Positions 1 through 64,000 of a stretch of DNA of 64,000 bases are shown here, in pieces. The stretch comes from Geothrix terrae (GTDB taxonomy: Bacteria > Acidobacteriota > Holophagae > Holophagales > Holophagaceae), in the NCBI RefSeq assembly GCF_022808775.1, contig NZ_JAKZLA010000002.1, forward strand, positions 124,001 through 188,000, given 5' to 3'. A program made the position numbers and the translations under genes. Each line of letters opens with the position of its first letter. Positions within the stretch are counted from its first letter, which is position 1. A model generated the notes under the pieces. It saw nothing but the letters and a program-made list of their open reading frames with translations, was not told the DNA's origin and ran no database searches.

Positions 1-2
1 GC

Positions 3-1529
3 AGCGAGGTGGCGAACCTCACCCGGAACCACTTCCGGGAGCTGGACTTCATCGAGGTCGAGACGCCCATCCTCACCAAGTCCACGCCGGAAGGCGCCCG
101 CGACTACCTGGTGCCCAGCCGCGTCCACGCCGGCGAGTTCTTCGCGCTGCCCCAGAGCCCCCAGCTCTTCAAGCAGCTGCTCCAGGTGAGCGGCTTCGAG
201 CGCTACGTCCAGATCTGCCGCTGCTTCCGCGACGAGGACCTGCGCGCCGACCGCCAGCCCGAGTTCACCCAGATCGACATCGAGATGAGCTTCGTGCGCC
301 AGGAGGACGTCCAGGGCGTCATCGAGCCGCTGATGGTGAAGCTGGCCAAGATGGTCGGCAAGGACGTGACCGCGCCCTTCCCCCGCCTCCCCTACCGGGA
401 TGCCATGGAGTGGTACGGATCCGACAAGCCCGACCTCCGCTGCGCCATCAAGATCCAGGACGTCACCGGCCTTTTCGCAACAAGCGGATTCAACCTCTTC
501 CGCGCCGCCTCCGAGAGCCAGGGCCACCGCCGGGTGCGGGCCCTGTTCTTCCCCGGCGAGGCCGCGGGTTCCCTCAGCCGCAAGCAGCTGGACGAGCTGG
601 GCGAAACGGCCAAGCAGCTGGGCGCCGGCGGCCTGCCCTACGCCAAGTGGGGCAAGGACGGGCTCTCCAGCAGCTTCAAGAAGTTCCTCGAGCCCGCGGA
701 TGAAGCCGCCCTCCGGCAACGTCTCAGCGCGGCCGGGGATGGCCTGGCCATCTTCGCCGTGGGACCCGACGCCCAGACCAGCCGCGTGCTGGGCGAGCTG
801 CGCCTCCGCCTCGCCCGCCAGTTCGGGATGCTGGACGAGTCCCGGTTCGACTTCCTCTGGGTCGTGGACTTCCCCCTGCTGGAGTGGAGCGGCGAGGATG
901 ACGGTGAGGGCCGCTTCGTGGCCTGCCACCATCCTTTCACCAGCCCGCATCCGGAGGACCTGGACCTGCTGGAGACGGATCCCGCCCGCTGCCGCGCCGT
1001 GGCCTACGACCTGGTGCTCAACGGCTTCGAGGTGGGCGGCGGAAGCATCCGCATCCACGATGCCGAGACGCAAAGCCGGATGTTCCGGGCCATCGGCATC
1101 GGCCCCGAGGAGGCCCGCGCGAAGTTCGGCTTCCTGCTGGACGCCCTCAGCTACGGCGCCCCGCCCCACGGCGGCCTGGCCCTGGGCCTGGACCGTCTCG
1201 TCATGCTGCTGGCGGGCGTGGACAACATCCGCGAGGTCATCGCCTTCCCCAAGACCGCCCAGGCCCGCTGCCTCATGACGGACGCCCCCAGCCCCGTGGA
1301 CGAACGGCAGCTCCGCGAACTGCACCTGGTCACGGAAGCCCACCAGACCTACCGGGTGGGCGCCGTGTTCTTCGAGAGCGCCGAAGGAGGCAGCCCCGAA
1401 TTGCGCGGCCAGGCGCTCCAGCAGATCAGCCAGATGACCCCCCGCCAGGCCCAGGGCCTCGTCACCCTCGACGCCCAGGGCCAGATCCTCGATGCCCAGA
1501 CCCTCAGCGGGCCGACCTTCGAGTTCTGA
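3..1529 (+). CDS. aspS: Aspartate--tRNA ligase (AspRS), 5' end outside the window
   Basis: Class II aminoacyl-tRNA synthetase that charges tRNA-Asp (or tRNA-Asp/Asn) with aspartate in the cytoplasm. The reading frame is open from base 3, before the first possible GTG at 9, so the N-terminal OB-fold anticodon domain and part of the catalytic domain are cut off by the window edge. Visible are motif 1 (FIEVETPILTKSTPEGARDY), the motif 2 region (FRDEDLRADRQPEFTQ) and motif 3 (GLALGLDRLVMLLAG), with the bacterial GAD-type insertion between motifs 2 and 3. The chain continues about 65 residues past the DAPSPV segment where most bacterial AspRS proteins end, which is unusual. A discriminating or non-discriminating type cannot be assigned because the anticodon domain is missing. 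Confidence 0.96.
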   Translation, partial: SEVANLTRNHFRELDFIEVETPILTKSTPEGARDYLVPSRVHAGEFFALPQSPQLFKQLLQVSGFERYVQICRCFRDEDLRADRQPEFTQIDIEMSFVRQEDVQGVIEPLMVKLAKMVGKDVTAPFPRLPYRDAMEWYGSDKPDLRCAIKIQDVTGLFATSGFNLFRAASESQGHRRVRALFFPGEAAGSLSRKQLDELGETAKQLGAGGLPYAKWGKDGLSSSFKKFLEPADEAALRQRLSAAGDGLAIFAVGPDAQTSRVLGELRLRLARQFGMLDESRFDFLWVVDFPLLEWSGEDDGEGRFVACHHPFTSPHPEDLDLLETDPARCRAVAYDLVLNGFEVGGGSIRIHDAETQSRMFRAIGIGPEEARAKFGFLLDALSYGAPPHGGLALGLDRLVMLLAGVDNIREVIAFPKTAQARCLMTDAPSPVDERQLRELHLVTEAHQTYRVGAVFFESAEGGSPELRGQALQQISQMTPRQAQGLVTLDAQGQILDAQTLSGPTFEF

Positions 1530-1652
1530 GGCCCTCCGTGGAACCTTACCGGTCGAGCGGCCACCATTCATGGGATCCTCCCATTCGGCGAGACCCGGTC
1601 CACCCTTCCATCACGCTTCGGCCCACGGGGTCTAGTTTTTCGGAGAGATTCG

Positions 1653-3020
1653 ATGATCCAGGGATGTCCTAGCCCGGTCGGGGCCGCCGGTTCGATGCGG
1701 GCCCGGCTCCTATCCCTATCGGTGATCCTCCTCCTGGCGCTGGGCCTGGCACTGGGGACGGCCTGTTCCGGCCACAAGTCCGCCGACGCCTCCGCACCGG
1801 GCACGCCACCGGCCATCACCACCGCCCCGGCGAGCGCCAGCACCGTCACCGGCCGCCCGGTCACCTTCACGGTCACCGCCACCGGAGCCGCCACGCTGTC
1901 CTACCAGTGGGCCAAGGATGGCCAGAGCATCCTGGGCGCCATCAGCTCCAGCTTCACCCTCTTCCAGCCCAGGGTCGAGGACGCGGGCAACTACACCGTG
2001 ACCATCACCAATCCCAACGGCACCATCACCAGCGGCATCGCCACGCTGACCGTGGCCGCCGCCGTGGTGTTCCCGGCGCCGGTGGGCCTGGCCTATGACG
2101 CCTCGGGCAGCCTCTTCGTGTCCGACATGGACGATCACACCATCTGGAAGGTGGACGCCACGAACCACAAGACTCTCCTGGCGGGCAGCTCCGGACTGGC
2201 CGGTTCCGCCGACGGCCTGGGCACGGACGCGCGGTTCAGCCATCCGGGCGGCCTCGCCATCGATCCCGCGGGGAACCTGCTGGTGGCCGACACGGGCAAC
2301 CACACCATCCGGCGGATCGCGCCCGACGGCACCGTGACCACCCTGGCCGGCGCCGCGGGACTGCCCGGGACCGCGGACGGCCCCGGCGCCCAGGCCCGCT
2401 TCAACGCCCCTTTCGGCCTGGCCGCGGACGCCACCGGCGGGGCCTACATCGCCGATGCCCAGAACCACACCATCCGCTACCTGGCCGCGGACGGAACGGT
2501 CTCCACCTACGCCGGCAAGGCCGGCGCGCCGGGGCTCGTGGATGGGACCGCCACGGCCGCCCAGTTCAACCAGCCCAACGGGATCACCCTGGCGCCGAAC
2601 GGGACCCTGTACGTGGCGGATTACGGCAATTCCTGCATCCGGGCCATCGCGCCGGGCGCCGTCGTGACCCGACTGGCCGGGCAGGCCAGCACCTACGGCT
2701 TCGCCGACGGCAACGGCCTCTCCGCCGCCAAGTTCAATTCCCCCGTGGGAATCGCGCTGGATGCCGCCGGGGTCCTGTGGGTCGCCGACACCCAGAACCA
2801 CGCGATCCGGCGCATCGGGACCGACGGCACGGTCAGCACCCCCGCCGGGACGGGCGGCACGGCCGGCAACGCGGACGGGACCGGCACCGCGGCCCTCTTC
2901 TACCGGCCCTGCGGCATCGCCGTCACCCCCGCGGGCAACCTGGCGGTGGCCGACACGGCCAACCACCTCCTGAGGACCGTGACCCCCGCCGGCGTCGCCA
3001 CGACCTTCCTCGCCCCCTGA
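1653..3020 (+). CDS. Secreted Ig-like / NHL-repeat propeller protein, probable lipoprotein
   Basis: Likely exported to the cell surface. The start at 1653 has a GGAGAG ribosome site five bases upstream, but the signal peptide proper begins at an internal Met (1695): a short basic stretch, a Leu/Ala-rich core and a GTAC lipobox-like end. An Ig-like domain (about residues 50-135, with YQWAKDGQ and AGNYTVTITN) is followed by six NHL blades, each carrying a GLAID...GNLLVADTGNHTIRRI pattern and separated by Ala/Gly-rich loops ending in ARF/AQF. Six blades are enough for a closed propeller, usually a protein- or carbohydrate-binding surface. No catalytic motif is seen, and a terminator follows. Function unknown beyond a binding role. 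Confidence 0.8.
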   Translation: MIQGCPSPVGAAGSMRARLLSLSVILLLALGLALGTACSGHKSADASAPGTPPAITTAPASASTVTGRPVTFTVTATGAATLSYQWAKDGQSILGAISSSFTLFQPRVEDAGNYTVTITNPNGTITSGIATLTVAAAVVFPAPVGLAYDASGSLFVSDMDDHTIWKVDATNHKTLLAGSSGLAGSADGLGTDARFSHPGGLAIDPAGNLLVADTGNHTIRRIAPDGTVTTLAGAAGLPGTADGPGAQARFNAPFGLAADATGGAYIADAQNHTIRYLAADGTVSTYAGKAGAPGLVDGTATAAQFNQPNGITLAPNGTLYVADYGNSCIRAIAPGAVVTRLAGQASTYGFADGNGLSAAKFNSPVGIALDAAGVLWVADTQNHAIRRIGTDGTVSTPAGTGGTAGNADGTGTAALFYRPCGIAVTPAGNLAVADTANHLLRTVTPAGVATTFLAP

Positions 3021-3050
3021 GCGGGGTCCCTTCCCACCCTTTCTCTCCGC

Positions 3051-3085
3051 AACCCCTGGCCCGGTCCGGTCCAGGGGTTATTTTT
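3051..3085 (+). terminator. Rho-independent terminator after the NHL gene
   Basis: A perfect 9-bp inverted repeat (AACCCCTGG / CCAGGGGTT) with an 11-base loop is followed by ATTTTT. It separates the NHL gene from the AmmeMemoRadiSam cluster. Confidence 0.85.
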
Positions 3086-3090
3086 GCGGC

Positions 3091-3927
3091 ATGGACACGA
3101 CGATGGATGTCCGTGCGGCCGCGGTGGCCGGGATTTTCTACCCGCGGGAGAGCAGCGAGCTGAGCCAGGCCATCCAGGCGATGTTCGCGGACGCCACCGG
3201 GGCCAATCCCTGGCTGGGGCCCCCCAAGGCCCTGATCGTCCCGCACGCGGGCTATGTCTACTCCGGGCCCATCGCCGCCAGCGCCTACGCGTCCCTGAAC
3301 CGCCTGCGGGGCATCATCCGGCGGGTGGTCCTGCTGGGCCCGGCCCATCACGTGCCCGTGGTGGGCCTGGCCCTGCCCGGCGTCTCCGCCTTCGACACCC
3401 CCCTCGGGCGGATTCCCGTGGATGCCGCGGCCGCGGAGACCCTCCGGCCCCTGGCCGGCGTGACGACAAGCCCGGCCGCCCATGCGAGGGAGCATTCGAT
3501 CGAAGTCCAGCTGCCCTTCCTCCAGCAGGCCCTGGGCACCTTCCAGCTGGTGCCCCTAGCCGTGGGCCATGCCACCGCCGAGCGCGTGGCGGAGACCATC
3601 GAGGCCGTCTGGGGAGGGATGGAGACCCTGATCGTGGTGAGCTCAGATCTATCCCACTACCTGCCCTACGAGCGGGCGCAGGCCCTGGACCGCCGCACCT
3701 GCGCCAGCATTTCGGACCTGGACCTGCTGGCCAGCCACGACCAGGCCTGCGGCGCCACGGCGGTGAACGGGCTGCTGCTGACCGCCCGGCACCACCGGTT
3801 GACACCTCATCTGATGGACCTGCGCAACTCCGGAGACACGGCCGGGGACCGCGACCACGTGGTGGGCTATGCCGCCTTCGCGTTCGTCCAGGAGGGCGCC
3901 CATGACCCATCCGCACGCGAGCATTGA
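3091..3927 (+). CDS. amrB: AmmeMemoRadiSam system protein B (MEMO1 family)
   Basis: A 278-residue MEMO-family protein, structurally related to class III extradiol dioxygenases; the bacterial role is unknown. Family landmarks: IVPHAGYVYSGPIA near residue 50, LLGPAHH, EHSIEVQLPFLQ, SSDLSHYLPYE and CGATAVNGLLL near the C-terminus. These carry the conserved His and Cys residues that in human MEMO1 line a metal site. It is the first of three tightly packed genes (overlap of 26 bases with the AMMECR1 gene). No ribosome site is visible before 3091; an internal ATG at 3103 is an alternative start. Confidence 0.93.
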   Translation: MDTTMDVRAAAVAGIFYPRESSELSQAIQAMFADATGANPWLGPPKALIVPHAGYVYSGPIAASAYASLNRLRGIIRRVVLLGPAHHVPVVGLALPGVSAFDTPLGRIPVDAAAAETLRPLAGVTTSPAAHAREHSIEVQLPFLQQALGTFQLVPLAVGHATAERVAETIEAVWGGMETLIVVSSDLSHYLPYERAQALDRRTCASISDLDLLASHDQACGATAVNGLLLTARHHRLTPHLMDLRNSGDTAGDRDHVVGYAAFAFVQEGAHDPSAREH

Positions 3928-4483
3928 CTGGGGTCCCCCCCTGCTGCGGATCGCCCGCGGCGCCATCGCGGAAAAACTGGGCATGGCGGCGTCGCCGGTT
4001 CCGACCGCCGGCTGGCTTGAGGAACCCGCCGCCACCTTCGTCACCCTCCACCGCCTGGGCCAGCTCCGGGGCTGCATGGGCACCCTGGAGCCGCGGCGGC
4101 CCCTCGGCGAGGATGTGGCCGAGAATGCCCGGCAGGCGGCCTTCCACGATCCCCGCTTCCCGCCCCTGGCCCGCAGCGAATTCACCGACCTCAGGGTGGA
4201 GGTGTCCCTTCTCTCCGACCTCGAACCGCTCCCCTTCAACAGCCAGGCCCATCTGCTGACCCTGCTGCGGCCGGAGGAAGACGGCCTGGTGCTGGAATGG
4301 CAGGGGCTGCGGGGCGCCTTCCTGCCCCAGGTCTGGGATCAGCTGCCCGAACCCGCGGACTTCCTGGCCCATCTGAAGCGGAAGGCCGGCCTGCCCATGG
4401 CGTTCTGGGATGACGGCATCCGGATCGCCCGGTTCACGGTGACGCGCTTCCACGAGGAGGCCGAGGTGGGCAGCCCCGGGTAG
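3902..4483 (+). CDS. amrA: AmmeMemoRadiSam system protein A (AMMECR1 family)
   Basis: An AMMECR1-domain protein of 193 residues. The family core is visible in FVTLHRLGQLRGCMGTLEPR (the LRGCIG hallmark), ARQAAFHDPRFPPL and LRVEVSLLSDLEPL. ATG 3902 is preferred because AGGAGGG lies five bases upstream; an in-frame start at 3869 would lengthen the overlap with the MEMO gene. The molecular function is unsettled; in many bacteria and archaea it is found with MEMO and a radical-SAM enzyme, as here. Translational coupling to the upstream gene is likely. Confidence 0.93.
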   Translation: MTHPHASIDWGPPLLRIARGAIAEKLGMAASPVPTAGWLEEPAATFVTLHRLGQLRGCMGTLEPRRPLGEDVAENARQAAFHDPRFPPLARSEFTDLRVEVSLLSDLEPLPFNSQAHLLTLLRPEEDGLVLEWQGLRGAFLPQVWDQLPEPADFLAHLKRKAGLPMAFWDDGIRIARFTVTRFHEEAEVGSPG

Positions 4484-4487
4484 CGCC

Positions 4488-5582
4488 ATGGATTCCGCCA
4501 CCCATCTCGCCCCCCACCGCGCCCGCTGGTGGCATCGCCTGGACGATGGGCGGCTCCAGTGCGACCTCTGCCCCCGCGACTGCAAGCTGGGCGAAGGCCA
4601 GCGCGGCGCCTGCTTCGTTCGGCAGAATCTGGGCGGCGGGATGGTGCTCACCACCTACGGCCGCTCGTCGGGCTTCTGCGTCGATCCCATCGAGAAGAAG
4701 CCTCTGAATCATTTCCTCCCGGGCTCGCGGGTGCTGTCCTTCGGCACCGCGGGCTGCAACCTCATGTGCAAGTTCTGCCAGAACTGGGACATCAGCAAGG
4801 CGAGGGACATGGACCGCCTCACGGACCGGGCCTCTCCGGATGGCATCGCGGGGGCCGCGGCCGCCTCCGGATGCCGGAGCGTTGCCTTCACCTACAACGA
4901 CCCGGTGATCTTCGCGGAGTACGCCATGGACGTGGCCGACGCCTGCCACGAGCGGGGCCTCCGCACCGTCGCCGTGACGGCCGGCTACATGCACGCCGGG
5001 CCCCGGCGGGCCTTCTACGCCAAGATGGATGCCGCCAACGTGGACCTCAAGGCCTTCACGGAGGGGTTCTACGCGCGGCTCTCCGCAGCCCACCTCCAGC
5101 CGGTGCTGGACACGCTCCAGTACCTCCGGCACGAGACGGACACCTGGCTGGAGATCACCACCCTCCTCATCCCGGGACAGAACGATTCGAGCGAGGAGCT
5201 CGCGGCCCTGTCCGCCTGGATCGCCCGGGAGCTGGGCCCGGATGTGCCCCTGCACTTCACCGCCTTCCACCCGGACTACAAGATGACGGACCTGCCCCGG
5301 ACGCCGACGTCCACCCTCACCCGCGCGCGGGAGATCGCCCGGGCCGCAGGCCTCCGCTACGTCTACACCGGCAACGTGCATGATGCCACCGGGGGGACGA
5401 CCCATTGTCCCGGCTGCCAGGCCGCCCTCATCGTCCGGGACTGGTACCGGATCGAGCGGAACCGCCTGACCGCCGCCGGTCGCTGCCCGGATTGCGGGAC
5501 CAAGATCCCCGGGCATTTCGAAACGACCGCCCTGCCCTTCGGCAACCGCCGCATCCCGGTCACGATCCCCCCGGACGATTGA
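4488..5582 (+). CDS. amrS: AmmeMemoRadiSam system radical SAM enzyme
   Basis: A 364-residue radical-SAM protein starting four bases after the AMMECR1 stop. The cluster-binding CNLMCKFCQNW (CxxxCxxC) sits near residue 87. An N-terminal Cys-rich segment (CDLCPRDCKLGEGQRGAC) resembles that of pyruvate formate-lyase-activating-type enzymes. A C-terminal pair of CxxC motifs (HCPGCQ, CPDCG) looks like a zinc or auxiliary-cluster ribbon. The substrate is unknown; by synteny it acts with the MEMO and AMMECR1 proteins. It is the last gene of the trio. Confidence 0.94.
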   Translation: MDSATHLAPHRARWWHRLDDGRLQCDLCPRDCKLGEGQRGACFVRQNLGGGMVLTTYGRSSGFCVDPIEKKPLNHFLPGSRVLSFGTAGCNLMCKFCQNWDISKARDMDRLTDRASPDGIAGAAAASGCRSVAFTYNDPVIFAEYAMDVADACHERGLRTVAVTAGYMHAGPRRAFYAKMDAANVDLKAFTEGFYARLSAAHLQPVLDTLQYLRHETDTWLEITTLLIPGQNDSSEELAALSAWIARELGPDVPLHFTAFHPDYKMTDLPRTPTSTLTRAREIARAAGLRYVYTGNVHDATGGTTHCPGCQAALIVRDWYRIERNRLTAAGRCPDCGTKIPGHFETTALPFGNRRIPVTIPPDD

Positions 5583-5690
5583 GGCGCCCCTCCCCCGCAG
5601 GCGTACCTTGAAGCCATGCTCTCCGCGCTGCTGCTTCCCATCCTGCTCGCCCCCTCATCAGGCGGCCCAGCGCCCCGAAAGGAGGCCCGC

Positions 5691-6146
5691 ATGGAACTCC
5701 GGATCCCAGCCTTTCCCAATGGCGGCACCGTTCCTCGGGTCCACACCGCCGATGGCGCCGACCGCTCCCCGGTTCTCCAGTGGGGCGAGCCGCCCGCAGG
5801 CACCGCCGCCTTCGCCCTGATCGTGGACGACCCCGATGCCCCCGTCGGCACCTGGGTCCACTGGGTCCTCTATGATCTGCCGGGCACGGCCCGGTTCCTC
5901 GCGGAGAACCAGCCCCGCACGGCCGATCTCCCAGGCGGGGGCCGCCAGGGCAAGAACAGCTGGGGCCGCCTGGGCTGGAATGGCCCCTCGCCCCCACCTG
6001 GAAAGCCCCACCGCTACTTCTTCCGCCTCCTGGCCCTCTCGGCCCCGCTGGGCCTCCCCGCCAGCGCCAGCCGGGCCCAGGTGGACGCCGCGATGAAGGG
6101 CAAGGTCCTGGCCGAGGGCACCTGGATGGGCACCTACGGGCGCTGA
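5691..6146 (+). CDS. YbhB/YbcL family (PEBP, Raf-kinase-inhibitor-like) protein
   Basis: Phosphatidylethanolamine-binding-protein fold; bacterial members are small soluble proteins of uncertain ligand. Diagnostic blocks are ALIVDDPDAP, GTWVHWVLYDLP and HRYFFRLLAL. ATG 5691 has AAAGGAGG ideally placed and gives 151 residues, close to E. coli YbhB. The frame is open to ATG 5616, which would add MLSALLLPILLAPSSGG. That could be an export signal, although it lacks N-terminal basic residues and a ribosome site, so a periplasmic form cannot be excluded. Converges on the flavin reductase gene. Confidence 0.88.
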   Translation: MELRIPAFPNGGTVPRVHTADGADRSPVLQWGEPPAGTAAFALIVDDPDAPVGTWVHWVLYDLPGTARFLAENQPRTADLPGGGRQGKNSWGRLGWNGPSPPPGKPHRYFFRLLALSAPLGLPASASRAQVDAAMKGKVLAEGTWMGTYGR

Positions 6147-6157
6147 GCGGCCGAGCC

Positions 6158-6691
6158 TCAGGGCTTGCCGGACTTCAACCGGATCGTCTCGCCATCCACC
6201 ACGAAGACGCCGTATCCCTGGTGGTGGAGGGTCTTCGGCTTCTTCTGCGCGGGGTCGATCCAGGCCTGCACCACCTCCAGCACGAAGAGGTTGTAGCGGT
6301 TCACGAAGCGCGTGTCCGCGACCCGGCACTCCAGGTTCGCGAAGCACTCGGCCACCAGCGGCGCGGCCACCTTCTTCGCCGGCAGGGGCGTGAGGCCGAA
6401 GGCCGCGAACTTGTCCACGTCGCGGCCCGAGGCGTTGCCCACCTTCACCACCTGCTTCGCCAGCCCGGCCGCGGGGATCGCGATCACGCATTCCCGCGTC
6501 TTCCGCAGGGCCTCGAAGCTGTGGTTGGCGCCACTCACCAGGCAGCCCACCAGGGGCGGGTTGAACTCCATCATCATGTGCCAGGACATGGCCATGACGT
6601 TGGCGCGGCCCCGCTGCGCCGTGGCCAGCAGCACCACCGGCCCCGGCTCCAGCAGGGTGTACACCTCCGAGAGTGGAAGGGCCTTCATCAT
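6158..6691 (-). CDS. Flavin reductase family protein (FMN-binding split barrel)
   Basis: A 177-residue split-barrel flavoprotein of the flavin reductase/DIM6-NTAB family, which binds FMN and often hands reduced flavin or electrons to a partner. Seen: PGPVVLLATAQRGRANVMAM (beta strand and flavin contact), FNPPLVGCLVSGANHSFEAL and NLECRVADTRFVNRYNLFVLEV. The start codon is one of two adjacent ATGs with GAGAGGGGG upstream. It is divergent from the SRPBCC-ArsR operon, about 125 bases away, so the two could share regulation. The physiological substrate is unknown. Confidence 0.88.
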   Translation of the reverse strand: MMKALPLSEVYTLLEPGPVVLLATAQRGRANVMAMSWHMMMEFNPPLVGCLVSGANHSFEALRKTRECVIAIPAAGLAKQVVKVGNASGRDVDKFAAFGLTPLPAKKVAAPLVAECFANLECRVADTRFVNRYNLFVLEVVQAWIDPAQKKPKTLHHQGYGVFVVDGETIRLKSGKP

Positions 6692-6755
6692 GGGCGCCCC
6701 CTCTCTCCAAGCCTACGCCGAGCCGGAAGCCCCGAATCAGCTCCAAAAGCAAAAA

Positions 6756-6815
6756 ATGCAACCAATGGGTTGCATCAATCCCCAATCCGTCTAACATGCA
6801 ACCAGGAGGTTACAC
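6756..6815 (+). promoter_or_regulatory. Two candidate ArsR operators in the promoter region of the SRPBCC-arsR operon
   Basis: A perfect palindrome ATGCAACC-AATG-GGTTGCAT occupies 6756-6775. A second copy at 6796-6815 keeps the left arm ATGCAACC exactly and 6 of 8 bases of the right arm (GGTTACAC), with the same 4-base spacer. The copies are exactly 40 bp apart, near four helical turns, and the second overlaps the AGGAGG ribosome site of the downstream gene. A weak -35/-10 pair (TTGCAT, 16 bases, TAACAT) lies between them. Likely autoregulation by the ArsR protein encoded two genes downstream is an inference. Confidence 0.7.
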
Positions 6816-7274
6816 ATGACGGCATCGAGCACCGACTGCATCAGGAAGGAGATCCATCTCCGCGCGCCCCGGACACGGGTCTGGAAGGCGCTGTCGGACG
6901 CCGAGGAGTTCGGAACCTGGTTCGGGATGAAGCTGGAGGGGCGCTTCGTGCCCGGCCAGCCGGTCTTCGGACGGATCACCCATCCCAACTACTCGCACAT
7001 CCACCTGGAGATGAGGATCGAGCGCATGGAACCGGAGCGCCTCTTCTCCTACCGCTGGCACCCCTACCCCATGGACGTGAAACGGGACTACTCGGTCGAA
7101 CCCATGACCCTCGTGGAGTTTCACCTCGAGGCGGCCGAGGGTGGCACCCTGCTCAAGGTGATGGAGTCCGGCTTCGACCAGTTGCCGCCCGATCGGCGCG
7201 ACGAGGCCTTTCGCATGAACGATGCCGGGTGGGCGGGCCAGCTGCCCCGGATCGAACGCCATGTCACGAGCTGA
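6816..7274 (+). CDS. SRPBCC (AHSA1-type) domain protein
   Basis: A 152-residue START/Bet v1-like protein with the AHSA1 pattern: IRKEIHLRAPRTRVWKAL at the N-terminus, an internal beta sheet (IERMEPERLFSYRWHPY) and a C-terminal helix. Such proteins bind hydrophobic ligands and commonly pair with an ArsR repressor. The start is fixed by AGGAGG six bases upstream, inside the second operator. Its last 14 bases overlap the start of the ArsR gene, so the two are translationally coupled. Ligand unknown. Confidence 0.88.
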   Translation: MTASSTDCIRKEIHLRAPRTRVWKALSDAEEFGTWFGMKLEGRFVPGQPVFGRITHPNYSHIHLEMRIERMEPERLFSYRWHPYPMDVKRDYSVEPMTLVEFHLEAAEGGTLLKVMESGFDQLPPDRRDEAFRMNDAGWAGQLPRIERHVTS

Positions 7275-7605
7275 GGCCCTCTCCCCCGCGCGGCTGAAGG
7301 ACGCCGCGCCCCTCTTCGCCGCCCTGGGGGATGCGACGCGCTTGGGCCTGCTTGTCAGCCTCTGCTCCGGCGGACCGCTCACGGTCACGCGCCTCAGCGG
7401 CCAGTTCGACGTCTCCCGGCAGGCCATCACCAAGCATCTCGACGTGCTGGCCGAAGCGGGCCTCGTCAAGAGCGCCCGCCACGGACGAGAGCGCATCTGG
7501 ACCTTTGAGCCCAAGCGCCTCGAGGATGCCCACCAGTATCTGGAGCGCCTGTCCAGGGAGTGGGACGTCGCCCTGGGGCGGCTCAAGGCCTTCGTCGAAA
7601 CCTGA
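7261..7605 (+). CDS. ArsR/SmtB-family winged-helix repressor
   Basis: A 114-residue transcriptional regulator. HTH signature: FAALGDATRLGLLVSL, then FDVSRQAITKHLDVLAEAGL and the wing VKSARHGRERIWTF. ATG 7261 is chosen over 7222 because it gives the normal family length and the typical short overlap with the SRPBCC gene. No Cys-rich metal-binding motif (ELCVCDL type) is present, so it belongs to the non-metal ArsR group that typically controls AHSA1-like partners. It probably binds the palindromes at 6756-6815. Confidence 0.9.
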   Translation: MSRAEALSPARLKDAAPLFAALGDATRLGLLVSLCSGGPLTVTRLSGQFDVSRQAITKHLDVLAEAGLVKSARHGRERIWTFEPKRLEDAHQYLERLSREWDVALGRLKAFVET

Positions 7606-7612
7606 CATCCAG

Positions 7613-7715
7613 AGGAGGCCCATGCCCCAGTCCTGACCCTGTGAAGCCCACTTCGGGCTCGAAGAACTCGCCGATCGTGCCTGGCGTCATTCCCTTTTTC
7701 GTGTACTGAAACGAA
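7613..7715. other. Remnant-like stretch between two SRPBCC genes
   Basis: An AGGAGG-ATG at 7613-7624 begins a frame that stops after four codons, as if a third operon gene had been lost. On the minus strand, 7712 to about 7640 reads as a protein-like fragment containing KKGMTPGTIGEFFEPEVGF with no start codon. It may be a remnant of an unrelated gene. No intact gene lies in this gap. Confidence 0.3.
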
Positions 7716-7785
7716 CTCAAAACCGATTTATCGCCTGCAAGTGCAGGTGAAGCGGGCTGTGCCCCGAAAACACAACGGAGGTTCT

Positions 7786-8244
7786 ATGGTCGACATCATT
7801 CATCGCGTGGGAATCAAGGCTTCACCGGAAAAGGTGTACTCCGCATTGACGACCCTCGAAGGCCTGGCGCACTGGTGGACTGAAGACACGGAAGGGAATG
7901 CCGCGCTTGGCGGGACCATCAGGTTCTCCTTCCGGTCGCCCGCCGGGGATTTTATCGGGAAGATGGCGATGACGGTCCAGGAGCTCAAGGCTCCCGACGA
8001 GGTGCGATGGCTCTGCACCGAGGGCCCCTCGGATTGGGTGGGAACGTCGATCACCTTCCAGCTTTCCCGGCAGGACAACCAGACCATCGTCCTGTTCGGT
8101 CACCGGAACTGGGCTGAGTCGACCGAGTTCATGGCCCACTGCAGCATGAAGTGGGCGACCTTCCTCCTGAGCCTTCGCGCCTACGTGGAGACCGGCGCCG
8201 GAAAGCCATCCCCCGGCGACCTGAAGATCGATAACTGGAATTGA
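7786..8244 (+). CDS. SRPBCC (AHSA1-type) domain protein, second copy
   Basis: A 152-residue START-like protein: IIHRVGIKASPEKVYSALTT, LAHWWTEDTEG, then strands ending in SMKWATFLLSLRAYVETGAG. This is the polyketide-cyclase/AHSA1 pattern with the HWWT motif typical of one subgroup. GGAGG four bases before ATG 7786 fixes the start; an upstream in-frame GTG (7741) lacks a ribosome site. It follows the ArsR operon after 180 bases, so it may or may not be co-transcribed. It is only distantly similar to the first SRPBCC protein. Ligand unknown. Confidence 0.86.
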   Translation: MVDIIHRVGIKASPEKVYSALTTLEGLAHWWTEDTEGNAALGGTIRFSFRSPAGDFIGKMAMTVQELKAPDEVRWLCTEGPSDWVGTSITFQLSRQDNQTIVLFGHRNWAESTEFMAHCSMKWATFLLSLRAYVETGAGKPSPGDLKIDNWN

Positions 8245-8265
8245 GGGCTGCGAGTACGGCGTTGA

Positions 8266-8298
8266 GGCCCTGGAATCCGGTGCCGCGGAACCAGGGCC
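8266..8298 (+). terminator. Stable hairpin after the second SRPBCC gene
   Basis: GGCCCTGG / CCAGGGCC arms enclose a second small stem (TCCG / CGGA). There is no T-run, so its role as a terminator is uncertain. Confidence 0.45.
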
Positions 8299-8360
8299 CA
8301 ATCTCTTGATCGGCCCTACAATCACAACCAAGCCGTCGAACCATCTGGAGAGCAGAAACC

Positions 8361-8643
8361 TGAACCTCACGCTCCGCCACAAGGCCCAGGCCATTCTCCG
8401 AGAGGCAGCTGGGACCTGACGCCGCCTCCGGTGGTCTGGTCGCCCCGCATGGCGCGGTGCGCAGGGCTCTTCGTCATCGAGAAGGATTTCCGCGGCAAGT
8501 GGCACCCGGAGATCCGCCTCAGCATCCCCCTCCTGCGCCGCCGGGACTGGCCCTGGCCCCAGCAGGTGTGCGGGATGAACTGCCACACACCCGACGACGT
8601 TCAGCGGCGCATCCTCGAGCACGAGTTGATCCACTTCAAGCTC
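8361..8643 (+). pseudogene. Truncated, frameshifted copy of the SprT-like metalloprotease gene
   Basis: This stretch matches 21092-21375 base for base over most of its length, roughly nine in ten positions. The start ATG is replaced by CTG, and a one-base deletion near 8406 causes a stop about 18 codons in (REAAGT-stop). Similarity ends abruptly at 8643, just after the HELIHFKL codons, so the 3' third is missing. Similarity begins exactly at the second base of the start codon of the intact copy. It marks the left edge of the accessory island. Confidence 0.88.
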
Positions 8644-8988
8644 AGCCTCGTCCGAACCGCCCTTGAATCAGCTAGTTCAGCCGCACAAGGAACAGCCCGG
8701 ACAGTCTAGATGACAGGTGCAACCTTCAGGCCAAACCGCCAGGAGGAACCCCACCGATGACCGGCGTTTCCGGGCTGGGGTAGAAAGAAGAGATTTCATC
8801 GGGGTTCCTACATTTGAGCGAAGACGTGCGCCAGGGAGGGTCGGTTTGATGGGGCTGATGGACAACGCACGTACTCCAGCCGGGTAGCACGTATGATCTC
8901 CTGCCCACGGCTGGGTAGTCAGCTCACGACTGCGCAGAAGACAACAGCCCCAGAGTTGAATACTCTCCACAAAGGGTAAGGTAAGGCG
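8644..8988. other. Non-coding left margin of the accessory island
   Basis: 345 bases without a convincing frame on either strand. No tRNA, integrase remnant or clear terminator is seen. G+C is lower than in the flanking chromosome. Confidence 0.5.
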
Positions 8989-9267
8989 ATGCTCAAATGG
9001 CTTCGCACCCCTGAAGCAGTTGACGCTCATTTCGGGGAAGGAGCCTACCAAGGAGTGAAAGATGAAGTGGGCGAATACGCGCACTGGCGCAAGCTATGGC
9101 GTCGAGTGATCGAAAAGCACCGTGCTTTAGCTCCAGCGAGGAATGCAGCACTGAAAGCACTTCGCGCCCAGGTTATGGCATGTCGGAAACTTGGGATTAC
9201 TGATGCAGAAATCGTTGGTGATGTTCGGTTCATTATGAGCCCTGGCATGTGGCGCTTCGCTTCCTAG
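8989..9267 (+). CDS. Small hypothetical protein
   Basis: 92 residues, basic and helical in character (WRKLWRRVIEKHRALAPARNAALKALRAQVMACRKLGI), with a Trp-containing C-terminus. No family is recognised. AAGG lies five to six bases before the ATG. It sits at the left end of the low-GC block, convergent with the AAA_13 ATPase gene, with a shared hairpin between them. It could be a small accessory protein of the island, or a spurious frame. Confidence 0.45.
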   Translation: MLKWLRTPEAVDAHFGEGAYQGVKDEVGEYAHWRKLWRRVIEKHRALAPARNAALKALRAQVMACRKLGITDAEIVGDVRFIMSPGMWRFAS

Positions 9268-9288
9268 CAACCCTCAGATAGCCCTTAC

Positions 9289-9320
9289 AGCCCCAGGAGG
9301 AGTCATCTCCCTGGGGTTTA
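9289..9320. terminator. Hairpin between convergent genes
   Basis: CCCCAGG / CCTGGGG arms (9291-9297 and 9310-9316) are followed on the plus strand by TTTATTA. It can serve the small plus-strand gene and probably also the minus-strand ATPase gene that ends at 9321. Confidence 0.55.
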
Positions 9321-11537
9321 TTACGCAGGCTCTTCCATGGCTTCGCCCATCATCATCCTGTAGTGAGCGTCATGCCCTAGTTGGTCAAAAATCGCCTTGA
9401 ACACCCGAAGGTTTGCCTCAAGTGCCGCATCGTCATCCACAGTAATTGAGAGGTCATCTTGAATTGAATGCGAACCGTCATGAGTCCAGGAGACAAGGGA
9501 TTGGCAAATCAACTTGTCTGAGCCCTCGAACTTGCTACAGATTTCGTCAAAATCGATCCCACCAAGAATCTTGAAGTAGTGCTCAAGAATTCGTCGCATG
9601 GTGTTTTGGATTGTATGCATGGAAGGGCTCGAACTGCGAATTTCTTCCCACAAGAGGTCATATGAAGACTTCACGGGGTTCTGCTTAAAGCAGACCACAT
9701 TCGAGCGACCTTTCCGTTTTCGGACGACCCAGAAAGTCTCCTCTCTAGCTCCCTTAGCTTTTGGTGATTTATGCGTTATTTCCTTATGGAAGTATGCATT
9801 GTGTGTTAATAAGAAAATTTGTTTGAGGGGTCCATCTCCTTTCCATGCCTGAGCGAAAAGATCCTTGATCAGGGTGCTCACGACAAACAGCACTTCACTA
9901 TCAAGACTGGATACCGGGTCATCAATAACAACCACCCGGTCCTCCGTGATCCCAGAGTTGGTTGAGCTTCCGGCAATTGAGAAGTAGAAGTAGAGGAAGC
10001 ACACGAAGGACTTCTCCCCCTCGCTTAGCGTCTTCTTCGCTTCAGTCCCATCCTCTCTGAGAAGCTGATAAGCGGTCCCTCCAGGAGCAATTGCTAGCCG
10101 AAATGCGTTGAACCCGAAATTATTTAGAACTCTGTTGATACCGTCTACCGTTGGTTTGACGCTTGTGGTCTGCTTCTCCAATTCAAGGAGTTCGGAGGTC
10201 TTTACTCGTAACTCCTCCTGGGTCTCCTTCAACTTCAATTCGAGTGCAGAAATGCCATTGGTCAATCCAGTCTTACGCTCGTGGTAGATCTCTAGATCTG
10301 CTTTCAGCTCGACCTCGACGAGGAATTTCCAGATCTGCGAGACGAGGGTAGCGCGCTCCTTTGGCAAATTCGCCACCATCTGGTTTTGCTGACGGATCGT
10401 AGAATTGGCTTGATCGATTATGGTCTTCGCTTCAGTCAGTATCTCGCTTGTAGACTTAAGGCTCACGACCTGACTGGGGATTCTGATTTTCTCATTGAGA
10501 AGCATCAAATTTGAGGCGATAAGTGTATCTAGGGCAATCTGGACAGCCTTGAGCCTCTCGGAATCTAAGGCAGAGTGGCGAAGCTGTGCGGCAGCCTCTA
10601 GAATTGCCTGCACACGCGAGCCTTGAGCGGTGTATTGCTTTGCTAGGGTCTCAATAGCATTCAGATCTGCCTTGAAGGACTCATCGAAGTAATCATTCAG
10701 GTCCTGGGCTAGGGTTGATGGAGCTAGCTGCTGACAGAAAGGGCAGTATCCCTCATTTGAATTGAAATATCCCCGCCCTTCCTGGACCCAATCGCTATTC
10801 CCTAGCCGCTTGATCATCGCCGCAATATCAACATCTTCCCTGCCGACGACGACCTTGCTCAATATCGGATCTTCTTCGCTTGCCCTCAACTCATCGCCAG
10901 TGAATGAGACAAGTTCAGCGATTATCATGGGCTCTGACCCGAACAATGTCTCAGCCTTTGCCTGGAGCTGTTCCAACTTAAGAACTTCTGACTTATTTTT
11001 CGCTTCCTCATCGAGGAGCTTGGTCTTGAAGGTCTCCCGGTTGTTTAAGGTCCCCTTAAGGGCAACCTTGAACTCCTCTTCATGACCCTGTTTGCTTACC
11101 CAGAACCTTTCTTTGAACTCATCTTCTAGGGAAGACAGTTCCCCCTTCTTTCCCTTAGTTCCATCTTCCCCACTCAGAGTTCGCCTCAGAACCGTGATTC
11201 GGCTCTCAAGATCTCCTTGTTCGTCCTTAGTTTTCTGAATTTGCTCTAACAAGACCTTGCTCGCAGAGCCGAGGGTAAAAATGCCTGTCAGCTCTTTACT
11301 TTGGTCAAAATTCTTCTCGATGAAGTCTTGATTGTAGACAAGTGACTTCAGCTTCGCGCCAGCCTTCCAGATCACCCTGCTTTGGGGCGAGTAGCCTTCG
11401 TCAGCGATGATTCGACTAATGGTGGTCTTGCCGGAGCCATTCGCTCCGAACAAGAAATTGACCTTCTTCAGACCACCCAGAACCTCAGGAGCCCCACTGT
11501 AAGTAGCAATGGTGGAAATGGAGATCGTCTCAATCAT
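9321..11537 (-). CDS. AAA_13-family (RloC/PrrC-like) ATPase with CxxC hook, putative defence protein
   Basis: A 738-residue ABC/SMC-type ATPase. Walker A GANGSGKT lies at 31-38, and a VYNQDF-EKNF block follows that is typical of AAA_13. Long coiled coils flank CPFC (Cys265/Cys268), a zinc-hook-like turn. The signature TLSEGEKSF is near 505 and Walker B VVVIDDPVSSLDS near 536-548, followed by the switch His (LLTHN). The C-terminal 120 residues contain RRILEHYF and THDGSHS blocks seen in related AAA_13 proteins. I cannot confirm a PrrC-type anticodon nuclease. ATG 11537 has GAAGG upstream; the frame extends to 11591 without support. Low-GC context suggests transfer. A role in phage defence is inference from the family. 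Confidence 0.8.
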   Translation of the reverse strand: MIETISISTIATYSGAPEVLGGLKKVNFLFGANGSGKTTISRIIADEGYSPQSRVIWKAGAKLKSLVYNQDFIEKNFDQSKELTGIFTLGSASKVLLEQIQKTKDEQGDLESRITVLRRTLSGEDGTKGKKGELSSLEDEFKERFWVSKQGHEEEFKVALKGTLNNRETFKTKLLDEEAKNKSEVLKLEQLQAKAETLFGSEPMIIAELVSFTGDELRASEEDPILSKVVVGREDVDIAAMIKRLGNSDWVQEGRGYFNSNEGYCPFCQQLAPSTLAQDLNDYFDESFKADLNAIETLAKQYTAQGSRVQAILEAAAQLRHSALDSERLKAVQIALDTLIASNLMLLNEKIRIPSQVVSLKSTSEILTEAKTIIDQANSTIRQQNQMVANLPKERATLVSQIWKFLVEVELKADLEIYHERKTGLTNGISALELKLKETQEELRVKTSELLELEKQTTSVKPTVDGINRVLNNFGFNAFRLAIAPGGTAYQLLREDGTEAKKTLSEGEKSFVCFLYFYFSIAGSSTNSGITEDRVVVIDDPVSSLDSEVLFVVSTLIKDLFAQAWKGDGPLKQIFLLTHNAYFHKEITHKSPKAKGAREETFWVVRKRKGRSNVVCFKQNPVKSSYDLLWEEIRSSSPSMHTIQNTMRRILEHYFKILGGIDFDEICSKFEGSDKLICQSLVSWTHDGSHSIQDDLSITVDDDAALEANLRVFKAIFDQLGHDAHYRMMMGEAMEEPA

Positions 11538-11625
11538 TGCCCTTCTCCCTACCAGATGCATCGGCAAGAACCACATGGATAGGACCATCAAAGTGCGGAT
11601 GGGTTCCTATGTCCATCAAAACCAC

Positions 11626-11639
11626 CCGAACGGTAGTGT
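11626..11639 (+). repeat. Left 14-bp direct repeat flanking the Rhs module
   Basis: CCGAACGGTAGTGT occurs here and identically, in the same orientation, at 19338-19351. A related GAACGGCAGTG follows at about 11649. The two copies bracket the three-gene Rhs module. Confidence 0.6.
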
Positions 11640-11712
11640 ATTGACCGTTGAACGGCAGTGACTTGGCATCGATCTAACAAAACGCTCTCAGCCATCACCA
11701 CCACACAAAGCA

Positions 11713-11735
11713 AAGCCCACCATCTCGGTGGGCTT
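11713..11735 (-). terminator. Terminator of the Rhs operon
   Basis: A perfect 9-bp stem AAGCCCACC / GGTGGGCTT with a 5-base loop. On the minus strand the tail reads TGCTTTGTG. It lies just beyond the DUF4926 gene, the last of the minus-strand module, and isolates it from the ATPase gene. Confidence 0.75.
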
Positions 11736-11796
11736 GCTTGCATCACTTCGCTTCCTGGTGAGGCTCGGAAGGGTTAAAACCAGGGAACAGAAGGTC

Positions 11797-11985
11797 TCAT
11801 GCGGGTTCTAGTTGCTCTAATTTCAATGTCAACAACGCGATTGTGTTCCCTGTTGGATCGAGGAATTCGACCTCGAAAGGACCCTCTGATTCCTTCCAAA
11901 CATGAACAATTGCCCCGACACTTCCTGAATCCAACCCATGCTCAGGAATCGACTTTCGCAATTTCACAACATCGAGTTCTTTCAT
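11797..11985 (-). CDS. DUF4926 protein, probable immunity partner of the Rhs toxin
   Basis: 62 residues matching the DUF4926 pattern: ELDVVKLRKSIPEHGLDSG, a GAIVHVW strand and EVEFLDPTGNTIALLTL. DUF4926 genes are frequently next to toxin-type ORFs carrying DUF6883-like domains. Its ATG overlaps the stop of the toxin gene (ATGA), and an ideal AAGGAGGT ribosome site lies within the last toxin codons. The gene is therefore translated in step with the toxin, as expected for an immunity protein. That function is inferred from position and family association only. Confidence 0.8.
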   Translation of the reverse strand: MKELDVVKLRKSIPEHGLDSGSVGAIVHVWKESEGPFEVEFLDPTGNTIALLTLKLEQLEPA

Positions 11986-14366
11986 TTCGCTACCTCCTTC
12001 AATTTCTCAGGGATGGCTGTCACCAATCGAACAACACCGTCCTTGTTTTTAATCCAAGCAAAGGTCATATCAATCGTCTTTCCATTCGCACCGGTGATGC
12101 TGATGGTCTGATTGAACTTGGTCCCGAACTCAGTAACCCCCGTTTGAGTGGCGGTGCTGGGGTCAAACTTGATCTGTTTCGCCAGATCCGCCATGTTGTC
12201 CTTGGTGAAACCAAGCGCCTGCTTGAACCATTCTGCCTTTGATCCGCCGACTGGATGATCCGGATTCAAAAGGTAGCGAGATAGCTTGTCCGACACGCTC
12301 TGTTCTGTCTGCAATGCCTGCGATCCTCGCGACATCAGGTCCTTGGCTCCATTCCAGAGAGCCGCCCCAGTGGTTGTTAACCATCCAAGCCCAGACCTTC
12401 CTGCGTTCATTAGGGCAGCGCCTGCTCCAAGTTCCGAGGCTGCGCCCAAGGTTAGCCCAGCACCAGCGAGGACGACCCCTCTGCCAGCTTCTGCCCGTAG
12501 TGCCTCTCTGATCTGGGGCTCGGTCATACCAGCCCGTCTCATGCCCTCGATCTTCCACTGCGTCTCCTGGTGGGGCACAGCCTGCTGACCATTCGGGTCC
12601 ATCAGCATCGTTGGCTGATTACGCACATAGCTATAAATATTCCAGCTCTGCGTCTCCTCAAAATGCTGATCCCTCGCCGGGTCCGGACTCAGGAACCTGC
12701 CATACATGGGCGCGTAGAACCGCGCCTGCATGTATATGAGCCCTGAGGGGTCAGTTTGCTCATGGTTGGTGAAACCTTTGGTAAACTTGGCTACCGAGAC
12801 AGGATCGGCAAGTTGCTCTCCAAAAGGTAAGAACTTCTGTTCGGACTCAACAAGACCTGTGGGTCCCACCAGAAATCTCGGACTCCCCAAATGATCCACC
12901 AGGATCACGTGCACCCCCTGAGCATCTACCTCAGTGACTTCTTTGGTTCCTACGTAAACAATATCTTTCCTCCACCTCAGCACCCATCCAGGTACATGAA
13001 CCATGGCGTTACCGTAGCAACTTGGATCTTGCGAACTGATAGCCCTCACTACGTAGTCCCCTGGGGTGGCCGGGGCGGTATAAAGGCCGTTTGGCGTGAT
13101 TGTTCCTCCTCCGGCGCTTACCACACTCCAAGTAACAGATTGGTTGGGGGCCCCAGACCCAGTTACCGCGGCACTGAATTGCTTGGTACTCCCACCGCTT
13201 ACGGTCGTGCTATTTGGGGTGACCGTCACTATTACCGGAACGACGGCGATAGTGGTCGTCGCGCTTTTAGTTGGATCCGCGACACTCTTCGCGGTCACGA
13301 CATATGTACCTTGTGCGCTTGCCGTAAATACTCCAGCAGAATTGATAGTTCCTCCACCATTCACAGACCAGGCCACTGTTGAATCAATCGCATTAGAGAC
13401 GACTGCACTGAGGGTAATTGCTCCCCCCACAAAGGTTTGGCCCGATGAAGGATTTGGCACAGGGGTTCCTATAGTCACCGTGGCCACAACTCCAGTTGCA
13501 ATTGCGCTCTTAGTGCCATCCTCTATACTTGTAGCTTTTACCGTAAATGGACCGGAAGCCGTCCCAGTAAAAAGGGTATCTGTCGCGGAGCTTCCGCTTA
13601 GTAGACCACCCGTTGCAGACCAACTAACGCCCTGGTTAGCTGGCGTCACTGTCGCGCTGAAGGACCTTGTTTCACCGAATTTTAGCCCTGCAGAACCGGG
13701 AGTGATGCTGACACCTACGGTATAGATCGTGACTGTCACTGATGAAGAACGGCTCCCTGCCCAATTTTGAGCAACTAATGTGTAGGTGGTTGTAGAAGCA
13801 GGATATACCACGATGGAGGTTCCAGTTACAGAACCAACACTCGATACGGACAAACTGTCAGCGCCAGAGACGGACCAACTAAGGGTGACGGGTTTCCCAG
13901 TTCCAACTGTAGTTGAGCTTGCTGAAAAGCTGTTGATGGTAGGAGGAGCAATAACTGTTATGGTGCGAGTCGCAGTAGCATAAACTGCTTTGTTTGCCCA
14001 AGAAAGGCAATTACCATCATAATCATAGGACTTGCAAATTCTGTAAGAAAAGGAAACTGTTAGGGTGGCAGTGAAGGCCCCAGGACTAGAATATGCATGT
14101 GTTGTAGATACTCCTGAGCCGCTTGTTCCATCTCCAAAATCCCAACTATAACTTGTTACATAATAGGAATCCCGACCTAATGAATCTGTGCTTGTTGCCG
14201 TAAAATTTATCACTTGTGTGGTAGCCACTGTAATCGCGCTAGAGGGTGAAGTGATCGTCGCTTCCGCAGGATCTGCCCGCAGGAGTCCAGCGACCATGAG
14301 CAGAAGAAATCCAACCAGCAGAGCACCTGCACTTCGGATGGCCTTGATCACGGTTCGAGCCCTCAT
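11982..14366 (-). CDS. Secreted PKD/Ig-RHS core protein with C-terminal toxin-like domain
   Basis: 794 residues. A signal peptide lies at about 1-32 (basic start, long Leu/Val core). A PKD domain (SYSWDFGDGTSGSG) spans about 37-135. Four Ig/BIG2-like domains lie at about 140-460. The RHS core at about 462-595 contains DIVYVGTKEV, VDHLGSPRFLVG, DPSGLIYMQARFYAP and GRFLSPDP. A linker with hydrophobic helices follows, then a toxin-like end (about 695-790) starting YLLNPDHPVGGSKAEWF, which resembles DUF6883. It begins three bases after the YD-repeat gene stop, with AAGGAG in that gene's last codons. Usually the core is fused to the YD repeats; here it is a separate exported chain. Toxic activity is unproven. 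Confidence 0.85.
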   Translation of the reverse strand: MRARTVIKAIRSAGALLVGFLLLMVAGLLRADPAEATITSPSSAITVATTQVINFTATSTDSLGRDSYYVTSYSWDFGDGTSGSGVSTTHAYSSPGAFTATLTVSFSYRICKSYDYDGNCLSWANKAVYATATRTITVIAPPTINSFSASSTTVGTGKPVTLSWSVSGADSLSVSSVGSVTGTSIVVYPASTTTYTLVAQNWAGSRSSSVTVTIYTVGVSITPGSAGLKFGETRSFSATVTPANQGVSWSATGGLLSGSSATDTLFTGTASGPFTVKATSIEDGTKSAIATGVVATVTIGTPVPNPSSGQTFVGGAITLSAVVSNAIDSTVAWSVNGGGTINSAGVFTASAQGTYVVTAKSVADPTKSATTTIAVVPVIVTVTPNSTTVSGGSTKQFSAAVTGSGAPNQSVTWSVVSAGGGTITPNGLYTAPATPGDYVVRAISSQDPSCYGNAMVHVPGWVLRWRKDIVYVGTKEVTEVDAQGVHVILVDHLGSPRFLVGPTGLVESEQKFLPFGEQLADPVSVAKFTKGFTNHEQTDPSGLIYMQARFYAPMYGRFLSPDPARDQHFEETQSWNIYSYVRNQPTMLMDPNGQQAVPHQETQWKIEGMRRAGMTEPQIREALRAEAGRGVVLAGAGLTLGAASELGAGAALMNAGRSGLGWLTTTGAALWNGAKDLMSRGSQALQTEQSVSDKLSRYLLNPDHPVGGSKAEWFKQALGFTKDNMADLAKQIKFDPSTATQTGVTEFGTKFNQTISITGANGKTIDMTFAWIKNKDGVVRLVTAIPEKLKEVAK

Positions 14367-14369
14367 GAT

Positions 14370-17300
14370 CTACTCCTTCACCAGTTCGTACTCGGACACC
14401 AACTGGCGTATTTCGTTGTAAATCCGGTACTGTTTTTTCTGTAGGTTTTGCGAGGCGACACTCCCTTGATAGACTTCCGTCAGCACACGCAATCCTTGAT
14501 CGTCGTACGTATAAACTTCGACGATATTCCGAGAAGCATCTGCCATGGTCTTTACGCGTCCCAGGGCATCGTACGTCATGGAGAGTTGCTTGCTGGAATC
14601 CCCCAAGGCTCCGTAAATTCTTATCAGATTGCCCTGCACATCGTAACCAGCTCCAGTAAATGCACCAGTGGTCGTTGTACCTGGAAGTTGATTTCTTCCA
14701 ATCAAAGCCGCATCAGACGTATTGAAGATATAGGTTGAACCTTTGGCGGTCGGCGTCGTCACCCAGGAACCGGGTATGGGTGGGGCTCCCCCTGCTGGCC
14801 AATTGAGGACAGCCTTTGAATCCAAATTCGATCGGTTTCCAAAGCTGTCATACCCGATAAGCTGACCTATGGCGCTAGACGAATTGTTTGTTTTCCCAGT
14901 AGAAGGATCCAAATCTCTTGTTAGTATAGTCGTCAGTCGCCCCAAGGGATCGTAGCCGTACCAATCCTCCGTATCAGAGAGAATATGACCTTGAGGATCG
15001 TAGGAATAGGTCCAGGCCTTCAGAGTGTTCACCCCTTGGGTATGAGTCATTCGAAGTAGACGTGTTTGGTCTCTGTCGTAACCGAAAAAACTATTGGCAC
15101 TATTGGAATATGCGATTGAGCTCATTCCCCAATGTACGGGATCGTACGAAATATTTACCAGGCTTGAATTGTTGAAAGTCGTGCCATTCGGTAAATTCAT
15201 CATTGAATGATATAGATTGGTTTGCGTTTGTCCACTGGGGTAAACTCGAGTTTTAATATTTCCATATTCATTGTAGGTAAGCGACTGAATAAACGATGTT
15301 TGATCGCTCAAATATAAATTATAATCTGAAATTCTGCCATTTAAGCCACCATAACCGATCGCCTTAGTTACCCCGCCTGAAACGGCTGTCGTGAGCCTGC
15401 CATTGGAATATCCGCGGCTCGACTCATCATACCTAAATACATTATTAATGCTGCCATCGTTGGAATCAGTCGAGAGCAATCGTCCCTGAGTGTCGAAACT
15501 GGAGGTGATGGCCCTGACCCCAGCAACTGAATAAGCAGAACTATCTGTTCCAGAAAGCGTTGCTGGTCTCCATCCTCGTGGTAATCCATATACGGTATTA
15601 GCTGGATTACCGATTACGTCGAAGTTCGTGTAATAGGTCACACCACTCTCGGGTTGGTCGAGAGCAACCAGACGGCCTAACCCATCGTAAATCCAATTCC
15701 GGGTCTGAACCAACCCAGTTCCAACCGCATCCTTGCCCACCCCTGAACTGGTCGAATATTGGTGGACGGCAGTAATTCTATCAGCCGAATCGTAATCATA
15801 GGTTGTCACCTGATTGAGGGCATCCACAACCTTCACCAACCGATTCAAAACATCGTACACATATGCGGTCGTTGCACTCTGTGTGGTTCCTGGTGCGACC
15901 GTAATAACTTTCGCCAATCCCTGAAAATTGGTGGTCGTTTGAATGCCGTTCGGGTCCACATGGTTGATTACTCGATCATACAGGTCATACGCCAACTGGG
16001 TTCCCAGCGCAGGAAGCGACTGGTCCCACCCCTGATTAACACCGACACCATCCAACCAGATGGTTTCCCATATTTTTCGTCCAGATGGGTCATATCCGAA
16101 CTTTTTATAACTAGAGTGGCTCGCCGTGTCCTTTCGAGTCGCCCTTATTACCTCACCAAACGCATTGCGGAACGAAGCTTCTTCTTGGTCACCATGGGTA
16201 ATTGTGAAGGAAGAAGTGTCGTCTGAATATACCACAGTACTTCCAATTTCAGGATTTGGGCGACGTTCGGAAGTGAGCCTTCCAAGGGAGTCCCATGTGT
16301 AAGAATAAGTAAATTTATTAATATCTGTAATTGAGTTAGGTGTTCCGTCAAGATTAATTATCCTGGTAGAAAAATAGCCGGCACCTAACTTTTGAACTTT
16401 GTTTAGACGGAATAATTCGTCGTAACCAAGATTTACTCCGACCGTTCCATCTGTTCCGAATTGACCATCTGAAGCAAGTGAAATCTTTTTTGGCACACCA
16501 ATTGTATCGGTATCATAGGTATAATCTTTGCGAATATGAATGCCGTCCACAGCTCGAGTTTCTTCAGAAATCGTTATGCCATTCTTTATGTTAGACATTC
16601 GATATATGGATGGGAGTCGAGTCGTACTGTTTTCAAAAAAGTTCTTTTCAGTCCAGTCACCTAAATTGAAATAACCATCAAGAGTTTTGAATGTGGTCTT
16701 AACATTGCGGTCCACCATTCCATAAAATCCAGTCATGGTTTCGCTTCTTCCAGCAAGAGAGCTACTTAGCCTATTAACATCCAACTCAAGCGATGTCCAT
16801 GGGTCAGATACATTCGGAATGGATATTTGATGGCCTTCCGTCCATTGACTAGAAGGCTTGTCCCATTTAAGTTTCCTCTCTATGTTAGCAATTTTTGTTG
16901 CCGCGTTCCAGCTGGTGATACGGGTTGGATAGTAGCGAGAATAAATTGATTTTCCGACCAATGGATCGGGGGCTACACCATAAGGGTGAGTATCAATTTT
17001 CGAATTATCTGAAGCATCCCACTCATCATAGAATTTTACCGAAAGCACCTGCAGATCGGGAACCAATACTCCTGGTTCCCAATTAGCTCCTGGAGAATAA
17101 ACTCTTTCTTCAAATAAAGTTCCGGAATAAAAGGATTCGTACTTTGCTCGATCAGGCTCATTCATGAGGGCGATCGCACCGATTCTAGCTGAGGATTGAG
17201 GTGGAACAAACTTTCTCAAAACTATTCTTCCATCAGGTAAAGTTTCTGCCTCGTATGAATCTCGGTTAATCCATTGTCGGTCATACTGGTATATATAGTT

Positions 17301-18926
17301 TCCTTGTGTATCTTCTGGATTAAGAATTACATTTGTTGCAATTGGAACTCGCCTTGAATATGTAGTCAATCTTTCTACCCCAGACGATGAATCTTTATGA
17401 CTAATTGACTTAACTGGCCAAGCCATGGGCTCCCAATCAGCGTTCTCATCATCTGTAGCGTGATAAATCATAGGCTCATATGTAAACTTAAACGATTCAC
17501 CCCCAGGAAAAATAATTTCATCGATGGCTACTGCTGAAACATTCAATCCACTTGGAAGGTAAGGGAGGGTTCCATGTTGCCAAGCATAATGTATTTCGAT
17601 ATTGTATCCACTCATTTGATCTCGAATTAGGCTAGGTTGAATCAGCTCGTTCAGAACTTCATATACTGGACATGCGGGTAGATTTTTATTTCGATAATTC
17701 GAATTCATACCACTACGAATCGCTCCATCAATAGAAATAGAGCTGATTGTCGCACCATTATCAATGGTGGTACAACTAATACTTATCGCATTGTTGCCAA
17801 TAGATGAATGCACTTCGGTTGGTGCACCAGCATCTGGAAGATTTAAATTTGAATTTAAAAAAATCAGACTCCCAACTACTTTTCTATTGGTTTTCAAATT
17901 ATTGGCACATAACTCAGCTTCATAATCGAAGTTGTTCGCTCCATATGAAAATAAAATAGAATCCCCAAATCGATTTTTCATCGACGTTAACCTATAGCCA
18001 AAGCCAGAGATCCAGTATCGTGATGTTCCGGTTGGCATTCCGCAGCTGTCATACTCCGGAGGAGCCGGCACTTGAGAATAAGTAAAGTAATCATATTCAT
18101 ATGCAACATCATCTTTTATCAATAGATATCGCCCTGGCCCTCTTGCCGGGGAAGCCGAGTCCTGGTAAATTGACACATCTAGCTCATTTTGACCCAACAA
18201 AGAAAACAAGAGGCCATTGTTAGTACTTTTTGTTGATCCGTAAGTGGAAATATTACTTATTATATAGCCAAATTGCGTAAGCAAATTTGAATATGCATTA
18301 GGGTCAATCCTGTTTTCTGCTATGTTCGTTGTTGAGCACTCCGTTCCATCAGGTAAAATAATGGAACATTGAGTGGTATTTGGAACCATGGTCAGGCGCC
18401 CGGTGGCCATAACCTGTGTAAGAGTTCCTGTATCCTGACCAAAATCTGCGATTTCCCAAGTATCGTATCTTTTTTGAGAACCGGAACTAATAATTTGATC
18501 TGATGGCCCTGATACGGGTGATCCCGGTTCTATATCATTAGCATTATACGCTAGCACCACTGGACCATCACCATCGACCCAAGTATATAAATGATCGTTC
18601 CCAGTGCAATCAGAATAAACACCATAACCACAACTACCCGTTTGCACAGAACTTGTTTTTTGTGCAAGGTGAATCAGTATTTTTGGCCTAAAAAATAAGC
18701 CCCTCATGCCTATTCCCGGACCGAGAGGCATTTCAAATTTGATTTGTCCTGGTCCATGAATGACAGATACGAAGTCGTGTTTATAACTTTTTGACACTTC
18801 TTTATTGAGACCCAATGGTGAGAAAAAATTCTCTTGCCCGTGCAAGACAGTAGTCATACCTATAACCAGCAAGCAGGTACAAGCATGAAAATATTTTTGA
18901 ATTATATCATTCTTTTTAACCGACAT
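14370..18926 (-). CDS. Secreted RHS/YD-repeat protein lacking its own core and toxin end
   Basis: 1518 residues from ATG 18926, chosen for its GGGAG ribosome site; the frame runs on to 19013 without support. A signal peptide (SVKKNDIIQKYF, then a Cys/Leu/Val-rich core ending VLHGQ) leads a roughly 800-residue region with no recognised domain. YD repeats follow to the C-terminus (YTWDSLGRLTSE, FGYDPSGRKIWE, YVYDVLNRLVKVVDALNQVT, YSYDPQGHILSDT, MTYDALGRVKTM). It stops at YRIYNEIRQLVSEYELVKE, the point where a one-piece Rhs protein would run into its core. Base composition is markedly AT-rich at the 5' end, in keeping with horizontal transfer. Probably forms the Rhs shell around the partner's core. 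Confidence 0.88.
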   Translation of the reverse strand: MSVKKNDIIQKYFHACTCLLVIGMTTVLHGQENFFSPLGLNKEVSKSYKHDFVSVIHGPGQIKFEMPLGPGIGMRGLFFRPKILIHLAQKTSSVQTGSCGYGVYSDCTGNDHLYTWVDGDGPVVLAYNANDIEPGSPVSGPSDQIISSGSQKRYDTWEIADFGQDTGTLTQVMATGRLTMVPNTTQCSIILPDGTECSTTNIAENRIDPNAYSNLLTQFGYIISNISTYGSTKSTNNGLLFSLLGQNELDVSIYQDSASPARGPGRYLLIKDDVAYEYDYFTYSQVPAPPEYDSCGMPTGTSRYWISGFGYRLTSMKNRFGDSILFSYGANNFDYEAELCANNLKTNRKVVGSLIFLNSNLNLPDAGAPTEVHSSIGNNAISISCTTIDNGATISSISIDGAIRSGMNSNYRNKNLPACPVYEVLNELIQPSLIRDQMSGYNIEIHYAWQHGTLPYLPSGLNVSAVAIDEIIFPGGESFKFTYEPMIYHATDDENADWEPMAWPVKSISHKDSSSGVERLTTYSRRVPIATNVILNPEDTQGNYIYQYDRQWINRDSYEAETLPDGRIVLRKFVPPQSSARIGAIALMNEPDRAKYESFYSGTLFEERVYSPGANWEPGVLVPDLQVLSVKFYDEWDASDNSKIDTHPYGVAPDPLVGKSIYSRYYPTRITSWNAATKIANIERKLKWDKPSSQWTEGHQISIPNVSDPWTSLELDVNRLSSSLAGRSETMTGFYGMVDRNVKTTFKTLDGYFNLGDWTEKNFFENSTTRLPSIYRMSNIKNGITISEETRAVDGIHIRKDYTYDTDTIGVPKKISLASDGQFGTDGTVGVNLGYDELFRLNKVQKLGAGYFSTRIINLDGTPNSITDINKFTYSYTWDSLGRLTSERRPNPEIGSTVVYSDDTSSFTITHGDQEEASFRNAFGEVIRATRKDTASHSSYKKFGYDPSGRKIWETIWLDGVGVNQGWDQSLPALGTQLAYDLYDRVINHVDPNGIQTTTNFQGLAKVITVAPGTTQSATTAYVYDVLNRLVKVVDALNQVTTYDYDSADRITAVHQYSTSSGVGKDAVGTGLVQTRNWIYDGLGRLVALDQPESGVTYYTNFDVIGNPANTVYGLPRGWRPATLSGTDSSAYSVAGVRAITSSFDTQGRLLSTDSNDGSINNVFRYDESSRGYSNGRLTTAVSGGVTKAIGYGGLNGRISDYNLYLSDQTSFIQSLTYNEYGNIKTRVYPSGQTQTNLYHSMMNLPNGTTFNNSSLVNISYDPVHWGMSSIAYSNSANSFFGYDRDQTRLLRMTHTQGVNTLKAWTYSYDPQGHILSDTEDWYGYDPLGRLTTILTRDLDPSTGKTNNSSSAIGQLIGYDSFGNRSNLDSKAVLNWPAGGAPPIPGSWVTTPTAKGSTYIFNTSDAALIGRNQLPGTTTTGAFTGAGYDVQGNLIRIYGALGDSSKQLSMTYDALGRVKTMADASRNIVEVYTYDDQGLRVLTEVYQGSVASQNLQKKQYRIYNEIRQLVSEYELVKE

Positions 18927-19429
18927 TAAATACTCCCAATAAATTGAGCAATCGATCGTGCATATTAAATAAAAGACCGAAAAATATTGAATGGGCTTAA
19001 ACCCAAATATCAATCTAATGTAATTACTTGATAGATCATTTAAGACAAGTCTATAATATGTTTATTAAGATTATATTGTATTGCATTCATCTAGCGATCG
19101 ATTGAAGCATTTACCTGGTAGGACAAGCAATTTGGGCGATCCTTTATTCTTCTCTTTCCCCCGACGGATCCAGAAATGGGTGATGTACCCATGGGTAATC
19201 TGGGGAGTGGATTTTGGGGATGCAAAAAGCTTGGAAGTCAGCCATATCGATTCCTTTTTGGAATGCGCATTCTCGCTTAGACTACAACCAATTACGAGCA
19301 ATCATTCTCTTCTTCGCCGAACGGTAGATTTTGGGGGCCGAACGGTAGTGTCATTCTCACCTCAGGCTATATTTAGCGAATGTGTTTCAATTGCAGAGAT
19401 CTCACCTATGGTGCGACCTACCCGACATT
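18927..19429. other. AT-rich upstream region of the Rhs module
   Basis: About 500 bases, strongly AT-rich near the Rhs start and mixed further on. Short open frames on both strands lack ribosome sites and family features. It presumably holds the minus-strand Rhs promoter. Two copies of GCCGAACGGTAG (19316 and 19337) lie here. Confidence 0.5.
19338..19351 (+). repeat. Right 14-bp direct repeat flanking the Rhs module
   Basis: CCGAACGGTAGTGT, identical to 11626-11639. A partial copy CCGAACGGTAG lies 21 bases upstream, giving a local tandem. Confidence 0.6.
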
Positions 19430-19669
19430 GCACCCGTTCTGAAGTCTGAAATCCTTCAGCTCGCCCGCACCGAAGCCCGGAGCGAGATCGAGAGCCTCAA
19501 GCGGGCCTCGACCCAGCACCGCAACGAGATCGCCCAGTTGAAGCGGCGCGTGGACCAGAGCGGACGTCACCAGGTTGAGAACCGGTTCGCGGATCTTCTG
19601 CCGAAGATCCTGGACTTCTACGTGAGCGGCCTTCGCCCGAAGCCATGCTCGGCCTCTTCGATCAGGTAG
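19430..19669 (+). pseudogene. Fragment of a DNA-binding-type regulator gene
   Basis: The frame reads EILQLARTEARSEIESLKRA, then ASTQHRNEIAQLKRRVDQ. This resembles the N-terminal helical segment of a common family of small XRE/HTH-type proteins. It lacks an appropriate start, runs into unrelated sequence and ends at 19669 inside the phospholipase D gene. The G+C jump to chromosomal level at about 19440 suggests a recombination joint here. Confidence 0.5.
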
Positions 19670-20877
19670 ATCAGGAAGGGGGGGAACTATTCGTGGCCCT
19701 GTACGAGCTCACCGATCCTGAACTCGAGCAGCGACTCTTGCAGGGGAAAGATTACGTCCACCTCATCCTTTCCAATACTGGTGCAGATGACGCCGAGAAT
19801 CAGCCTGCTCGCCAAGCTCTCCATGAGGCAGGTATCGACATCACAGATCGTACAGTTCCAAACGGACACATCGGCCACAACAAGTTTGTCATCTACGCAG
19901 ACCGCTCGGGCACACCGAAGGCCGTTTGGTCCGGCAGCACAAACTGGACCGACACGGGGCTCTGCGCCCAGAGCAACAACGGGATCCTGATCGAATCTCC
20001 GGAGTTGGCTGCCATTTACAAGGACTACTGGGATCGACTGAAAGAGGATGCCGGCGAGCAGAGTGCAGCCTTCAGGAAGGAGAACTGCCAAGCCCACGAC
20101 GTGAAGGCCGATCATGGATCCACAGGTGTCACCGCCTGGTTCTCCTCCAACACGAAGCAGAAGAACAAGACGTCAAACTCTGACGCTCCTGAAGACGTGA
20201 CGGCCGTCTTCGAGGTGATGGATAAAGCCAAGGAAGCCGTCCTGTTCCTCGTTTTTCAGCCCGGTTCACCCAGTGTCGTAGACCACGCGGCGGAGGCGGA
20301 GAACCAGAACAGCGACCTATTCATTCGTGGTGCTGCCACGGACCCCAAAGCTGCTGAGGACTTCGCCACGAGCCTCTTCCACCGTTCAGCTTCACCCGGC
20401 ACCTCGGAAGTCGTGGCGGCTGCCGCCATCAACGACCAATTCGGCTGGTGGGAGAAGGAACTCCTGAAGGCCTCCCCAGGTGCCCACGCGATCATCCACG
20501 ACAAGATCGTAGTAGTGGACCCCTTCTCTCAGGACTGCGTGGTAATTACAGGAAGCCACAACCTCGGCTATCGTGCCTCGTACAACAATGATGAGAACCT
20601 GCTCATCATCAAGGGGAACCAACTCCTAGCTGCCGCCTACGCCACCCACATCATGGACATCTACGACCACTACCGGTGGCGCTACACACTTCAGCAGAAG
20701 GGCGGCAGTGCTTGGAGCGGTTTGGCGATAGATGATTCCTGGCAGGACAAGTACTTCATGAAGGACAGTCTCGCCAAGAAGGAACTGAATTTCTGGATGA
20801 GCGCAGCCAATCTGGCCATGGCAGAAACCCCGGCTCCCAAGGCCTCGGCCAAAAGCCACGGCAGGCAACATCACTAA
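19645..20877 (+). CDS. Phospholipase D-like protein with two HKD motifs, probably N-terminally truncated
   Basis: 410 residues. HKD motif 1 is HNKFVIYADRSG, followed by SGSTNWTDTGL; motif 2 is HDKIVVVDP, followed by TGSHNLGYRAS. Two HKD motifs form one complete PLD active site, so catalysis (phosphodiester hydrolysis of lipid or nucleic acid) is possible. Related proteins usually carry a further N-terminal domain before LFVALYELTDPELEQ. Here that part is replaced by a regulator-gene fragment, and no clear ribosome site precedes ATG 19645. No signal peptide is seen. It lies at the right end of the island; PLD nucleases occur in some defence systems, but nothing here proves that role. Confidence 0.75.
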   Translation: MLGLFDQVDQEGGELFVALYELTDPELEQRLLQGKDYVHLILSNTGADDAENQPARQALHEAGIDITDRTVPNGHIGHNKFVIYADRSGTPKAVWSGSTNWTDTGLCAQSNNGILIESPELAAIYKDYWDRLKEDAGEQSAAFRKENCQAHDVKADHGSTGVTAWFSSNTKQKNKTSNSDAPEDVTAVFEVMDKAKEAVLFLVFQPGSPSVVDHAAEAENQNSDLFIRGAATDPKAAEDFATSLFHRSASPGTSEVVAAAAINDQFGWWEKELLKASPGAHAIIHDKIVVVDPFSQDCVVITGSHNLGYRASYNNDENLLIIKGNQLLAAAYATHIMDIYDHYRWRYTLQQKGGSAWSGLAIDDSWQDKYFMKDSLAKKELNFWMSAANLAMAETPAPKASAKSHGRQHH

Positions 20878-20885
20878 GGTGTAAA

Positions 20886-20919
20886 ACCCAGGGGAAGGTC
20901 CACGGACCTTCCCCTGGGT
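20886..20919. terminator. Very long perfect hairpin after the phospholipase D gene
   Basis: A 16-bp perfect inverted repeat (ACCCAGGGGAAGGTCC / GGACCTTCCCCTGGGT) with only 2 bases between the arms. The T-run (TTTTAC) is on the minus-strand side although no minus-strand gene ends here, so it may act in both directions. Confidence 0.7.
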
Positions 20920-21090
20920 GATGATCCGGCTAGGGGCAAATTGCGCAGATCGTGGCGGAGCGGATCCACCCGAAAAGGTCAACGGCGACCCCACCCAGGA
21001 CACCTCGGACAGATTCCATTACAGGCTCACCTGCTGACGCACGGCCCGGCCATGACCCAACCGGACCCAGATTCCGCCAAGATCAGAGGC

Positions 21091-21486
21091 ATGAACCTCA
21101 CGCTTCGCCACAAGGCCCAGGCCATTCTCCGCGAGGCGGGATGGGGCCTCACGCCTCCCCCCGTCATCTGGTCGCCCCGCATGGCGCGGTGCGCGGGGCT
21201 CTTCGTGATCGAGAAAGACTCCCGCGGCAAGTGGCACCCGGAGATCCGCCTCAGCATCCCCCTGCTGCGCCGCCGGGACTGGCCCTGGCCCCAGCAGGTG
21301 TGCGGGATGAACTGCCACACGCCCGACGACATCCAGCGGCGCATCCTCGAGCACGAGTTGATCCACTTCAAGCTCTGGATGGACCGGCAGAAGGACTGGG
21401 GCCATACGGAGCGGTTCCGGCAGCTGGCCTGGGAGGTGTTCGGGCACCAGAGCATCACCCACGGCATCGGCTCGGAGCCCGATTAG
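21091..21486 (+). CDS. SprT-like zinc metalloprotease-domain protein (intact copy)
   Basis: 131 residues. The zinc site HELIH (HExxH) sits in RILEHELIHFKLWMDRQKDW, followed by a third His in GHTERFRQLAWEVFG, the arrangement of SprT-like proteins. The length suits a minimal SprT-like domain. ATG 21091 matches the start of sequence shared with the broken copy at 8361; ATG 21052 is an alternative, and neither has a strong ribosome site. The 3' end (THGIGSEPD-stop) is partly duplicated 190 bases downstream, beyond a repeat element. Substrate unknown; relatives act on DNA-protein crosslinks or are uncharacterised. Confidence 0.8.
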   Translation: MNLTLRHKAQAILREAGWGLTPPPVIWSPRMARCAGLFVIEKDSRGKWHPEIRLSIPLLRRRDWPWPQQVCGMNCHTPDDIQRRILEHELIHFKLWMDRQKDWGHTERFRQLAWEVFGHQSITHGIGSEPD

Positions 21487-21657
21487 CCCGGCGCGCGAGT
21501 TTGACATGATTCGCTCACTGTGGGGCCCCGCTCCGCAGGCTCCCCCGGAGCCTGCTCCGCGACCCACATGGTCAAACTCGCTCCCTGTGGGGCCCCGCTC
21601 CGCAGGCTCCCCTGGAGCCTGCTCCGCGACCCACATGGTCGCGACCCACGGCATCGG
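21457..21657 (+). repeat. Double intergenic repeat element bounded by a duplicated gene end
   Basis: Two tandem copies (about 21506-21573 and 21574-21640) share CTGTGGGGCCCCGCTCCG, a hairpin (CAGGCTCC-3 bases-GGAGCCTG) and CGACCCACATGGTC. They lie between two copies of ACCCACGGCATCGG (21457-21470 and 21644-21657). The first copy is within the SprT-like 3' end; the second again reads THGIGHEPE-stop. A third element copy, inverted and without the inner hairpin, is at 60182-60226. Confidence 0.85.
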
Positions 21658-21709
21658 GCACGAGCCAGAGTGAGGGTTGGGGCCGGTCCGCCAGGCGATC
21701 CGGCGGCCC

Positions 21710-22558
21710 CTAGAGGTCAGCCGCCAGGCGGTACAGCTCGGAAGCGGACACGCCCAGGTGCTTGGCCAGGGGCTTCACGGCTTCGCGGAGGGTCATGCCG
21801 CCTTCGCGGGCGGCGGCAAGGTAGGCCTTGGCCCAGTCCGGCAGGGTGCCATCGAACGCCGCCGGCCCCTCGTTGACGAGCCGCTTGGCCCCGGCTCCCG
21901 CCAGCACCAGCACCATCTCGCCGCGATCCTCCCGGCCCAGCTGGGCCTTCACCTGGTCCGGCGTGCCGCGGTACCAGGTCTCGTGCAGCTTGGTCAGCTC
22001 CCGGCCCAGGGCCATCTCGCGGTCCGGCAGCAGCTCCGCCAGATCGGACAGGGTCTCGTGGATGCGGTGGGGCGTCTCGAAGACCACCACCGTCTCCTCC
22101 TCGGTGCCCAGCTTCTTCAGCAGGGTGCGACGCGGCTCGCTGCGGTTGGGCAGGTAGCCCCAGAAGCTGAAGGCGTGGCTGGGCAGGCCCGAAGCCACCA
22201 CCGCCAGCAGCACGGCGGACGCGCCCGGCAGCACGGTGACCTTGGCTCCCGCGGCCCGGGCCGCCCGCGCGATCTCGAAGCCGGGATCGTTGATGCCCGG
22301 CATGCCCGCGTCGCTGCAGTAGGCCACGGTGCGGCCCGAGGCCAGCTCCAGGCCGATGCGCTCGTAGGCCGCGGCGCCGGCGTGGTCGTCGAAGCGCAGC
22401 AGGGGTTTGTCCAATCCCAGGTGCTTGAGCAGGCCGCCGGTGCGGCGGGTGTCCTCACAGGCCACCAGGTCGGCCTCCGCCAGGGCCTCCTTCGCGCGGT
22501 CCGTGAGGTCGCCGAGGTTGCCGATGGGCGTGGGGACGAGGATGAGATGGCCGGTCAT
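21710..22558 (-). CDS. rsmI: 16S rRNA (cytidine(1402)-2'-O)-methyltransferase
   Basis: SAM-dependent tetrapyrrole-methylase-fold enzyme that methylates the ribose of C1402 in the ribosomal decoding centre. Family landmarks: LVPTPIGNLGDLTDRA near the start, ACEDTRRTGGLLKHLG, SDAGMPGINDPG, LPGASAVLLAVVASGLP and HETWYRGTPDQVKAQL. ATG 22558 gives the normal family length (282 residues); the frame is open to 22597. Its 5' segment, including the ATG and the first 14 codons, is repeated upstream (22659-22830), so the true promoter has been displaced or duplicated. Confidence 0.95.
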   Translation of the reverse strand: MTGHLILVPTPIGNLGDLTDRAKEALAEADLVACEDTRRTGGLLKHLGLDKPLLRFDDHAGAAAYERIGLELASGRTVAYCSDAGMPGINDPGFEIARAARAAGAKVTVLPGASAVLLAVVASGLPSHAFSFWGYLPNRSEPRRTLLKKLGTEEETVVVFETPHRIHETLSDLAELLPDREMALGRELTKLHETWYRGTPDQVKAQLGREDRGEMVLVLAGAGAKRLVNEGPAAFDGTLPDWAKAYLAAAREGGMTLREAVKPLAKHLGVSASELYRLAADL

Positions 22559-22830
22559 GATCCATCCAGTCTGGCAGCCCTCGATCGGACGCGACATTCA
22601 GTCGCGTCCTCCCACTCAGCCGGCGCTTCCGCTTGGCTTCGCGGAGAGGGGCCCCCGGTTGCCGATGGGCGTGGGGACGAGGATGAGATGGCCGGTCATG
22701 ATCCATCCAGTCTGGCAGCCCTCGATCGGGCGCGACATTCAGTCGCGTCCTCCCACTCAGCCGGCGCTTCCGCTCAGCTTCGCGGAGAGGGGCCCCGGTT
22801 GCCGATGGGGGTGGGGGCGAGGATCAGATG
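22518..22830. repeat. Tandem duplication of the rsmI 5' end
   Basis: A unit of 141 then 140 bases is repeated from 22518, 22659 and (partly) 22799. Each unit carries the complement of the rsmI start (codons for TGHLILVPTPIGN), the upstream bases and a spacer with GCGACATTCAGTCGC. Units 1 and 2 differ at only a few positions; the third, partial unit is more diverged and its start codon context is lost. Confidence 0.88.
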
Positions 22831-22858
22831 ACCAGCCGTGTCCCCATCACCGCAGTCT

Positions 22859-23560
22859 TCAGGTCACCCGCTCGAGCTGCCGTTCGCTGCGGATCAGGCG
22901 GCTGTAGAGCATGCCGGTGTGGTACCAGTGCAGGAAGAAGGCCTCGACGGCCGCCCGCCGCCACCAGGCCGGGCTTCCGGGCGACGGGGGACAGCCGGGG
23001 GCGGGGCTGCAGCGCACCGTCAGGCCCAGCCCCCGGGCCAGAGCCCCCGCCCGGGCCAGATGCAGGCCGTCGGAGACCAGGAGGAGGCTCCCCCAGCTCT
23101 CGGCCCGCAGCGCCTCCCGCACCTGGAAAAGGTTCTCGAGGGTGTGCTGGCTCTGGTCCTCGGTCCGGAGCACCTCATCCGGGATTCCCTGGCCGCGCAG
23201 CCACGCGCAGCCCGCTTCGGCCTCGCTGATCTGCGCGCGTCCCGTCAGCCCGCCCGCCACGAGGATCCGCGGAGCGAGGCCCCGTCGCCACAGGTCCGCG
23301 GCGTGCGCCAGCCGGGCCTCGAAGACCCGCGTGGGACGGTCCCGTTCCAGGCGCCGGCCCAGCACCAGGATGAGATCCGAGGGCTCCATGGGATCGCCGC
23401 CCGCCACCCGGAGCACGCGCCGCATCCGCCACCAGACCGGCAGGCCCAGCAGCAGCACGGCCGAACCCGAGGCCAGGAGGAAGGACGCCAATCCGCCCGG
23501 TCCCAGCTTCTGCAGGAAGGTGGACCGGGGCGGAGCGGTGTAGGGAGGGTCCAGCGCCAT
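22859..23560 (-). CDS. YdcF/SanA-family (DUF218) membrane-anchored protein
   Basis: 233 residues. One N-terminal membrane segment (GGLASFLLASGSAVLLLGLP) is followed by a DUF218 domain: DLILVLGRRLERDRPTRVFEARL, ILVAGGLTGRAQISEAEAG, TEDQSQHTLENLFQVRE and LLLVSDGLHLARA. Members such as ElyC and SanA affect envelope or peptidoglycan-lipid metabolism; the enzymatic reaction is unclear. The gene stops just upstream of the rsmI repeat array and is preceded by the secreted protein gene, all on the same strand. Confidence 0.87.
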   Translation of the reverse strand: MALDPPYTAPPRSTFLQKLGPGGLASFLLASGSAVLLLGLPVWWRMRRVLRVAGGDPMEPSDLILVLGRRLERDRPTRVFEARLAHAADLWRRGLAPRILVAGGLTGRAQISEAEAGCAWLRGQGIPDEVLRTEDQSQHTLENLFQVREALRAESWGSLLLVSDGLHLARAGALARGLGLTVRCSPAPGCPPSPGSPAWWRRAAVEAFFLHWYHTGMLYSRLIRSERQLERVT

Positions 23561-23592
23561 GCTTCAGGATGCCATCCCGGCCGGCGCCGGGA

Positions 23593-25005
23593 TCAGCGGC
23601 GGATGGTGGGCGCCACCACGGGGGCCGGCGCGGTAGGTGGTGTGGTGGGACGCAGCGCCGGGGCCAGGGGACGCACGGCCTGGACCGGCTCCGGCCCCTT
23701 GAACAGGATCTGGGCTGGGGCGCTCTTCGCCTTCCCCACCAACAGGCTCACGGACAGAGGACCGGGCGTGGCGCGGCGGTAGCGGTCCGGAATCGTGACG
23801 TGCAGCACCTTCTCGCCCGTCTGGAGGCTGGCGCCATCGTCATCCGCGGTCCGGCCCGCATCCTCGGCGGGGATGGCCATGGCCTCCTCCCCGTTGAACG
23901 CCACCTTCGGCACCTCCTGCCCAAGGTGCCTGGCGTAGATCCGGATGCGGAAGGCCGCCGCGCGGTCGCCCACCTTCAGCTCCGTCGGGTTCAGGCGCGT
24001 GATCTGCGGGCCAGGGCCGGTTATCCCGGAAATCGTGGCCCCTGGGATCGCGGCCCCGGCCTGGGCTCCGGGGGCCGCTGTCCGGGCGGCGGTCGCCGCG
24101 GCCGCCTGGGAGAGGGCGGGAATCGCGGGCCGGGCCGAGGTGCGGACCGGAAGGCTGAAGGTGACCACCTTCTCCGGCGTGGCGCCGCTGTCATCCATCA
24201 CGGCGATCCGGAGCTGGCCGGGCTTGGCCAGGCGGTAACGCTCCGGGATGGTCACGTGGATGAGGCCTTCGCCTCCCTTCGTGAAGCTGCCGTCATCGTC
24301 GTAGTAGTGGACGCGGTCCTCCGCCGGCACCGCGCCGTCACGGTCGCCGTTGAAGACCACCTTCAGCGCGTTGGGGCTCAGGTGGGTGCCGTAGATCTTC
24401 AGCCGGAAGGAGGGCTGGGGAACTCCGATCTGGATGTCGGAGGGGACGATGCGCGTGAGCGCCGCCGGCGCGCTGGGCGGAGGCGTCGTCACCGGCTTCA
24501 CGGCGCCGGCGGGCGCCACGTCGATGGTCTTGATGGGGGACCAGGGGCTGCTCAGCTGGTGGGACCCGCTGGGGTCGTCCGCTCCGTCCGCGCCGGCCGA
24601 CACCCAGAGCTTCACCTGGAGGTGGCTGCCCGGCTCGCTGAGGAAGCGCCCGGGATCCACCGCCAGCAGGATGACCGTGCTCGCGCAGGCGCCCAGCACC
24701 CGGGCACCGTTGTCCCAGACCGCGGGCACCCAGGCCGTGGCCCGGTCGCCGCCGGGCGAGAGGCCCCGCACGTAGATGTGCTGGTAGCCGCCCTCGGGCC
24801 CGGCGGGATGGCCGAGGTCGCCATCCGGCGGCGCAAGGTTGGCGCCCGTGAGGGTGATCACCACGCGGCCGTAGGCGTCCAGCCAGCCGGCGGACTGAGG
24901 GTAGACCATCTGGGGATCGGCCTTGGCCAGGATGGGCATGGGCAGCCCCTGGGCAAAGCCCAGGGTGGAGAGGGCCAGACCGAGGAAAGCGGCGGCGAGG
25001 CGCAT
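23593..25005 (-). CDS. Secreted protein with repeated Ig/TIG-like domains
   Basis: 470 residues from ATG 25005, which has GGAGGT upstream and opens a clean signal peptide (MRLAAAFLGLALSTLGFAQG). Three beta-rich units follow. Two are evident internal repeats, each with FR(L/I)(K/R)IY..HL, KV.FNG, AVPAED or AIPAED, a DDDG(S/A)S segment and HVTIP(E/D)RYR. Ala/Pro-rich linkers join them and a PAPVVAPT tail ends the chain. This looks like a cell-surface or periplasmic adhesive protein. No catalytic motif. The in-frame extension to 25089 is unsupported. Confidence 0.8.
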   Translation of the reverse strand: MRLAAAFLGLALSTLGFAQGLPMPILAKADPQMVYPQSAGWLDAYGRVVITLTGANLAPPDGDLGHPAGPEGGYQHIYVRGLSPGGDRATAWVPAVWDNGARVLGACASTVILLAVDPGRFLSEPGSHLQVKLWVSAGADGADDPSGSHQLSSPWSPIKTIDVAPAGAVKPVTTPPPSAPAALTRIVPSDIQIGVPQPSFRLKIYGTHLSPNALKVVFNGDRDGAVPAEDRVHYYDDDGSFTKGGEGLIHVTIPERYRLAKPGQLRIAVMDDSGATPEKVVTFSLPVRTSARPAIPALSQAAAATAARTAAPGAQAGAAIPGATISGITGPGPQITRLNPTELKVGDRAAAFRIRIYARHLGQEVPKVAFNGEEAMAIPAEDAGRTADDDGASLQTGEKVLHVTIPDRYRRATPGPLSVSLLVGKAKSAPAQILFKGPEPVQAVRPLAPALRPTTPPTAPAPVVAPTIRR

Positions 25006-25096
25006 GGGGGGACCTCCGGGCCAGAACGCGCCGGAAGGGGTTTGCCCCTCAGCCACGCTCCAGGAAAAAAGGGATGAGCCCTGGAGCATATACGGG

Positions 25097-25130
25097 AAGC
25101 GCCCCGGGACTCAAGCCCCGGGGCGCTTTT
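25097..25130. terminator. Strong hairpin between typA and the secreted-protein gene
   Basis: A 12-bp perfect stem AAGCGCCCCGGG / CCCGGGGCGCTT with an 8-base loop and a short T-run on the plus side. It lies after typA and before the next minus-strand gene, so it probably separates the two transcripts although the T-run faces the other way. Confidence 0.6.
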
Positions 25131-25208
25131 CCGACTTCTTCTTCGCATCCTGCGGATGCTCAGACGCCCGGCTCAACCTCTCCGACCGTCACATCCCACG
25201 GCTGCGGC

Positions 25209-27035
25209 TCAACCTTCCGCCCGCTTTTCCGACTTCTTCCGCTCGTTGGTGTCGAGCACGCGCTTGCGCATGCGGATGAAGTTGGGGGTGACCTCCACCA
25301 GCTCGTCGGCCTCGATGTACTCCAGGGCCTGCTCCAGGGTGTGCTCCCGGGGCGGGGTGAGGCGGGTGGCCTCGTCGCTGCCGCTGGCGCGCATGTTCGA
25401 CAGCTTCTTGCCCTTGGCCACGTTCACCACCAGGTCGTTCTCGCGGGCGTGCTCGCCCACAATCATGCCCTCGTAGCAGCGGGTATTCGGGTGGATGAAG
25501 ATGACGCCGCGCTCCTCCAGGTTCATGAGAGCGAAGCCCACGGCCTCGCACTGCTCCATGCTGATGAGCACGCCGTTCTTGCGGCCCGGCAGCTCGCCCT
25601 TGTAGGGGCCGTAGTGGCTGAAGAGGCTGTGGAGGATGCCCTCGCCGCGGGTGTCGGTCATGAACTCGCTGCGGAAGCCGATGAGGCCCCTTGAGGGGAT
25701 CTTGAAGTGCAGGCGCAGGCGGCCGCCTTCGTTGCCCATGTCCTGCATCTCGGCCTTGCGGTTGCCCATGTGCTCCATCACCACGCCCATGAAGGCCTCG
25801 GGGATGTCGATGGTCACGTCCTCGTAGGGTTCCAGCTTCTCGCCGGTCTCGGGATCGGTGTGGAGGATCACCTCGGGGCGGCTCACGCAGAGCTCGAAAC
25901 CCTCGCGGCGCATGGTCTCGATGAGCACGGAGAGGTGCAGCTCGCCGCGGCCGCTCACCTTGAAGGAATCGGGGCTATCCGTGTCCTCCACCCGAAGGGC
26001 GACATTGTGCTGCAGCTCCTTCTGGAGGCGCTCACGGATGCGGCGGCTCTGCACATGCTTGCCGTCCTGGCCGGCGAAGGGCCCGGCGTTCACCATGAAC
26101 ATCATGGAGATGGTGGGCTCGTCGATGTCGACATAGGTCAGCGCCACGGGGCTCGCGGCGTCGGCGATGGTCTCTCCCACGCGGATGTCGGGGATGCCCG
26201 CCAGGGCCACGATCTCGCCAGCGCTGGCCTCCGTCTGCTGGATGCGGGACAGGCCCTCGAAACCGTAGAGCTGGGTGACCTTGTGCTGCTGGACGCTGCC
26301 GTCGCGCTTCACGACGGCCACGGTCTCGCCCACCTTGATGCGGCCGTTCACGATGCGGCCGATTCCGATCTGGCCGACGAAGTCGCTCCAGTCCATGAGG
26401 GTGACGAGCATCTGCAGGGGCGCGTCGGGGCTGCCCTTGGGATGGGGGCAGTGCTTGACGATGGTGTCGAAGAGGGGGTCCAGGTTCTCGCTGGCGTCGT
26501 TCATGTCCAGCATGGCGTAGCCCATCTTGGCGCTGGCGAAGACGCAGGGGAAATCCAGCTGCTCCTCCGTGGCGCCCAGCTCGATGAGCAGGTCGAAGAC
26601 CTGGTCCTGGGACCAGAGGGGGCGGGCGCCGGGGCGGTCCACCTTGTTGATGACCACGATGGGCCGCAGGCCCAGGGCCAGGGCCTTGCGGGTGACGAAC
26701 TTGGTCTGGGGCATGGGGCCGTCGAAGGCGTCCACCACCAGCAGGACCGAATCCACCATGGAGAGCACCCGCTCCACCTCGCCGCCGAAGTCGGCGTGGC
26801 CGGGGGTGTCCACGATGTTGAAGCGGTAGCCGCCCCAGTGCAGGGAGGTCGTCTTGGCCAGGATGGTGATGCCACGCTCACGCTCCTGGTCGTTGCTGTC
26901 CATGGCCCGTTCCTGGACGCGCTGGTTGTCCCGGAACATATGGGCGCCCTTGAACAGGGCGTCCACGAGGGTGGTCTTGCCATGGTCGACGTGGGCGATG
27001 ATGGCGATGTTGCGGATCTTCTCGAGCGAGGTCAT
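25209..27035 (-). CDS. typA: Translational GTPase TypA/BipA
   Basis: A 608-residue ribosome-binding GTPase that assists ribosome assembly and stress or cold adaptation. G1 [14 protein letters not shown], switch [10 protein letters not shown]3 [15 protein letters not shown] and G4 NKVDRPGA are all present, followed by the EF-Tu-like barrel, EF-G-like domains and a basic TypA-specific C-terminus ending KKSEKRAEG. Length is normal for the family. The tail segment is echoed just downstream (25125-25142). Confidence 0.97.
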
Positions 27036-27177
27036 CTGGCTCCCGGCAGCCCGGGCACAAGCCAGGCAGAACCTTCGATTTTACCAGACGCGAGGCCGAT
27101 TTCCGAGCCTTGATTGCAACCCCTTCCATTGTCGCGCCAGGGGTCTAAGATAAGCGGACCCACACCGGGAGAACCCC

Positions 27178-28419
27178 ATGCATATCAACGAACTGCTCAC
27201 CGTGGTCTGCGAGCAGGGCGCCAGCGACCTCCACCTCAAGGTCGGCAACCACCCCATCGCCCGCATCAAGGGGAAACTCACGCCCATGACGCAGTTCAAG
27301 CGGCTGGTGCAGGAGGACACCATCGCCATGGCCTACGCCATCATGGCCAGCGACAAGCAGAAGGCGAAGTTCAAGGAGAACCTCGACCTCGACATCGCCT
27401 ATTCCGTGCCGAGCCTCGGGCGGTTCCGCTGCAACATCTTCAACCAGCGCGGCACCGTGGGCCTCGTGCTCCGCGTGATCCCCCGGAAGATCTACACCAT
27501 CGACGACCTGATGCTCCCCAAGGTCCTCAAGACCATCTGCCAGGAGCAGCGCGGCCTGGTGCTGGTGACGGGCACCACCGGCTCCGGCAAATCCACGACC
27601 CTCGCCGCCATGATCGACCTGATCAACGCCACCCGGTCCGAGCACATCCTCACCATCGAGGACCCCATCGAGTACCTGCACCGGGACAACCTCAGCATCG
27701 TGAACCAGCGCGAGGTGGAGGCGGACTGCAAGACCTTCGCCACGGCCCTGCGCGCCGCCCTCCGCCAGGACCCGGACGTGATCCTCGTGGGTGAGATGCG
27801 CGACCTGGAGACCATCGAGACGGCCCTGCACGCCGCCGAGACCGGCCACCTGGTCTTCAGCACCCTGCACACCCTGGACGCCACGGAGACCATCAACCGC
27901 GTCATCTCCGTGTTCCCGCCCCACCACCAGAAGCAGATCCGCCTCCAGATGGCGGCGGTGCTCAAGGGCATCATCTCCCAGCGCCTCGTGCCCCGCGCCG
28001 ACGGCCAGGGCCGCGTGCCCGCCGTGGAGGTCATGGTGGCCACGGAGACCGTGCGCACCTGCATCGAGGACAAGGACAAAACCAAGATGCTGAAGGACGT
28101 CATCGCCGCGGGCACGGCCCAGTACGGCATGCAGACCTTCGACCAGAGCCTCTACTTCCTGCTGCGCCAGGGTCTCATCACCGAGGAGGAGGCCCTGCTC
28201 CGCGCCACCAACGTGGGCGAGTTCAAGCTGCGGCTCGAAGGCGTCATGGCCACCGCCGACATGGCCCGGGCCAACATGGAGCGCGGCATGTCCATCGCCC
28301 AGGGCGGAGGCCGGGAATCCGGCACACCGTCGGCCCCGCCCCAGATCCAGCCCCCCGCCCCGGGCATGCCCATGGCCATGCCTCCGGGCACGGACGTGAA
28401 AATCACCCTGGCACGCTGA
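27178..28419 (+). CDS. pilT: Type IV pilus retraction ATPase PilT
   Basis: A 413-residue hexameric secretion ATPase that depolymerises type IV pili and drives twitching motility. Walker A GTTGSGKST near 135; Asp box ILTIEDPIEYLH; Walker B ALRQDPDVILVGEMRD; His box TGHLVFSTLHT; and the PilT-type AIRAG-like IAAGTAQYGMQTFDQSL. A C-terminal extension rich in Pro, Met and Gly replaces the usual short end. GGGAGAA lies seven bases upstream. No other pilus gene is in the window; the HU-like gene follows on the same strand. Confidence 0.94.
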   Translation: MHINELLTVVCEQGASDLHLKVGNHPIARIKGKLTPMTQFKRLVQEDTIAMAYAIMASDKQKAKFKENLDLDIAYSVPSLGRFRCNIFNQRGTVGLVLRVIPRKIYTIDDLMLPKVLKTICQEQRGLVLVTGTTGSGKSTTLAAMIDLINATRSEHILTIEDPIEYLHRDNLSIVNQREVEADCKTFATALRAALRQDPDVILVGEMRDLETIETALHAAETGHLVFSTLHTLDATETINRVISVFPPHHQKQIRLQMAAVLKGIISQRLVPRADGQGRVPAVEVMVATETVRTCIEDKDKTKMLKDVIAAGTAQYGMQTFDQSLYFLLRQGLITEEEALLRATNVGEFKLRLEGVMATADMARANMERGMSIAQGGGRESGTPSAPPQIQPPAPGMPMAMPPGTDVKITLAR

Positions 28420-28467
28420 CCGCCCTTCCCCTTATCCTGGCCCTCCCACCCTGAACCGAGGTCGCCG

Positions 28468-28743
28468 ATGATCAAGATCGACATCGCCAATTCGCTGATG
28501 AAGGTTCACCCCTGCTCCCGCGCCACCGCCCTCCAGGTGGTGGACCTCCTCACGGAGCGCCTCAAGGATGCCCTCCTGAACGGCCACCGCATCGAGATCC
28601 GGGGCTTCGGCGTCTTCGAACCCCGCCCCCGCAAGCGGGGCATGGGCCGGAACATCAAGACCGGCGCCAGCGTCCAGATCCCCAAGGGCAAGAGCATCCG
28701 CTTCAAGCCGGGGAAGGACCTGCGGGAGATCGAGGTCGGGTAG
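28468..28743 (+). CDS. HU/IHF-family DNA-binding protein
   Basis: 91 residues with the HU/IHF fold: ALQVVDLLTERLKDALLNGH (dimerisation helix), IEIRGFGVFEPRPRKRGMGR (beta arm) and NIKTGASVQIPKGKSIRFKP. It bends and compacts DNA in the nucleoid. The arm has ..GRNIKTGA.. as in HU and IHF proteins, and it cannot be assigned to either subclass by eye. It starts 48 bases after pilT on the same strand, possibly one transcript. A small hairpin follows. Confidence 0.92.
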   Translation: MIKIDIANSLMKVHPCSRATALQVVDLLTERLKDALLNGHRIEIRGFGVFEPRPRKRGMGRNIKTGASVQIPKGKSIRFKPGKDLREIEVG

Positions 28744-28768
28744 CTCTCGACGCTGGCACGCCGAGAGC
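28743..28768. terminator. Hairpin between convergent genes
   Basis: GCTCTCG / CGAGAGC with a 12-base loop, between the HU gene and the convergent decarboxylase gene. No clear T-run. Confidence 0.4.
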
Positions 28769-28787
28769 ATGAGAAAAGGTCAGGGCC

Positions 28788-30224
28788 TCAGGTCAGCGAG
28801 GTTGCCGCGGCCTGGAGCCGGTCCAGGGCTTCGTCCACCTGGTCCTTGTGGGTGCGGGCGGCGAGGATGGCCAGGCGCAGGTGGAAGGCGCCGTTCAGCT
28901 TCGTGCCGCTGAGGAAGATGCGGCCCTCGGCCGTGAGGCGCTGGAGCACGGCCTGGTTGAAGGCGTCCGCGTCGCCGGCCCTGGGCAGGAAGCGGAAGGC
29001 CAGGACGCTCAGTTGGGGCGCGGGGCCCGGATCCACGCTCGGCATCTCCTGGAGCCGCCCGTGGGCGTACCGGGCCAGCAGGAGCTTCTCCTCCAGAGCG
29101 GCGCGGAAGGCCGCCACGCCGTGGACCTGCAAGGGCAGCCACAGGCGCAGGGCCCGGGCGTGCTTGCTGAACTCCAGGGTGGTCTCCGAGGGGCTCAGCT
29201 CCTCCAGGTCCTCCGGCGGCGAGGGCAGGTAGTCGGCCTGGAAGGCGTGGGCCTTCCGCAGGGGCTCCAGGTGGCGCGTCAGCAGGGCTCCCAGGCCCAA
29301 GGGCGCGAAGAGGCCCTTGTGGGGGTCCAGCACCAGGCTGTCACTGCGGTCCAGGCCCCGGAGCGCGGCCTTCCCCAGGCCCGTCAGGGCGAAGGAAGCC
29401 CCGTAGGCCCCGTCCGTGTGCATCCAGAGGCCATGGCGGGCGGCCAGGTCGGCACAGGCCTCCAGGGGGTCCACCGCCCCGGTGTTGGTGGTGCCGGCGG
29501 TGGGCACCAGCAGCCAGGGGCGCAGGCCCGCGCGGAGATCCGCCTGGATGGCGGCCTCCAGGGCCTCGGGCCGCAGGCGGAAGTCGGCGTCCGTGGGGAT
29601 CTCCCGCACGGGCGTCTCGCCCATGCCCGCCACCCGGAGGGCCTTCACGAGGCAGTGGTGGGCCTGGTCCGACAGGTACACGCAGGCGTTCGGATAATCC
29701 GCCGCCTTGAGGCCCGCGGCCTCCCGGGCCGTGCAGAGGCCCACCAGGTGGGCCATGCTGCCGCCCGCGGCCAGGTTCCCCGAGCTGCCCTCGGGCAGGC
29801 CCATCTCCCGGGCCAGCCAGCCGAGGACCTGGTTCTCCATCCGCACGGCGCCGGGCCCCGCGAAGAAGTAGGCCGCATAGCGGTTGGTGAGGGCTGCCAG
29901 CAGGTCGCCCAGGGCCCCCGTGAAGAGGGAGGAGGGCGGGATGAAGGCCAGGTGGCGGCCGGAGGCCCCGTTGGCCCCCACGCCATCCACATGCTCACCC
30001 AAGGCGCCCAGCACCTGGGGGAAGGGCCGCCCCGCCTCGGGGATGGGGAAGTCCGCCAGGCCCGCCCCGGGCCGGTCCTTCTGCACGAACGCGGGAGCCT
30101 CCGGCAGGGCTTCAAGGTAGGTCTCGCCGTAGGCCCGGGTGGCCTCCCACAGGGCCGCCCGGCCTTCCGGGCCGGGATCCAGTCTCCGGGACTGCGTTTC
30201 CAGGTCCTTCAGACGCTCCAGCAC
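28788..30224 (-). CDS. Pyridoxal-phosphate-dependent group II decarboxylase
   Basis: 478 residues, fold type I PLP enzyme of the aromatic-L-amino-acid/glutamate decarboxylase class. Seen: SGRHLAFIPPSSLFTGALGD, NLAAGGSMAHLVGL (phosphate-binding region), YLSDQAHHCLVKALRVAG (the His that stacks on PLP), TAGTTNTGAVDPL, HTDGAYGAS and the Schiff-base Lys in LVLDPHKGLF. The amino acid substrate cannot be told from sequence. It is a single gene, divergent from the DUF493 gene. Confidence 0.9.
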   Translation of the reverse strand: MLERLKDLETQSRRLDPGPEGRAALWEATRAYGETYLEALPEAPAFVQKDRPGAGLADFPIPEAGRPFPQVLGALGEHVDGVGANGASGRHLAFIPPSSLFTGALGDLLAALTNRYAAYFFAGPGAVRMENQVLGWLAREMGLPEGSSGNLAAGGSMAHLVGLCTAREAAGLKAADYPNACVYLSDQAHHCLVKALRVAGMGETPVREIPTDADFRLRPEALEAAIQADLRAGLRPWLLVPTAGTTNTGAVDPLEACADLAARHGLWMHTDGAYGASFALTGLGKAALRGLDRSDSLVLDPHKGLFAPLGLGALLTRHLEPLRKAHAFQADYLPSPPEDLEELSPSETTLEFSKHARALRLWLPLQVHGVAAFRAALEEKLLLARYAHGRLQEMPSVDPGPAPQLSVLAFRFLPRAGDADAFNQAVLQRLTAEGRIFLSGTKLNGAFHLRLAILAARTHKDQVDEALDRLQAAATSLT

Positions 30225-30260
30225 GGGTCCCTCCGACCCTTCAGCCTAGCAAACGGTAGA

Positions 30261-30539
30261 ATGGAGGCCATGGAAGCCTGCCGTCGCCCCGAAGTCACCT
30301 ACCCCACCCGCATCCCCATGAAGATCATCGGGCGCCAGGAGGAACTGCGCCCCGACATGGTCATGGAGCTGATCCTCGCCCACCTGGGCCCCCAGGCCGA
30401 CGGCGACGAGCAGCACACCGCCGCCTGCAAGGGCGCCTTCATCAGCTACACCTTCTGGGTCACCCTGCCCCACGGCCAGGCCGAAACGCCCCTGCGGGAG
30501 GCGATTCAGAAGCTGCCGGGGGTGGTGATGCAGCTGTAG
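30261..30539 (+). CDS. DUF493 (YbeD-like) family protein
   Basis: About 92 residues. The family pattern is PTRIPMKIIGRQEELRPDMV, a helix, then GAFISYTFWVTLPHGQAETP and LREAIQKLPGVVMQL, matching the YbeD ferredoxin-like fold with its final short strand. Function unknown; E. coli YbeD sits beside lipoate genes, but here the neighbours are a decarboxylase and asnS. ATG 30261 and 30270 are both possible, and GGAGG sits between them. Confidence 0.78.
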   Translation: MEAMEACRRPEVTYPTRIPMKIIGRQEELRPDMVMELILAHLGPQADGDEQHTAACKGAFISYTFWVTLPHGQAETPLREAIQKLPGVVMQL

Positions 30540-30566
30540 GGCCCGCGAGGCTGGTCGAAAGACACG

Positions 30567-30672
30567 ACTCTCGCAGAGGGACGCAGAGGCCACAGAGAAT
30601 GCAGAGCAAAGCCATAGAGAAGCTTTCCTCTGCAAACCTCCGCTTTCTCCGCGGCCCTCCGCGAGAGTTTTT
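30567..30672. repeat. Long imperfect inverted repeat in the gap downstream of the DUF493 gene
   Basis: The outer arms ACTCTCGCAGAGGG and CCCTCCGCGAGAGT differ at one position. Pairing continues less perfectly through purine-rich CGCAGAG/CTCTGC blocks to a short loop, and TTTTT follows the right arm. It probably works as the DUF493 terminator and resembles a dispersed REP-like element. Confidence 0.65.
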
Positions 30673-30701
30673 CCCCGCCCGAACCCCACGGCCTCAAGGT
30701 T

Positions 30702-31140
30702 CCCATCATGCGGGGGTACGGGATGGTTTCGCGGACATGCGGCGAGGGACGAAGCGGGTCGCAGAGCGGGCTGCATCGGCAGTCCGCGGCGCGGGGCCCC
30801 GCCGGCCCGAGTCGGAGCAGGGCGCAGCCCTGCGGAGGCTGCCGCCCGCGATCGCGCAGCGGGAGCGGACTCGTGGCCGAGTGCTACGGCCTGAGCGTCC
30901 CCATCATGCGGGGATACGGAGGTTTCGCGAACGTGCGGCGAGGGACGAAGCGGGTCGCAGAGCGGGCTGTATCGGCAGCCCGCGGCGCGGGGACCCGCCG
31001 GCCCGAGTCGGAGCAGGGCGCAGCCCTGCGGAGGCTGCCGCCCGCGATCGCGCAGCGGGAGCGGACTCGTGGCCGAGCGCTACGGCCTGAGCGTCCCCAT
31101 CATGCGGGGATACGGAATGGTTTCGCGAACGTGCGGCAGC
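30702..31140. repeat. Tandem array carrying copies of the asnS 3' end
   Basis: CCCATCATGCGGG recurs at 30702, 30900 and 31096, giving units of 198 and 196 bases. Each unit has about 45 bases equal to the end of asnS (codons for [18 protein letters not shown], with a stop in two copies) followed by about 150 bases of GC-rich spacer (CGAGGGACGAAGCGGGTCGC and so on). The last unit is the true gene end. The two spacers are nearly identical. This accounts for the 540 bases without a gene here. Confidence 0.88.
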
Positions 31141-32381
31141 TTGCAGATCCACGCCACGGCGCGCTCGAGGCCCATGCCGAAGCCGGCGTGGGGGACGCTG
31201 CCGTACTTGCGGACGTCCAGGTACCACTCGTAGTCGGCGCGGCTGAGGCCCTCGTGCTCGATCTGGTCCAGGAGGTACTGGAGGCTGGAGGCGCGCTCGC
31301 CACCGCCGATGACCTCGCCGTAGCCCTCGGGGGCCAGCAGGTCGGCGCCCAGGGCCAGCCGGGGGTCCTGGGGATCGGGCTCCATGTAGAAGGCCTTGAA
31401 GGCTTTCGGGAACCGATGCACCCACAGCGGCTTGTCCGTGGCGTTCATGAGCATGGTCTCGTCGTCGTTGCCGAAGTCCTCGCCCCAGTTGATGTCGCTG
31501 CCCAGCGTCTTCAGCTTCTCCACGGCCTCGGTGTAGGTCATGCGGTCGAAGGTGGTGGTCAGGGCCGTCTCCAGGGGTGCGAGGTCGCGCTCGAGGATCT
31601 TCAGCTCCTCCTGGCGGGTCTCCAGCACGCGCTGGATCAGGAACTTGGTCATGCGCTCGCCCAGGGCCATCACGTCGTCCAGGTGGGCGAAGGCCACTTC
31701 GGGCTCCACCATCCAGAATTCCGTGAGGTGGCGGCGGGTCTTGCTCTTCTCGGCGCGGAAGGTGGGGCCGAAGCAGTAGGTCTTGCCGAAGGCGGCGATG
31801 CCGGGCTCCTGGTAGAGCTGGCCCGACTGGCTGAGAAAGGCCATGCCCTCGTGGAAGTACTCGGTGCCGAACAGCGTGCTGGTGCCCTCGCAGGCGCTCG
31901 GCGTGAGGATGGGCGCATCCAGCAGGGTGAAGCCGTCGCCGTCGAAGAAGTCGCGGATGGCCTTCACCAGCGTGTGGCGGATGCGGAGGATGGCCCACTG
32001 GCGCTTGCTGCGCAGCCAGAGGTGGCGGTTCTCCATCAGGAACTCGGTGCCGTGCTCCTTGGGCGTGATGGGGAAGTCCGTGCTTCCGCCCACCAGCTCC
32101 AGCGACTTCACCAGCAGCTCCGGCTGGCCGGTCTTGGGGTGTTGCTGGACAATGCCCGTCACCGTGATGGCCGATTCCTGTGTGAGCTTCCCGGCCAGCT
32201 CGTAGCTCTCGGGGTCCGCCTCGGCGGCGCCGACCACGCACTGGACGAAACCGGAGCCGTCCCGCAGCTCGATGAAGCGGGTCTTGCTGGTGCGGGCATT
32301 GCGGACCCAGCCCCGCAGCCGGACGGTCTCGCCGACCTGGCCGGCGAGGAATCGGACTTCGGTGAAGGGCTGGCTGGTCAC
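31080..32381 (-). CDS. asnS: Asparagine--tRNA ligase
   Basis: A 433-residue class IIb synthetase. N-terminal OB-fold anticodon domain ([20 protein letters not shown]), then the catalytic domain with motif 2 ([20 protein letters not shown]) and motif 3 ([15 protein letters not shown]). The AsnRS-specific [12 protein letters not shown] separates it from AspRS. Its presence beside an aspS gene argues that Asn-tRNA is made directly. The 3' end is repeated downstream in a tandem array, but the gene itself is complete. Confidence 0.96.
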
Positions 32382-32439
32382 GGGGGCTCCTGGGCCTAAA
32401 CCTCTATTGTGCCCGGGGAAAGGTGCCGGCTCCAGGGTC

Positions 32440-32796
32440 CTAGCCCAGAAGGGAGTCGATCTTCTCCCTGAGCGACTCCTGGGTGAACGGCTTCACCACG
32501 TAGGTGTTCACGCCGGCCTCGAGGGCCTGGACGATGTCCTGGGTGGCGGCGTGGGTGGTGACCATGAGGATGGGCATGGTGGCGCCCCGGCTCCGCACGG
32601 CCCGGGCGAACGCGATCCCGTCCATCTCCGGCATGTCCCAGTCGGTGATGATGAGGTCCACGCCCCCCTGGTCGAGCTTTTCCAGGCCGGCGAGGCCGTC
32701 CTCGGCCTCCAGCACCTCCGCGTGGCCCATGCGGACGAGGTTGCCGATGATGATGCGCCGCATGGTCGGGGAGTCGTCCACCACGAGGATCTTCAC
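32440..32796 (-). CDS. Single-domain response regulator (CheY-like)
   Basis: 118 residues: one receiver domain with no output domain. The acidic pair is in [12 protein letters not shown], the phospho-acceptor Asp in [13 protein letters not shown], the Thr in LMVTTHA and the Lys in VVKPF. GTG 32796 has GGAG upstream; the open frame to 33444 is antisense to pyrR and unsupported. Such regulators act on motility or as phosphorelay intermediates. No cognate kinase is adjacent; it is divergent from pyrR. Confidence 0.9.
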
Positions 32797-32927
32797 GGAG
32801 GCTCCAGGGAAGGGGAGGCGCCCGGGGCGCTCCCGGCATTGTCTCCCAACCAGGGCGGTTTGGAACGTCGTCAAATCTGGCCCCGGCGGCCCCCGGTCCG
32901 GGACCGGGCTGGGATAGACTGGGTCCC

Positions 32928-32952
32928 GTGCGCGCGCCCCGCGGGGGCGCAC
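32928..32952 (+). promoter_or_regulatory. GC hairpin just before the pyrR ribosome site
   Basis: GTGCGC / GCGCAC arms enclose a CCCC-GC-GGGG inner stem, ending four bases before GGAGG of pyrR. A second weak pairing GGGACC / GGTCCC lies just upstream. This could modulate pyr operon expression, but no recognisable PyrR-binding loop consensus is visible. Confidence 0.35.
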
Positions 32953-32964
32953 CCCGGAGGTTCC

Positions 32965-33507
32965 ATGCCCGAAGCCCAAGGCCCCTGCCCCATGGACCCC
33001 GGCCAGATGGAAGCCACCCTCCGGCGCCTGGCCGAGGATCTGCTGGCCCGCCTGCGGCCCGAGGAGGAGGTCGTCCTCCTGGGCATCCGCTCCCGGGGCC
33101 TGCCCCTGGCCGAGCGTCTGGCCGCTCACCTCCGCGCCGCCACCGGGGCGCACGTCCCCGTGGGCGCCCTGGACATCACCCTCTACCGGGACGACCTCAC
33201 CGAGATGGTGGGCAGCCCCATCGTCCGGCCCACGGAGATCCCCTTCACCCTGAAGGAGCGCACGGTGGTGCTGGTGGACGACGTGCTCTACACGGGCCGG
33301 ACAGTCCGGGCGGCGCTGGACGCCCTGCTGGACCATGGCCGGCCCCGCCGGGTGATGCTGCTGGTGCTGGCGGACCGCAGCGGGCGGGAGCTGCCCATCC
33401 AGGCGGACCTCGCCGGCCTGCGGGTGGAGGTGCCGCCGGGCCACCGGGTGGCAGTGCGGCTGAAGGAAATCGATGGTGAAGACGGCGTGACCGTGGAGGC
33501 CTGCTGA
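32965..33507 (+). CDS. pyrR: PyrR: pyrimidine operon regulator / uracil phosphoribosyltransferase homologue
   Basis: 180 residues, PRPP-binding type I phosphoribosyltransferase fold. The PRPP loop is VVLVDDVLYTGRTVRAALDA, with LLGIRSRGLPLAERLA upstream and ALDITLYRDDL, typical of PyrR. Members bind pyr mRNA to control attenuation and have weak uracil phosphoribosyltransferase activity. GGAGG lies four bases before ATG 32965. Its stop overlaps the pyrB start (TGATG), supporting coupled expression in a pyrimidine operon. Confidence 0.93.
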   Translation: MPEAQGPCPMDPGQMEATLRRLAEDLLARLRPEEEVVLLGIRSRGLPLAERLAAHLRAATGAHVPVGALDITLYRDDLTEMVGSPIVRPTEIPFTLKERTVVLVDDVLYTGRTVRAALDALLDHGRPRRVMLLVLADRSGRELPIQADLAGLRVEVPPGHRVAVRLKEIDGEDGVTVEAC

Positions 33508-34466
33508 TGACGTCCGAGCGCTACGTCTTTCCCCACAAGCACCTGCTGGGCATCGAGCCCCTCAGCCCCCAGGACATCACAGCGATCCTGGACCAGGCCC
33601 GGGCCTTCGAGGAGGTCTGCGAGCGCCCCAGCATCAAGATCGTGCCGGCCCTCCGCAAGAAGCTGGTGGTGAACCTCTTCTTCGAGAACAGCACCCGCAC
33701 CCGCAACAGCTTCGAGATCGCCGAAAAGCGGTTGTCGGCCGAGATCATCAACTTCGACGCCGACACCAGCAGCCTGAACAAGGGCGAGACGCTCATCGAC
33801 ACGGCCATGAACCTGGAGGCCATGCACCCGGACCTGATCGTCATGCGCCACAGCGCCCCCGGGGCCCACGCCCTCCTGGCCCGGCACATGAAGGCCAGCA
33901 TCGTGAACGCTGGCGACGGCGCCCACGAGCACCCCACTCAGGCCCTGCTGGACGCCTACACCCTGCGCAAGCACTTCGGCAGCCTGGAGGGCCTGCGGGT
34001 GGCCATCGTGGGCGACATCCGCAACAGCCGCGTGGTGCGCTCCAACCTCTGGCTGCTCACCCGCATGGGCGCCAAGGTCACCCTGGTGGGACCTCCCACG
34101 CTGGTGCCCCAGGAGATGGCCGCCACCTGGCCCGGCATCAAGATCAGCCATGATTTCGACGCCGTGATCCCCGAGCAGAACGCCATCATGATGCTCCGCG
34201 CCCAGTTCGAGCGCGGCACCGGCGCCTACATCCCCGGCCAGGGCGAGTACAGCCGCTTCTTCCAGCTCAACCCCGCCCGCATGACGCGCGCGAAGAAGGA
34301 TGTGGTGGTCCTGCACCCGGGCCCCATCAACCGCGGCCTGGAGATCACCAGCGACGTGGCCGACGGCCCCAACAACCTCATCCTCGACCAGGTCACCAAC
34401 GGCGTACCCGTCCGCATGGCCGTCCTCTACCTGCTGTCCCATCCCCATGGCGAGCAGGTGCCCTGA
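33507..34466 (+). CDS. pyrB: Aspartate carbamoyltransferase catalytic subunit
   Basis: 319 residues; makes carbamoyl-aspartate, the second step of pyrimidine synthesis. Carbamoyl-phosphate site NLFFENSTRTRNSFEIAEKR, SSLNKGETLIDT, HSAPGAHALL, GDGAHEHPTQALLD and the C-terminal HPGPINRGLEI. The start overlaps the pyrR stop by one base and its own stop overlaps the next gene. No pyrI regulatory subunit or pyrC follows directly. Confidence 0.96.
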   Translation: MTSERYVFPHKHLLGIEPLSPQDITAILDQARAFEEVCERPSIKIVPALRKKLVVNLFFENSTRTRNSFEIAEKRLSAEIINFDADTSSLNKGETLIDTAMNLEAMHPDLIVMRHSAPGAHALLARHMKASIVNAGDGAHEHPTQALLDAYTLRKHFGSLEGLRVAIVGDIRNSRVVRSNLWLLTRMGAKVTLVGPPTLVPQEMAATWPGIKISHDFDAVIPEQNAIMMLRAQFERGTGAYIPGQGEYSRFFQLNPARMTRAKKDVVVLHPGPINRGLEITSDVADGPNNLILDQVTNGVPVRMAVLYLLSHPHGEQVP

Positions 34467-34960
34467 TGGCCGCCCCCGTCGAAATCCTCTCCCGCCTGCT
34501 CTGGGTCCGCGACGCCGCGGCCCTGCCGGACCAGGCCCTGGCGGACCAGCTGGGGCTGGAGCCCAAGGCCCTCGCCGCCCTGGTGACCTCGCACGCCGAC
34601 CGGTTCCCCGAGGCCCTCGTCTTCCACCTGACCGCCGAGGAGCGCCAGCGCATCCCCGACGCGCCGGTGCTGGCCTTCACCGAGGCCGGAGCCGCCCTGC
34701 TGGCGGGCCTGGTGCCCGGCCACGAGCCCGCCCTGCTCAAGCTCCTGCCTGCTTTCGCCGAGGCCCGGCACGTGATCACCGCCCAGGCGGAGCTGTCCCT
34801 GCGCGTGACGGCCCTGGAGCAGAAGCTGGACACGCTCATCAAGATCATCCAGGGCGAGGAGGTCGAGGGCGCCCCCAAGGTGCGACCCATCGGGTTCGTC
34901 ACCGAGGAGGACCTGCCCCACGGGCTGAAGACCCAGCAACGCAACGACAAAAAGAGATGA
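34466..34960 (+). CDS. ORF6N-like (KilA-N-related) domain protein
   Basis: 164 residues. The N-terminus (LLWVRDAAALPDQALADQLG, then KALAALVTSHADRFPEALVF and HLTAEE) follows the ORF6N pattern of phage-type antirepressor or DNA-binding domains, somewhat degenerate. A short coiled coil (TALEQKLDTLIKIIQ) precedes a basic tail. It overlaps pyrB at its start and gpmI at its end by one to four bases, so it is locked into a housekeeping operon. DNA binding is possible; its target is unknown. Confidence 0.7.
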   Translation: MAAPVEILSRLLWVRDAAALPDQALADQLGLEPKALAALVTSHADRFPEALVFHLTAEERQRIPDAPVLAFTEAGAALLAGLVPGHEPALLKLLPAFAEARHVITAQAELSLRVTALEQKLDTLIKIIQGEEVEGAPKVRPIGFVTEEDLPHGLKTQQRNDKKR

Positions 34961-36492
34961 CGCCCTCCATGATCCCCGGCCCCATCACGCTCCTCATCCT
35001 CGACGGCTTTGGCGACGGGCCGCGGAACGCCTTTGACGCCACGTTCGTGGCGGCCATGCCGCGCTTCAATGCGCTGCGGAAGACCTACGCCACCACGCAG
35101 CTCTTCACCAGCGGCGAGGCCGTGGGCCTGCCGGATGGGCAGTTCGGCAACTCGGAAGTGGGGCACATGAACCTGGGCGCCGGCCGGGTGGTCTGGCAGG
35201 AGCTCACCCGCATCGATGCCGCCATCCGGCGGGGCACCTTCCGGGAGAACCCCGCCATGAGTGCCCTGCTGGCCAGCCTCAAGGCCTCGGGCAAGCGTCT
35301 CCACCTCATGGGCCTCGTGAGCGACGGCGGCGTCCACAGCCACCAGAACCACCTCGTGGCCCTGGCCCAGTGGGCCCAGGCCGAGGGCGTGCCCACCACC
35401 ATCCACGCCATCACGGACGGACGCGACACGGGTCAGAAGAGCTCCGACGGCTACCTCCAGTGGCTGACCTTTCAGCTGCGCAACACACCGCTGGTGACCA
35501 TCGGATCGGTATGCGGGCGATACACGGCCATGGATCGCGACAAGCGCTGGGAACGCACGGAGCAGGCCTGGAAGCTCTACGTGGACGGCAACGCCCCTCA
35601 GGCCGCGCCGGACGCCCTGGCCGCCATCGCCGCGGCCTACGCCCGGGGCGAGACGGACGAGTTCGTGGCCCCCACGAAGCTCGACGCCTTCCACCCGATC
35701 GCCGACGGCGACGGTGTGCTTTGGTTCAACTTCCGCGCCGACCGCGCGCGCCAGATGTGCCACGCTCTGGTGCATCCGGACTTCAAGGGCTTCGCCCCGG
35801 ACCATCGCCCCAAGGTGGAGCTCGTCACCTTCACCGCCTACGACATCGAGCTGGCCCCGTACGTGTCCGTGGCCTACCCGCCCCAGAGCCTGGAGCACAT
35901 CCTGGGCGAGCTCGTCAGCGCGCAGGGCTGGCGCCAGTTCCGCACGGCCGAAACCGAGAAATACGCCCATGTCACCTACTTCTTCAACGGCGGGCGGGAG
36001 GCGCCTTTCGAAGGCGAGGAGCGCCGTCTGGTGCCCTCCCCCAAGGTGGCCACCTACGACCTCCAGCCCGAGATGAGCCTGCCGGACGTGAGCCAGGGCC
36101 TCGAGGCCGCCATCCGCTCCGGCCAGTACCGGCTCCTGGTCTGCAACCTGGCCAATCCGGACATGATCGGCCACACGGGTGACCTGAAGGCGGCCATCAC
36201 GGCCTGCGAGGCCGTGGACGCGGCCGTGGGCCGCATCGTGGACGCCACCCTGGCTGCGGGCGGCGCCCTCTTCATCACCGCCGACCACGGCAACTGCGAG
36301 TGCATGCGCGACGAAGGCGGCAATCCCCACACCTCGCACACCCTGAACCCGGTCCCCGCGGTCCTCGTGGCCCGGGGCTTCGAGGCCCGGCAGCTCCGCA
36401 GCGGCGGCGCCCTCAACGATGTGGCGCCCACCCTGCTGAAGCTGTTCGGCCTCCCCCAGCCCGAGGTCATGGACGGGAAGAGCCTGTTCTGA
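34957..36492 (+). CDS. gpmI: 2,3-bisphosphoglycerate-independent phosphoglycerate mutase
   Basis: 511 residues, alkaline-phosphatase-superfamily glycolytic enzyme using two Mn ions. Metal ligand Asp in LLILDGFGDG; catalytic Ser66 in FGNSEVGHMNLGAGRV; DGGVHSHQNHL; TDGRDTGQKSS; NFRADRARQM; and the C-terminal DHGNCECMRDEGG...TSHT metal site. The start overlaps the upstream stop as ATGA. Complete and of normal length. Confidence 0.96.
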   Translation: MTPSMIPGPITLLILDGFGDGPRNAFDATFVAAMPRFNALRKTYATTQLFTSGEAVGLPDGQFGNSEVGHMNLGAGRVVWQELTRIDAAIRRGTFRENPAMSALLASLKASGKRLHLMGLVSDGGVHSHQNHLVALAQWAQAEGVPTTIHAITDGRDTGQKSSDGYLQWLTFQLRNTPLVTIGSVCGRYTAMDRDKRWERTEQAWKLYVDGNAPQAAPDALAAIAAAYARGETDEFVAPTKLDAFHPIADGDGVLWFNFRADRARQMCHALVHPDFKGFAPDHRPKVELVTFTAYDIELAPYVSVAYPPQSLEHILGELVSAQGWRQFRTAETEKYAHVTYFFNGGREAPFEGEERRLVPSPKVATYDLQPEMSLPDVSQGLEAAIRSGQYRLLVCNLANPDMIGHTGDLKAAITACEAVDAAVGRIVDATLAAGGALFITADHGNCECMRDEGGNPHTSHTLNPVPAVLVARGFEARQLRSGGALNDVAPTLLKLFGLPQPEVMDGKSLF

Positions 36493-36501
36493 CGAGGCCG
36501 C

Positions 36502-38115
36502 ATGAGCCACACGTCACCCCCATCACGGATCACGCCTTCGACCTTCATCAAGGTGATGGGCGCGCTGCTGGCCCTGTTCAACCTGCTGGCCCTGGCCCTT
36601 GCCATCTGGGTGCTGGCCCTGAGCCACCGGCACCAGGTGGAACGGGCGGAATCCACCACCCAGAACCTGGCCCAGGTACTGGAAGACAACGTGGAGGACA
36701 CCATCCAGAGAATCGACCTGGCCATCAGGTCCATCCAGGATGAGGCCCGCCACGACCCCACCGGCCGGAGGGTGAACGCCCTCGCCCAGACCCAGCTCCG
36801 CCGGATGGGCATCCTCGCCTCCATCCAGATCGTCGATGCCGGTGGGCGCATCATCCACGCGGCTCCATCCGGACTCGCGGTCAATACGGTCGACCCAGCC
36901 TTCTTTCTGCAACTCAGGGAAGCGCCCCTGGACACCCTCTCCATTTCTCGCCCGGTGCAGGATCAGGGGGGGACCTGGGGCATCATCCTGGCCCGCCCTC
37001 TCGAAAGGAAGGGTGGCGGTTTCGCCGGCGCGGTCCTGGCCGTCCTGCCCACTGAACAACTGGCCCGGACCATGTCCCGCCTGGACGTGGGCATGAAGGG
37101 ATCCGTGTCCCTGAGGGGAACGGACCTCAGCCTGCTCGCCAGGTACCCCGATTTCGAGGGCCAGCAGAAGATGACGGGCGACACCCGGATCCAGGGCGGC
37201 TACCTGGAGGCGGTGCGTTCCGAGAGCCCCTCCACCCATTTCACGGAACGGTCGAGCCTCGATGGGGCCCTACGCACCTATACCTTGCGCAAGACTGATG
37301 ATCCACGGTTCTACATTCTGGTGGGACTGGCCCAGGTCGAGTACCTCCGCACCTGGCGCCACCAGGTCGCCTTCGCCGTCCTGGCGATCCTGGGACTGGC
37401 CTCCCTCACGCTGGCGCTGGGCTGGCAGGCGCGGGCCTCCTGGACCCGGCAGCTGGCGGACCAGGAGCGCCTGGCCGCCCAGGAAGCCCGATACCGCCTG
37501 CTGGCGGAGAACGCCACGGATGTCATCTGGTCCATGGATCCGGATGGCCGGCTCACCTACATCAGCCCTTCCATCTTCCGCCAGCGCGGATGGACCGCCG
37601 AGGAGTTCATGGCCCTCAGCTCCGAGGAACGGGCGCTGTCCCGGAAGGGGAGCGAGGTGTTCCGGGAACGGATGGACAAGGCGCGTCAGCTTCCTCCCGG
37701 CTCCCAGCCGTTCGAGCACGACCTGCTCCAGACGACCGTGAAGCGCAAGGATGGCCGGGAGATCCAGGTGGAGGCCCAGTGGCGCATCGTCTGGGGCGAG
37801 GGGGGCAGCCTGCTCGGCTTCCAGGGCGTCACCCGGGACATCACCGAACGCAAGCGCATGGAGGTGGAGCGCGAGCGCCTGATCCAGGACCTCACCCATG
37901 CGCTGGCCGACGTGAAGCAGCTCAGCGGCATGCTTCCCATCTGCAGCAACTGCAAGAAGGTGCGCGACGACCACGGCTACTGGAGCCAGATCGAGACCTA
38001 CCTGTCCGAGCACACGGAAGCCACCTTCACCCACGGCGTCTGCCCCGATTGCGCCCAGAAGTTCCGGGAAGAGATCCAGGCGCGCCGCGCCCAGAGAACC
38101 GAGGGGGAAGCGTGA
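36502..38115 (+). CDS. Cache-PAS membrane sensor with a C-terminal four-Cys module, no kinase domain
   Basis: 537 residues. Two membrane segments (about 16-42 and 290-310) enclose an extracytoplasmic Cache-like sensor domain. A PAS domain (LLAENATDVIWSMDPDGRLT to LLGFQGVTRDITERKRM) and a short coiled coil follow. The protein ends with LPICSNCKKVRDDHGYW and HGVCPDCAQKF, a Cys4 module common at the ends of PAS or receiver proteins. No histidine kinase, GGDEF or methyl-accepting domain is present, so signalling must go through a partner. It begins nine bases after gpmI. Confidence 0.82.
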   Translation: MSHTSPPSRITPSTFIKVMGALLALFNLLALALAIWVLALSHRHQVERAESTTQNLAQVLEDNVEDTIQRIDLAIRSIQDEARHDPTGRRVNALAQTQLRRMGILASIQIVDAGGRIIHAAPSGLAVNTVDPAFFLQLREAPLDTLSISRPVQDQGGTWGIILARPLERKGGGFAGAVLAVLPTEQLARTMSRLDVGMKGSVSLRGTDLSLLARYPDFEGQQKMTGDTRIQGGYLEAVRSESPSTHFTERSSLDGALRTYTLRKTDDPRFYILVGLAQVEYLRTWRHQVAFAVLAILGLASLTLALGWQARASWTRQLADQERLAAQEARYRLLAENATDVIWSMDPDGRLTYISPSIFRQRGWTAEEFMALSSEERALSRKGSEVFRERMDKARQLPPGSQPFEHDLLQTTVKRKDGREIQVEAQWRIVWGEGGSLLGFQGVTRDITERKRMEVERERLIQDLTHALADVKQLSGMLPICSNCKKVRDDHGYWSQIETYLSEHTEATFTHGVCPDCAQKFREEIQARRAQRTEGEA

Positions 38116-38660
38116 AGATCGCCTTCATCGGCACGCATGGCGTGGGGAAGACCACGCTCTGCTATGAGCTGGCCGCGGCCCTCAAGCGGGAGGGCGTCCA
38201 TGTGGACATCGTGAAGGAGGTCGCGCGGCTCTCGCCCCTGCCCATCAATCAGAAGACCTCGCTGGAAGCCCAGACCTGGATCTTCTTCACGCAGATGGCC
38301 GAGGAGATCCGGTCCGGCAGCCAGCATGATGTCGTGGTGTGCGACCGCAGCGTGCTGGACAACTACGCCTACATGATGCTGGCCTTCGGCCGGCAGCTGC
38401 CCATCGAGCGCTTCATGCACCACTGGATGAAGAGCTACGACCTGCTGTTCAAGGTGCCCTTCTCCGGCCACCTGGCGGCGGATGGCGTGCGCGACACGGA
38501 CACGTTCTTCGCCGAGTCCATCGACAAGCTCGTGGACAAGCTCCTGGACGAGCGGAGCCTGGTCCACGAGCGCCTGGACCCCGAGGACCGGCCGGGCTGG
38601 ATCCACCGGGTGAAGGACGTGGTCCTGCACCACCCCAAGGGGCAGAAGCGGTTGTTATAG
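38112..38660 (+). CDS. P-loop nucleotide kinase-like / AAA_28-type ATPase
   Basis: 182 residues from a GTG that overlaps the previous stop (GTGA). Walker A GTHGVGKTT lies at residues 7-15; VVVCDRSVLDNYAYM forms the second strand with the DR motif; EVARLSPL and TLxE-like ETA segments fit small NTP kinases of the AAA_28 group (some act as NadR-like nucleoside kinases). The C-terminal LDERSLVHERLDPEDRPGW may be a lid. Substrate unknown. Coupling to the PAS sensor hints at a shared pathway, which is inference. Confidence 0.72.
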   Translation: MKIAFIGTHGVGKTTLCYELAAALKREGVHVDIVKEVARLSPLPINQKTSLEAQTWIFFTQMAEEIRSGSQHDVVVCDRSVLDNYAYMMLAFGRQLPIERFMHHWMKSYDLLFKVPFSGHLAADGVRDTDTFFAESIDKLVDKLLDERSLVHERLDPEDRPGWIHRVKDVVLHHPKGQKRLL

Positions 38661-38750
38661 ACCATTTGGTCATTTGTGATCCAGATCGCCCCGATTGGAC
38701 TGGAGCCGCTCCTGACTCCGGGTAGATCATCCATGGACCGGGAGGCGTCC

Positions 38751-40496
38751 ATGGCCCTGAATGACACTCAGCTCGTGCGCGGCGGCAGTTTCATGTTCCA
38801 CCCCGCGGGCACCCTGCCCCAGTTCACTGCCGAGGAGAGCAGCGAGGAGGCTCTCGCCATCGCCGAGGCCGCCCGCGACTTCGTCAGCGGCGAGGTCATG
38901 CCCCGGGACGAAGAGATCGACCACCTGGACCTGGAGCTGAACCGCGAGCTGCTGCGCAAGGCCGGCGAGCTGGGCATCCTCGGCATCGAGATCCCCGAGG
39001 CCTACGGCGGCCTGGATCTGGACAAGAAAACCGCCCTCCTGGTGCTGGAGGAGATGGCCAAGCAGGCCAGCTTCTCCACCAGCTACGGCGCCCACACCAG
39101 CATCGGCACCCTGCCCATCGTCTACTTCGGGAACCACGCGCAGAAGGCGAAGTACCTGCCCAGGCTGGCCAGCGGCGAATGGGTGGCGGCCTACGCGCTG
39201 ACCGAGGCCGGCAGCGGCTCCGACGCGCTCGGCGCCAAGGCCACCGCGGTGCTGGAGGACGGCCACTGGGTGTTGAACGGCACCAAGGCCTGGATCACCA
39301 ACGCGGGCTTCGCCGATGTCTTCGTGGTCTTCGCGAAGGTCAACGGCACCCACCTCAGCGCCTTCATCGTCGAGAAGACCGATCCCGGCGTGAGCACCGG
39401 CGCCGAGGAGAAGAAGCTCGGCATCAAGGGCAGCTCCACCCGCACGGTCATCCTCGACAACTGCCGCATCCCCGAGGACCGGCTGCTGGGAGGCAAGGGT
39501 AAGGGCGCCCGCATCGCCTTCGGCATCCTGAACGTGGGCCGCTTCAAGCTGGGCGCCAGCTCCGCCGGGGCCGGCAAGCGCGTGCTGGAGTACACGCTCA
39601 AATACGCCGGAGAGCGCACCCAGTTCGGCAAGCCGCTCACCGCCTTCGGCCTCATCCAGCAGAAGCTGGCCAACATGGCCGTGCGGATCTTCGTGGGCGA
39701 GAGCATGAACTTCCGCACCATCGGCTACCTGGACGAGGCCCTGGCCCACACCAGCTGGGACAGCGAGACCGGCGGCGCGGACAAGATGAAGGCTATCGAG
39801 GAGTACTCGGTGGAGGCCTCCATGGCCAAGGTCTGGGGCAGCGAGGCCCTCTTCGCCACGGCCGACGACGCCCTGCAGACCTTCGGCGGCGCCGGCTTCA
39901 GCGCCGAGTACCCGGCGGAGAAGATCTACCGCGACTGCCGCATCAACCGCATCTTCGAGGGCACCAACGAGATCAACCGCCTCCTCGTCGCCGGCACCTT
40001 CCTCAAGCGCTGCAGCGGCACGGATGGGCTGCCTCTGGCCGAGGCCTCGGCGGCGGCCCTGAACCTGCCTGCCGATCCCCTCCTGGCCACCGTGGCCCTG
40101 GCCAAGGCTCGGGCCCTGAAGGTCATCGCCCGGGCCCAGGCCGAGCAGGGGCCGAAGATCCTGGACAACCAGGAGGCCGCGGCCCACATCGCGAATCTCC
40201 TGCTGGAACTCTATGCCATGGAGTCCGCCGTGGTGCGGGCAGGGAAGATGGCCACCGCCGGCCACCGCTGGGCCGCCTTGGCCCGGGACCTGGCCGAGGT
40301 CTATGCCCAGGAGGCCTGGAACCGCGTGCAGGCCGAGGCCCGCATGCTGGCGGGCGAGCTGGCCTCCGGCGAGGCCCTGGACGCCCTCATGGCGGAACTG
40401 CTCGCCATGCGCGCGCCGGCTCCTGCGCCCCTCTCCGCGCTGCGGAACCGCATCGCCCTCGCCCTCATGGACCAGGGGCGGTACCCCATCGGATAG
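38751..40496 (+). CDS. Acyl-CoA dehydrogenase (long, VLCAD-like)
   Basis: 581 residues, FAD enzyme of beta-oxidation that makes trans-2-enoyl-CoA. FAD and substrate block YALTEAGSGSDALGAKATAV, WITNAGFADVFVVFAKV, RTQFGKPLTAFGLIQQKLA, and the catalytic Glu region RINRIFEGTNEINRL. A C-terminal helical extension of some 150 residues is like that of very-long-chain enzymes. ATG 38751 is preceded by GGGAGG; the frame is open to 38676. It is strikingly similar to the protein at 41324, so the two are paralogues. Confidence 0.92.
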   Translation: MALNDTQLVRGGSFMFHPAGTLPQFTAEESSEEALAIAEAARDFVSGEVMPRDEEIDHLDLELNRELLRKAGELGILGIEIPEAYGGLDLDKKTALLVLEEMAKQASFSTSYGAHTSIGTLPIVYFGNHAQKAKYLPRLASGEWVAAYALTEAGSGSDALGAKATAVLEDGHWVLNGTKAWITNAGFADVFVVFAKVNGTHLSAFIVEKTDPGVSTGAEEKKLGIKGSSTRTVILDNCRIPEDRLLGGKGKGARIAFGILNVGRFKLGASSAGAGKRVLEYTLKYAGERTQFGKPLTAFGLIQQKLANMAVRIFVGESMNFRTIGYLDEALAHTSWDSETGGADKMKAIEEYSVEASMAKVWGSEALFATADDALQTFGGAGFSAEYPAEKIYRDCRINRIFEGTNEINRLLVAGTFLKRCSGTDGLPLAEASAAALNLPADPLLATVALAKARALKVIARAQAEQGPKILDNQEAAAHIANLLLELYAMESAVVRAGKMATAGHRWAALARDLAEVYAQEAWNRVQAEARMLAGELASGEALDALMAELLAMRAPAPAPLSALRNRIALALMDQGRYPIG

Positions 40497-41189
40497 CTAG
40501 CGGATCCCCGTGTGCAGGGCGGCGATGCCGCCCGTGAGGTTCGTCCACACCACCTGGCGGAAGCCCGCGGCAGTCAGTTCCGCGGCCAGGGCCCCTTGGT
40601 CCGGGAAGCCCCGGATGCTCTCGGGAAGGTAGGTGTAGGCGGAGGCGTCGCCGCTGATCCAGGCGCCGATGCGCGGCAGCACCCGGAGGCTGTACCAGTC
40701 GTAGACGGCCTTCAGCCCGGGCACCACCGGCGTGCTGAACTCCAGGATGGTGAGCTGGCCCCCAGGCTTCAGCACCCGCAGGAATTCCGCGTAGGCCAGG
40801 GGCCGGACCTCCACGTTGCGGATGCCGTAGCAGATGGTGATGCCGTCGAAGGTGGCGTCCTTGAAGGGCAGCCGCTGGGCATCCGCGTCGCTGGAGGCCC
40901 AGATCCGGTCCGCCAGGCCCTTGCGCTGGAACTTGACGGGCCCCAGGCGCAGCATGGCGTGGGTGAAGTCCGTGCTGACCACCTCGGCGCCGCGGCGGGC
41001 CAGGGCCACGCTGGAATCCCCGGTGCCGGCGGCCACGTCCAGGAAGCGCTTCCCGGGCGCCGCCCCGGCGCGGCGGGCCATGCGCCACCACCACCAGAAG
41101 TCCACACCTCCGGACAGCACGTGGTTCAGGAGGTCGTACTTCCCGGCGATGGCCGAAAACATCTGCTGCACATGACGGCCTTCCGGCAT
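40497..41189 (-). CDS. ubiE: Demethylmenaquinone / ubiquinone C-methyltransferase
   Basis: A 230-residue class I methyltransferase that adds the ring methyl group in quinone synthesis; menaquinone is the likely product in this organism. VQQMFSAIAGKYDLLNHVLS near the start; SAM motif FLDVAAGTGDSSVALAR; TICYGIRNV; LKPGGQLTILEFS and YTYLPESIRGFPDQ are all UbiE/MenG signatures. AGGAGG lies four bases before the ATG. It is convergent with, and directly abuts, the first acyl-CoA dehydrogenase gene. Confidence 0.94.
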   Translation of the reverse strand: MPEGRHVQQMFSAIAGKYDLLNHVLSGGVDFWWWWRMARRAGAAPGKRFLDVAAGTGDSSVALARRGAEVVSTDFTHAMLRLGPVKFQRKGLADRIWASSDADAQRLPFKDATFDGITICYGIRNVEVRPLAYAEFLRVLKPGGQLTILEFSTPVVPGLKAVYDWYSLRVLPRIGAWISGDASAYTYLPESIRGFPDQGALAAELTAAGFRQVVWTNLTGGIAALHTGIR

Positions 41190-41323
41190 CCAACCTCCTG
41201 GGAACCTCCATTGAACCAGAGAGGAGACCTACCTGAGGTATCCCAGGCATTGACCGGAGGTAGAGGCTAGTCAAGAGCCGCGCGGACCCCCATCGTGATC
41301 CCTACCCAATCTGGAGGACAGAG

Positions 41324-43108
41324 ATGAGCACCGCCGCTGCAGAGCAGGTCAAGGGAGGCAGTTTCCTGTTGACCCCCATCGGGGCCCTGCCCCAGTTCAC
41401 CGCCGAGGAGTTCGGCGATGACGCCAAGGAGTTCGCCCGGGCCGCCCGGGACTTCATCGAGGGCGAGGTCATCCCCCGGGACGAGGAGATCGACAAGCTC
41501 GACCTCCCCCTCACCATCCAGCTCATGAAGAAGGCCGGCGAGCTGGGCCTTCTGGGCCTGGAGATCCCCGAGGCCTACGAAGGCATGGACGTGGACAAGC
41601 GCACCGCCATGCTCGTGCTCGAGGAGATGAGCAAGCAGGGCAGCTTCGCCGTGAGCTACAGCGCCAACACCGGCATCGGCACCCTGCCCATCGTCTACTT
41701 CGGCACCGAGGCCCAGAAGAAGGCCTACCTGCCCAAGCTGGCCACGGGCGAGTGGCTGGCCGCCTATGCCCTCACCGAGGCCGGCAGCGGCTCCGACGCC
41801 CTGGGCGCCAAGGCCACCGCCGTGCTGGACGGGGACGCTTGGGTGCTGAACGGCACCAAGATGTGGATCACCAACGCCGGCTTCGCCGATGTCTTCGTGA
41901 TCTTCGCCAAGGTGGACGGCAAGGACTTCAGCGCCTTCATCGTCGAGAAGACGGATCCCGGCGTCAGCACCGGCGCCGAAGAGAAGAAGATGGGCATCAA
42001 GGGCAGCTCCACCCGCACCGTCATCCTGGAGAACTGCCGCATCCCCAAGGATCGCCTGCTGGGCGAGATCGGAAAGGGCCACAAGATCGCCTTCGGCATC
42101 CTGAACATCGGCCGCTTCAAGCTGGGCGTGGGAAGCCAGGGCGGCATGAAGCGGATCCTGGAATACACGATCAAGTACACCGGCGAGCGCCAGCAGTTCG
42201 GCAAGCCCATCAACTCCTTCGGCCTCATCCAGCAGAAGCTGGCGGACATGGCCACCAAGATCTTCGTGGCCGAAGCGCTCAACTTCCGCACCATCGGCTA
42301 CCTGGATGACGCCCTCCACGCCACCAGCTGGGACAGCCCCACGGCCGGCGCCGACAAGATGGCCGCCATCGACGAGTACGCCATCGAGTGCAGCATCTCG
42401 AAGGTGTGGGCGAGCGAGGCCCTGTTCTCCGTGGCGGACGAGGCCGTGCAGGCCTTCGGCGGCTACGGGTTCAGCGCCGAGTACCCGCCCGAGAAGGCCC
42501 AGCGCGACTGCCGCATCAACCGCATCTTCGAGGGCACCAACGAGATCAACCGCCTCCTCATCGCCGGCACGCTGCTCAAGCGCGCCATGAAGGGCGAGCT
42601 GCCGCTCATGCAGTTCGGCCAGCAGGTGGCCAAGGAGATCTCCAACCCCATCAAGGCTGAGAGCTTCACGGGCCCCCTCGCCCGCCTGAAGCATGGCGTG
42701 GAGCTCAGCAAGCGCCAGTGCATGCTGGCCGCGGGCCTGGCGGTGCAGGTGCTGGGCCAGAAGCTCGTGGACAACCAGGAGGTCATGGCCCGCATGAGCA
42801 ACATGCTCATGGAGATCTACGCCATGGAGAGCGCCGTGGTGCGCGCCGAGCGCATGGTGGAGTCCGGCCACCGCTGGGCCCAGATCGCCCGCGACATGAC
42901 CGAGCTCTACGTGAACGAGAGCTGGCACAAGGTCCACGGCGACGCCCGCATGCTCTGCGCCGACGTGGTGGAAGGCGAGGCCCTGCGCCACGCCCTGGCC
43001 GGCGTGAAGGCCTTCACCGAGTTCCACCCCACCAGCAGCGCCCGCCTGCGGGGCCGCATCGCCTCGGAGCTGATCCAGAAGGGCTGCTATCCCGTCGAAG
43101 TGATCTGA
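41324..43108 (+). CDS. Acyl-CoA dehydrogenase (long, VLCAD-like), paralogue
   Basis: 594 residues; same architecture as the 38751 gene, with the shared N-terminus GGSFLLTPIGALPQFTAEE, TEAGSGSDALGAKATAV, RQQFGKPINSFGLIQQKLAD and INRIFEGTNEINRLLIAG. The two proteins align through nearly their whole length, so tandem gene duplication with later insertion or retention of ubiE is likely. GGAGG nine to ten bases before the ATG supports this start. Different chain-length preference is plausible but unproven. Confidence 0.92.
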   Translation: MSTAAAEQVKGGSFLLTPIGALPQFTAEEFGDDAKEFARAARDFIEGEVIPRDEEIDKLDLPLTIQLMKKAGELGLLGLEIPEAYEGMDVDKRTAMLVLEEMSKQGSFAVSYSANTGIGTLPIVYFGTEAQKKAYLPKLATGEWLAAYALTEAGSGSDALGAKATAVLDGDAWVLNGTKMWITNAGFADVFVIFAKVDGKDFSAFIVEKTDPGVSTGAEEKKMGIKGSSTRTVILENCRIPKDRLLGEIGKGHKIAFGILNIGRFKLGVGSQGGMKRILEYTIKYTGERQQFGKPINSFGLIQQKLADMATKIFVAEALNFRTIGYLDDALHATSWDSPTAGADKMAAIDEYAIECSISKVWASEALFSVADEAVQAFGGYGFSAEYPPEKAQRDCRINRIFEGTNEINRLLIAGTLLKRAMKGELPLMQFGQQVAKEISNPIKAESFTGPLARLKHGVELSKRQCMLAAGLAVQVLGQKLVDNQEVMARMSNMLMEIYAMESAVVRAERMVESGHRWAQIARDMTELYVNESWHKVHGDARMLCADVVEGEALRHALAGVKAFTEFHPTSSARLRGRIASELIQKGCYPVEVI

Positions 43109-43137
43109 ACCGGCGCTGCATCGCGGCGGCGAGCACG

Positions 43138-43163
43138 GAATGGGCCCCAACCGGGGCCCATTC
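43138..43163. terminator. Bidirectional hairpin between convergent genes
   Basis: An 11-bp perfect stem GAATGGGCCCC / GGGGCCCATTC with a 4-base loop, between acyl-CoA dehydrogenase and the FecR/DUF6600 gene. No T-run. Confidence 0.65.
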
Positions 43164-43181
43164 TGCGTTCAAGGGGTCGGT

Positions 43182-45155
43182 TCAGCGCCGGACCTCGCGG
43201 CCGCCGCCCCGTCCTTCACCGCCGGAAGGCCGGGAGGGCGCCTGGGTGGGACGGGACTCGGGAGCCGACTCTCGGCGCTCTTCGCGGGGCGGATCGACCC
43301 GCGGCGCGGGCCGGGATTCCCGCTCTGCGGGCCGAGGCGAAGGGTCCGGGCGGCGTTCCTCGCGCTCGATCCGCGGCCGCGGTTCCACGGGGCGCTCCCG
43401 AGGAGCGGCCTCCGGGCGACGATCCGGGCTGGAAGGCCGGGACTCGTAGCCGCGTTCTCGGGGCTGGGGGTCCTGACGCCGCTCCTCCACGCGGGGCCTG
43501 GGCTCCGCGGGGCGCTCCCGCGTGACGGGCTCCTGGCGCCGATCCTCGACGCGTCCGCGGGGGTCCGCGCCGCGCTCCCTGGGAGCGGGATCGGCCTTGC
43601 GGTCCTGAGTGGCGGGCAGCTCGCGCGCCCGGTCCCTCGGCCGGTCCTCGAAGCCCCGTTCACGGGGGGAGGCGGCGGGGCGATCGGCCCCCTGCTGGAC
43701 CCTCCGGCCGCGGTCCTCGAAGGGCACGCGGGTGACAGCCGCTCCCGGAGCCCCGGGGGCGCCGGTGGTGCCGGGCCGGGCACCAGCCGCGGCGGGGGGC
43801 AGCTCCCGGCGGATGATGGTCCGGCCGGTGGCGGCCTGGGCCTGGCGCTCATAGGCCGCAAGGCGCTGGCGGTTCACGTCGCGCTGGAAGACCGGCTGGA
43901 TCTGGGACGGGTTGCGGAACTCGTTCGGAGACACCACCAGCGGAGACCGCTGCCAGGGCGCCCGGAGGTCCCGGCCGCCACCGGTCCAGGTGGTGCTGCC
44001 GGTGGGGCCGTTGAAGGTCCGGAGGACGTTGGCATCGGAGTAGATGCGCCCGCGGACGTTCACGACATTGATGTAGTTCACGGACACCACATTCCATGCG
44101 TAGCCGCCGCCCCAGGCGCCGTAGTCCCAGTGGCAGGGGGTGTTGTAGTAGCCCAGGGGCGCCCAGCCGTAGTAGCCGGGCGTGTAGTTCCAGGCGACCC
44201 AGGCGGGGCTGTAGTAGATGCCGGGGATCCAGAACCAGCCCACGCCGAGGCTCCAGTGCCAGCGGCCGTGGTGGTAGGCCACATAGGCCCAGGGCTCGTC
44301 GGAGACCCAGGTCATGCCGCCGGAGTAGGGCGCCCAGCGGCCATCGTAGTAGGGGCGCCAGTCCTCGGCCACGCCCGCCGGCTGCCAGACCCAGCCGAAC
44401 TCGTCGGAGTGGACCCAGCGGCCATGGTCGTCCAGCTCGTCGGCGTAGTAGCGGATCTCCGGGGGCACCCGGTCCCAGCTCTCGCCGCGCCGGATGACCA
44501 CCGCCCGCTCACTCCAGCGGTCGAAGTCGTCGCCGTCGTAGGTGTTGAAGTCGCGAATGCGGTCCAGGCGGTCCTGGGGGCTGTAGACGGTCAGGCGCTC
44601 GCCGGCGGCGATCCGGTTCTCGTCCCGCTCGTTGGCGAAGGAGACCCGGCCGCTGTGGACCTTGAGCCGCACCAGGTTGTCACGCTCGGCCTCGATGGTG
44701 AAGGAGCCGCTGTCGAAGCAGGTGGCCGTGCCCGAAGGCGTGTCCACCCGGAAGCGCGCATCGGACTGCCCGCCCAGCAGCACGCGCATCCGGCCGTAGT
44801 CCAGGCGCAGCAGGACCTGCTTCTCGCCCTTCTGGTTGGTGAAGAGGGCCGCGACGGTGAACCGGGTGGCGCCCCCGAAGGCGATGCGGGTGCCATCGCC
44901 CAGTTGCAGAACGCCACGACCGCGGCTTTCCACGACATCGCCCTCCCCGACGGGCGTGCCGCGGCTCAGGGTCTCGTCCACATCGCCCTTGCGGATGCGG
45001 ACCTCGCCTTCCAGGGCCCGGACCATGGCATAGCGTTCAGGAGCCTCGCCCTGGTAGGTTTCATCGTCCGCCGGCGCCTGCGGAGCGGCGCTGAGGAGGG
45101 CAGCGGGAAGCAACAGGGCCGCGGCGTAACGGGAATGGGTGAAGGACGCGTTCAT
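43182..45155 (-). CDS. Exported FecR-domain / DUF6600 protein with a charged Pro-Arg-Glu tail
   Basis: 657 residues from ATG 45155 (GGAGGT upstream). Signal peptide, then a FecR-like beta domain (about 45-190: LEGEVRIRKGDVDETLSRGT, VRLKVHSGRVSFANE). A Trp/Tyr-rich DUF6600 block follows (about 240-390: HGRWVHSDEFGWVWQPAG, YHHGRWHWSLGVGWFWIPG, YYGWAPLGYY). The last 200 residues are low-complexity repeats of RERP, EERR and EDR type. FecR domains bind or sense in the periplasm. The tail, highly positive and negative in alternation, may interact with cell wall or nucleic acid. Function not established. Confidence 0.82.
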   Translation of the reverse strand: MNASFTHSRYAAALLLPAALLSAAPQAPADDETYQGEAPERYAMVRALEGEVRIRKGDVDETLSRGTPVGEGDVVESRGRGVLQLGDGTRIAFGGATRFTVAALFTNQKGEKQVLLRLDYGRMRVLLGGQSDARFRVDTPSGTATCFDSGSFTIEAERDNLVRLKVHSGRVSFANERDENRIAAGERLTVYSPQDRLDRIRDFNTYDGDDFDRWSERAVVIRRGESWDRVPPEIRYYADELDDHGRWVHSDEFGWVWQPAGVAEDWRPYYDGRWAPYSGGMTWVSDEPWAYVAYHHGRWHWSLGVGWFWIPGIYYSPAWVAWNYTPGYYGWAPLGYYNTPCHWDYGAWGGGYAWNVVSVNYINVVNVRGRIYSDANVLRTFNGPTGSTTWTGGGRDLRAPWQRSPLVVSPNEFRNPSQIQPVFQRDVNRQRLAAYERQAQAATGRTIIRRELPPAAAGARPGTTGAPGAPGAAVTRVPFEDRGRRVQQGADRPAASPRERGFEDRPRDRARELPATQDRKADPAPRERGADPRGRVEDRRQEPVTRERPAEPRPRVEERRQDPQPRERGYESRPSSPDRRPEAAPRERPVEPRPRIEREERRPDPSPRPAERESRPAPRVDPPREERRESAPESRPTQAPSRPSGGEGRGGGREVRR

Positions 45156-45256
45156 GGGACCTCCGCTGGATTGGATGCCGACTCCCATAGGGTCGGTTCC
45201 GGGGACTACTGAGCCAGGGGCGTGCCAGTTTTGAAAGCCCGACTCTTTTCAGTTTT

Positions 45257-45952
45257 TCAATCCTTGGGGAAGGGAGCCAGGGCCGTGCCCAGCTTGGGGG
45301 CTTCGGCATGGGGTCCCAGGGCCGCCAACCTCGGCAGCAGGCCCATCCAGGGGATGGACCACTGGCGCGGGGCACCCTTTTCCACGTCCCCGGCGGCCAC
45401 TTCGAGGCGATCCGGGAGGAACCGGATCCTCAGGTCGCGCCCGGGCGGCAGGGGCAGGTGGACCACCCGTGCCGTGGCGGGATGCACCACGGTCAGGAAG
45501 CCTTCGCCATCCTCCAGCACCCAGAGCAGGCCCCGCAGGAAAGGGCGGAAATCATCGGCGGCCCAGCGGAGGCCGCCCAGCCCCTGGGTCAGCGGCGAAT
45601 CCGTGGGGAAGCCCCAGACGCCCCAGGCCGAGGCGAGCGGCACGCCACCATCCCGCCAGGCCCGCAGGGGCCGCCCCGGCAGCCCCGCCTGCAGAAGGAT
45701 CAGGCCCCGGGCGTCACTGACCCGCAGGGTGCCATCCCCACTCAGGTGCACGGTCATGGGCCCCTGCGAGGCCGCGGGAACACCCGGCACGTCCGCCGGC
45801 GGCGCCCAGGGTTCCGCCTGCCAGGCAAGGGGGGAGGACTGCTCCCAGGGCAGGCGCAGGTGGCTCTGCGCTCCCAGGGCGGCAGCGGGGGGAAGCTGGG
45901 GGGTGGCGGCGGCCAGCGCCGCGCCGGTCAGGAAGAGGGTGCCCAGCCGCAC
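45257..45952 (-). CDS. Hypothetical exported protein
   Basis: 231 residues from GTG 45952, overlapping the end of tatD and preceded by GGAGG. It has a short signal peptide (RLGTLFLTGAALAAATPQLP) and a compact beta-rich body with a WGVWGFPTDSPLTQGLGGLR segment and a FLTVVHPATARVVHLPLPPG segment. No family recognised. Co-translation with tatD is implied by the overlap. Confidence 0.7.
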   Translation of the reverse strand: MRLGTLFLTGAALAAATPQLPPAAALGAQSHLRLPWEQSSPLAWQAEPWAPPADVPGVPAASQGPMTVHLSGDGTLRVSDARGLILLQAGLPGRPLRAWRDGGVPLASAWGVWGFPTDSPLTQGLGGLRWAADDFRPFLRGLLWVLEDGEGFLTVVHPATARVVHLPLPPGRDLRIRFLPDRLEVAAGDVEKGAPRQWSIPWMGLLPRLAALGPHAEAPKLGTALAPFPKD

Positions 45953-46707
45953 AGGGCCTCCAGGTTGCGGGTGGTCAGTTCGGCCAGCTTCAGGGAGGAG
46001 ATCCCCCGCAGGCCGGCCACGGCCTCGGCGGTGTACCGCACGAAGCCCGGTTCGTTCGGCTTGCCCCGGTAGGGGACCGGCGCCAGGAAGGGCGCGTCCG
46101 TCTCCACGAGGATGCGATCCTCCGGGGCCCAGGCCGCCACGTCCCGCACCGCCTCGGCCTTCTTGAACGTGGCGATGCCCGAGAAGCTCAGGTAGAAGCC
46201 CAGGTCCAGGGCCTTCGCGGCGAACGGCCGGTCCTCGCTGAAGCAGTGGATGATGCCCCGGACGGCGTCGGCGCCCTCTTCTTCGAGGATCCTCAGCGTG
46301 GCCTCGGGGGCGGAACGGGTGTGGATCATGAGGGGCTTCCGCAGAGCCTTCGCCAGGCGGATCTGGGCGCGGAACACCGCCTCCTGCTCGTCCCTCGGGC
46401 TCAGGTCGTAATGCCAGTCCAGGCCTGTCTCACCCACGAAGCGCACGGCGGGGTCGGCCGCCAGGGCCGCTAGGGCTGGTTCCGTATCCTGAGACCAGGT
46501 CTTGGCCTCGTGGGGATGCACGCCCAGGCTGGCCTGGACGCCTGGAAGGCGCCGCGCGAGGTCGAGCACCGCGCGGGAATCCTCCAACTCCGTGCCAACG
46601 GCGATGAAGCCGGTCACCCCCTCCGCGCGTGCCCGGGCCAGGGTGGCCTCCACCTGGCCCTCGGCCAGGTGGGTTCCCGTGAGATGGCAGTGAGCGTCCA
46701 CAAGCAT
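45928..46707 (-). CDS. tatD: TatD-family metal-dependent hydrolase
   Basis: 259 residues, TIM-barrel amidohydrolase-like deoxyribonuclease. N-terminal metal site VDAHCHL; FIAVGTELEDS; SLGVHPHEAKTW; FVGETGLDWHY; PLMIHTRSA; GIIHCFSED; LVETDAPFLAP. All the metal His, Glu and Asp residues of the family are present. The start at 46707 (MLVDAHCHL) is chosen over 46728 because it gives the normal N-terminus. It is divergent from the sensor kinase gene, with almost no spacer. Confidence 0.92.
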   Translation of the reverse strand: MLVDAHCHLTGTHLAEGQVEATLARARAEGVTGFIAVGTELEDSRAVLDLARRLPGVQASLGVHPHEAKTWSQDTEPALAALAADPAVRFVGETGLDWHYDLSPRDEQEAVFRAQIRLAKALRKPLMIHTRSAPEATLRILEEEGADAVRGIIHCFSEDRPFAAKALDLGFYLSFSGIATFKKAEAVRDVAAWAPEDRILVETDAPFLAPVPYRGKPNEPGFVRYTAEAVAGLRGISSLKLAELTTRNLEALCGWAPSS

Positions 46708-46781
46708 GCTTTCATAGTCCCATGCCATCCAAGAATCACGTTGCGCGCTTCCGCGCCGATGACTCTCTTGGCCTCGGTTTC

Positions 46782-49700
46782 ATGCGCTCAACACCCCTCG
46801 TATTCATCGCCTGGCTCTGGCTGGGACTGGTCGGAGCCATCCTGCCCCTGGCGGGACAGCAGCCCGCGTTCCGGCGTTTCGGACTGCGGGATGGCTTGCC
46901 GCAGAGCCAGGTGACGGCGCTGATCGAGGACCAGCACGGATTCCTGTGGGTGGGCACCAACACCGGCGGCGTCGCCCGCCTGGGCGCTTCGGGCTTCCGG
47001 ACCTTCGCGGCGCCCCAGGGACTCAAGGCCCTCTTCGTCTACGCCCTCATGGAGTCCCCCTCCGGAAGCATCTGGGTGGGCAGCCAGGAAGGGGTCTCCG
47101 AGATCCGCGGCGACACGGTCCTGAACTACGGCCTCGCCGAGGGAGAAGGCGTCTTCGAGGGTCTGGCCCTCGGCCTGGATGACCGGGATCGCGTCCTGGT
47201 GGGCAACCGCCAGGGGCTGTTCCGGCTGGAGGAGGGGAGGTTCCTTCCGGTCCAGCTGCCGGCGCCCTGGCCCGGCGGACCGATCCGGCGCCTGGCCCGG
47301 GACCACGCCAAGGGCATCTGGATCCTCGGCAAGGACGGCGCCGTGGCCCGCTGGGACCCGCAGGGCCTCCGCATGTATTCCCTGTCCCCCAAGCATCCGG
47401 GCGGCCGGGTCCGCGACCTCCAGGTGGATGTCCACGGACAGGCCTGGGTGCTGCTCGACGGCGCGCTGCTCCGCATGGACCGGGGCCGATGGGTGAACGA
47501 GCCGCTGTCCGGCCTTCCCCGCGTTCCCCGCATGGTCAGCCTCCGGTTCAATGCCCAGGGCGAGGGATTCCAGATCTCCCTGGGCGGCGATGGCGTGCTG
47601 GTGCGGGAACCCGATGGGCGCACCCGTATCCTCACCTCTGATACCGGCCTTCCCCGGGACCGGATCTTCGTCGCCATGCGCGACCACCGGGGCGTGCTCT
47701 GGGTCGGTTCCGACGGCGACGGGCTGGCGGCCCAGGCGCTGCCGGAGCTGCTGACCATCGACAGCTCCAACGTGATCCTGGGCAAGGATCTGGCCGCGGT
47801 CTCGGGCATCCTCGAGCTCGATCCCCAGAGATACCTCCTCGCCGCCAGCACGGGCGTCTACCTCGTCGAGGATGGCCGCAACATCACCGCCCACTGGACC
47901 CAGCGCGACGGCCTCCCCGCCACGGAGACCTGGGGCATGCTCGCCGATGGCGCGGGCGGCGCCTGGGTGGGCACGGATCGCGGCCTCGCCCACTGGAGGA
48001 ACGGCCGGGTGTCGCCTGCGGGCCCGGCGCAGATGTCCAAAGCGGCGGTGCTGACCCTGGTGCGGAACGGCTCTGGCATCCTGGCGGGCACCGACCAGGG
48101 CCTGTTCGAGCTGGATGGCCGGGGACGCCTGCTGGCCCACCACCGCCTGCCCCCCGAGGCAGGCAACGAGACCGTCTCCAACATCCTGAGGTACCAGGGT
48201 CGCCTCCTGCTGGCCACGGGCTACGGGCTGTGGGAGCTGGCCGGCGGGAAGCTCCAGCGGGCCTTCCCGGACGCGCCCTTCGCCAGTTCCACCGTGACGG
48301 CCATGGCCATCGATTCCCGGGGACGGCTCTGGATCGGAACCATGAAGGGCCTCCACCTGTGGCGGGACGACCAGTGGACGAGCTTCGGACTCAACGAGGG
48401 CCTGCCGGACGAGGGGATTAATTTCATCGCCGATGTGGGGCGCGGGCACATGGCCTTCGGCCACAACAAGGGCGTGACCCTGCTGGAGGGCCGGAACCTC
48501 CATCACCTGAGCCGCAGCCAGGGCCTGATCTCGGAGGAGACCAACCACGACGGCTTCCTGCTGGATTCCAAGGGCCGCCTGTGGATCGGCATGATCGGAG
48601 GCGTCTGCATCCTGCAGGACGCCCTGGCATTCCACAACACACCCCTGCGGCCCCCCACCCTTCTCGACGTGCGGTGGCCCGGGGGTTCCCAGGCGCTTCC
48701 GGACGAGGCGGCCGTGCCGCCGCGGCCGGATTACCTGGACCTCAGCTTCGACACCGGCGACCCGCTGGTGCCCTCCCAGCTCCACTATCAGGCCTGCCTC
48801 CAGGGCGTGGACGACGGCTGGCAGCCTGTGAACCAGGGCCTCACGCTCCAGTACCGGAACCTCCGGGCAGGCCACTACGAGTTCTACCTGCGCGCCTCCA
48901 GCGATGGCGTGACCTGGGCCGAGGCGGCGCCGGTCTCCATCGAAGTCCGCCCTGCGTGGTACGAGCGCTGGCTGATGCGCGGGCTGATCGCCCTGGCCCT
49001 GATCGGCCTGCTCGCCTGGGCGCTCTGGTGGCGCGGCCACAGCCTCGCCATGCGTTCCCGCGAGCTCGAGGAGACCATCGAGAACCGGACCCTCATGCTG
49101 GACCGGCAGAACCGCGCCCTGGAGCACGCCCACCAGCAGATCAAGCGCAGCCTCGAAAGCCGGCTGAAGCTGCTGGACATGGTCACGCACGATCTCCGCT
49201 CGCCCCTCACCACCATCCTCCTCACCCTGGACCGCCTGCGTGAGCTGATCCCCCGCCCCAACCTGAACCTGCTCGACGTGATGGAGCGGGAGGCGAACCG
49301 CATCGAGACGCTCCTGCGGAACCTCCTGGACCAGAGCCGCTCGGAGGCGCTGCTGCAGAGCCTCAAGCTGGTGCCCACGGTCCCCGCCGAGGTCACCGAG
49401 GGCTTCGAGGACGTGCTGCGCCTGAAGGCCGAGGCCAGGGGCCTCACCTTCCACCTCGAGGTCTCCCCGGACGCCGGGCGGGCCCACATCCTCGCCGACA
49501 CGGCCACCCTCCACCAGATCCTGCTGAACCTCTTCGAGAACGCCCTCAAGTTCACCCCGGCCGGAGGCGAGGTGGGCGTCAGGTCCTCGGTGCAATGGGA
49601 GAGCAGGATCTGGCGCCTCGAGGTCTGGGACACCGGGCGCGGGCTGGATGTCTCGAAGGTCGAGGAGCTGCTCATGCCCTTCCGCCAGACCCAGGCCGGC

Positions 49701-49838
49701 GACGCCGCCCATGGATGGGGGCTCGGCCTCTTCATCTGCCGGAGCCTCATCGACGCGCACCGGGGGGAGATGAAGATCGACAGCGAGCCCGGCCGGGGCG
49801 CCCGCTTCATGGTGGAGCTCCCGCTGCAGGAGGCCTGA
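46782..49838 (+). CDS. Propeller sensor histidine kinase (two-component regulator propeller, Y_Y_Y, HisKA, HATPase)
   Basis: 1018 residues from ATG 46782, which begins a signal peptide or anchor (MRSTPLVFIAWLWLGLVGAI). About 14 propeller repeats of the DRHGVLWVGTDGDGLA type form the periplasmic sensor (to about 640). A Y_Y_Y domain (about 650-725), one membrane helix (GLIALALIGLLAWALWW) and a coiled coil follow. Then HisKA with phospho-acceptor His803 in MVTHDLRSPLTTIL, and HATPase with LLNLFENALKFTP, WDTGRGLD and GWGLGLFICRSLID. No receiver domain. The in-frame start at 46722 overlaps tatD. The partner regulator is not adjacent. Confidence 0.9.
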   Translation: MRSTPLVFIAWLWLGLVGAILPLAGQQPAFRRFGLRDGLPQSQVTALIEDQHGFLWVGTNTGGVARLGASGFRTFAAPQGLKALFVYALMESPSGSIWVGSQEGVSEIRGDTVLNYGLAEGEGVFEGLALGLDDRDRVLVGNRQGLFRLEEGRFLPVQLPAPWPGGPIRRLARDHAKGIWILGKDGAVARWDPQGLRMYSLSPKHPGGRVRDLQVDVHGQAWVLLDGALLRMDRGRWVNEPLSGLPRVPRMVSLRFNAQGEGFQISLGGDGVLVREPDGRTRILTSDTGLPRDRIFVAMRDHRGVLWVGSDGDGLAAQALPELLTIDSSNVILGKDLAAVSGILELDPQRYLLAASTGVYLVEDGRNITAHWTQRDGLPATETWGMLADGAGGAWVGTDRGLAHWRNGRVSPAGPAQMSKAAVLTLVRNGSGILAGTDQGLFELDGRGRLLAHHRLPPEAGNETVSNILRYQGRLLLATGYGLWELAGGKLQRAFPDAPFASSTVTAMAIDSRGRLWIGTMKGLHLWRDDQWTSFGLNEGLPDEGINFIADVGRGHMAFGHNKGVTLLEGRNLHHLSRSQGLISEETNHDGFLLDSKGRLWIGMIGGVCILQDALAFHNTPLRPPTLLDVRWPGGSQALPDEAAVPPRPDYLDLSFDTGDPLVPSQLHYQACLQGVDDGWQPVNQGLTLQYRNLRAGHYEFYLRASSDGVTWAEAAPVSIEVRPAWYERWLMRGLIALALIGLLAWALWWRGHSLAMRSRELEETIENRTLMLDRQNRALEHAHQQIKRSLESRLKLLDMVTHDLRSPLTTILLTLDRLRELIPRPNLNLLDVMEREANRIETLLRNLLDQSRSEALLQSLKLVPTVPAEVTEGFEDVLRLKAEARGLTFHLEVSPDAGRAHILADTATLHQILLNLFENALKFTPAGGEVGVRSSVQWESRIWRLEVWDTGRGLDVSKVEELLMPFRQTQAGDAAHGWGLGLFICRSLIDAHRGEMKIDSEPGRGARFMVELPLQEA

Positions 49839-49930
49839 CCCCTGTGACCGAGGGCATAAACCTCAGGCAGGTCGGGGCCGTTCCGCGCATCCTGGGTGGA
49901 CCCGGAGACTTTGTGCCCCCCTCTTTCCCC

Positions 49931-50959
49931 ATGCCGATGAACAGCCAGCCCCCCCGGATGCTCAGGCTGAAGGATGGCCTCAAGGACGGCCTCGGCCGGG
50001 CCATCACCTACCTGCGGATCTCGGTGACCGAGCAGTGCAACCTGGCCTGCGTCTACTGCAAGCCGAGGACCGGGGCCCAGGAGCGCGCCGCCCCCCCGGC
50101 CATGAGCCGGAACGAGCTGGTTCAGATCGCCCAGGTCTTCACCAGCCTGGGCATCCGCAAGGTGCGCCTCACGGGCGGCGAGCCCCTGATGCGCCGGGAC
50201 CTGGAGACCATCGTCGCGGGCATCAGCCCCGAGGTGGAGGGTCGGGTGCACCTCACCACCAACGGCATCCACCTGGCCCGCCGGGCCAGGGGCCTGCGGG
50301 ACGCGGGCCTGTGCGGTGTGAACGTGAGCCTGGACGCCGCGGAGCGCGGCTCCTTCGAGCGCCTCACCCGCAAGGATGGCCTGTCCCGCGTGCTGGCCGG
50401 GATCGAAGCCGCCCGGTCCGCGGGCCTCAAGACCAAGCTGAACGCGGTGGTCCTGAAGGGCTGGAACGAGGACCAGATCGTCCCCCTCGCCCGGCTGGCC
50501 CAGGCGGAGGGCATCCAGGTGCGCTTCATCGAGTTCATGCCCTACCAGGGCAATGGCTGGGGGCGGGACCAGTTCATGCCCGCCGGCGAGATCCTGCGCA
50601 CCGTCCAGGAGGGCCTCGGGACACCCCTGGAGGAAGAGCCGGTGGTGGGCCTGGAAGAAGGTCCAGCGCGGATCTTCAAGCTGGCAGGGAGCGAAGGCAA
50701 GGTCGGTGTCATCTCGACCCTCAGCGCGGACTTCTGCGACCGCTGCAACCGCGTGCGGCTCACCAGCCGCGGCGAGCTGAAGGCCTGCCTCTTCGGGAAC
50801 AAGCCCGCGGATCTCCTGGAGCCCCTGCGGAACCACGCCTCGCACGAGGATCTCGCGCGGCTCGTCCGCCAGGCCCTCACCGAGAAGCTGGATTGCCACC
50901 CCATGCGCCGCGGGGAGGCCCCGGTGCTCACGAGCGGCATGTGGCAGGTGGGTGGATGA
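49931..50959 (+). CDS. moaA: GTP 3',8-cyclase (molybdenum cofactor synthesis)
   Basis: 342 residues, radical-SAM enzyme of the first moco step. Cluster 1 in ISVTEQCNLACVYC (CxxxCxxC), GGEPLMRRD, VNVSLDA, and the C-terminal cluster Cys residues in FCDRCNRVRLTSRGELKACL. It ends GGMWQVGG-like rather than with the usual long GG tail. ATG 49931, 49937 and 49958 are possible starts, with no strong ribosome site. ATGA overlap with the mobA-like gene. Together they can supply moco to the oxidoreductase operon that begins 2 kb downstream. Confidence 0.93.
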   Translation: MPMNSQPPRMLRLKDGLKDGLGRAITYLRISVTEQCNLACVYCKPRTGAQERAAPPAMSRNELVQIAQVFTSLGIRKVRLTGGEPLMRRDLETIVAGISPEVEGRVHLTTNGIHLARRARGLRDAGLCGVNVSLDAAERGSFERLTRKDGLSRVLAGIEAARSAGLKTKLNAVVLKGWNEDQIVPLARLAQAEGIQVRFIEFMPYQGNGWGRDQFMPAGEILRTVQEGLGTPLEEEPVVGLEEGPARIFKLAGSEGKVGVISTLSADFCDRCNRVRLTSRGELKACLFGNKPADLLEPLRNHASHEDLARLVRQALTEKLDCHPMRRGEAPVLTSGMWQVGG

Positions 50960-51531
50960 AGTCCCAGCGCGCCGGCCTGCTGCTTCTGAGCGGCGGCCGG
51001 GGCCGCAGGATGGGCGAGGCCAAGCACGCCCTGGCGCACCCGGCGGGCGGCTCCTGGGGGGCGCGCCTCGTCCAGGTCTTCGAGGCCGTGTTCCCGGAAG
51101 GACCCGTCCAGGTGCTGGGAGAGCCCCTGCCCGACCGCCCGGACCTGACGGTGGTGGAGGACCGTCGTGAAGGACCGGCCGTCGCCCTCCGGACCTGGGC
51201 CGCGGTGGAGGTGCCCGCCGCCCGCCGCTGGTGGGTGCTGGCCTGTGACCAGGTGCGCTGGACACCGGAGCGCCTGGAGGCCTGGGCCCGCCGTGCCGAG
51301 GCCGCCGATCCCCAGGCCCTCCACTGGGTGATGGCGCGCCATCAGGGCCACCTCCAGCCCCTGGGCGGATGGGTCGCCAGCGCGCTCCGCCCGGCCATCG
51401 CCGCCGCGACGTCCCGCTCGCTCATGGCCCTGGCGGAGTCCCTGCCGCACCTGGTCCTGCCCGCCGAGGGCCCCGAGTGGCTGGACGTGGACACACCGGA
51501 AGAGCGGCGCGCCTTCGAGGATGAGGGCTAG
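50956..51531 (+). CDS. MobA-like nucleotidyltransferase (molybdenum cofactor guanylyltransferase family)
   Basis: 191 residues with the nucleotidyltransferase fold: LLLLSGGRGRRMGEAKHAL (the GGxGxRMGxxK loop), VVEDRREGPAVAL and WVLACDQVRW (the metal Asp). This is a somewhat divergent MobA; the Pro of the usual CDxP motif is replaced. It likely adds GMP (or CMP) to molybdopterin. Starts inside the moaA stop codon (ATGA), so the two are coupled. Confidence 0.82.
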   Translation: MKSQRAGLLLLSGGRGRRMGEAKHALAHPAGGSWGARLVQVFEAVFPEGPVQVLGEPLPDRPDLTVVEDRREGPAVALRTWAAVEVPAARRWWVLACDQVRWTPERLEAWARRAEAADPQALHWVMARHQGHLQPLGGWVASALRPAIAAATSRSLMALAESLPHLVLPAEGPEWLDVDTPEERRAFEDEG

Positions 51532-51552
51532 GGGCTAGGGCCGCGAGAAACC

Positions 51553-51930
51553 TCACCCCAGCCGCTTGCGCACCAGGCGCTCCACGGGCACGCCGCCCTT
51601 GAGGTGGCTCTCGATGATCTCGGGCACATCGGCGGGCGTGACGTGGGCGTACCAGATGCCGTCCGGGTACACCAGCACCGCCGGGCCGATGGCGCAGAAG
51701 CCCACGGAGCCGCAGTGGATGCACTGCACCTCGCCCTCCCGGTTGCCCTTGTAGAACAGCAGGTTCTCCTCGATCAGGTGGGCCTTGAAGGCCTCCAGCA
51801 CCGCCTCGGAGCCGTTGGCCGTGCAGCTCTTGGCGGTGCAGACCAGCACCTGCCGCTTCAGCGAGGGCCCCATCACCGGGGTCACCGCGGCGTCCTGCTC
51901 GGGGGTGGGGAGGGGACGGGATGCATCCAT
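51553..51930 (-). CDS. Thioredoxin-like [2Fe-2S] ferredoxin
   Basis: 125 residues. Four Cys ligands in VCTAKSCTANGS and IHCGSVGFCAIGP, with the terminal VYPDGIWYAHVTPADVPEII of the NuoE-like ferredoxin family. Electron carrier of unknown partner. The frame opens at 52017, but ATG 51930 gives the normal N-terminus and leaves the AT-rich promoter region free. It is convergent with the moco genes and divergent from the respiratory cluster. Confidence 0.86.
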   Translation of the reverse strand: MDASRPLPTPEQDAAVTPVMGPSLKRQVLVCTAKSCTANGSEAVLEAFKAHLIEENLLFYKGNREGEVQCIHCGSVGFCAIGPAVLVYPDGIWYAHVTPADVPEIIESHLKGGVPVERLVRKRLG

Positions 51931-52042
51931 GGAGGGCCTCGCAACCCTCAAGATAGCAGTCCATTCCAGCTCCCATGGGAGGTTCCAGATCCATGCCAAT
52001 CGAAGGTTTTCATTCAAATTACTTAGTGGTTATTTAATTATT

Positions 52043-52058
52043 GGTGACCATAGTCACG
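52043..52058. promoter_or_regulatory. CRP/FNR-type operator upstream of the respiratory cluster
   Basis: GGTGA-CCATAG-TCACG is a palindrome (GTGAC / GTCAC arms) matching TGTGA-N6-TCACA at eight of ten arm positions. It lies in an AT-rich patch in the 286-base divergent gap between the ferredoxin gene and the cytochrome gene, about 160 bases before the cytochrome start. Control by a CRP/FNR-family protein, as for anaerobic respiration genes, is inferred; the rest of the gap shows no gene. Confidence 0.6.
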
Positions 52059-52216
52059 TACGACTTGACCTCGTTAATCACCCGTTCATCCTCTATTCAG
52101 CGGCGCTCTCAACCGCGCCCGTAGCAAGCTCCCACAGGATCCCCGGGATCCAGTGCCTTCGGCCTGCCTGGCCGGGCGCCATCCCTCCCTCACCCACCCC
52201 AGAAAGGACGTGCTCC

Positions 52217-52537
52217 ATGCGGAACACCCTGAAGCTCCTCGCCGTGCTCGCGGCGCTCACGGTGCCCCTCGCCGCTCAGGGCGGCAGCGACACCAAGGGC
52301 AAATTCTTCTTCAAGAAGACCTGCAAGTCCTGCCACACCCCCGGCAGCGCCGCCAAGGAGATCACCCCCCTCTCCAAGACCCAGGCCCAGTGGAAGGCCT
52401 ACTTCGCCGCCGGCAAGCACAAGAAGGGCGCCGAGAAGATCGACTCCGTCGTGAAGCCCGAGCAGGTCAAGGACATCCAGACCTTCCTCGTGAACCACGC
52501 CTCCGACTCTCCGCAGCCCGAGACCTGCGGCGGCTGA
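52217..52537 (+). CDS. Small periplasmic c-type cytochrome (single haem)
   Basis: 106 residues. Signal peptide (MRNTLKLLAVLAALTVPLAA) and one haem motif CKSCH near residue 39, with a helical C-terminus. The length suits a monohaem class I-type cytochrome; no distal Met ligand can be named with certainty. AAAGGA lies eight bases upstream. First gene of the cluster; likely carries electrons to or from the downstream porin and oxidoreductase proteins. Confidence 0.88.
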   Translation: MRNTLKLLAVLAALTVPLAAQGGSDTKGKFFFKKTCKSCHTPGSAAKEITPLSKTQAQWKAYFAAGKHKKGAEKIDSVVKPEQVKDIQTFLVNHASDSPQPETCGG

Positions 52538-52601
52538 TCTCCGTCCATCCAGCGTTCCTCCGACCCCTGCCCCTCAACCCCCCACCCCGGAGACACACAC
52601 C

Positions 52602-54290
52602 ATGAACTCCCGAATCGCGCTCGCCCTCGTCGCCATGCTGGCGCCCGCGGCCCTCAGCGCCCAGTCCGCCCAGGACCTGCAGAAGCAGATCGAGCAGCTG
52701 AAGGTCCAGCTGAAGGCCGTCGAAGAGAAGGCCGCCGCCGCACAGGAAGTGGACACCCGCCTGACCAAGGTCGAAACCAAGGTCGCCGGCGACAACATCC
52801 AGTGGGGCGGGGAACTCCGCACCCGCTTCGACAGCACTCAGCAGCACTTCAAGCCTTACACCCAGTTCATGGGGTTCATGCAGAACACCCCCAGCGCCTC
52901 CAATCCGTACCCCTTCGCGCCCATCGCCCAGCCGGTCGGCGCACAGGATTGGACCAACTCCGTCCAGTGGTCCACCCGGCTCCGCCTGAACATGGGCATC
53001 ACCATCAACGAGAACGCCAAGATCATGGGCCGGCTCGTGATGTACAAGATCCATGGCGGCGCGGATGTGCCCACCTTCAACGGTTCGCCCAACACCATCA
53101 GCACGTCCTTCACCACCGGCCAGACTCCGGCCACGGATGCGCTGCGGGTGGAGCGGGCCAGCCTGGTCTACCACTTCAACTCGGTCGCCAGCATCCTGTC
53201 CATCGGCCGCCAGAACACCTCCGATGGCCCGCCGTTCGAAGTCCGCGAGGGCGGCGAGCGTCAGGCCACCCCGCAGGCCCTGGCCGTGAATGCCACCATC
53301 GACGGCATCGGCTGGAAGTTCCAGCTCGACAAGATCGGCTTCCCTGAAGGCACCCTGCTCGGCTTCTGCTACGGCGTGGGCTACGAGAGCGGTTTCGGCG
53401 GCGGCGGAAACGTCAAGTCCAACCAGACCATCGTGGGCATGAACTTCACCAACTTCAATGGGACGAACCCCTCGGCCATCACGCCGGTTGTGGGCAACAT
53501 CGGGCCCCTGAAGGACACCACCGTGCTGGGCGCCATGTTCGACATGCCCCTGCTCTTCCAGATCGGCGAGTCCGTGCAGAGCGCGAACCTCTACCTGGGC
53601 TACAACCGCATGGGCAACATGACCGACATCCCCTTCGGGAACACCATCAATTTCCCGATCCCCGGCCAGACGCCCTCGACTCAGTACGTCACCGCCACCG
53701 CCAACCTCGGCGACATGGATCAGTTCACCGCCACCTGGAAGCACAAGATAGGTGACACGTTCACCTATTTCGTGAGCGGCGGATATCTCAAGAGCCATCC
53801 GAACGGCCAGGTCTCGCAGTACGGCGCCTACTGGACCATGCCAGCCTCCATGGGCGGCAACACCGTGCAGCTGTCCGGCTTCGGCGGCCTGATGGGCGAC
53901 CCCGTCAATAGTCAGACCGCCACGGCCTACTACGCCGGCATGCGCTACGACCCCACCCCGACCTTCGGCATGGGCGTGGAGTTCAACCACGGCTCTCCGC
54001 GCTGGTGGACCTACACCCCCGCCACCGGCGAGTACACCGACAAGCTCGGCGCCCGCGGCGACGTGTGGGAAGGCTACATCCAGTGGCGGTTCGCCCATAA
54101 CGCCGCTCTCCGGCTGGGCTACATCGACTACAAGTACACCACCGCGATGAGCGGCTGGCAGATCGGCCCCTCCGTGCAGCCCGGCCAGGACTGGGTTTCC
54201 GCCATGAACCTGGGCAACAACCCCATGCTCCAGTACGCCTACCCGGAGACGGTCAAGAACCTCTACGCCTCCATCGAAGTGCATTTCTAG
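52602..54290 (+). CDS. DUF3373 outer-membrane porin-like protein
   Basis: 562 residues: signal peptide, a short coiled coil (DLQKQIEQLKVQLKAVEEK), then a long beta-rich barrel with alternating aromatic strands ending in a C-terminal Phe (ASIEVHF), as in outer-membrane proteins. DUF3373 proteins occur in Geobacter- and Geothrix-type bacteria near respiratory genes. Possibly allows passage of a substrate or supports a cytochrome conduit. The gene starts 64 bases after the cytochrome stop. Confidence 0.85.
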   Translation: MNSRIALALVAMLAPAALSAQSAQDLQKQIEQLKVQLKAVEEKAAAAQEVDTRLTKVETKVAGDNIQWGGELRTRFDSTQQHFKPYTQFMGFMQNTPSASNPYPFAPIAQPVGAQDWTNSVQWSTRLRLNMGITINENAKIMGRLVMYKIHGGADVPTFNGSPNTISTSFTTGQTPATDALRVERASLVYHFNSVASILSIGRQNTSDGPPFEVREGGERQATPQALAVNATIDGIGWKFQLDKIGFPEGTLLGFCYGVGYESGFGGGGNVKSNQTIVGMNFTNFNGTNPSAITPVVGNIGPLKDTTVLGAMFDMPLLFQIGESVQSANLYLGYNRMGNMTDIPFGNTINFPIPGQTPSTQYVTATANLGDMDQFTATWKHKIGDTFTYFVSGGYLKSHPNGQVSQYGAYWTMPASMGGNTVQLSGFGGLMGDPVNSQTATAYYAGMRYDPTPTFGMGVEFNHGSPRWWTYTPATGEYTDKLGARGDVWEGYIQWRFAHNAALRLGYIDYKYTTAMSGWQIGPSVQPGQDWVSAMNLGNNPMLQYAYPETVKNLYASIEVHF

Positions 54291-54370
54291 CGTCTGAAAC
54301 ACCCGGGCCGGGGGGGCGACCCTCCGGCCCATCCTCCACCACCCTTCCTCGCATCACCAGGGAGACCACG

Positions 54371-56557
54371 ATGGGAACGATTCGCATGGATCGCCGGCTG
54401 TTCCTGAAAAGCGCGGGCGCCACCGCGGGGGCCGTCGCCGCCACACAGGTGGGATGCCTCAGATACTTCAAGAAGGGGCGCAGCTCCGCCGCAGAAACGA
54501 AGGAGATCCCGACCACCTGCGAGTTGTGCCCGAACAAGTGCTCGGCCATCGCCGTGGTCGAGGGCGGCTTCGTCAAGAAGCTGAACCCCAACCCCGAGAA
54601 CCCCAAATCCCGTGACATGCTGTGCGCGCGCGGCAACGCGGCCATCAAGCAGGTCTACGACCCCGATCGCATCAAGCAGCCCATGATCCGCGTGGGGGCG
54701 CGCGGCGAGGGCAAGTGGAAGCCCGTGAGCTGGGACGAGGCGTTCGACTTCGCGGCCAAGAAACTGTCCGAGGTGAAGGACAAGTACGGCCCGCAGGGCA
54801 CCCTCTGGTCCTCCACCGAGGGCTTCCAGGAGGTCTTCTTCAAGAACCTGGGCCTGGCCTTCGGATCGCCCAACATCGTGCGCCATCCTACGCTCTGCCT
54901 GGCCTCCGTGAACCTGGCCTACAGCGCCACCTTCGGCACGGTCCCGAGCTTCGACCTGCTGAACAGCAAGTTCGTCATCATGTCCGGCGCCAACCGGTTC
55001 GAGAGCATCATCACGCCCGACACGATGGACCTCATCGGCGGGGTGATGGAGCGCAAGGCCAAGCTGGTCTACCTGGACCCCCGCTTCACCGTCACCGCCG
55101 CCAAGGCCGACGAGTGGTACCCCATCAAGCCCGGCAGCGACCTGGCCTTCATCCTGGCCATGATCCACGTGATCATCAAGGAGAACCGCCACAGCAAGGA
55201 CTTCGTCGCCTCCTACACCACGGGCTTCGACCAGCTCGCCGAGCATGTGAAGCAGTACACGCCGGAGTGGGCCGAGAAGGAGACCGAGATCCCCGCCGCG
55301 GACATCGTCCGCATCGCCCGCGAGTTCGCCGATGCCGGCGCCCGGGCCCTCTACTACGCGGGCCGCCGGTCCTCGTGGTACCAGAACGACTTCCAGATGC
55401 GCCGCGCCCAGGCCATCCTCAACGCCATCGTGGGCAACTGGGACCAGATGGGCGGCATGGTGCCCAACGCCAAGCTGCCGAAGGGCGAGTTCCTGTTCAT
55501 GCCCTGGGACGAGCCCAAGGCCCCCCGGGTGGACGAGATCGACACCGCCTTCCCCCTCGCCGCCAAGGGCGACGGCGTCTACCTCAAGCTCCGCGAGAAC
55601 GTCCTCAGCGGGAAGCCCTACCCCGTGAAGGGCTGGATGGTCTACAAGCAGGACCCCATGAACTCCCTGCCCGACCAGTCCAAGACCATGAAGATGATCG
55701 AGCAGATGGACTTCATCGGCGTCATCGACGTCCAGATGAGCGACATGGCCTGGTATGCGGACGTGGTCTTCCCCGAGAGCGCCTACCTGGAGCGCACGGA
55801 TCCCGTGGAGGTGATGCCCGGCATCTGGCCCGCCGTGGTCTACCGCCAGCAGGTGGTGAAGCCCATCCACGACACGAAGCCGAACCTGGAGATCGTCCAG
55901 GGCCTCGCCAAGCGCCTGGGCCTCGGCGACTACTTCGACTACACCATCGACCAGTGGGTCGAGGCGGAGTTCAAGGACCTGCCCATCCCCATGGCCGCCG
56001 AGCACATGAAGAAGCACGGCGTCTGGGCCGCCAGCGGCCAGCCCAGCTACGGGAAGACGCTGAATCCCGACCACCGCTTCGTCACCAAGAGCGGCAAGAT
56101 CGAGCTCTTCTCGGACCGCCTCCAGGAGGCCGGCCACGATCCGCTGCCCGTCTACACGGCGCAGCCCCAGCCCAGGAACGACCAGTTCCGCCTCATCCTG
56201 GGCCGCGTGGGCTACTTCACCCACGCCAACCAGTCCAACAACGTCTGGCTGCACGAGTTCATGAAGGAGAACGACCTCTGGATCAACCCGAAGCCGGCGG
56301 AACGGCTGGGGATCAGGGACGGGAGCTACGTCACGGTCAGCAGCAGCGTGGGCAGCGTGAAGCTCAAGGCCCGCGTCACCGAGGAGATCCGCCCGGACTG
56401 CGTGTTCATGCTCCACGGCTTCGGCAAGAAGTCGAAGATGCAGAGCCTCGTCTACAACGTGGGCGCCAGCGATGCCGTGATCCTCGAGACGGCCTGGGAC
56501 AAGGTCTCCGGGAACGCGGCCTTCCACGAAACCTTCGTCAAAGTCGCGAACGCCTGA
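54371..56557 (+). CDS. Molybdopterin oxidoreductase catalytic subunit (PsrA/PhsA type)
   Basis: 728 residues. Tat signal RRLFLK (residues 8-13). [4Fe-4S] ligands Cys50, Cys53, Cys57 and Cys85. Active-site Mo ligand Cys176 in RHPTLCLAS, then the two MGD-binding halves. This Cys-type pattern and the PsrB/PsrC partners point to thiosulfate, polysulfide, tetrathionate or arsenate reductases. The exact substrate is not assignable by eye. The mature enzyme should be periplasmic and bind bis-MGD from the moa/mob pathway. AGGGAG lies before ATG 54371. Confidence 0.88.
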   Translation: MGTIRMDRRLFLKSAGATAGAVAATQVGCLRYFKKGRSSAAETKEIPTTCELCPNKCSAIAVVEGGFVKKLNPNPENPKSRDMLCARGNAAIKQVYDPDRIKQPMIRVGARGEGKWKPVSWDEAFDFAAKKLSEVKDKYGPQGTLWSSTEGFQEVFFKNLGLAFGSPNIVRHPTLCLASVNLAYSATFGTVPSFDLLNSKFVIMSGANRFESIITPDTMDLIGGVMERKAKLVYLDPRFTVTAAKADEWYPIKPGSDLAFILAMIHVIIKENRHSKDFVASYTTGFDQLAEHVKQYTPEWAEKETEIPAADIVRIAREFADAGARALYYAGRRSSWYQNDFQMRRAQAILNAIVGNWDQMGGMVPNAKLPKGEFLFMPWDEPKAPRVDEIDTAFPLAAKGDGVYLKLRENVLSGKPYPVKGWMVYKQDPMNSLPDQSKTMKMIEQMDFIGVIDVQMSDMAWYADVVFPESAYLERTDPVEVMPGIWPAVVYRQQVVKPIHDTKPNLEIVQGLAKRLGLGDYFDYTIDQWVEAEFKDLPIPMAAEHMKKHGVWAASGQPSYGKTLNPDHRFVTKSGKIELFSDRLQEAGHDPLPVYTAQPQPRNDQFRLILGRVGYFTHANQSNNVWLHEFMKENDLWINPKPAERLGIRDGSYVTVSSSVGSVKLKARVTEEIRPDCVFMLHGFGKKSKMQSLVYNVGASDAVILETAWDKVSGNAAFHETFVKVANA

Positions 56558-56569
56558 GGAGGGTGAACC

Positions 56570-57121
56570 ATGGCCATCAAGAAGAAGCGCTACGCCCTCG
56601 TCATCGACTCCAGGAAATGCATCAACTGCAAGGCCTGCGTCGTGGCGTGCAAGGCCGAGAACAAGGTCCCCGTGGGGAACTTCCGCAACCGCATCAACGA
56701 GGAGCGGAAGGGCGAGTACCCCAAGCTGAGCATCAACTTCGAGCCTGAGCAGTGCCACCACTGCGCGGATCCCTCCTGCGTCCGCGTGTGCCCCACCGGG
56801 GCCTCCTGGCAGCGCAAGGACGGCATCGTCCTCGTGAACTACGACGAGTGCATCGGCTGCCGCTACTGCATGGTCGCCTGCCCCTACGACGCCCGCTACT
56901 TCAACGAGGAGGAGGGCGTGGTGGACAAGTGCACCTTCTGCAGCCACCGCGTGGACAAGGGCGACATCCCGGCCTGCGTCGAGACCTGCCCCTCCAAGGT
57001 GCGCGTCTTCGGCGACCTGGAGGATCCGACCGCCCGGATCCACGAGCTGCTCTCCACGCGGCGCTACCGCGTGAAGGAACCCCAGACGGGCAACGGCCCC
57101 CAACTCTATTACCTGCTCTAG
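56570..57121 (+). CDS. Four-cluster iron-sulfur subunit (PsrB/NrfC type)
   Basis: 183 residues with four [4Fe-4S] binding sets: CINCKACVVACKAEN, CHHCADPSCVRVCPTGA, CIGCRYCMVACPYDA and CTFCSHRVDKGDIPACVETC. No signal peptide of its own, so it should be carried through Tat with the catalytic subunit. Electron wire between the membrane subunit and the molybdoenzyme. GGAGGG lies before the ATG, 12 bases after the previous stop. Confidence 0.95.
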   Translation: MAIKKKRYALVIDSRKCINCKACVVACKAENKVPVGNFRNRINEERKGEYPKLSINFEPEQCHHCADPSCVRVCPTGASWQRKDGIVLVNYDECIGCRYCMVACPYDARYFNEEEGVVDKCTFCSHRVDKGDIPACVETCPSKVRVFGDLEDPTARIHELLSTRRYRVKEPQTGNGPQLYYLL

Positions 57122-57130
57122 GAGGAAGCC

Positions 57131-58111
57131 ATGCACGAGTTCAATTGGGGTCTCCTCATCGTCGTCTACCTGTTCCTGGGTGGCCTTTCCGCGGGGCTCT
57201 TCTTCGCCGCGGGCCTGGCGAACTACCTGACCGTCGACGACAAGCCCGTCTACGCCAAGGTCGCCCGCATGGGCGCCCTGCTGGCTCCGTGGCCCGTGGC
57301 CATCGGCTCCGGCCTGCTCATCCTCGACCTGGGGAACTGGTACCGCTTCTACAAGCTGTTCCTGCACTTCCGCTGGCAGAGCCCGATGTCCATCGGCTCC
57401 TACCTGCTCACCATCTTCACCCTCATCGCCTTCGTCTACCTCTTCGCCTGGCTGAAGGAGGATGAGCGCAAGTGGATCTTCAGCAAGGTCCCCGCGACCT
57501 GGAAGCAGGTGCACCGGCTGAACGTGGACATCTCCTCCTGGCGCGAGAAGATCGCCATGGTGGGATTCCCCTTCTCCATCGGCGTGGGCATCTACACCGG
57601 CGTGCTGCTGGGCGCCGTCTCGGCCCGGCCGTTCTGGAACACCAACCTGGTGGCCCAGATGTTCCTGTTCTCCGCCCTCTCCAGCGGCTCCGCGGCCCTC
57701 CTGCTCGCCATGCTGCTGGACCGGAAGAACCCCATCGAGAAGCACGAGACCAAGTTCCTGGTGACCCTGGACGTGGTGTTCATCTCCCTGGAGCTGTTCA
57801 TCATCCTGCCCTACATCATCCACGGGCAGCTCTCCTCCCAGGCCGTGAAGGACGCCCTGACCCTCATCCTGGGCGGCCCCTACACCGTGGTCTTCTGGGT
57901 GTTCTTCCTCTTCCTGGGCCTCCTGGTGCCCCTGGCCATCGAGGTCTACGAGCTCTTCCCCAGCATCTTCAAGGGCCACGAGTTCCACGGCAGCCGCCGC
58001 ATGGCCCTGACCGCCGCCGGCCTCGTGCTCTTCGGAGGCTTCCTGCTCCGGTACATCTTCGTCTACGCTGGCCAGGTGAGCAGCTTCCACCGGATGGGGC
58101 TGCTCCGCTAG
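57131..58111 (+). CDS. NrfD/PsrC membrane quinol-binding subunit
   Basis: 326 residues with about eight hydrophobic membrane helices, starting LLIVVYLFLGGLSAGLFFAAG, the typical NrfD start. LTLILGGPYTVVFWVFFLFLG and the C-terminal helix are also family-like. It oxidises menaquinol (or reduces menaquinone) and anchors the PsrAB dimer at the periplasmic face. Starts ten bases after psrB. Confidence 0.92.
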   Translation: MHEFNWGLLIVVYLFLGGLSAGLFFAAGLANYLTVDDKPVYAKVARMGALLAPWPVAIGSGLLILDLGNWYRFYKLFLHFRWQSPMSIGSYLLTIFTLIAFVYLFAWLKEDERKWIFSKVPATWKQVHRLNVDISSWREKIAMVGFPFSIGVGIYTGVLLGAVSARPFWNTNLVAQMFLFSALSSGSAALLLAMLLDRKNPIEKHETKFLVTLDVVFISLELFIILPYIIHGQLSSQAVKDALTLILGGPYTVVFWVFFLFLGLLVPLAIEVYELFPSIFKGHEFHGSRRMALTAAGLVLFGGFLLRYIFVYAGQVSSFHRMGLLR

Positions 58112-58123
58112 GAAGGATCACTC

Positions 58124-58711
58124 ATGTCACTCGCGCTCCTGGCGGACCTCGCCCAGATCCTCGCCGAAGCCTTCCTGGAGCCCGACGCCGACCTCAAGGA
58201 GGGGCTGGAGCAGCTGCAGGACGGCTGCGCCAGCCCCTCCCTGGCGTCGCCCCTGGGCCGGATGGCGGGGTCCACCCTCGCCGCCACGGACCAGCCCGTG
58301 GAATACGCCCGGCTATTCCTCCACGCCAAGGACACGGACACGGTCCACCTCTTCGAGTCCGTCCAGGCCCGGGGCCACCACATGGCTCCCGAAGTGCTCG
58401 GGCCCCTCAAGGCCATCTATGACGAGGCGGACATCAGCCTCCAGGAGGACCTCGGCATTCCGCCCGATCACCTGGGCCTGGAGCTCTCCTGCCTCGGCTA
58501 CCTCCTGGCCCAGGTGATCGAAGGTGACCTGGCCGAGCGGTCACGCTTCGCGGCGCTGGCCCAGCGGCTGATCCGGGAGCACCTGCGCCCCTTCACGGCG
58601 GTGGTGGCCGAGCAGCTGCCCCAGGTGCAGGCTCATCCCTACTACCTGGCCGCTTCGGAACTGGCCGCTGCCCTGCTGCCGGAAACCGAGAAGGCATTGG
58701 CGGAAATCTAG
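58124..58711 (+). CDS. TorD-family molybdoenzyme chaperone
   Basis: 195 residues, all-helical. LALLADLAQILAEAFLEPDADL at the start and YLLAQVIEGDLAERSRFAAL-like helices fit the TorD/DmsD fold; HLRPFTAVVAEQLPQV is the typical REHLRPF block. It would bind the Tat signal of the catalytic subunit and hold it for cofactor loading. The gene is the fourth of the enzyme operon. Confidence 0.87.
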   Translation: MSLALLADLAQILAEAFLEPDADLKEGLEQLQDGCASPSLASPLGRMAGSTLAATDQPVEYARLFLHAKDTDTVHLFESVQARGHHMAPEVLGPLKAIYDEADISLQEDLGIPPDHLGLELSCLGYLLAQVIEGDLAERSRFAALAQRLIREHLRPFTAVVAEQLPQVQAHPYYLAASELAAALLPETEKALAEI

Positions 58712-58758
58712 GCAACCCCCTGCTGGACAAAGGCTTGCCCCGCGTCCAGCATGGAGCC

Positions 58759-60138
58759 ATGACTGTCCCCACGACCATCCTCCTGGTGGATGACGAGCCG
58801 GGCATCCGGCGGTCCCTGGGCGAAGCCCTCAAGGACGAGGGCTACCACGTGGTGAAGGCCGAGCGGGGCGAGCAGGCCATCGACCTGCTCCACAACCCGG
58901 ATGGCGAGGGCATCCAGCTCATGCTGCTCGATGTGTGGCTGCCGGGCCAGGACGGTCTGGAGACGCTGAAGCAGGCCAAGCAGATCCGTCCCGACCTGCC
59001 CGTGGTGATGATCTCCGGCCACGCCAGCATCGACACGGCCCTCCAGGCCACCAAGCTGGGCGCCTTCGACTTCCTCGAGAAGCCCATCGACCTGGACCGC
59101 CTCCTGCTGGTGACCGGCAACGCCCTGCGGCAGTCCCGGCTGGAGCAGGAGAACCAGCGGCTGCATGCCGCGGTCGAGGGTGGGCGCTTCTTCCTGGCGG
59201 ACAGCCCCGCCATGAAGCGGCTCATGGCCGACGTGGCCCTGGTGGCGCCCACGGAGGGCCGCGTGCTGCTCACGGGCGAGAACGGCAGCGGCAAGGAGGA
59301 AGTGGCCCGCCTCATCCACCAGCAGAGCCCCCGCAAGGACGCCCCCTTCGTGGAGGTGAATTGCGCGGCCATCCCCGAGGAGCTCATCGAGAGCGAGCTG
59401 TTCGGCCACCAGAAGGGCGCCTTCACGGGCGCCGTGCGCGACCAGAAGGGCAAGTTCCGCGAGGCGGACGGCGGGACCTTGTTCCTCGACGAAGTGGGCG
59501 ACATGTCGCTGAAGACCCAGGCCAAGGTCCTGCGCGCCCTCCAGGAGGGCCGCGTGGAGCCCGTGGGCGGTGGCGGCGCCGTGGGCGTGGACGTGCGGGT
59601 CATCGCCGCCACCAACAAGGACCTCGCCGGCGAGATCACCAAGGGCCGCTTCCGCGAGGATCTCTACTTCCGCCTCGCCGTGGTGCCCTTGCGCATCCCG
59701 CCCCTGCGCGAGCGCCCCGAGGACATCCTGCCCCTGGCCGAGTCCTTCATCAGCCGCATCGGCCGCCAGTACGGGCGGCCGCCCCGGCACCTGGGCCCCG
59801 AGGCCAAGGACACCCTGCTGCGCCACGACTGGCCGGGCAACGTGCGCGAGCTGAAGAACCTCATGGAGCGCGCCGTCATCCTGGGCCGCGGCGCCGAGAT
59901 CGGCCCCCGCGACCTGGGCCCCCTGGCGACCCGCCATCTGGCCGAGCCCGATCCCTTCTCGTTTCCCGAGTTCCCCAGCCTCAAGGAGGCCCGCGACTGG
60001 TTCGAGGCCCAGTACCTCCAGCGTGAGCTGCGCTTGCAGAACGGCAACATGACCCGCGTCGCCGAGCGCGTGGGTGTGGACCGCTCCAACCTCTACAAGC
60101 GCCTCAAGGCCCTGGGCATCGAGCCCAGGGAGAGCTAG
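58759..60138 (+). CDS. NtrC/NtrX-type sigma-54-dependent response regulator
   Basis: 459 residues from ATG 58759 (GGAG upstream). Receiver domain with TILLVDDEPGIRR, phospho-Asp in LMLLDVWLPGQDG and Lys in EKPID. AAA+ domain with Walker A GENGSGKEEV, sigma-54 contact loop GAFTGA and Walker B GTLFLDEVGDM. C-terminal Fis-type HTH (MTRVAERVGVDRSNLYKRLK). It lies right after the Psr-like operon and could control it, but no kinase gene adjoins; the sensor kinase at 46782 is a possible partner. Confidence 0.92.
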   Translation: MTVPTTILLVDDEPGIRRSLGEALKDEGYHVVKAERGEQAIDLLHNPDGEGIQLMLLDVWLPGQDGLETLKQAKQIRPDLPVVMISGHASIDTALQATKLGAFDFLEKPIDLDRLLLVTGNALRQSRLEQENQRLHAAVEGGRFFLADSPAMKRLMADVALVAPTEGRVLLTGENGSGKEEVARLIHQQSPRKDAPFVEVNCAAIPEELIESELFGHQKGAFTGAVRDQKGKFREADGGTLFLDEVGDMSLKTQAKVLRALQEGRVEPVGGGGAVGVDVRVIAATNKDLAGEITKGRFREDLYFRLAVVPLRIPPLRERPEDILPLAESFISRIGRQYGRPPRHLGPEAKDTLLRHDWPGNVRELKNLMERAVILGRGAEIGPRDLGPLATRHLAEPDPFSFPEFPSLKEARDWFEAQYLQRELRLQNGNMTRVAERVGVDRSNLYKRLKALGIEPRES

Positions 60139-60155
60139 GCAGGGTCCCGATGGCG

Positions 60156-60269
60156 GACAAGAAGCGGTTCAAGACTCTCGCGACCATGTGGGTCCCGGAG
60201 CGGGGCCCCCACAGGGAGCGAATCACGACGGCCGGAGGCAGGCCGTGAGTGACAAGAAGTGGTTCAAGA
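60156..60269. repeat. Inverted copy of the intergenic element between two copies of a gene start
   Basis: 60182-60226 is the reverse complement of the element seen twice at 21506-21640, without the inner hairpin. It is bounded by GACAAGAAGCGGTTCAAGA (60156-60174) and GACAAGAAGTGGTTCAAGA (60251-60269), 18 of 19 identical. The latter is the start of the MerR gene; the former belongs to a truncated ATG reading frame (ADKKRFKTL) at 60150. Confidence 0.82.
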
Positions 60270-60646
60270 TTGGAGAAGCCGCCATCCTCATCGGCGTCGG
60301 CCCCAAGGATCTGCGCTACTGGGAAGACGTCATCCCGGACATCAAGCCCCGGCGCAGCAAAGGCAACCTCCGCTACTACCACGTGGACGAGCTGCCCCGC
60401 CTGAGGCGCATCAAGGCCTGGCTGGCCGAAGGCCTCACCGTGGCCGATTGCGCCGAGCTGCTGGCCCACGGCCACCTCGTGCAGCGCCTCGATCTCGGCC
60501 TCGACGCGGAGGAGCTTCCCGCGGCCCCCGCCGTGAAGCCCAAGCCCACCATCCCCCGGCTTCTGCGGACCAGCTCCGACCTCCAGCCCATCCTCAAGTC
60601 CGTGCGAACCCTGTACGAACGGCTGTCCCATCCAGTCAAACCTTGA
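60245..60646 (+). CDS. MerR-family-type helix-turn-helix regulator
   Basis: 133 residues from GTG 60245. N-terminal Mer[56 protein letters not shown], truncated here for quotation. The usual C-terminal effector domain is replaced by a short basic tail, as in the small MerR-like HTH proteins of unknown ligand. Its start overlaps the duplicated segment of the repeat element. It is probably transcribed from between the element and 60245. Confidence 0.82.
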
Positions 60647-60681
60647 CCTGAGGCCCCACCCGGTCTAGAGTCAATGGTTCA

Positions 60682-60758
<77 letters not shown>

Positions 60759-60804
60759 AAACACCAGAAAACGGGGCCCATCCGGGCCCCTTTTTCTGGT
60801 GTTT
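60759..60804 (+). terminator. Terminator of tRNA-Pro
   Basis: GGGGCCC / GGGCCCC with a 4-base loop is followed by TTTTT. Outer arms AAACACCAG and CTGGTGTTT extend the stem to 46 bases in total. Confidence 0.88.
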
Positions 60805-61117
60805 CGACCCTTCGGGTCGAGAGGATTCGAACCTCCGAGTGGGACCGCCCGAGGCGTGCCTTGATGGCACGCCGAAGCGGGACCGGCGGCTGGCAAAGCC
60901 AGACGCGTTCGAATCCTCCCCTGATGGGTCGAGATCAAATACGGAGCACGGCGAACCTCCGAGTGGGATTGCAGGGGCGCCACTCTCTCTGGACTCAGGC
61001 CGCACCGGAAGCTGAGCTGAGTGCGCCGATCAGATCCCAGAACCCGAAGATGTCGAGCGGGGCCCCGGAAACGGTCCCTGATGCCCGGCCAGTCCGCCCC
61101 GCGGATCGGAGGGAAGT
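60805..61117. other. Region with inverted fragments of the tRNA-Pro gene
   Basis: Contains CGACCC-TTC-GGGTCG (60805-60819), then CGAGAGGATTCGAACCTCC-type sequence at 60818-60838, an exact 21-base inverted copy of the tRNA T arm (60729-60749). CGAACCTCCGAGTGGGA occurs at 60829 and again at 60952. No gene is seen. Confidence 0.7.
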
Positions 61118-61804
61118 ATGGCTATCCTGGGGTCCAGCATGGAACCCAAAACCTCAGACACGCGCACATCGCTGCTCCAGGCTGCCCTGGTGTGCTTCGC
61201 CGACCACGGATTCGACGGCACGAGCATGCGGATGATCGCGGAGAAGGCGGGCCGGCCCCTTTCGCTCCTTTCCCATCACTTCGGGAACAAGGAGGGGCTG
61301 TACCTGGAGGTGTTCAAGCACATCTTCGAAACCTCCACGCCGCAGCTCCCGAATCCCGCGCTGTCCTCGGGCCTGGAGCAGCGGGACCCGCAGGCGGCCA
61401 TCCGCCTTCTGCGGGAGCAGATCCACTTCATGTATCAGCAGGCGGCCCCGGATGCGGTCGCGGCCAGGCCTCTCCAGGACCATCGGGCCCGCCTCTGGGT
61501 GAGGGAGTTCCGCTCCCCCCGGGCCAGCCTCCGCCCGCTCATCCAGCAGTACCTGGGCCCCGCCACCAACCTGATCCGGGACTGCATCCAGGTGCTCCGC
61601 CCGGAGCTGAACGCCGCGCAGGTGGCCTTCCTCGGCGCCACGATCATGGGCCAGGTGGCCGGCCACGGGACCATGTCGGGCCTCAACAAGGTGCTGTGGG
61701 GCGAGTACCCACCCTTCGGCAGCCACTTCCAGGAGGCGGAACTGCTGGTGGATTTCTGTCTGCACGGCCTGAGGACCAGCCCGCCGATCTCCCGCGAAGG
61801 GTGA
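61118..61804 (+). CDS. TetR/AcrR-family regulator (first of two)
   Basis: 228 residues. N-terminal Tet[44 protein letters not shown]. The C-terminal helical domain ([31 protein letters not shown]) is of the CerR/DUF1956-like type. ATG 61118 has GGAGGGAAGT upstream and so is preferred over 61139. It precedes the second regulator by 386 bases and may regulate the efflux genes or itself. Inducer unknown. Confidence 0.88.
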
Positions 61805-62157
61805 AGAAGCGCCGCTCCCGGTGTCCGAGGTGCCATCCGCGCTGGCCCGGGCGGTCCCACGTGGGCCTTCGCCATGCCGGGGCGGCTCTGTTTTCGAGGT
61901 CGCTGGCGGAATGGGCCGACCTGCCCTGGGGGCCGAGCCTGAGGTCCCGGGGAAAGGGGGCCTCCGGCCAGCGAGGCAGTCGGGATGGAAGGCGATGGTC
62001 CGTGACCTCATTCGATTTGTTAGTACGATTGATCAATATTTATTATTGCATTTAGCAACACAGTGTAATTTTACTTAAACCAACAAGTAGATTAATTGTT
62101 TGAATTATATGTTTTTTGAAATCGATCTTGCCAAAATTGCTCGATCGGTTGATTCTA
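61805..62157. other. Gap between the two TetR genes, partly AT-rich
   Basis: No gene. The first half is GC-rich. Bases 62010-62150 are sharply AT-rich (TTTATTATTGCATTTAGC and so on), consistent with the promoter of the second regulator and efflux genes. Confidence 0.5.
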
Positions 62158-62177
62158 TTGGTCGGTCGAACGACTAA
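62158..62177. promoter_or_regulatory. Candidate TetR operator just before the second TetR gene
   Basis: TTGGTCGGTCGAACGACTAA is a 20-base palindrome, symmetric at eight of ten positions (arms TTGGTCG / CGACTAA). It ends 13 bases before ATG 62191, where a bound repressor would block transcription. That the downstream TetR protein binds it is inferred. Confidence 0.6.
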
Positions 62178-62190
62178 GGGTGAATGCCGC

Positions 62191-62844
62191 ATGTGCCCCT
62201 CCGATGCCACCCCATCCCCCGACACCCGCGATGCCCTGATCGAGGCGGCCCTGACCTGCTTCGCCAAGTACGGCTACGAAGCCACCTCCATCCGGCTCGT
62301 GGCTTCCATGGCCGGAAAGAACTCGTCGCTCATCTCCTACTACTTCAAGAGCAAGGAGGGGCTGTACCGGGAGGTCTTCCGCTACGTGCTGGCCCACTTC
62401 GCCGCCAAGACGGGCGACGGGAGCCCCCCGGACCCGGCCACGGTGGATCCCCAGGATGGGCGGGCGCGCCTCCGTGCCCACATCCAGAGGGTCCTCCGCG
62501 GCGTGGACGCCCACTTCGACACCTCGGATCCCCTGCGGGAACCGGCCTGCCGCCTGTGGATGAACGAACTGCAGGCCCCCCGGCACGAGGTCAAGGACCT
62601 CCTCCAGGCGCGCATGGAGCCCTACGTCCGTGAAGCCCGGGCCTGCCTCCGGGCCATCCGTCCCGACCTGTCCCCCGAGGAGATCGACTTCTGGGGCATC
62701 GCCCTCCATGGCAGCTGCATCCACCATGCGCTGATGCCCGAGATCAAGCACCTGGCCTGGACTTCAGCCGACCCCTCGCTGACCCTCGAGGTCATGGCCG
62801 ACCGCCTGGCTGATTTCACTTATCACGGCCTCCGTCAGCGTTGA
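62191..62844 (+). CDS. TetR/AcrR-family regulator (second), likely control of the efflux operon
   Basis: 217 residues. HTH: LIEAALTCFAKYGYEATSIR, VASMAGKNSSLISYYFKSKEG. The C-terminal domain (RVLRGVDAHFDTSDPLREPA, GIALHGSCIHHALMPEI) is again CerR-like and related to the first TetR, perhaps an old duplication. ATG 62191 follows the palindrome; the frame is open to 62116 through that site. The efflux adaptor gene begins 72 bases downstream on the same strand, the usual order for a local repressor. Confidence 0.88.
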   Translation: MCPSDATPSPDTRDALIEAALTCFAKYGYEATSIRLVASMAGKNSSLISYYFKSKEGLYREVFRYVLAHFAAKTGDGSPPDPATVDPQDGRARLRAHIQRVLRGVDAHFDTSDPLREPACRLWMNELQAPRHEVKDLLQARMEPYVREARACLRAIRPDLSPEEIDFWGIALHGSCIHHALMPEIKHLAWTSADPSLTLEVMADRLADFTYHGLRQR

Positions 62845-62916
62845 TACTGACGATCCGTCGTTCCTGATTCCCCCTCAGGCAACCAGATTTTTCTCAGCCC
62901 TTCCTGGAGCACTCCC

Positions 62917-64000
62917 ATGCAGATTCCCTATCGAGGCGGAACGATCGTCGTCGCCGGCGTCCTGGTGGCAGGTGCGCTGACCATCGGTTGCGGCAAGAAG
63001 GAACAGGCGAAGGCCACGCCCGAGGTCTCCGTGGTGACCCTGCAGCCTGAAAAGGTCGCGATCACCTCCGAGCTTCCGGGACGGACGTCCGCGTTCCTCG
63101 TGGCCGAGGTCCATCCCCAGGTGAACGGCATCGTCCAGCAGCGGCTCTTCACCGAGGGGGCCGACGTGAAGCAGGGCGATGTGCTCTACCAGATCGACCC
63201 CAGGCCCTACCAGGCCGCCTACGACACGGCCGCCGCCGCCCTCGCCCGGGCCGAGGCCAACCTGCCCGCCATCCGGAAGCGCGCCGAGCGGTTCAAGGAG
63301 CTGCTCGCGGTCCACGCCGTGGGCCAGCAGGACTACGACGACGCCTCCGGCGCCCTCAAGCAGGCCGAGGCCGAGGTCCAGTCCCTGAAGGCCGGCGTCG
63401 AGTCCGCCCGCATCAACCTGGGCTACACCCGCATCACCGCGCCGATCTCGGGGCGCACGGGCAAGTCCAGCGTGACGCCCGGCGCCCTGGCCGCGGCCTA
63501 CCAGGGCGCCGCCTTCACCACCATCCAGCAGCTGGATCAGGTCTACGTGGATTCGCCCCAGTCCAGCGCCATCCTGCTCGGCATCCAGCGGAACCTGGCC
63601 GCCAACCGCATCAAGGGCAGCTCGGATTCCGCCCGCGTGAAGCTGCTGCTGGAGGACGGCACGCCCTATCCCCAGACGGGGATCCTGAAGTTCTCCGATG
63701 TGACCGTGGACCCCAGCACGGGCTCGCAGCTCCTGCGCATGGTCTTCCCGAACCCCCGCCATGTCCTGCTGCCGGGCATGTACGTCCGCGCCATCGTCGA
63801 GGAGGGCGTGGCCGAGCGGGCCATCCTGGTGCCCCAGCAGGGCGTCACCCGCGATCCCAAGGGGAACGCCATCGCCATGGTGGTGGACCCGTCCAACAAG
63901 ATCGAGCAGCGGACGCTCAAGGTGGACCGCGCCATCGGCTCGAAGTGGCTGGTCCTTGAAGGGCTCGCCGCCGGGGACCGCGTGGTCGTGGAAGGCCTGC
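62917..64000 (+). CDS. RND efflux periplasmic adaptor (membrane fusion protein), 3' end outside the window
   Basis: The open frame of 361 codons reaches the window edge. A lipoprotein-type signal ends LTIGCGKKEQ. The MFP pattern follows: SELPGRTSAFLVAEVHPQVN, a barrel-sandwich lipoyl half VQQRLFTEGADVKQGDVLYQ, a helical hairpin, then the second lipoyl half NLGYTRITAPISGRTG and the beta-barrel domain (VLLPGMYVRAIVEEG). It would link an inner-membrane RND pump to an outer-membrane channel; both genes presumably follow. GGAG lies eight bases before the ATG. Similar to AcrA/MexA. Confidence 0.93.
   Translation, partial: MQIPYRGGTIVVAGVLVAGALTIGCGKKEQAKATPEVSVVTLQPEKVAITSELPGRTSAFLVAEVHPQVNGIVQQRLFTEGADVKQGDVLYQIDPRPYQAAYDTAAAALARAEANLPAIRKRAERFKELLAVHAVGQQDYDDASGALKQAEAEVQSLKAGVESARINLGYTRITAPISGRTGKSSVTPGALAAAYQGAAFTTIQQLDQVYVDSPQSSAILLGIQRNLAANRIKGSSDSARVKLLLEDGTPYPQTGILKFSDVTVDPSTGSQLLRMVFPNPRHVLLPGMYVRAIVEEGVAERAILVPQQGVTRDPKGNAIAMVVDPSNKIEQRTLKVDRAIGSKWLVLEGLAAGDRVVVEGL

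Follow-up and report, generated by a model that had tools for sequence, protein, structure and literature searches.

A conserved pair of palindromes before SRPBCC-arsR operons as probable ArsR operators around a predicted promoter

Two palindromes stand in front of a two-gene operon of the window (the whole stretch of DNA analysed, 64 kb), in which a gene for an SRPBCC/AHSA1-like protein is followed by one for an ArsR-family regulator. The question raised by this locus is whether they are operators, which protein would bind them and what fixes the distance between them. Site 1 reads ATGCAACC-AATG-GGTTGCAT, with no mismatch, and site 2 reads ATGCAACC-AGGA-GGTTACAC, with two mismatches; from start to start they are exactly 40 bp apart, so the first-pass annotation had described them correctly as a perfect 20-bp palindrome and a near copy at that distance. 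They were the only matches with up to three mismatches within the window, where 0.27 such matches were expected by chance and two or more appeared in 2 of 100 shuffles. The A-tract directly before site 1 was also seen in most Geothrix/Holophagaceae loci when the upstream regions were compared by eye, and it is a possible upstream promoter element or bend. Most likely, the palindromes are the operators of the operon's own ArsR, bracketing its promoter and serving autorepression; very probably, the layout represents a conserved switch through which the operon controls itself, and its general type is known. The features are collected in Table 1.

Table 1. Features of the operon and of the region before it, in positions of the window
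Feature	Position	Strand	Basis
A-tract directly before site 1	6751..6756	+	sequence
Site 1 (candidate operator O1), perfect 8-4-8 palindrome	6756..6775	+	sequence; kept upstream of homologues
Inferred -35 TTGCAT, right arm of site 1	6770..6775	+	spacing of -10-like hexamers in the loci
Inferred -10 TAACAT, last two bases being the first two of site 2	6792..6797	+	comparative test
Site 2 (candidate operator O2), 8-4-8 palindrome, 2 mismatches	6796..6815	+	sequence; conservation
Shine-Dalgarno sequence AGGAGG inside site 2	6804..6809	+	sequence; gene start at 6816
SRPBCC/AHSA1-like protein, 152 aa, first gene	6816..7274	+	PF08327, E 1e-12; fold model
ArsR-family winged-helix regulator, 114 aa	7261..7605 (with stop)	+	PF12840, PF01022, NF033788; model

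The match of the first gene product to PF08327 reached 48.8 bits (cut-off 22.1), and no NCBIfam match was obtained for this protein. Its model (mean pLDDT 94.2) has a Bet v 1-like fold, with 3q63 as the nearest PDB structure; most of the best structure matches came from structural genomics, and DynU16 and CalU16 were also matched. The AHSA1 domain and the Bet v 1-like fold place the protein in the SRPBCC/AHSA1 group, and it was aligned with 31 of 32 representatives (L046 was left out). The arsR gene shares 14 nt with the SRPBCC gene and encodes a protein of 114 residues, the length given in the first pass, which matched PF12840 (2.7e-9), PF01022 (1.9e-8) and NF033788 (64.9 bits, cut-off 55). 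The model of this protein (mean pLDDT 90.5) had 2oqg as its best PDB match, and 3f6o and SrnR were matched as well; with an HTH_5/HTH_20 domain and an ArsR fold, it belongs to the ArsR/SmtB winged-helix proteins. A second AHSA1-like gene (7786-8244) was observed 180 bp behind arsR, with a ribosome site of its own, and AHSA1-like matches downstream of arsR were also present in L001 and L004.

The metal-site residues of ArsR/SmtB sensors are a CxC in alpha3, or Asp/His/His/Glu in alpha5. An alignment of 33 proteins was made from the ArsR of the window and 32 of the 33 cluster representatives described below (L074 was left out). No Cys was found in its invariant or near-invariant columns, and the commonest Cys column, position 34, held this residue in 15 of the 33 proteins. 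R52, Q53, K57 and H58 of the recognition helix were invariant or nearly so, and the one invariant His of the protein is H58, within that helix. At the place that we take, by eye, to be equivalent to ELCVCDL of the metal sensors, the ArsR of the window reads PLTVTRL. The conserved metal-site residues that mark the metal-sensing members of the family were not found in this alignment. Since the conserved cysteine motifs of a metal site are lacking, a metal is an improbable inducer; as a guess, the inducer may be an organic ligand that is handled or sensed together with the SRPBCC protein.

Conservation of the palindromes was analysed in loci fetched by the ArsR protein alone, the best 80 of at least 178 relatives being used. 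An SRPBCC/AHSA1 match lay upstream of arsR on the same strand in 78 of the 80 loci and ended at arsR in 77 of these (L052 had a gap of about 425 nt). A pair was counted when, within 220 bp upstream of the SRPBCC domain, one site had at most three mismatches and the other at most four, 30-60 bp apart. The pair was present in 58 of the 78 SRPBCC-bearing loci and missing at this cut from 20; in a control with 200 scrambled palindromes, the count averaged 0.005 and never exceeded 1. Conservation before orthologous operons, the check that the first-pass annotation had proposed, thus came out in favour of the palindromes. With a looser cut (3 and 5 mismatches) the pair was found in 62 of the 80 loci, on which the counts of spacing, promoter and Shine-Dalgarno sequence below are based. 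The loci are related, and therefore these counts overstate the number of independent events; for de-duplication, ArsR was clustered at 70% identity, which gave 33 clusters, with 26 representatives among the 62 pair loci. The pair occurred in Acidobacteriota, Pseudomonadota, Myxococcota, Gemmatimonadota, Chloroflexota, Armatimonadota and Verrucomicrobiota (phyla assigned from record titles, where MAG labels may err). Judged by this comparison of sequences, the candidate operator pair is real and conserved before orthologous operons.

Sixteen of the 18 loci outside the 62 were without the pair at the looser cut (L015, L020, L026, L031, L034, L036, L038, L043, L046, L047, L048, L053, L055, L073, L076 and L079), and the remaining two, L050 and L074, had no detected SRPBCC. 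In L047 two sites were 26 bp apart, and the pairs of L048 and L079 had 4 mismatches per site. Further upstream, pairs 49 and 48 bp apart were seen in L026 (265-858) and L038 (663-730); that of L026 precedes an extra SRPBCC gene, which suggests a three-gene operon in this locus.

Additionally, a search by DNA only through 297 genomes of the window's own phylum returned 6 exact pairs, and a reversed-pattern control returned 0. All six adjoin an ArsR of this family, five of them with a detected SRPBCC and one (L090) with a remnant of it; L086, found in this way, and L012 appear to be one and the same locus. Further exact-pattern searches, which miss sites with one mismatch, the window's own pair included, found the pair in one of the 8 genomes accessible through the loci and in none of 299 genomes from the phylum to which L016 belongs.

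The window's own assembly (3.43 Mb, 14 contigs) was scanned in the same terms. Only one other pair with at most three mismatches in each site was present in the genome (C9:183250/183290, again 40 bp apart, with 1 and 3 mismatches), and two lone 3-mismatch matches were located on C1 and C7. The pair on C9 precedes a paralogous operon of SRPBCC and arsR genes, 98.4% identical over 790 nt. Between the two operon copies there was 1 mismatch in each 20-bp site, 7 of 20 bases differed between the sites, and upstream only 20 of 100 bases matched (ungapped). Near-identical sites in such diverged surroundings look constrained. The genome holds 6 ArsR homologues, and the pair was found only before the two of this operon type. 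The recognition helix SRQAITKHL was likewise found only in these two, of five homologues compared (L095 was left out), and before the remaining four of the six homologues no match to the site with up to 3 mismatches was found. An arsR and an SRPBCC gene are also neighbours at a third place (G000:C8:351714-352405), with arsR first and the recognition helix SQPAISKHL; this gene pair is without the operator within 3 mismatches, and a weaker palindrome around AACCATTTGG was noticed by eye before its start. The two copies of this genome (window 6816-7605 and, on C9, L085 1611-2400) were 92-93% identical to L001 and L002 of Geothrix paludis, whose own two copies were 96.7% identical to each other. 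The copy identities in the two genomes suggest recent separate duplication or gene conversion.

The protein that binds the sites could be approached through loci in which the SRPBCC gene is missing or broken. L050 and L074 each had a single site before arsR, with 3 and 2 mismatches respectively; of SRPBCC, L074 had a weak possible tail only (E 0.16) and L050 nothing convincing. In L090 (1501-2037), the exact pair is followed by an internally deleted SRPBCC gene and an intact-looking arsR. Both the start (profile 2-25, E 8e-11) and the tail (125-145, E 0.018) of SRPBCC remain in this locus, which ruled out L090 as an arsR that never had an SRPBCC partner, and hence as a case for a different operator target. 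An assembly error is a possible cause of the internal deletion. As the site persists before arsR in these loci, ArsR is the likely binder of the palindromes. Binding by ArsR is deduced from sequence comparison, and a regulator other than this ArsR could be imagined on the sites; this is nevertheless highly improbable, given the sites kept in L050, L074 and L090, the lack of a site with up to 3 mismatches before the remaining four ArsR homologues of the genome and the fact that operator conservation follows this ArsR subfamily.

A promoter between the sites was sought by taking the best -10-like hexamer in each of the 62 loci, scored with weights from general knowledge. In 54 loci the distance from the TTGCAT of site 1 to this hexamer was 15-19 bp, and in 8 it fell outside that range; shuffled spacers gave 16.9 ± 3.4 loci in the range, with a maximum of 30 in 500 runs. 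Once again, among the de-duplicated loci the hexamer was at 15-19 bp in 21 of 26 (shuffles 6.4 ± 2.2, maximum 14). The correlation with site spacing was -0.03 for the -35/-10 spacer and -0.60 for the distance from the -10 to site 2, and with site spacings rising from 39 to 48 bp the -35/-10 spacer stays the same while the -10 comes to lie farther from site 2. The -10 is therefore tied to site 1 and slides relative to site 2, which indicates that the sites bracket a promoter. A strict consensus sigma-70 scan found no promoter here, and TTGCAT matches 3 of the 6 bases of TTGACA, which makes it a poor -35 by consensus.

Eight loci had a site with at most three mismatches and no pair, and a TTG hexamer occupied the -35 place in 4 of them (0.46 expected), namely L034 (TTGACT-17-TAATAT), L043, L047 and L055, 15-19 bp before a -10 running into the site. 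L047 is doubtful because its sites are 26 bp apart and the hexamer belongs to another layout; without it, the count is 3 of 7. No second palindrome was seen upstream of the single site of L043, L055 and L034, which have the TTG hexamer at the -35 position.

The spacing of the sites varied from 39 to 48 bp over the 62 loci, and therefore a fixed helical face is not conserved. The earlier description of the two sites as lying on the same face of the helix was inexact for the window itself, where 40 bp correspond to 3.81 helical turns (at 10.5 bp per turn). It may still be proposed that the 40-bp spacing is itself a functional constraint, through cooperative binding on one helical face with dimers that touch or loop, since this exact spacing is shared by the 13 Geothrix/Holophagaceae/Acidobacteria loci L001-L013 and by both copies of the window's own genome. 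However, the commonest spacings among the 26 de-duplicated loci were 40, 41, 42 and 45 bp (4, 4, 5 and 6 loci), the concentration of helical phase at 10.5 bp was weak (R = 0.33 over the same loci), and promoter geometry accounts better for the range, so that we consider such a constraint decidedly unlikely. Helical phasing as the main conserved constraint was rejected on the variable spacing and the weak phase. We conclude from the comparison of loci that site 1 would double as the -35 element and that operator spacing appears to follow promoter geometry and not helical phase.

The favoured reading, autorepression by ArsR from two operators around the promoter, would work as follows. The right arm of site 1 would supply the -35 and, after a 16-bp spacer, the -10 would end in the first bases of site 2. 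From the position of the -10, transcription is predicted to start at about 6804-6805, inside site 2 and directly at the Shine-Dalgarno sequence, with a leader of about 12 nt. Site 2 would then cover both the end of the -10 and the predicted start, and ArsR dimers on the two sites would exclude RNA polymerase. Upon release of ArsR, SRPBCC and ArsR would be expressed together.

Masking of the ribosome site of the first gene by the second palindrome had been proposed in the first pass. The overlap itself held, with AGGAGG inside site 2, but the masking did not, as a protein that covers DNA does not stop ribosomes. The middle of site 2 contained GGAG, GAGG or AGGA in 37 of the 62 loci (18 of 26 representatives), and that of site 1 did so in 2 (none of the 26 representatives); with site 1 as an internal control, the embedding of the Shine-Dalgarno sequence is specific to site 2. 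The remaining loci mostly had a ribosome site downstream of site 2, weak in a few. The ribosome site would come to lie within site 2 because the predicted leader is so short.

The palindromes might instead act as RNA, forming hairpins by which the ribosome site is hidden or transcription terminated. Both do fold in a transcript entering from upstream, with AGGA in the second loop, and site 1 with its T-tract resembles a minus-strand terminator. Nevertheless, the predicted message from about 6804 begins inside site 2 with its Shine-Dalgarno sequence unpaired (z 0.54), so that only read-through RNA can hide it. The fold of read-through RNA reached a z of only -1.53, a weak result for RNA hairpin control, and site 2 had no Shine-Dalgarno sequence in 25 of the 62 loci by the test used. 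A minus-strand terminator at site 1 was discarded, with 1 terminator-like site against 0.8 expected by chance, and wrongly placed, upstream of a flavin-reductase-like gene and not behind it. Action as RNA is thus extremely unlikely. An idea that goes beyond autorepression at the DNA, and that we regard as unlikely, is that site 2 is one 20-bp word with three jobs across several phyla, completing the -10, binding the repressor and forming the 5' end of a message that has its Shine-Dalgarno sequence first. RNA derived from upstream would pair the left arm of site 2 with the Shine-Dalgarno sequence and stay untranslated. If the idea were true, stray expression would be blocked twice by one palindrome, on the DNA and again in read-through RNA folded over the ribosome site.

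Among the matches listed in a search of the open-licence literature, no prior mention of the motif before ArsR-SRPBCC genes was found. The ArsR-COG3832 gene pair (PMC2701414) and autorepression of the Rv2034 type (PMC3338718) were already described in the relevant passages of these sources. The present analysis adds the operator sequence, its arrangement as a pair around the predicted promoter, and a Shine-Dalgarno sequence embedded in site 2. The putative operator pair is ordinary in kind and has a neat, compact layout, with bases common to operator, promoter and ribosome site. It offers a concrete candidate operator, and with it a testable regulon, for the widespread ArsR-SRPBCC pair, and a reporter on the 60-bp operator-promoter could serve to screen for the inducer.

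With the metal-sensing repressors SmtB, CzrA and CmtR, the ArsR of the window has the ArsR fold in common, but its alignment shows no conserved cysteine metal site. These repressors act on their own promoters, and their operator letters differ from those found here; CmtR reportedly binds several operators cooperatively, by the title of one study.

A toxin-antitoxin-like pair was also considered, with SRPBCC as the toxin, ArsR as the antitoxin and their ratio set by the operators. We know of no toxic activity for this SRPBCC protein. The genes overlap and are duplicated in the window's own genome, and L090 keeps arsR and the operators with a broken SRPBCC gene, as the loss of a toxin might leave them. 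Furthermore, ArsR-COG3832 is listed as a toxin-antitoxin-like pair of patchy distribution, with several copies in many genomes (Makarova, Wolf and Koonin, 2009; PMC2701414). The operon of the window resembles this module as described in that source, being a stable pair of an ArsR without metal motifs and an Aha1/SRPBCC protein (AHSA1 was equated with COG3832 through the label Aha1 used there), and it fits the module by its adjacent genes, SRPBCC adjoining arsR in 77 of the 80 loci, and by the absent metal motif. However, the same authors, who also reported the metal motifs to be missing, judged a role in resistance to be the most plausible (PMC2701414), and a toxin-antitoxin function of the pair is very unlikely. 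Operators and promoter layout are not mentioned in the relevant passages of their account.

The closest studied case found was Rv2034-Rv2035 of Mycobacterium tuberculosis, in which, according to the relevant parts of the published account, genes for an ArsR and an SRPBCC-type (polyketide_cyc2) protein form one autorepressed operon (PMC3338718). The operator of Rv2034 is a 20-bp 8-4-8 palindrome, CCGTAAGT-N4-ACTTACGG, with a footprint from -30 to +3, taken here as relative to the start codon, and the metals tried did not inhibit binding (PMC3338718). The operon of the window is similar in joining an ArsR without metal motifs to an SRPBCC-type protein, in its autorepression, predicted here, and in having 8-4-8 palindromes near a start codon, as both sites of Table 1 do when set beside the published one. 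The operator sequence is not the same, with half-sites ATGCAACC here and CCGTAAGT there, and where Rv2034-Rv2035, as described in that source, has one palindrome and arsR first, the operon analysed here has two palindromes and the SRPBCC gene first.
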